A DNA stretch of 20,720 nt from a virus, in the IMG/VR virus record IMGVR_UViG_3300020472_000212, positions 1 through 20,720 of that record; one strand, 5' to 3'. The position numbers were made by a program, and so were the translations under genes. The notes below the pieces were generated by a model. That model ran no database searches, was not told where the DNA came from, and saw only the letters and a program-made list of their open reading frames with translations. Of the stretch, positions 1 through 20,720 are shown in pieces (within the stretch, counting starts at the first letter, position 1; every line of letters begins with the position of its first letter).

Positions 1-321
1 GACCGTAAGACTAATTGTTTAACAACGATAGAAAAAGATAATATTGTTGTAGATGATGACGGTTTAAGGTGGAGAAAGCTATTGCCTACTGAATGTGAAG
101 CATTACAAACTTTACCTAGAAATTATACTGCTATGGGAAAATATTTAGAAAATAAACCTGTAGCTAAATCCAATCGTTATAAGGCAATCGGCAATGGTTG
201 GACAGTATCCATCATCAATGAAATATTTAAAGGTATTGATGGTGATTTAAGAGATGTTATGTCACTCTTTGACGGCATTTCATGTGGTCAACAAGCATTA
301 AAAACAACAGAAAGGAGTTAA
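1..321 (+). CDS. C5 cytosine DNA methyltransferase, C-terminal part (5' end outside window)
   Basis: The frame is open from base 1, so this is the 3' end of a gene that starts upstream. The visible 106 residues contain the late conserved motifs of DNA (cytosine-5) methyltransferases: a PTECEALQTLPRNYT block (motif IX-like, at 85-129) and KSNRYKAIGNGWTV (motif X, at 166-207). Such enzymes transfer methyl from S-adenosylmethionine to cytosine. In a phage they usually protect its DNA from host restriction. After motif X, where such proteins normally end, the frame continues for about 30 residues and includes DVMSLFDGISCGQQAL (253-300). That is a good match to motif I, the AdoMet-binding motif normally found at the N-terminus. 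The gene then stops at 319-321. This could be the remnant of a tandem second copy or part of a circularly permuted enzyme. The in-frame TTG at 82 is not a credible start because homologous sequence continues upstream of it. Confidence 0.85.
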   Translation, partial: DRKTNCLTTIEKDNIVVDDDGLRWRKLLPTECEALQTLPRNYTAMGKYLENKPVAKSNRYKAIGNGWTVSIINEIFKGIDGDLRDVMSLFDGISCGQQALKTTERS

Positions 322-323
322 TT

Positions 324-554
324 ATGAAACTAACAACAGAAGAGAGAAAAAAACTATTAAAATGCCATAATAAACTGAAGGATATGGAGCATATGATAAA
401 AGATTGTGATGATATATATCTTTCAAACATAAGAGATTTATCAGAAACATTACATACAATGCACGATATTTTAGGATTTGTTCCTAGCAATTCTGATGCT
501 TATTATGCAGATTGGATATTAAAAGAAGATAAAATAGAAGAGAAAGGAGAGTAA
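324..554 (+). CDS. small protein of unknown function (76 aa)
   Basis: The start is the ATG at 324, set by a strong AAAGGAG at 311-317. The frame is open back to an ATG at 282, but that start would lie inside the methyltransferase and lacks a ribosome binding site. The product is charged and predicted helical, beginning MKLTTEERKKLLKCHNKLKD and ending in a Lys/Glu-rich tail. Two acidic-aromatic stretches (CDDIYLSNIRDL and DAYYADWIL) may be helix faces. No family is recognised. It follows the methyltransferase by two bases and precedes the next gene by one base, so it is cotranscribed with both. Confidence 0.7.
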   Translation: MKLTTEERKKLLKCHNKLKDMEHMIKDCDDIYLSNIRDLSETLHTMHDILGFVPSNSDAYYADWILKEDKIEEKGE

Positions 555-555
555 T

Positions 556-1416
556 ATGCCATTTGACATTATACCTAACGAACTACCTGCATTACCTGAT
601 GATTTAAACTTTGAACCTATAAGAGAACCTGCCTACAGGAATGGTCAAAGAGTAGAAGGTAAATGGTGGGTTATTAACCCATTAACTGATAAGGTTATTG
701 GTGATGGAAAAAGAAACCATAAACCTACAAACTTCAATTCTATGTGGGAAAACTTTAGAAAAGGAATTAACTTATCTGATTTAGATTTGTCAGATACAAC
801 AGTAAAATTCACTAGAGTTGGTGGTGGATCAGCTATGAGAGCAGACATAGTGTTCAAGAAATATGATTACAAACGTATTTTAGGTGAACCTATGCAATTA
901 AAAATGAGAGTTTTAGATTCTCACGATCAAACCTTTAAACGTACTGCTGATGCTATGCTACTTAGACTAGCCTGTTTAAATGGTATGCCAAGCATATCTG
1001 AAACAATAGGATTTGCACAAAAGCATACATTATCCCAAAATCCTGAGAAACTTGCAGAAATATCTTCAAAATTTCCTGAAAGAATTGAGAAGGAAGTGCA
1101 TATAATGAAGAAAATGAGCAACATTCCTATCACAATAGAGAAAGTGAAGGATTTTTTATCAAAAACAGTTGCAAGTTATAAAACCATATCAGGAATGAAG
1201 GTTAATCAAAGGGCATTAGATGATGCTATGAGGACATATTTTTCCTATAAGATGAATGATAATGTTTATAGGCTTTATAATACTCTGACGCATCTCTCAA
1301 GTCACGTAGAAGGCAAAAGAGGTAATACTGACATTAATAGAAAGCAACTACGTATAGAAACAGATGTAGAAAATATTGTACGAAGTAAAGACTTTGCAGA
1401 ATTGATGGTTGCATAA
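556..1416 (+). CDS. DUF932-like phage protein
   Basis: A 286-residue soluble protein with AAAGGAGAG at 543-550 before its ATG. The central part (LGEPMQLKMRVLDSHDQTFKR followed by LRLACLNGMPSI, residues about 115-146) and the C-terminal block with LYNTLTHLSSHVEGKRG (residues about 240-256) resemble the DUF932 family of phage and plasmid proteins. Those typically carry an 'R-L-x-C-x-N-G' segment and a C-terminal 'YN..T...SH' segment. The molecular role of the family is not established; members are often found near phage replication or recombination genes. The gene's stop overlaps the integrase start by one base, implying translational coupling. The family call rests on recognised sequence pattern, not on a search. 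Confidence 0.55.
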   Translation: MPFDIIPNELPALPDDLNFEPIREPAYRNGQRVEGKWWVINPLTDKVIGDGKRNHKPTNFNSMWENFRKGINLSDLDLSDTTVKFTRVGGGSAMRADIVFKKYDYKRILGEPMQLKMRVLDSHDQTFKRTADAMLLRLACLNGMPSISETIGFAQKHTLSQNPEKLAEISSKFPERIEKEVHIMKKMSNIPITIEKVKDFLSKTVASYKTISGMKVNQRALDDAMRTYFSYKMNDNVYRLYNTLTHLSSHVEGKRGNTDINRKQLRIETDVENIVRSKDFAELMVA

Positions 1417-2504
1417 TGTCTACTTTACCTAAATATGTTGTAGTACGTAATAAATCTAATGGTGGAAAGTCTTATAGGTACAATCCACCAAAAAGATTTA
1501 TTGAGGAAGGTGTGGTGTATAGAAAAGAGTTAGGAACAGGTTTGCGTACAGCCTGTTCCATAGCTACTAAAATGAATAATGAGATTGAAGAATATTTAAA
1601 ACAAACATCACAGGTTGTAATGCATAATCCTACCGTTCAAGGATTGTATCAAGAATATTTATTATCTAATGATTTCAATATGTTAAGGGAAAAAACACAG
1701 AAGGATTATATATATTTTTTTAAGATAATGTTAGATACAAACTTTATAGGAAGGAAGGATTATCGCAAAATTAATACTCAGATGTGTAAGATTGCGTATG
1801 AGGAATGGGTTAAAAGAGGAATACAGTTTGCTAATCACATTCTTTCTGTATCTTCTAGGCTATATAAATATGCTATTGAAATGGGATACACAGAGTTAAA
1901 TCCATTTAAGAATGTAACTCGTAAGACCGTAATAACTGAAAGAATAATATGGACTAAAGAAGAGGTTAAGAAGTTTCTTGACGTAGCCTATGCTGATTAT
2001 AACTACAGAAGTATAGGATTAATTGCTCATATGGCATACGAATTTGGTCAGAGGATAGGAGATATGCGATTATTGGAATGGGATAGTATTAAATTTGAAT
2101 TAAAACAGCTTCATCTTAAACAGTCAAAAAAGAGGAAGGAAGTTTTCTTACCTATAGAAAATAATTTATTTGCTATGTTGCAAAAACAACACACAGACTT
2201 TGGTTTTCAGAAATATGTAGCACCAAGAATAAAACCTATAAGAGATAATTTTGTTCCTTACAGCCTATATGCAGTCTCTATTTTAGCAAATGAGGTAGGA
2301 AGGAAGGCAGGTTTAAGGGAAGAGTTACAGTTGATGCATTTAAGAGCAACAGCCATAACTGAAATGAATGAAGCAGGGGTCGGATTAGGACAAATAATGT
2401 CGGTTTCAGGACATTCTAACCCTCAAAGTGTCAAGCCGTATTTAAAACATACTTTTAAAAGTGCAAATTATGCCTTGACAAAAAGAAATAATTATGATAG
2501 TTAA
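1416..2504 (+). CDS. int: tyrosine recombinase / phage integrase
   Basis: A 362-residue protein of normal phage integrase length. The N-terminal half (residues about 70-165) fits a SAM-like core-binding domain. The catalytic domain shows Arg213 in FGQRIGDMRLLEW, a beta-hairpin lysine around Lys236-Lys241, box II with Arg310 in MHLRATAIT, Gly332-His333 in SGH, and nucleophile Tyr342 in KPYLKHT. The usual HxxR histidine is Met307, with a histidine one position later (His308). It should catalyse site-specific strand exchange between phage and host att sites, so a temperate or formerly temperate lifestyle is inferred. Its start overlaps the stop of the previous gene (taATG), with no strong ribosome binding site. 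The 33 bases downstream do not resemble the 3' end of a tRNA, so no attachment site can be named here. Confidence 0.93.
   Translation: MSTLPKYVVVRNKSNGGKSYRYNPPKRFIEEGVVYRKELGTGLRTACSIATKMNNEIEEYLKQTSQVVMHNPTVQGLYQEYLLSNDFNMLREKTQKDYIYFFKIMLDTNFIGRKDYRKINTQMCKIAYEEWVKRGIQFANHILSVSSRLYKYAIEMGYTELNPFKNVTRKTVITERIIWTKEEVKKFLDVAYADYNYRSIGLIAHMAYEFGQRIGDMRLLEWDSIKFELKQLHLKQSKKRKEVFLPIENNLFAMLQKQHTDFGFQKYVAPRIKPIRDNFVPYSLYAVSILANEVGRKAGLREELQLMHLRATAITEMNEAGVGLGQIMSVSGHSNPQSVKPYLKHTFKSANYALTKRNNYDS
2475..2503 (+). promoter_or_regulatory. sigma-70-type promoter with extended -10, upstream of primase
   Basis: A consensus TTGACA (2475-2480) is followed by 17 bases, with TG at 2495-2496, and a -10 hexamer TAGTTA (2498-2503). 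The -10 alone is weak, but the TG-A-TA extended element and perfect -35 compensate. It lies over the end of the integrase gene and 34 bases before the primase ATG at 2538. Four other sites in the left arm have the same layout. The predicted start is near 2510. Confidence 0.6.
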
Positions 2505-2537
2505 ACATTTAACTGTAACAGAGAGAGTGACATATAT

Positions 2538-3284
2538 ATGAATATAAATACATTTATTAATGATATAGATATGCATTTAAATGAAACAAAGAGAATGGAT
2601 TGTCCTGTATGTAATGGAAAGAATACATTTACTGTAAGTTTTATAAATGGAGTACGTGTATGGAATTGTTATAAGGCTTCCTGTAGTACAAAAGGAAATG
2701 TTTCAGTAAGATTAAATGTAGATGATATAAAACAATCTTTTAAAGGGAACAGTAGGAAGGAAGATTTATTTGTATTACCTGAATATATTGTTCCAAATGG
2801 AGTACATTATCACGATGTCAAGGAAAATCGTATTGTTTTTCTAGTAAAGGATAGTGAAAAGGGAGTAGTTGTAGATGCTGTAGGTAGATCAGCAGGAAAA
2901 AGATTACCTAAATGGAAAAGGTATGGTAAAAGTAAACTGCCTTATGTTGCTTGGGGTGAATCGTATTCAGAGCAAGTTAAGGAAGGAAAAACAACTTGTG
3001 TTTTAGTAGAAGATTGTTTTAGTGCATACTACGTTACAAAACTTAGAATGACAGGTGTTGCACTTTTAGGAACGAGTTTACTTGAAGAGCATAAAAGATT
3101 TTTGTGTCATAATTTTGATAGGGCGATTGTTGCCTTAGACCCTGATGCTCTAACTAAAAATCTACAAATAGCTAAAGAATTAAGAGGTTGGCTTACAGAC
3201 GTAAAAGTTTTAAGGTTGACAGATGATTTAAAGTATGGTAAAGAAACAGACATTCACAATTTAAAGGAGTTGGTATGGAATTAG
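2538..3284 (+). CDS. DNA primase, zinc-finger plus Toprim
   Basis: A 248-residue protein equivalent to the N-terminal half of T7 gp4. A zinc-binding module with Cys22, Cys25, Cys44 and Cys49 should recognise the template initiation site. The Toprim fold follows, with acidic residues Glu158 in LVEDCFSA and Asp201/Asp203 in VALDPDA, which bind the metals for primer synthesis. The T7 protein carries a helicase on the same chain. Here the chain ends after the Toprim domain, and the helicase is a separate gene overlapping by 10 bases. The pair probably works as a complex at the fork, making RNA primers on the lagging strand. The start follows a GAGAG ribosome binding site and a promoter ending at 2503. 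Confidence 0.9.
   Translation: MNINTFINDIDMHLNETKRMDCPVCNGKNTFTVSFINGVRVWNCYKASCSTKGNVSVRLNVDDIKQSFKGNSRKEDLFVLPEYIVPNGVHYHDVKENRIVFLVKDSEKGVVVDAVGRSAGKRLPKWKRYGKSKLPYVAWGESYSEQVKEGKTTCVLVEDCFSAYYVTKLRMTGVALLGTSLLEEHKRFLCHNFDRAIVALDPDALTKNLQIAKELRGWLTDVKVLRLTDDLKYGKETDIHNLKELVWN
3216..3244 (+). promoter_or_regulatory. sigma-70-type promoter with extended -10, upstream of helicase
   Basis: TTGACA (3216-3221), a 17-base spacer with TG at 3236-3237, and a -10 of TAAAGA (3239-3244). It is inside the end of the primase gene, 30 bases before the helicase ATG at 3275. It has the same spacing and TG-R-TA core as the sites at 2475, 7197 and 9979. Confidence 0.5.
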
Positions 3285-4498
3285 CATTAGTAAGAAGTTT
3301 AATGAATAAAGAGTTTTATGACGATCATAGAGGAGCAAAGTGTCCTAACAGATTGTTTAGTAAAGATGTAAGGAAGATTAAAGAAACATTAGACGTAACA
3401 ATGGAAAAGTATCAGAGGTCAGTAACACCTGATGAAGTAGAAGCTTTGTTTATGTCTAGTAATCCTTCAATGACTACGGCACAGAAGACTGCCTATTCAG
3501 CTTTGTTCAGTCAGGTTAAAAAAGAACAGAAGATGGGAGTAGATGTTGCACAAGATGTTTTATCTAAATTGTTTCAGCAGATTATAGGAGAGGACATTGC
3601 CAATTTAGGATTTGATTATGTAAATGGAACTAAATCAAATCTAGAACCTTTGCGTAATATATTAGAGCAGTATGCAGATGATTTTACACCTAACCTTAAC
3701 ATTGAATGGGATGATATTGACATTAAAACTCTTTTAGATAAAAATGATTTAGAAGCTAGATGGTCATTTAACATTCCTTCATTGACTAGAAAGATAGAAG
3801 GAGTTAATGCAGGACATTTAATTGAGGTTGGTGCAAGACCTAACACAGGTAAAACATCTTTCCATGCAAGCCTAGTAGCAGGAGAGAATGGATTTGCTAG
3901 ACAAGGTGCTAAGTGTATTATTTTGTGTAATGAAGAAAGTCCTCACAGAGTTGGTGCTAGATATTTAACTGCATCAACAGGAATGACCTTGCATGAAATA
4001 AAAGAAGACCCTGCCAAAGCACACATTCTTTATGATCCTGTTAGAGACAATATAAAAATTAAGGATAGTTCCATGAGAGATATGAATTGGGTTGAATCGG
4101 TTGTAAAGTCTACTAAACCTGATATTGTTATATTAGATATGGGAGATAAATTTGCAACCACGCAAGGCTATGCAAGAGCAGATGAAGCATTAAAAGCCTG
4201 TGCGATTCATGCTAGGCAGATAGCAAAACAGTATGACTGTGCTATGTTTTATATGTCGCAGTTGAGTGCTGAAGCTGAAGGTAAGATTATCCTCAATCAA
4301 AGTATGATGGAAGGTAGTCGTACAGGTAAGGCTGCAGAAGCAGATTTAATGATTCTTATAGCTAAGAATCCACCTGTTGAAGGGCAGGATGAGGATGATA
4401 TGCAAAGACACTTAAACGTAGTAAAAAATAAGTTGTCAGGTTGGCATGGTAATGTTCATTGCGAACTTGACTACAAAACAGCTAGATATACTGTATGA
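3275..4498 (+). CDS. replicative DNA helicase (DnaB/gp4-type RecA fold)
   Basis: A 407-residue ring-helicase subunit. The N-terminal 160 residues are helical and probably form the linker or primase-binding region. The RecA-like motor follows: Walker A GARPNTGKT (residues 186-194), a catalytic acidic pair in CNEES (Glu220-Glu221), Walker B IVILDMGD with Asp288, and a sensor-type YMSQLSAEAEG (Gln329). It should unwind the fork using NTP hydrolysis and load the neighbouring primase. The ATG at 3275 is set by AAAGGAG eight bases upstream and lies 10 bases inside the primase gene. The 3' end overlaps the endonuclease VII gene by four bases (ATGA). Confidence 0.93.
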   Translation: MELALVRSLMNKEFYDDHRGAKCPNRLFSKDVRKIKETLDVTMEKYQRSVTPDEVEALFMSSNPSMTTAQKTAYSALFSQVKKEQKMGVDVAQDVLSKLFQQIIGEDIANLGFDYVNGTKSNLEPLRNILEQYADDFTPNLNIEWDDIDIKTLLDKNDLEARWSFNIPSLTRKIEGVNAGHLIEVGARPNTGKTSFHASLVAGENGFARQGAKCIILCNEESPHRVGARYLTASTGMTLHEIKEDPAKAHILYDPVRDNIKIKDSSMRDMNWVESVVKSTKPDIVILDMGDKFATTQGYARADEALKACAIHARQIAKQYDCAMFYMSQLSAEAEGKIILNQSMMEGSRTGKAAEADLMILIAKNPPVEGQDEDDMQRHLNVVKNKLSGWHGNVHCELDYKTARYTV

Positions 4499-4917
4499 CA
4501 GAACAAGGAGAATTATTTACCATAGAAGAGGATCAGATTCTTGATGGTGTTATTTGTATAAAATGTGATGTGCGACAACCAATATCTGAATTTTCTGTAA
4601 TGAAAGCAGGAGAAATAAAAAGAACCTGTCGTTCCTGTAGAAAAGGACACAAGGAAGTATTAACTAGGTTAAGAAAAGAAAATGCTTATCCTGATGAAAA
4701 CTATAAATGTCCAATCTGCAAAAAAACTATTGAGGAACTAGGAAAGTATGGACAAATTCGCTTAAAGACTTGGGTGTTAGATCATTGTCATGATACAAAT
4801 ACCTTCAGAGGTTGGCTGTGTCATAAATGCAACACAGGACTAGGTGGTTTTAATGATAGCTTGACAATTACACAAAATGCTGTTATCTATTTAGTTAAAC
4901 ATAAGGAGAATATATAA
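4495..4917 (+). CDS. endonuclease VII-type recombination nuclease
   Basis: A 140-residue HNH/His-Me-finger nuclease. The catalytic block is WVLDHCHDTNTFRGWLCHKC (residues 93-112), with Asp96, His97, His99 and Asn113. A structural zinc site is formed by Cys72/Cys75 and Cys109/Cys112. T4 endonuclease VII (gp49) resolves branched DNA such as Holliday junctions before packaging, and the same role is expected here. An additional N-terminal CxxC...CxxC pair (Cys21/Cys24, Cys45/Cys48) suggests a second zinc ribbon, common in marine phage members. It starts within the helicase stop codon (ATGA), so translation is coupled. The left arm also encodes a T7-type endonuclease I, so this phage has two junction nucleases. 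Confidence 0.92.
   Translation: MTEQGELFTIEEDQILDGVICIKCDVRQPISEFSVMKAGEIKRTCRSCRKGHKEVLTRLRKENAYPDENYKCPICKKTIEELGKYGQIRLKTWVLDHCHDTNTFRGWLCHKCNTGLGGFNDSLTITQNAVIYLVKHKENI
4861..4889 (+). promoter_or_regulatory. sigma-70-type promoter with extended -10, upstream of an 87-aa gene
   Basis: TTGACA (4861-4866), a 17-base spacer ending TG-T (TG at 4881-4882), and a -10 of TATCTA (4884-4889). It lies over the end of the endonuclease VII gene, 27 bases before the ATG at 4917. It also serves the polymerase gene, which follows the 87-aa gene by two bases. Confidence 0.55.
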
Positions 4918-5180
4918 TGAAAATTAAAGAAGTCAAATATATTTTAGCGACAGACTATGATGAAGAAGGTTTTGATGCTGATGGAGCAGGAGATTATTTT
5001 TATACTGCTACAAACTATAGAGAACACGAAACTAAAGAAGAAATTTTAACTTCCTTACAAAAAAACATATGCTATGATGATTATGGTAGGTATAAACATA
5101 AAAAGAAAAAACCTAATTTTAGTAGTATAGAAGAATATTGTAAAGAGTTTGGATTTCGTTTATATAAAAGAGAGGTATAA
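4917..5180 (+). CDS. small acidic/basic protein of unknown function (87 aa)
   Basis: The ATG at 4917 shares one base with the endonuclease VII stop and has AAGGAGA at 4903-4909. The protein opens with a strand-like MKIKEVKYILATDY and continues through an acidic glycine-rich stretch (DEEGFDADGAGDYFYTAT). It ends with a lysine-rich segment (KHKKKKPNF) and an aromatic tail. No family is recognised. Its place directly before the DNA polymerase, two bases apart, suggests a role at the replication fork or simply cotranslation with the polymerase. Confidence 0.7.
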   Translation: MKIKEVKYILATDYDEEGFDADGAGDYFYTATNYREHETKEEILTSLQKNICYDDYGRYKHKKKKPNFSSIEEYCKEFGFRLYKREV

Positions 5181-5182
5181 AT

Positions 5183-7219
5183 ATGCAACTAACATTAGAC
5201 GTAGAAAATACAACAATAAAAAAAGATGGAAAGATGCATCTAGACCCATTTGAACCTGAAAATAAACTAATTATGGTAGGGTGTTTAACAGATGATGGAG
5301 AAGAATATCTATTTAGAATGGATGATGACGCTGTTTCAGGGGTTTTAAATTTAAGTAATCATTCTGCAATACAAAAACTTTTAGATGAAGCAACATTATT
5401 AATTTGTCATAATGCTGTGTATGATCTGATATGGCTTTGGGAATGTGGGTTTAAATATAATAAACCTGTTTTTGATACTATGTTAGGTGATTATGTTTTG
5501 CAAAAGGGAGTTAAGAAACCATCAAGTTTGGAGTTATGTGCAGAAAGATATAATCTAAATACAAAAAAACAAGACACACTTAAACAATATTTTAAAAAAG
5601 GAATAGGGGTAGATGGTGTACCACGTGATGAATTGTGTGAATATCTATCTTCTGATTTAAAAGCAACACAGGAGTTATATAATGAGATATGTAAAAGACT
5701 TCAGGATAAAGAAAATAGTGGACTTTGGAATACAGTTAATCTTACTAATGACGTTTCCCTCACTTTGGCTCGTATATATCAGCGTGGGTTTTCTGTTAAC
5801 TTAAATATTCTAGAAGAAGTTAGAAAAGATTTTACAAAAGAAAAATCTGAAATTGAAGAATACTTAAAAGAACAAGTAAGGTATTTTATGGGTGATACAC
5901 CTATTAATTTAAATAGTCCTGAACAATTATCGTGGTTAATATACAGTAGAAAACCTAAAAATAAACAGGATTGGGCTACACATATGCCAACAGATGTATA
6001 TACCGAAGGAGTTAAGGAATATTCAGAAGTTATTTTTAAAACGAAAGCACACCAATGTAATTCATGTAAAGGGTATGGTAAAATAAGAAAGATAAAAAAG
6101 GATGGTAAACCGTTTGCAAAAGAATCTCGTTGTCTTAATTGTGATGCTATGGGTTATATATTTGTACCTACAAGCAGAGTAGCAGGTATGCGTTTTAGAG
6201 CACCTAATGAAAAATGGCTTACAGCAAATGGTTGGAGTACAAGCAAGATACATTTAAGTTTTCTTGCAGGTATAGCTAAAACAAGGGGAATGAAAGAAGA
6301 AGAAATGTTTTTAAATAAGGTTATGCGTTTGTCAGCATTGGATACTTACCTGTCTTCTTTTGTTGATGGTATTTTACATAATGTCAAAAGTGATAATAAA
6401 CTACATGTAAAGTTATTACAGCATAGAACAGCGACAGGTAGGTTTAGTGGAGCAGACCCTAATATGCAGAATATGCCTAGAGGTGGTACATTCCCTATTA
6501 AGAAAGTATTTGTATCTCGTTGGGATAACGGAAAGATACTTGAAGCAGACTTTGCACAGTTAGAGTTTAGAACTGCTGCATATTTGTCACAGGATAAAAC
6601 AGCAATGAAGGAGATTGAGGATGGTTTTGACGTACATAACTATACTGCCAAAGTTATTACTGAGGGTGGTCAAAAAATTAGTAGGCAAGAAGCAAAAGCA
6701 CATACCTTTGCACCGTTATATGGAGCAACAGGATTTGGAAGAAGTAGAGCAGAAGCAGAATACTATAAAAACTTCACAAAAAAGTACAAAGGAATCGCAT
6801 TTTGGCACTCCAGATTGGCTAAAGAAGCTTTAACTACAGGTAAAATAACTACACCGTCAGGTAGACAGTTTTCATTTCCTAATGTTGAAAGAAGATTTAA
6901 TGGTAGTGTAACATACTTTACACAGATTAAAAATTATCCTGTTCAATCTTTTGCTACTGCTGATATTGTTCCCCTTATTTTAATGGACATAGACAGGAGA
7001 TTGAATGGATATAAATCTTGTGTAGTAAATACTGTGCATGATTCTATTGTAATTGATGTTCATCCTGATGAAATAGAGGTAGTAAAAAGTGTAATAGAGT
7101 ACACTAATAAGGATATGTCAAGCACTATTAACAAACATTTTAGTATAAATTTAAATGTTCCATTATTATTAGAAGCAAAAATAGGTAATAATTGGCTTGA
7201 CACGAAAGAAATAGTATGA
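5183..7219 (+). CDS. polA: family A DNA polymerase with 3'-5' exonuclease and a DnaJ-like zinc insert
   Basis: A 678-residue replicative polymerase. Exonuclease residues are Asp6 and Glu8 (DVE), Asn77 and Asp81 (CHNAVYD), and the Tyr154-Asp158 pair (YLSSD). Polymerase motif A has Asp456 (EADFAQLEFR). Motif B runs from Arg501 to Tyr513 (RQEAKAHTFAPLYG). Motif C has His619-Asp620 (VHDS). The residue matching E. coli Phe762 is Phe509. Between the exonuclease and palm, an insert at residues about 275-335 holds CNSCKGYG (Cys292/Cys295) and CLNCDAMGY (Cys317/Cys320), a pattern like DnaJ zinc repeats. From memory, the polymerase of SAR116 phage HMO-2011 was described with a DnaJ-like central domain, and this supports the group assignment. 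The ATG follows AGAGG at 5171-5175. Confidence 0.95.
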   Translation: MQLTLDVENTTIKKDGKMHLDPFEPENKLIMVGCLTDDGEEYLFRMDDDAVSGVLNLSNHSAIQKLLDEATLLICHNAVYDLIWLWECGFKYNKPVFDTMLGDYVLQKGVKKPSSLELCAERYNLNTKKQDTLKQYFKKGIGVDGVPRDELCEYLSSDLKATQELYNEICKRLQDKENSGLWNTVNLTNDVSLTLARIYQRGFSVNLNILEEVRKDFTKEKSEIEEYLKEQVRYFMGDTPINLNSPEQLSWLIYSRKPKNKQDWATHMPTDVYTEGVKEYSEVIFKTKAHQCNSCKGYGKIRKIKKDGKPFAKESRCLNCDAMGYIFVPTSRVAGMRFRAPNEKWLTANGWSTSKIHLSFLAGIAKTRGMKEEEMFLNKVMRLSALDTYLSSFVDGILHNVKSDNKLHVKLLQHRTATGRFSGADPNMQNMPRGGTFPIKKVFVSRWDNGKILEADFAQLEFRTAAYLSQDKTAMKEIEDGFDVHNYTAKVITEGGQKISRQEAKAHTFAPLYGATGFGRSRAEAEYYKNFTKKYKGIAFWHSRLAKEALTTGKITTPSGRQFSFPNVERRFNGSVTYFTQIKNYPVQSFATADIVPLILMDIDRRLNGYKSCVVNTVHDSIVIDVHPDEIEVVKSVIEYTNKDMSSTINKHFSINLNVPLLLEAKIGNNWLDTKEIV

Positions 7220-7225
7220 TATAAA
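7197..7225 (+). promoter_or_regulatory. sigma-70-type promoter with extended -10, upstream of the putative SSB gene
   Basis: TTGACA (7197-7202), a 17-base spacer with TG at 7217-7218, and a -10 of TATAAA (7220-7225). This is the best match of the five. It overlaps the last codons of the polymerase and ends 29 bases before the ATG at 7255. Much of the spacer (AAAGAAATA) is shared with the site at 2475. The two sites are read in different frames by their overlying genes, so protein conservation does not explain the similarity. Confidence 0.68.
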
Positions 7226-7254
7226 GGGGTATGTTTAATGAAAGGAGTACAAAT

Positions 7255-8166
7255 ATGAACACAAATGAACTTACAACAATAAATAAAGACAATTATGATG
7301 CAATGGCAAAGGTCATGGGAATGAATATGGATATTGCCAATAAATCTAAATCATCTACATTAGATCGTCTTAAAATTTCCCACACACCGATAATGGGCAT
7401 GGGAGAGGTTAATGGTAAAAAAACAAGACTAGAAGTGGTACAAGGTGGTACATATAGATTGGAAGATGTTGAAAAGGAAACATCTTACTACTCTTCTAAA
7501 GTATCTCTTAGACCTTTTATTCAACGATTTATGTATAAAAAATGGGTTAAACCTGAAGGAGAACATGGTTACTATTTAAAGACTATTATGGCTGATAATC
7601 TGAATATAGATTTGAAAGACAATAGAGGTGGTTTTAACTGTGGCAAACCTGCAGGATTTATTAAAGACTACAATGCCTTACCTGAATCTACAAAAACTGC
7701 TATTAAAGGTATTAAAAGAGTACGTGCTATTTTAGGTACAGTAACTTTTCAGGACATTGTAGATGTAGAAGGAAATTCTGTAGAAAATAAGGCTGTTAAA
7801 AGTAGACCTGTTATATGGGAAATTGATAATAGAGATGCTTTTAAAATTATGGGTGAGCCGTTTACTAAGTGTGCTAACCTAAAGCATTTGCCTTTACAGC
7901 ATAATATTGATTTATCTACCGTAGAAAGAAAACTGCCAAACGGTAATTCTTTTTACTTACCTAGCGTTAACTTTTCTCTGAAGGAAATTGATATAACTGA
8001 TGGGGATCAGGACTTGTTTAAAGATTTTTTATCTTGGATTGAAAATTACAATAGTTACATTATTAGTGAATGGACTAAAAGTAATAATGATGGTGAGGAT
8101 AATTTATCTGAAAGTGAGGAAGAACTTGTTGATGATTTCATTGATGTAGAAAAAGAAAATGCTTAA
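7255..8166 (+). CDS. probable single-stranded DNA-binding protein with acidic tail
   Basis: A 303-residue soluble protein placed directly after the polymerase. I do not recognise the core by motif, but it contains a basic and aromatic stretch (RFMYKKWVKPEGEHGYYLKT) and a glycine-rich GGFNCGKPAGF segment that could bind nucleic acid. The last 25-30 residues are strongly acidic (SESEEELVDDFIDVEKENA). An acidic tail of this kind is the hallmark of T7 gp2.5-like and bacterial SSB proteins, where it recruits polymerase and helicase. Function is inferred from position and tail only. The start is the ATG at 7255, with AAAGGAG at 7241-7247. An upstream ATG at 7231 has its AAAGGGG only one base away and lies six bases after the predicted -10 hexamer, so it is not favoured. 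Confidence 0.6.
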   Translation: MNTNELTTINKDNYDAMAKVMGMNMDIANKSKSSTLDRLKISHTPIMGMGEVNGKKTRLEVVQGGTYRLEDVEKETSYYSSKVSLRPFIQRFMYKKWVKPEGEHGYYLKTIMADNLNIDLKDNRGGFNCGKPAGFIKDYNALPESTKTAIKGIKRVRAILGTVTFQDIVDVEGNSVENKAVKSRPVIWEIDNRDAFKIMGEPFTKCANLKHLPLQHNIDLSTVERKLPNGNSFYLPSVNFSLKEIDITDGDQDLFKDFLSWIENYNSYIISEWTKSNNDGEDNLSESEEELVDDFIDVEKENA

Positions 8167-9037
8167 CTCACCTATAGAAATAAAGGTACATAAATATCTG
8201 TCTGATGTGAGCAAGGGTACTGCTAGTATGAGTGATGAAACTATTGAAATGGTAACATCACACATACGAGAAGCTCTAAAGAAACAGTTTGCAAAAAAAG
8301 AAGAAACTGAACCATTTAGATTACGTATGTCAAATATTGGCAGACCCTATTGTCAACTATGGTTTCAAAAGAATAAACCTGAAGAAAAAATATCTCCACC
8401 TAATACTTTTGTAATGAACATGATGTTGGGAGATATTGTTGAAGCTGTATTTAAAGGTATTTTAACAGAATCCAATGTTAAATTTAAAGACAGTGATTCT
8501 GTTGTACTTAATCTAGGAGAAGATAAAATCAAAGGAACATATGATTTAATTATTGATGATGCCTTAGACGATATTAAATCTGCTTCTGATTGGTCTTATA
8601 AATATAAATTTAATTCTTACGATACATTGGCTGACGGAGATATGTTTGGTTATGTTGGTCAGTTAGCAGGATACACTAAAGCTGCAGGGAAAAAGAAATG
8701 TGGTTGGTGGGTCATAAATAAAAACAATGCTCATTTTAAATATATTCCTGCCACAGGACTTGACATTGAAAAAGAAGTTATTAAATTAAAAGGAGTCGTT
8801 AAAAAACTTAAAGAAAATAAGTTTGAACGATGCTTTGACTTAGAAAACGAAACCTTTAGAGGAAAAGAAACAGGGAATAAAAGATTGTGTAAAGAATGTT
8901 CCTTTTGTGAATTTCGTTATTCTTGTTGGAAAGGGTTGGAAGAACTTCCTTCTATACCGTCACAGGCAAAAGAACCAAAGCTTGTGGCATATGTTGATTT
9001 AAAAAAGGAGAACAAACATGAAAGAGTTGTCAATTGA
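8159..9037 (+). CDS. Cas4/RecB-like PD-(D/E)XK exonuclease with Fe-S cysteines
   Basis: A 292-residue nuclease. The core motifs are Glu95 in GDIVEAVFKG, Asp129 in GTYDLIID, the (D/E)XK pair Asp138/Lys140 in DDIKSAS, and Gln168/Tyr172 in VGQLAGYT, the usual QxxxY of RecB-family nucleases. One upstream cysteine (Cys65 in RPYCQLWF) and a C-terminal cluster CKECSFCEFRYSC (Cys247, Cys250, Cys256, plus Cys244) match the 4Fe-4S arrangement of Cas4 and AddB proteins. The likely role is degradation or end-processing of DNA during phage replication and recombination, comparable to the T7 gp6 step. It starts eight bases inside the putative SSB gene, without a strong ribosome binding site, so translation is probably coupled. 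Confidence 0.85.
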   Translation: MLNSPIEIKVHKYLSDVSKGTASMSDETIEMVTSHIREALKKQFAKKEETEPFRLRMSNIGRPYCQLWFQKNKPEEKISPPNTFVMNMMLGDIVEAVFKGILTESNVKFKDSDSVVLNLGEDKIKGTYDLIIDDALDDIKSASDWSYKYKFNSYDTLADGDMFGYVGQLAGYTKAAGKKKCGWWVINKNNAHFKYIPATGLDIEKEVIKLKGVVKKLKENKFERCFDLENETFRGKETGNKRLCKECSFCEFRYSCWKGLEELPSIPSQAKEPKLVAYVDLKKENKHERVVN

Positions 9038-9245
9038 AGAAATGGCTGATATGATTAGGGAAAAAGAAAAAGAACTATTAGAGCTTAAAAAAGATTATAG
9101 AGAACGTAGAACTGAAGGTTTACGGCAAGCGATGGAGCAAAGACGAGAAGCTGATAAGTTAGTACGTGAAGAAATGAAAAGTTTAGGAGTTACCGAAAAG
9201 ATTAATTTTAGTGATGATACTTTTTATAGACGATTTTATTTCTAA
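9018..9245 (+). CDS. small coiled-coil protein of unknown function (75 aa)
   Basis: The ATG at 9018 has a good AAAAGGAG upstream and lies 20 bases inside the exonuclease gene. Residues about 5-55 are almost all charged with leucine, isoleucine or methionine at heptad-like spacing (IEEMADMIREKEKELLELKK), so a helical coiled coil is expected. No family is recognised. Its stop shares one base with the endonuclease I start. Tight packing between two nucleases suggests an accessory role, but nothing in the sequence proves it. Confidence 0.72.
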   Translation: MKELSIEEMADMIREKEKELLELKKDYRERRTEGLRQAMEQRREADKLVREEMKSLGVTEKINFSDDTFYRRFYF

Positions 9246-9706
9246 TGTCTCCCTATAGTGCATATAAAGTTGCACGTAAATATGGGTATAGGAGTGGTTT
9301 AGAAGATCAACTTGCTGAGTTTTTACGTAAACATAAAATAAATTTCGTTTACGAAAAAGTAAAGATAGAATGGGAAGACCTTGCTTATCGCACCTATACT
9401 CCTGACTTTATTTTAGATAATGGTATTATAATAGAAACTAAGGGAAGGTTTACTGTTGCCGATAGAAGAAAACATTTGTGTGTAAAGAAACAACATCCTA
9501 AATTAGATATACGATTTGTCTTTACAAATAGTAAAAGTAAATTACAAAAGGGTGCTAAAACAAGTTATGCTAGTTGGTGTGAGAAGTATGGATTTAAATA
9601 TTGTGACCGTATTGTACCTGAAAAATGGCTTAAAGAAAAAAAGAAAAGCATAAAGTATAATTCTTTTATTCCTTTTAGTGGAAAAAAGATAGAAAGGAAA
9701 AAGTAA
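9245..9706 (+). CDS. T7-type endonuclease I (Holliday junction resolvase)
   Basis: A 153-residue protein that aligns along its length with T7 gp3 as I remember it. The catalytic residues fall at nearly the same numbers: Glu20 (SGLEDQL), Asp54 (TYTPDF), Glu64 and Lys66 (IETKG), corresponding to T7 Glu20, Asp55, Glu65 and Lys67. The KKHLCVKKQHPKLDIRFVF and TSYASWCEKYGFKY blocks are also typical. The enzyme is a domain-swapped dimer that cleaves branched DNA and, in T7, helps break down host DNA and resolve concatemers. The tail is very lysine-rich. The start overlaps the previous stop by one base. Confidence 0.95.
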   Translation: MSPYSAYKVARKYGYRSGLEDQLAEFLRKHKINFVYEKVKIEWEDLAYRTYTPDFILDNGIIIETKGRFTVADRRKHLCVKKQHPKLDIRFVFTNSKSKLQKGAKTSYASWCEKYGFKYCDRIVPEKWLKEKKKSIKYNSFIPFSGKKIERKK

Positions 9707-10041
9707 TGGCTATTAATTCTGACGTATTTAATACTGAAGATTATGTAATACAAATCACACCTCACATATTAAGAAAAGATAATAGGTGGGATGGAGAAGT
9801 TACTGTTAATATTATATCTAATAAAGATAATGGTTTACATGTAGATGATGATGTGGCTCTAAACCACCTATGCAGATGTATGGCAAGTTCTTTACCTCTA
9901 ATGGAGATAGACCCTGCCTTTATGAGGGCTGTAGAAGAGTTTGCTTCTACTTATAATCCTACTCCTAAAGAAAAGGGGTTGACAGTTGTACAAAAAGATG
10001 GTAATGTAATTAAACTTGATTTTAAACTAAAGAAAGGATAA
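9706..10041 (+). CDS. protein of unknown function (111 aa)
   Basis: The ATG at 9706 overlaps the endonuclease I stop by one base and is preceded by AAAGGAA. The predicted product is a mixed alpha/beta protein: beta-rich N-terminus (VIQITPHIL and GEVTVNIIS), a helix around HVDDDVALNHLCRCMASSL, a second helix FMRAVEEFAS, and a strand-rich end (LTVVQKDGNVIKLDFKLKKG). No catalytic motif is evident and no family is recognised. Its 3' end carries the promoter for the next gene. Confidence 0.75.
   Translation: MAINSDVFNTEDYVIQITPHILRKDNRWDGEVTVNIISNKDNGLHVDDDVALNHLCRCMASSLPLMEIDPAFMRAVEEFASTYNPTPKEKGLTVVQKDGNVIKLDFKLKKG
9979..10007 (+). promoter_or_regulatory. sigma-70-type promoter with extended -10, upstream of the DUF3310 gene
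   Basis: TTGACA (9979-9984), a 17-base spacer with TG at 9999-10000, and a -10 of TAATGT (10002-10007). It is inside the preceding gene and 37 bases before the ATG at 10045. It would feed the nucleotide-metabolism block (DUF3310, ribonucleotide reductase, MazG). Confidence 0.5.
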
Positions 10042-10044
10042 AAC

Positions 10045-10359
10045 ATGGAAGATAATAAAAAGGAAAAACCAAAACGAATAGATGGTCTTTTTTGGGCAGC
10101 TGATGTAACAAAAACTAAACCAACTGTTATTAAGAAAGATATGGTTAATCATCCACCTCATTACAATCAGCATGGAATTGAGTGTATAGACGCAATTAAA
10201 GCTTGCACTACAGATGGTTTTGAGAGTTATTTACAGGGTAATATATTAAAATATTTATGGAGATATAAGTACAAAAATGGAATTGAGGATTTGAACAAAG
10301 CAGATTGGTACTTACAAAAATTAATAACAGTTATAAAAAAGAACGATGGTACAAGTTAA
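10045..10359 (+). CDS. DUF3310 protein
   Basis: A 104-residue protein with AAAGGA before its ATG. Residues about 33-95 match the DUF3310 pattern: VNHPPHYNQHGIECIDAIKA, then YLQGNILKYLWRYKYKNGIE and DLNKADWYLQKLI. The family is widespread in phages and is sometimes annotated as a nucleotide kinase (T7 gp1.7, which acts on dGMP and dTMP, belongs to this family as I recall). Here it sits just before ribonucleotide reductase and in the same transcript, which fits a role in dNTP supply. The N-terminal 30 residues are lysine-rich and not part of the conserved domain. Confidence 0.85.
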   Translation: MEDNKKEKPKRIDGLFWAADVTKTKPTVIKKDMVNHPPHYNQHGIECIDAIKACTTDGFESYLQGNILKYLWRYKYKNGIEDLNKADWYLQKLITVIKKNDGTS

Positions 10360-10525
10360 ACTGTGGATGCAGGTAATAATAGACCCTGATGAGTATCCCA
10401 TTCCATCTGATGGAGATGTAACGGAAGAACTATACGATGCTTTAAAAGAATATTTTCACGATATTAGTGGTGCTAATATTAAAATTTTAAAAATAAAACA
10501 AGAGGAGACAGAACAAAATGGATGA
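10346..10525 (+). CDS. small protein (59 aa) bridging DUF3310 and ribonucleotide reductase genes
   Basis: An open frame from an ATG at 10346 fills the only apparent gap in this part of the arm. It overlaps the DUF3310 gene by 14 bases and the ribonucleotide reductase start by 8. The product begins MVQVKLWMQVIIDPDEYPIP, then a Glu/Asp-rich helix (TEELYDALKEYFHDI), then a strand ending in an acidic tail (KIKQEETEQNG). The strand-helix-strand layout and sensible composition favour a real gene. The ribosome binding site is weak, so coupling to DUF3310 translation is likely. Small proteins of the form 'V.V...I.DPDEYP.P.DG.V.E.L...L' are familiar beside phage replication genes, but I cannot name a function. 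Confidence 0.65.
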   Translation: MVQVKLWMQVIIDPDEYPIPSDGDVTEELYDALKEYFHDISGANIKILKIKQEETEQNG

Positions 10526-12443
10526 TTATCAAAAATTTATAGCTACTTCACGATATGCAAGATGGTTAGAAAAAGAAAATAGAAGAGAGACTTGGGAAGA
10601 AACAGTAGATAGGTATTGTGAATACATGAGAGAGAAAACACCTGCTTTGTTTACAGATGGACTGTACGAAAAGTCTGATTTGTACCATACTATACGTAAT
10701 GCTATTTTAAATTTACAAGTTATGCCTAGTATGAGAGCATTAATGACTTCAGGAAAGGCACTAGATAAGTGTCATGTTGCAGGGTATAACTGTTCTTACC
10801 TAGTTGTAGATGATTTACGTGCTTTTGATGAAGCTATGTACATTCTTATGTGTGGTACAGGAGTAGGTTTTAGTGTTGAAAGATATTACGTAGATCATAT
10901 ACCTGCAATTAATGAACATTTTGAAAAGAGTAGTACAAAAATTAAAGTTGCAGACTCACGTTCAGGTTGGTCAAGAGCATTAAAAGAGTTACTTGCAATG
11001 TTATCTGTAGGGCAGATACCAACATTAGATGTCTCAGAAGTAAGACCTGCAGGTGCTAGACTAAAAACATTTGGTGGTAGGGCATCTGGACCTGCACCTT
11101 TGTTAGATTTATATGAGTTTTGTGTCAAGATATTTAAAAATGCAGCAGGAAGAAAGCTGTATCCTATTGAGTGTCACGACATGATGTGTAAGATTGGTGA
11201 GGTAGTAGTCGTTGGTGGGGTAAGGCGATCTGCCCTCATCAGTCTTTCAAACTTAAATGATGACCAAATGAGACATGCTAAATCAGGACAATGGTGGGAA
11301 ACAAATGGACATAGAGCATTATCCAATAATAGTGTAGCCTACAAAAATAAACCTGAGATGGAAACATTCATGCGTGAATGGCTATCATTAGTAGAAAGTA
11401 AATCAGGTGAACGAGGTATTTTTAATAGGCAATCAGCCATTAAACAGGTAGGTAAATCAGGAAGAAGAGATACTAATTTTAATTTTGGTTGTAACCCTTG
11501 TTCAGAAATTATTTTAAGACCTAATCAATTTTGTAACCTTACAGAAGTTGTGGTACGCAGTGAAGATACTTTAGAAGACCTAAAACAAAAGGTAGAAATA
11601 GCAACAATACTAGGTACATATCAATCCACATTAACTGATTTTAAATACTTACGAAAAATGTGGAATCATAATACTGTAGAAGAACGTCTATTAGGTGTAT
11701 CATTAACAGGTATAATGGATAATGAGTCTATGCACAGACTAGATGACGAAAAAGCATTAGGTCAAATACTAACAGAGTTAAAGGAGACAGCAGTTGAAAC
11801 AAATAAAACATGGTCAGAAAAATTTGGCATTAATCAGTCTACTGCAATTACTTGCGTTAAACCTAGTGGAACAGTTTCACAACTCGTGGATAGTGCGAGT
11901 GGTATTCATGCTAGACATAGCAAGTATTATATTCGTACTGTACGTGCTGACAATAAAGACCCTCTAACACAGTTTATGAAGGAACAAGGAATACCTAATG
12001 AGCCTGATGTGACAAAGCCTAATAGTACAACTGTCTTTAGCTTTCCTATGAAAAGTCCTGAACATGCTGTTACAAGAAATGGAATGTCTGCTATAAAACA
12101 TTTACGTTTATGGCAAATATATCAGAATTATTGGTGTGAACACAAACCATCTGTAACTATCTCCGTAAAAGAAGATGAATGGATGGAAGTTGGTGCATGG
12201 GTTTACAAAAACTTTGATGATGTGTCAGGCATCAGTTTTCTTCCTCATAGTGACCATACTTATGCACAAGCACCTTATCAGGACATTGACAAAAAGGAAT
12301 ACAATGTTTTGAAAAAACAAATGCCCAATGCAATTGATTGGAGATTACTACAAAATTATGAAAAAGAAGATAACACTTCAGGATATAAAGACTTAGCATG
12401 TTCTGCAGGTGTATGTGAAATAGTTGATTTAGAAAGGAGTTAA
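10518..12443 (+). CDS. class II (adenosylcobalamin-dependent) ribonucleoside-triphosphate reductase, monomeric
   Basis: A 641-residue enzyme that reduces ribonucleotides to deoxyribonucleotides using a cobalamin-generated thiyl radical. The N-terminus (FIATSRYARWLEKENRRETWEETVDRY) is typical of the RTPR type. The active site is visible as Asn-Pro-Cys328-Ser-Glu330, with redox partner cysteine Cys92 (or Cys85) and Cys339 in FCNLTE. The KPSGTVSQL loop follows. A C-terminal Cys628-x4-Cys633 pair (CSAGVCEIVD) should be the swinging thiols that re-reduce the active site. No second subunit is needed, unlike class I. The phage therefore depends on host B12. The AGAGGAG ribosome binding site at 10501-10507 sets the start. 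Confidence 0.95.
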   Translation: MDDYQKFIATSRYARWLEKENRRETWEETVDRYCEYMREKTPALFTDGLYEKSDLYHTIRNAILNLQVMPSMRALMTSGKALDKCHVAGYNCSYLVVDDLRAFDEAMYILMCGTGVGFSVERYYVDHIPAINEHFEKSSTKIKVADSRSGWSRALKELLAMLSVGQIPTLDVSEVRPAGARLKTFGGRASGPAPLLDLYEFCVKIFKNAAGRKLYPIECHDMMCKIGEVVVVGGVRRSALISLSNLNDDQMRHAKSGQWWETNGHRALSNNSVAYKNKPEMETFMREWLSLVESKSGERGIFNRQSAIKQVGKSGRRDTNFNFGCNPCSEIILRPNQFCNLTEVVVRSEDTLEDLKQKVEIATILGTYQSTLTDFKYLRKMWNHNTVEERLLGVSLTGIMDNESMHRLDDEKALGQILTELKETAVETNKTWSEKFGINQSTAITCVKPSGTVSQLVDSASGIHARHSKYYIRTVRADNKDPLTQFMKEQGIPNEPDVTKPNSTTVFSFPMKSPEHAVTRNGMSAIKHLRLWQIYQNYWCEHKPSVTISVKEDEWMEVGAWVYKNFDDVSGISFLPHSDHTYAQAPYQDIDKKEYNVLKKQMPNAIDWRLLQNYEKEDNTSGYKDLACSAGVCEIVDLERS

Positions 12444-12445
12444 AC

Positions 12446-12691
12446 ATGAGAAAATTATTACTAAACGCACAACTTGCATACTACACAGGTATGCTTAATA
12501 AACATATAGCAAATGTTGAAGTATTACTTACAAATCCTGTAGGTATTGGGGAACACCAAGACATTCAACAAGCTATTGAAGCAGAGTTAAGTAAGATAGC
12601 TGACTATCACGATAAGGTTGGATGTATTAAAAGATATTTTGAACCACCTGCCGAACCTAAAGCTGAAGAGAAAAAAGATGGCAAGTCGTAA
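12446..12691 (+). CDS. conserved phage protein of unknown function (81 aa)
   Basis: The ATG at 12446 is served by AAAGGAG formed by the last codons of ribonucleotide reductase. The product is helical: LLLNAQLAYYTGMLNKHIANVEVLL, then NPVGIGEHQDIQQAIEAELSK and a charged tail rich in Pro, Glu and Lys. I recall this 'L..NPVG.GEH.D...AIE.EL.K.A.YHDK' pattern from marine phage genomes beside ribonucleotide reductase and MazG, but no function is known to me. It overlaps the next gene by 14 bases. Confidence 0.75.
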   Translation: MRKLLLNAQLAYYTGMLNKHIANVEVLLTNPVGIGEHQDIQQAIEAELSKIADYHDKVGCIKRYFEPPAEPKAEEKKDGKS

Positions 12692-12890
12692 ATTTGGTTT
12701 ATCAAAATATGATGCACCTCTACCTATCCAATACAACAAAGGTAGGGGAGCATTTTATCGTGGCATTATGAAAACACCGTACCATTTAAATACTATGCAA
12801 CATAGAGAATGGCAACGAGGATTTGATTCGGCATTTTTTGCCCAACTCAAAAAGGTTAAACAATATGAAACTAGAAGAAGAAGCACATAA
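12678..12890 (+). CDS. small basic protein with Rmf/CrpP-like pattern (70 aa)
   Basis: The chosen start is the ATG at 12678 (MASRKFGLSKYDAP), just after a purine-rich AGAGAAAAAAG. The frame is open further upstream but only over the preceding gene. Residues 24-51 follow the spacing of the Rmf/CrpP family: Ala-x-x-x-Gly, then Pro-Tyr, then Arg-x-Trp-x-x-Gly-Phe (GAFYRGIMKTPY and HREWQRGFDSAF). Bacterial RMF binds ribosomes and pairs them into inactive dimers. Phage members are common and of unknown role. The product is strongly basic, which fits RNA or DNA binding. The family call is a pattern match only, and the domain is short. It overlaps the MazG gene by 26 bases. Confidence 0.6.
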   Translation: MASRKFGLSKYDAPLPIQYNKGRGAFYRGIMKTPYHLNTMQHREWQRGFDSAFFAQLKKVKQYETRRRST

Positions 12891-13239
12891 GTTTATGAAA
12901 CAAAAAAATAAAAGCACCATTATGGCAAGTATATATCAGTCAAGTGCAAAGGAAACTGCTATCTTTCCAAAGGATAAAGCATTAGAATATTTAACATTAG
13001 GTTTGGTGGGGGAGTCAGGCGAAATTGCCAATAAGATAAAGAAGATTATCAGGGATAAGATTCCATCTGCCAATTGGAAAACTGATTTGCCAAATGAAAT
13101 AGGGGATGTGTTGTGGTATTGTGCTATGTTAGCTGATTATTTAGATGCTGATCTAGGAGCAATAATGGAAAATAATTTAGAGAAGTTACAGTCTAGAAAG
13201 AAGAGAGGTGTTCTTGGTGGGAGTGGCGATAATAGGTAG
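12865..13239 (+). CDS. mazG: MazG-like nucleotide pyrophosphohydrolase
   Basis: A 124-residue single-domain MazG-type protein. Metal-binding residues are visible as Glu50 and Glu53 in GLVGESGEIANKIKK, and Glu78 and Asp81 in NEIGDVLWYCAMLADYL. The ending SRKKRGVLGGSGDNR is characteristic of phage members. These enzymes hydrolyse nucleoside triphosphates to monophosphates. In phage they have been proposed to recycle host nucleotides or, less certainly, to lower ppGpp. The start could be the ATG at 12865 (used here, AAAGG upstream) or the internal ATG at 12922, where the conserved domain begins. It is the last gene of the left arm and ends one base from the stop of the oppositely oriented giant virion gene. 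Confidence 0.9.
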   Translation: MKLEEEAHKFMKQKNKSTIMASIYQSSAKETAIFPKDKALEYLTLGLVGESGEIANKIKKIIRDKIPSANWKTDLPNEIGDVLWYCAMLADYLDADLGAIMENNLEKLQSRKKRGVLGGSGDNR

Positions 13240-13240
13240 T

Positions 13241-16200
13241 TTATCTTTGTCTATTGTATAACGATCTTCCTATTTTAGTAGCTTCAGCATAAGAAGGAGC
13301 ACCCTCTTCTCCTATAGTTCTAGGAATGTATCCAATATCTGTTCCATATTGAGTGATAAGTGCTTTTTTCTCTCTGTCTACAAAGTATTCTAAAGCAAGA
13401 GTCTTAGCTAATCTAGGTAATCGCATCCATTTTACTTTATCAAATATATCAATTTCATCTTTTGGTTTATGTACTTTATACATATTTTCTGCTCTATCTT
13501 TAGCTACTATTCTAGCATCAGCTAATAACCCCATTAAATGTGTTTCTTTTTGTGCATCTGTTTTTTCTTTGTAGGCAGATGTTTTTATTACATCTGCTAA
13601 ACGTGTTTCTATATATTTTCCTAGTTCTCTTTTTACTAATGAGTCTACTCTTCTATCACCTGAAGGGTATAAAACTTCCCAACTCTCAAAACCAAACTTT
13701 AAAAGTTCTCTTTCTATAGGACTAGCAGCTTCTTTTGTTTTAAACCCAAAAAAGGAAAGTATTGGTCCTTCTGTTAATATTGTTCCACTTTTTACTGGAG
13801 ATTTAAATTCAGGCAATGACTCTTTACTAAAATCTCTACTTATACTATTTAATATAGGTATATTAGGAAACAGTCTTTCAAAATTAGGTATATTCTTTTT
13901 TGCCTGATTAAAAAAAGCTTCTTTACCTCTATTTATAGTTCCTGAACTAAATAACTGTTTACTGTCTCTAATCTTAGATGCTTCATCATCCCACATCGCA
14001 GTTATTTGATTTAAACCACCCAAATATAAATTGTTTGTATAACCACCTGTTAACTCTCCTAACCATGTTCCTACTGCTTCAGCTGCTTTTTCTTGGGTTA
14101 TTTGATCTAAATATAGATCATCTCCTTCAGAAAGTCCACCTAATATTCCTGATGACGAAATAGAATTAAATAAACCTTCTAAAACATGATTTGACACACC
14201 TACTCTAAAACTAGACCCAGTAAAGCCTTCTAGCAAAGTTCTTTTTTCTATTTTTGAAGCTTTACCATTAGCTAGTTTGTACATTAAATCTCCTGCTAAC
14301 ATATAGGGTGCGACAGGAAACATAGGTCGCATATCCATTGTTCTATTAGAAGACAGTTTTACATTATACCAATTAGTATCTTGATTTCTTTTCCTATATT
14401 CATAGGATGCCCATAACATACCACCACCAACTATACTTTTTGATACACTTTCATTAAACTCTTGTAATTCTCTAGCTGTTAAATCTTTAGATTGTGTAAG
14501 AATTTTTCCTAACACATTTGACCTTTTCATAGCAAAGTAGCCAATATTTAAAGGTGAATACTTTAATTGAAAAGCTATGGCATTTGTCATAAATCTAGCA
14601 AACGGAAATACAGCAGTACCTACAAATGGTGTTTGTTCTATTGCTCTTACAAAATAGTGTGCTAGTGGGCTATCTTTTATTTTTGGAGAGTATGCAAATG
14701 TAGCTTTTAAGGCATCGTCAACTCCTCGTTGTAATATATCTAAAGGAACAGAAGTATCATCCATTAAGCTCGTACTCTTATGCTCACCCAAAAATGACTT
14801 TTGTTTTGTGCCTTTAATGTTTAAAGTCTGTTTTGTCCTTCGCATTGCTTTATCAACAGAAGCCATAAAAAAAGCTCTCCTAAAAAAACTATCCTGTAAC
14901 AGGTTTAAAACATTTGCTTGTTTACTTATCCACCACATTTGATCTGCATCACCTGCTTCTTGTAGTGTTCTAAATAACTGCTTTAATAATTTAGGATCAT
15001 TAGCTAATAATAATTTTGCAGCATCTCCTGATAAACCCTGTTCACTTAAATATGCTATAAGACCAAAACTATCACGAGTTGCATCAACAAGACCTGTTCT
15101 AAAAGCTGTCCAGCTTCCTGAACCATTTACTAGTGCTTTTATAGATTTACCACCATAATGTAAGGCAGCTTCCATCATATCTGCTCCTGTTTGTATCCCT
15201 ACTACAGATGCTCCTGTATAAGCATTTCTAACAGTAGTAGATACTTTTGAAACCATTAAAGCTCGTCTGTTTTTATCGGCTGCATGAAATGCCCTCTTAA
15301 ACCACCATTGCCCTTCTACGGATTCTCCTTGCGACTTATATAATTTTTTGGCAGCTTCCGTAAATTCAGGATCAATTCTTTTAATTTTGTTTACTACTTT
15401 TGCAACTTGACTATAGAGGTTTAATGTTTGACCTGCCTTAGTAGCAGATGCCCTAGACATTGAAGCAAATTGATCTAAAGTTAAATTATGCTTTATTAAA
15501 ACATCTTTAATTACTTTTTCATCATTAAAAAATTCTTCAGGGTCTTTTCTATTCATCTCCATAAAAAATTTAGATATATACGTGGATATTTTTTCAGGTA
15601 CTTCTTTAGTTTTACCTGTTTTGGGGTTGGTAACTATTTCCATTTCTCTTAAAAAAACATCCTTTTCTCCAGAAGCTGCTCTAAATTCTTGTTTTTTCAT
15701 TAAGTCTTGAACAGCATCAAACATTTGTTTTGCTAAAGATATTTTTGTTATTGGTTCTACACTTGAAGATTCAGGTGCAGCGTCTTTTAACTCTTTCATG
15801 CCCTTTTTAATTAACTCTTTTTCTGTTGGTGTAGCTGTTCCGTTAGCCTGTTTACCTAATGCATCAACTAAATCAGCAAATTCTGAGCCTGTTAGCTTAC
15901 TTATATCATTTCCTGATGCACCATTCATTACATCAAAATGTGCAATATCTTCTATTTCATTTTTATTTCTAAGTTTTACATAATCAACATCTAGATATTT
16001 TCCTGCAATACCACCCAATGCTCCACCAAAAGCAGAACCTATTGCTCCTGATATAGCCACTTGTCCATAGGAAACTTTATCTTGTATTTCACCAGCTACT
16101 TTGGCTTTTTGTACAATTAAATCTTGTGCCGCTGATTCAGTACCTGCTGTGAGACCACCTCCTAAAGCTCCAGCAGCTACTTTATTTTTAGGTATAAAAG

Positions 16201-16789
16201 ACATTATACCTTTTTGTGTTCCTTTTGTAATAGCCTTACCTGCAATGAGTTTACCTATCCCTAAAGTAAAAAGATTTATAGGATCACTAGCAACATCAAA
16301 AATAACAGATCGCATACCACCTCTTTCCCAAAAACCAATTTCTCCTTCTTCCTTCTGTCTAAACGGATTCCAAACTCTTTTATCTTTTAGTTCGTCATAC
16401 ACTTCATATATTTCGCCAAAATTTTTTCTTTGTTTTTCATTAGCACCACGTAAATAATTTATAGATAGTACCCCACCACCACTATTGTTTTCTAATGTAG
16501 ACATATCATCCATAAATCTTTTTATATAGTCTTTATTTGACTCACCTTCATAGGGTAAACCATGATAGTCACCATATCTATCTTCACCATATAGTTTAAG
16601 CTTATCAATAAAATTATTATTATTTGCATAATACTCTAAAGGATTACTTTTTTCTCCTGTAGTAAGTGTTTTAGGCTTAAATACTGCTTGTGTTTGGTTA
16701 AATGTAGATTTGTTTTTTTGTTGATTTACAAATTCATCTAACTCATCATCTAATTTTTTAAGTTCTTTGTCACTTAATAGTCCAGTCAT
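13241..16789 (-). CDS. giant virion protein, probable internal/ejection protein (1182 aa)
   Basis: The largest gene in the window. The ATG at 16789 has AAGGA upstream, in the end of the preceding gene. The N-terminal 140 residues are hydrophilic. Two Gly/Ala-rich, weakly hydrophobic stretches follow (residues about 204-217 and 241-263, the latter with AISGAIGSAFGGALGG), which could insert into or cross the host membrane. The remainder is mainly helical. I see no lysozyme or transglycosylase signature such as that at the N-terminus of T7 gp16. Size, position at the end of the structural arm, and helical composition resemble the large internal core proteins that podoviruses eject with DNA. The function is inferred from this alone. 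Confidence 0.72.
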   Translation of the reverse strand: MTGLLSDKELKKLDDELDEFVNQQKNKSTFNQTQAVFKPKTLTTGEKSNPLEYYANNNNFIDKLKLYGEDRYGDYHGLPYEGESNKDYIKRFMDDMSTLENNSGGGVLSINYLRGANEKQRKNFGEIYEVYDELKDKRVWNPFRQKEEGEIGFWERGGMRSVIFDVASDPINLFTLGIGKLIAGKAITKGTQKGIMSFIPKNKVAAGALGGGLTAGTESAAQDLIVQKAKVAGEIQDKVSYGQVAISGAIGSAFGGALGGIAGKYLDVDYVKLRNKNEIEDIAHFDVMNGASGNDISKLTGSEFADLVDALGKQANGTATPTEKELIKKGMKELKDAAPESSSVEPITKISLAKQMFDAVQDLMKKQEFRAASGEKDVFLREMEIVTNPKTGKTKEVPEKISTYISKFFMEMNRKDPEEFFNDEKVIKDVLIKHNLTLDQFASMSRASATKAGQTLNLYSQVAKVVNKIKRIDPEFTEAAKKLYKSQGESVEGQWWFKRAFHAADKNRRALMVSKVSTTVRNAYTGASVVGIQTGADMMEAALHYGGKSIKALVNGSGSWTAFRTGLVDATRDSFGLIAYLSEQGLSGDAAKLLLANDPKLLKQLFRTLQEAGDADQMWWISKQANVLNLLQDSFFRRAFFMASVDKAMRRTKQTLNIKGTKQKSFLGEHKSTSLMDDTSVPLDILQRGVDDALKATFAYSPKIKDSPLAHYFVRAIEQTPFVGTAVFPFARFMTNAIAFQLKYSPLNIGYFAMKRSNVLGKILTQSKDLTARELQEFNESVSKSIVGGGMLWASYEYRKRNQDTNWYNVKLSSNRTMDMRPMFPVAPYMLAGDLMYKLANGKASKIEKRTLLEGFTGSSFRVGVSNHVLEGLFNSISSSGILGGLSEGDDLYLDQITQEKAAEAVGTWLGELTGGYTNNLYLGGLNQITAMWDDEASKIRDSKQLFSSGTINRGKEAFFNQAKKNIPNFERLFPNIPILNSISRDFSKESLPEFKSPVKSGTILTEGPILSFFGFKTKEAASPIERELLKFGFESWEVLYPSGDRRVDSLVKRELGKYIETRLADVIKTSAYKEKTDAQKETHLMGLLADARIVAKDRAENMYKVHKPKDEIDIFDKVKWMRLPRLAKTLALEYFVDREKKALITQYGTDIGYIPRTIGEEGAPSYAEATKIGRSLYNRQR

Positions 16790-16790
16790 T

Positions 16791-18902
16791 TTAATTCCTT
16801 ATTATATCTAGTGCATCATTATATATTTTTAATTGTAGCTGTTTAATAGCTATTTGATTTACGTTATTAAGGGGTAAACCTTTTTGGTTATATTGGCTAA
16901 TATCTAGTAAATTTATAGTCATATTGCCAACATTATAATTTTTTGCCGCTTCTGTAAGTGAAGCTATATCATTTTTGTATTTACCCTTATCCATTTGACC
17001 CATCTTCTGTAGAACAGACACAAGCCCTCCTGCATTTATAGAGCTTAAAGAATGAGAAAATTTTACAGGTGGTAGGTTACTTACTTGCGTGTGGTTATAA
17101 GTAAAGTCTTCTTTTGTAAGATGATCTACTATATTTCTTATAACAGATTTATCCACAGAAAATTTTGACAATGCCCTAATTGTTCTATTCCATTGGTTCT
17201 GTCCTGCTTGGCTATTAAATAAATCTGTAACTCCTTGTATAGCATCATCATCAAATTTAGTATTTACACTAAAATCATATGCTGGAGCAGTAGGTGCAGC
17301 TTTAGATGGAATTTCTAATACTGATTGCAAATAAGTAGCACTATTTTTATCTGTATCTATAAGTTTCTTTTCACTATCTCCTGTGAATCTAAAAAAAGCG
17401 TCATTAGCAAATGTTGCAGCATTTACCATCGCTTGTTCTGCTGAAGCAACTCCCATCATTTGAAATCCTTTTAATGTTGTTGCAGTTGAATTAAAAGTTT
17501 GCAATGTTATTTCTGCTATTTGTCTATTTCTTTCTATAATTTCAGCAGAAGACATATTTGTGTCTGCAGCAAGATTAGTAAATTGAAAAACTCCATTTTC
17601 TATTTCCGTATAGGATACTTTATCATTTAAAGTAGGAGTTGAATTTATATTTACAGATAAATTTTTATGAAACATATCATTAAATGTTTTAAAGTATTTA
17701 ACTTTATCTGTATCTGTTGCATCTGCTTTAGCAGATAGCTTAGCAAGTTCTGTTCCTAGTATACCATTATGTAGTGCATTTAATTTGTTGTATCTAGCTA
17801 AATCATCAGCATCTGTTATATTACCTGTAAATCTATTTTGTGTATCAACATATTTAGATGTTATTTGTGCCATTTTAGTAGATAACAAACCTAATTGCGT
17901 ATTTGGATCATATATACCAGAATCATTTAAAGCTTTTTGATAGGTAAAAGTATTCATGTCTTTATACCATTTGTCCGTTTTATGTTTATCTTGCATTTTC
18001 ATATCTTTTAATTCTAATTGATTTATTAGTGTTTTCATATGGTCGTTAACTAATCCTACTTCTCCTCGTTTCATAGCAAAATTTGCAGCCATAATTCTAT
18101 CAGAAAGAGTACTAGAAGCGTATACATTTTCTACTTTTAAACCTGCTGTTCTTACTTGTGTTAACGCTGTTCCAGCTAGTGTTGATGCTATCTGTGCTTC
18201 TGTTTCAGGATCGGACACAGATAATGTAAACTCATAAGGAGTTTGCCCAGCTACTAAAGTGTTATCTAATTCTGTTCCACCTAATGCTGAATAGGTTTGA
18301 GCAAATTTATCTTCAGCGTATCCCTGTGGAGCATCCCCATAAAAACCACCTAGTATACTCATTCCTGCTTGTAATGTTGAAGCTCTATCATCTAAATTAG
18401 GATTATTTTTAATAGCATAATTTTTTGCTAGTGCTACTAAATCTCTTCCTACTATAGGCATTTTATCTCCTCCCTCTCTAATTTTAAAATTTGTAGCTAA
18501 AAAAGCATTTCTATTTCTTCCATTAAAGCCAGCACCATTGTAATCAAAACCTGTAACATCACCATTATTATTTTTCATATAACTAGTTTTTGCATATAAT
18601 TGATCGTTTTTTAATTGTTCAGCAAATAAATCAGCTTGTTCTAAACCACCTGCTAATACAGATTCGGCTTGTCCTACATTTAAACCTAGCGATATTAAAA
18701 ATCTAGCTTTTTTTTCATATTCATTTTTAGATTTTATTCTATTCATTCTAGTTTCTCTAGATGAGGTAGCAGCTTGTTGTGCTCCTGCAACTAGAATTTT
18801 ATCTAATTCGTCTTTCTGAGAACGTAAATTTCGTGCTACTGTTGGTGCAAGACCACCACCTTTTCCATCTCCACCTATAAATGATCCCCATAAAAATGCC
18901 AT
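16791..18902 (-). CDS. large virion protein of unknown function, probable internal virion protein (703 aa)
   Basis: The ATG at 18902 has AGAGGAAC about nine bases upstream and overlaps the previous gene's stop by one base. The product begins MAFLWGSFIGGDGKGGG, followed by a helical charged region (residues 25-95) and a long body rich in Asn, Thr, Ala and Asp with many predicted helices. It has no signal peptide, no membrane segment and no motif I recognise. It lies between a 167-residue protein and the 1182-residue giant, in the position where T7-like phages encode internal core proteins (gp14-gp16). The order supports the same role but the sequence does not prove it. Confidence 0.68.
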   Translation of the reverse strand: MAFLWGSFIGGDGKGGGLAPTVARNLRSQKDELDKILVAGAQQAATSSRETRMNRIKSKNEYEKKARFLISLGLNVGQAESVLAGGLEQADLFAEQLKNDQLYAKTSYMKNNNGDVTGFDYNGAGFNGRNRNAFLATNFKIREGGDKMPIVGRDLVALAKNYAIKNNPNLDDRASTLQAGMSILGGFYGDAPQGYAEDKFAQTYSALGGTELDNTLVAGQTPYEFTLSVSDPETEAQIASTLAGTALTQVRTAGLKVENVYASSTLSDRIMAANFAMKRGEVGLVNDHMKTLINQLELKDMKMQDKHKTDKWYKDMNTFTYQKALNDSGIYDPNTQLGLLSTKMAQITSKYVDTQNRFTGNITDADDLARYNKLNALHNGILGTELAKLSAKADATDTDKVKYFKTFNDMFHKNLSVNINSTPTLNDKVSYTEIENGVFQFTNLAADTNMSSAEIIERNRQIAEITLQTFNSTATTLKGFQMMGVASAEQAMVNAATFANDAFFRFTGDSEKKLIDTDKNSATYLQSVLEIPSKAAPTAPAYDFSVNTKFDDDAIQGVTDLFNSQAGQNQWNRTIRALSKFSVDKSVIRNIVDHLTKEDFTYNHTQVSNLPPVKFSHSLSSINAGGLVSVLQKMGQMDKGKYKNDIASLTEAAKNYNVGNMTINLLDISQYNQKGLPLNNVNQIAIKQLQLKIYNDALDIIRN

Positions 18903-19405
18903 TATACTAGTTCCTCTCTTCTACTCATAAGACCTACTGATATATTTTCTTTTACATCTTCTTCTTCTATTTCTACTTCATCTTGTAAACTACCACCTTT
19001 TTTTAAATCGGCTAAAGACCTTTCTAACATAGAAGGTGTAGGAATATCTTCATCTACCGTTTTATCGCCTAATTCGTATTTAATTTCTGCATTTTCAGCA
19101 ACACCTTTTAAAAATTCTACAATTACAGGGTTTACTAATGTCGCTACATCTATGGTATGCAACCCTTGCATAACACCACCAGTCGTTAAAGTTTCAGCTA
19201 AAACAGTTATAGGTATTTCTTTTTCCATTGCATCTACCATACCATCTATAGCTTTAGCATCTTGTAATCTAGGTATATAAAATTCTAACGCTTCTTCTAC
19301 AGTAGAATATCGTGGTGGATTAGACCAAGGTCTTGCCTGTGGTTCTGCTGTCATTCCCTGACCCGGAATTGGTCCTTTAAATTGTGGTTCTTCTAAAAAA
19401 GGCAT
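18902..19405 (-). CDS. probable virion-associated protein (167 aa)
   Basis: The ATG at 19405 is preceded by GAGGAAAG. The N-terminus is proline-rich (PIPGQGMTAEPQARPWSNPP), then comes a helical segment (TVEEALEFYIPRLQDAKAIDGMVDAM). A conserved-looking core follows, VLAETLTTGGVMQGLHTIDV with NPVIVEFLKGVAENAEI. The C-terminus is acidic. From memory, proteins with a 'PGQ.LT.EP...PWE.PP' start and a 'LTT.GVMQGLH' core occur in many marine phages, including cyanophages, usually near structural genes. Their role in the particle is not known to me. It could be an assembly factor rather than a structural subunit. Confidence 0.68.
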   Translation of the reverse strand: MPFLEEPQFKGPIPGQGMTAEPQARPWSNPPRYSTVEEALEFYIPRLQDAKAIDGMVDAMEKEIPITVLAETLTTGGVMQGLHTIDVATLVNPVIVEFLKGVAENAEIKYELGDKTVDEDIPTPSMLERSLADLKKGGSLQDEVEIEEEDVKENISVGLMSRREELV

Positions 19406-19608
19406 TATACTTTCCTCATGTTTTCTCTAATAAGTTTCATGTATCGTAATGATGCTAACTCATTTTCATTTTGATTGTCCATATTTCTGCGATTAACAAA
19501 ATTATTAGGAGTATTAGTTAACTCAGCTTCATCATTTTCCTGTTGTTTTAACATAGCATCCATTTTTTTCCACGCTATCAATGCTTGCATATCTTTATAA
19601 TCACTCAT
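19405..19608 (-). CDS. small polar protein of unknown function (67 aa)
   Basis: The ATG at 19608 is preceded by a strong GTAGGAGAAAA. The product is hydrophilic, rich in Asn, Glu, Met and Lys, with a helical start (MQALIAWKKMDAMLKQQENDE) and a helical end (ELASLRYMKLIRENMRKV) joined by an Asn-rich linker. No family is recognised. It shares one base with the following gene and is 12 bases after the preceding one, so it belongs to the structural transcript. It may be a minor virion component or assembly factor. Confidence 0.65.
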   Translation of the reverse strand: MSDYKDMQALIAWKKMDAMLKQQENDEAELTNTPNNFVNRRNMDNQNENELASLRYMKLIRENMRKV

Positions 19609-19620
19609 ATATATTTTCTC

Positions 19621-20720
19621 CTACTTTGTAATTCCAAACATACGACCCATAAAAGAACCTGCTAAAGGATTAGTCAGTATTTCACCAAATAATGTACCTA
19701 ACCCTGCAGATTGGGCTGCCGATAAATTTAAATCAGACTTATACATTTCCATTTTAGCTTCTATTTCAGCAATGGTTAATTCTTTTACTCTATCTAATCC
19801 ATTTTCACCACTTGTCCATGCATGTTCTAACATATCGCTCATATGTGTCCACATATTTGAATAAGCAGTTTTAGATATGTCAAGTAAAGATTTTGCATTA
19901 AATTCATTAGCATAGTTTGTAGCTGCCGTATCGGTTGTTGCTATTGTTTGTTTCCATTTAGCGTTAAACTGTTCAATAGCAAGTTGATTAGTTGCTTCAA
20001 ACTGTTCACGATTATTCTTCATTTGCCTATTAAATTCAGCGGCTGAGTTAATTTCTCCTGAATTAAATTGTTCCATAGTGTTTAATTGAGCCGCGTTAAA
20101 CTGTTCAATGTTACTTGTAAGACTAGCCATAAACTGCTTTGTTTGATTATCAGAAGATGCGTTAAAGTTTTTTGCCGCATTATCCTGCGATTGATCTGAT
20201 AAAAGAGTTTGTAATCTGTTCTGAGAATCTGTTATAGACGCAGCTTGTTCGCCTTTAAGATTAGCTAAATCTACTTCTAGAAAAGCTTTTGAATTTTCAA
20301 CAACTGCCTGTTGTCTATTATTTAAATTTTGAACATTGAGCGTAGACAAAGCCATTGCTTTTGTCAAAGTAGCTTTCATTTTATTAGAAGCATTTGCTAA
20401 ACCATATTCAGCATATGTTGCCGCATCTTGTTTGGCGATAGGTATAGATGCTTCCATAATAGCATTTGCAATTGCTCCACCTGCCATTGAACTTGAAGAC
20501 AATCCTCTTGATGCCATCATTGCTTGGGCAGCACGTGCTGCGGCTTGTGCATAGGGTGGGATTCTTCCCTCTTGCAAATCTTTATTCATTTCAGCTAAAC
20601 GACCTTGAACTGTTGCATTACGTGTTACTTGAGCTTGTCCGTGTTCAAAAGCCTTATTATATTCTTCCTGTTCTTCAGGTGAAAGTTTTCCTTGAGTAGC
20701 TTCTATTTTATTAATTTTAT
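19621..20720 (-). CDS. virion protein with 11-residue repeats, partial (start beyond the right edge)
   Basis: The reading frame continues without a stop from 19621 to the window edge, so the ATG at 20589 is internal and the gene starts beyond 20720. The extra upstream part is charged and helical (residues such as IEATQGKLSPEEQEEYNKAF). After it come an Ala-rich segment with RGLSSSSMAGGAIANAIMEA and then nine 11-residue repeats with a phenylalanine at position 3. The C-terminal part is helical with a Gly/Leu-rich end (GLGTLFGEILTNPLAG). I recall the 'RG.S.SSMA..A...A..E..IPIA..DA.T' block from internal virion proteins of marine podoviruses. A long rod-like or tubular element in the core or ejection machinery is plausible. 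The function is inference. Confidence 0.72.
   Translation of the reverse strand, partial: KINKIEATQGKLSPEEQEEYNKAFEHGQAQVTRNATVQGRLAEMNKDLQEGRIPPYAQAAARAAQAMMASRGLSSSSMAGGAIANAIMEASIPIAKQDAATYAEYGLANASNKMKATLTKAMALSTLNVQNLNNRQQAVVENSKAFLEVDLANLKGEQAASITDSQNRLQTLLSDQSQDNAAKNFNASSDNQTKQFMASLTSNIEQFNAAQLNTMEQFNSGEINSAAEFNRQMKNNREQFEATNQLAIEQFNAKWKQTIATTDTAATNYANEFNAKSLLDISKTAYSNMWTHMSDMLEHAWTSGENGLDRVKELTIAEIEAKMEMYKSDLNLSAAQSAGLGTLFGEILTNPLAGSFMGRMFGITK
19876..20172 (-). repeat. nine tandem 11-residue (hendecad) protein repeats
   Basis: Counting from the internal Met encoded at 20589, residues 140-238 divide into nine units of 11 residues. The third position is Phe in eight of the nine (142, 153, 164, 175, 186, 197, 208, 230; Thr at 219). 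Typical units begin EQFNA, EQFNS, AEFNR or EQFEA. Spacing is exact, with no insertion. The DNA is not a perfect tandem repeat, so the periodicity is kept at the protein level. An 11-residue period is that of a straight or right-handed helical bundle. Confidence 0.85.

Follow-up and report, generated by a model that had tools for sequence, protein, structure and literature searches.

The TTGACA-containing elements found at the junctions of the early operon in an HMO-2011-type podophage, for which neither a phage-encoded RNA polymerase nor a phage-encoded sigma factor was detected, are most probably promoters read by the host RpoD (sigma-70), a reading to which we assign a probability of roughly 0.87. 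Each promoter would combine a -35 TTGACA with a -10 hexamer 16-18 bp away, in many cases with an extended -10 TG between them, and would be placed in the last codons of the upstream gene or just past its stop, with the transcript beginning about 20-30 nt ahead of the start codon of the next gene. The likely effect would be the re-initiation of transcription within a dense operon, which would therefore make the polymerase, nuclease and nucleotide genes independent of one distant promoter. A promoter of the same class, having a spacer of 16 and no conserved TG, would drive the major coat gene, which lies on the other strand, that of the late genes. From the elements described below, we infer initiation by host RNA polymerase, the timing within infection and any dependence on host CarD.

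Identity of the window and its motif matches

The window, that is, the whole stretch of DNA analyzed, is a linear virus fragment of 20,720 bases and represents a partial record (IMGVR_UViG_3300020472_000212). Its DNA polymerase (polA) protein is 60-63% identical to those of Puniceispirillum phage HMO-2011 and the Roseobacter phages CRP-345 and CRP-1, and its int-primase-helicase-polA gene order matches that of HMO-2011-type phages; as judged from its sequence, the window is a fragment of a podophage of this type. It has been described as a dominant and widespread group of the ocean (PMC9038755). A PHROG search characterized the left-arm products as an integrase, a primase, a DnaB-like helicase, an endonuclease VII and a family A DNA polymerase, along with a Cas4-type exonuclease, an endonuclease and a ribonucleotide reductase. 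The known hosts of the group's isolates are Alphaproteobacteria (SAR116, Roseobacter and SAR11). The sole cellular match, assigned to a Rhodobiaceae MAG, was a contig consisting entirely of phage sequence. Genes and sites are summarized in Table 1.

Table 1. Genes and motif sites in the left arm of the window, with their positions
Feature	Coordinates	Strand	Evidence or remark
Tyrosine integrase gene, carries site 2475	1416..2504	+	PHROG integrase, E 1e-35
DNA primase gene, downstream of putative promoter 2475	2538..3284	+	PHROG DNA primase, E 5e-15
DnaB-like replicative helicase gene	3275..4498	+	PHROG, E 2e-45
Endonuclease VII-like gene, carries site 4861	4495..4917	+	PHROG endonuclease VII, E 3e-22
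Family A DNA polymerase gene, carries -35 at 7197	5183..7219	+	PHROG DNA polymerase, E 3e-91
Gene without PHROG match, downstream of putative polA-end promoter	7255..8166	+	ORF; start by homology
Small gene without PHROG match, carries site 9979	9706..10041	+	ORF
Putative integrase-end promoter before primase	-35 2475-2480, TG 2495-2496, -10 TAGTTA 2498-2503	+	-7 = A
Primase-end motif match before helicase	3216..3244	+	Exact site; probably coincidental
Putative endonuclease VII-like-end promoter before ORF 4917	-35 4861-4866, TG 4881-4882, -10 TATCTA 4884-4889	+	-7 = A
Putative polA-end promoter	-35 7197-7202, TG 7217-7218 in stop TGA 7217-7219, -10 TATAAA 7220-7225	+	-7 = A
Putative promoter at end of ORF 9706-10041, before ORF 10045	-35 9979-9984, TG 9999-10000, -10 TAATGT 10002-10007	+	-7 = T

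An initial annotation of this DNA had reported five TTGACA-N14-TG-N-TA sites (2475, 3216, 4861, 7197 and 9979), and all five are borne out on the + strand, with no exact match to this pattern on the - strand of the window. The -35 matches TTGACA in 6/6 positions at every site, the -10 hexamers are, as described there, TAGTTA, TAAAGA, TATCTA, TATAAA and TAATGT, and the reported distance of 27-37 nt to a start codon also holds: counted from the end of the hexamer, gaps of 34, 30, 27, 29 and 37 nt lead to start codons at 2538, 3275, 4917, 7255 and 10045. At site 7197, the gap was counted to the ATG at 7255, which matches the homologues, rather than to the ATG at 7231 chosen by the ORF caller; the latter is the first ATG of the open reading frame, while the homologues begin after the putative promoter, with an SD. 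The description of the sites as buried in gene ends applies fully to 3216, 4861 and 9979 and nearly to 2475, but not to 7197, where the -35 lies within polA, the polA stop TGA provides the TG, and the -10 falls just past the gene. The -10 hexamers had also been called poor, which is accurate mainly within the window, where TATAAA is the best of them; at their three main junctions, the relatives carry TATAAC, TATAAG or TATATA. None of the five window sites is recovered by a standard promoter scan that demands T at -7.

The hexamer TTGACA by itself is not enriched in the window (21 vs 16.4 expected). The eight left-arm copies counted previously do exist, although the true count is nine, the copy at 563 having been overlooked; the right arm holds copies at 14191 and 17165. 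A comparison with shuffled sequence had been proposed, and it was carried out by exchanging synonymous codons within each left-arm gene over 2000 rounds. Since these shuffles gave a mean of 0.16 sites and never exceeded 2, against the five observed, the five-site combination is considered real.

Recurrence among relatives and constraint on the DNA

Recurrence was assessed in 80 relatives, which are viral contigs chosen by their DNA polymerase protein alone, blind to the motif. The exact TTGACA-N14-TG-N-TA pattern has 157 matches on the gene strand and none on the opposite strand, and the sense/antisense counts for other spacers are 15/1 (16), 42/0 (18) and 10/0 (19), raw numbers that are uncorrected for the shared ancestry of the relatives, for which comparisons of columns within one gene partly control. 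Of the 157 exact sites, about 141 are located at three junctions, namely the polymerase end, the integrase/primase junction and the endonuclease VII end. Equal frequency inside genes, named in the initial annotation as the outcome that would speak against promoters, is therefore not what the relatives display.

Three of the five window sites have positional orthologues that are kept at the nucleotide level. At the polymerase end, the gene closes with CTT GAC A...TGA followed by TATAAC or TAAAAC in 80/80 relatives; the integrase/primase junction comprises 39 sites, including those of the window and HMO-2011, every one with a spacer of 17; and the 24 orthologous sites at the endonuclease VII end all have TATATA as their -10. 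A palindrome, which may be an operator, is present at the integrase/primase junction. Sites with a spacer of 18 occur at a DUF3310-like junction, junction names of this kind being taken from homologue annotation. Among viral contigs, a search with the pattern TTGACA-N14-TGNTATAAC returned at least 82 sites on kept loci, and 46 of those listed correspond to the polymerase junction. Site 9979, as a candidate promoter, recurs at its junction in displaced form and is not strictly positional in most relatives: in two of them (L008 and L013) the -35 and -10 are kept and the TG is not, and in others the site is displaced by about 9-10 bp and has a spacer of 18.

Site 3216, at the primase/helicase junction, is found in the window only, with no counterpart in the relatives. 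The conserved peptide LTDDLKYG accounts for its bases, and codon entropy there is ordinary. Because the relatives conserve the peptide DDLKY at this junction while the motif is absent, site 3216 is probably a coding coincidence. On these grounds, a model of five equal promoters was rejected.

The question raised by 3216 extends to the remaining sites, several features of which could in principle reflect conserved C-terminal peptides that happen to spell the motif; sites do fall within the conserved peptides NNWLDTK and LTDDLKYG, and for 3216 this is the best account. As a general explanation it is nonetheless very improbable, and for polA and the coat gene it is refuted, as synonymous codons at the polA and endonuclease VII ends are fixed far beyond their usage. 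In a polA codon alignment of the relatives, isolates and window (n=89), the terminal Leu codon is CTT in 88/89 sequences vs 18% usage, and the Asp codon is GAC in 87/89 vs 33% usage. These columns are the most constrained of the gene, ranking 1 of 36 for Leu and 1 of 17 for Asp, with codon entropies of 0.09 and 0.16, respectively, vs a mean of 1.07. At the endonuclease VII end, the Leu codon is TTG in 34/35 sequences vs 20% usage; the integrase end is weaker than both (TTG in 38/48 vs 17% usage, rank 2 of 12 Leu columns). In addition, TATAAC is invariant both past the polA stop and in the coat leader although it encodes no protein in either place, and the TG is retained behind other stops: in relatives L163 and L151 the polymerase ends in TAA or TAG, and the next bases, TGG, provide the TG, which is therefore kept in these two in its own right. 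The stop codon as the sole source of the TG at the polA end was rejected on the same observation.

Core hexamers, coat-gene leaders and the probable reading polymerase

The extended -10 had been proposed as the selected feature, a view that the relatives do not support. A TG one base before the -10 is present at all five window sites and at most polA, integrase and endonuclease VII junctions, but at the polA ends of CRP-603, CRP-2 and CRP-207 the TG is lost, the spacer is 16, and both TTGACA and TATAAC are kept; the putative coat promoter likewise needs no TG. The extended -10 as a universal element was thus rejected. The spacer is 17 in the window and 16, 17 or 18 in the relatives, with both hexamers retained, and the first five bases of the -10 are TATAA or differ from it by one change at the polA, integrase and coat sites of the relatives. 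The core of the predicted promoter is the pair of hexamers, the -35 TTGACA and the -10.

One late-strand site lies upstream of the major coat gene, and a motif confined to the early arm was rejected on this evidence. Among coat genes collected by protein only, 73 had leaders long enough to examine, and TTGACA-N16-TATAAC is present in 73/73, one of them with a spacer of 17. In 32 representatives, the hexamers are 100% conserved, vs 0.53 for the upstream region, 0.69 for the spacer and 0.44 for the downstream region, and the TG is not conserved. In a scan for TTGACA-N16-TATAACTAT, 70 of the 81 matches listed lie directly upstream of a coat homologue, compared with 0 of the 80 matches listed for the T version. 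When sites were counted blind to the TG and to the -7 base in the window together with 12 isolate records (13 phage sequences in all), 52 sense vs 4 antisense sites were obtained, spread over both arms; the divergent isolates CRP-3 and CRP-235 have no such sites under the tally criterion. Sinorhizobium phage phiM6, which grows on the laboratory strain S. meliloti 1021, has a TTGACA-N17-TATAAT site with TG at position 322, some 280 nt ahead of its first annotated gene. The initial proposal of a phage-wide promoter inside a dense operon is accordingly supported as regards a phage-wide class and too narrow in its setting, as the class reaches beyond the left-arm operon to the coat leaders.

If the sites act as promoters, as we infer, the host RpoD holoenzyme would be their most economical and best reader, because they combine a consensus -35, a spacer of 16-18 and an optional TG, with no match to a T7-type RNA polymerase or sigma factor. 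This agrees with the earlier suggestion of host rather than phage RNA polymerase. The profile searches used PF00940 and PF04542 only, which a very divergent phage polymerase would escape: PF00940 (T7-type RNA polymerase) had no match in nine isolates, with a positive T7 control, and PF04542 (sigma region 2) had none in nine isolates, the window record and three long contigs. Recognition by a phage-encoded regulator or phage RNA polymerase instead of sigma-70 would accommodate two features that exceed the sigma-70 consensus, a C at -7 that never varies and a conserved TAT behind it. It is highly unlikely, however, considering that the spacer varies from 16 to 18 while both hexamers are kept, the TG is optional, the hexamers are those of sigma-70 itself, and neither profile found a candidate reader. 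Several observations run against the host-promoter account: three of the four supported window sites have no T at -7, the -10 hexamers of the window are weaker than those of the relatives, the relatives lend no support to 3216 and mostly lack a strictly positional 9979, CRP-3 and CRP-235 have no such sites by the tally criterion, and the exact C form is not above its control in the host genomes sampled below.

The base at -7 and comparison with known promoter systems

The sigma-70 consensus has T at -7, a base that is normally needed. The five window sites have A, A, A, A and T at this position, and the window therefore has no C. In the relatives, C is invariant at two non-coding junctions, the polymerase end (80/80) and the coat gene (73/73); elsewhere, most integrase/primase sites have G, those at endonuclease VII have A and those at the DUF3310-like junction have T, which is also the base at the 9979 junction. 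The isolates total C 21, T 16, A 12 and G 3, a tally uncorrected for shared ancestry. While T at -7 is required in E. coli, it is a minority feature in Alphaproteobacteria, where more than 60% of the analyzed promoters are without it and CarD has been proposed to compensate (PMC8407463). Because the four bases occur at roughly similar frequencies at -7 in Alphaproteobacteria (PMC8407463), the fixed C exceeds what is seen in hosts. A sample of 58 alphaproteobacterial genomes had 18 matches to TTGACA-N16/17-TATAAC vs 27 for a reversed-pattern control, and the T form had 30 vs 20; not being above its control in this sample, the exact C form is not a common host type. TATAAC as a common host promoter type was rejected; a similar TTGACA-N16-TATAAC pair in two alphaproteobacterial genomes (G013 and G036) looks by eye like conserved coding sequence, and no RNA families were found near this pair.

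These patterns bear on a special case of the host-promoter explanation, rather than an exclusive rival to it, in which the sites would be sigma-70 promoters without -7T that are active only with host CarD, tying the phage to that factor. The invariant C at the coat and polymerase junctions, the non-T base at 4/5 window sites and the proposed role of CarD at host promoters are consistent with such a dependence, which we regard as possible rather than probable, since a consensus -35 with an extended -10 may suffice alone and some promoters of the family do have -7T. No phage-encoded CarD was matched in the set of sequences searched for sigma region 2. With similar reservation, we propose that active selection may favor C at -7 in important early and late genes, as part of a sigma-70 variant of the HMO-2011-type phages' own (TTGACA-N16/17-TATAAC), which might tie transcription to a CarD-set state of the alphaproteobacterial polymerase or to a phage-modified polymerase.

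A term search of the literature on HMO-2011-type phages returned no mention of promoters in the text it covered. For the pelagiphage Polarivirus skadi, which is without its own RNA polymerase, the available portion of one report describes predicted sigma-70 promoters near replication genes (PMC10504331); as presented there, these are a prediction in one genome, without family-wide conservation or a -7 pattern. The conserved elements described here provide ready tests of how HMO-2011-type phages take over host transcription, and, as putative -7C promoters that nature has conserved deeply, they could be used to study the working of the alphaproteobacterial polymerase without -7T. T7-type promoters are read by a single-subunit phage polymerase and follow one rigid consensus. 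The present sites resemble that system in forming several putative promoters within one operon, and differ from it in that no T7-type polymerase was matched in nine isolates of this phage group. With bacterial sigma-70 extended -10 promoters they share TTGACA, a spacer of 16-18, in many cases TG-N, and a TATAAT-like -10 that precedes an SD and a start codon; unlike them, the phage sites usually have a non-T base at -7, are embedded in gene ends and, in the relatives, carry an invariant C at two junctions. The -7A/C/G promoters of Alphaproteobacteria (Myers et al. 2021, PMC8407463) likewise have no -7T and belong to the bacterial class infected by the group's isolates, whereas the putative phage promoters are distinguished by a C fixed at two junctions and by a full-consensus -35.

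Inverted repeat at the integrase/primase junction

Directly at the -10/start region of the junction promoter, the window carries a short inverted repeat, GTTAAACATTTAAC, and many relatives have one at the same place in the form GCAT..ATGC or GCAC..GTGC. In the window and these relatives alike, the repeat is a possible operator.

Promoter-like sites in related phages

In about ten relatives, the ribonucleotide reductase gene has an additional TTGACA-N14-TG-N-TA at its stop, where the -10 is weak (TAGAAA or TAGAAT); this gene-end site is absent from the window. Two late-strand sites, in L086 and in L095 (HMO-2011), have TGG and carry a T at -7; they precede gp42 and the beginning of the leftward module. 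Two phages have a promoter with TG and, immediately after it, a hairpin plus T run resembling a terminator, a pair that would yield an RNA of about 40 nt. The coat genes (loci L466-L544) have promoter-to-start leaders of about 200-250 nt, with an A-rich tract immediately 5' of the -35.

Positions of the sites in the window and in fetched loci (L-numbers)
Source	Position	Site
Window	2500-2513	inverted repeat
L059 (example)	8234	reductase-end site
L086	31754 (-)	TTGACA-N17-TATAAT
L095 (HMO-2011)	4397 (-)	TTGACA-N17-TATAAT
L088 (HTVC033P)	2066	TTGACA-N17-TATAAC, hairpin
L100	3761	TTGACA-N17-TATAAC, hairpin

A related contig in a public MAG

The public Rhodobiaceae MAG MED766 includes an HMO-2011-type phage contig of 22,549 bases, and IMG/VR likewise holds an HMO-2011-type contig of that length (L219 / L043).
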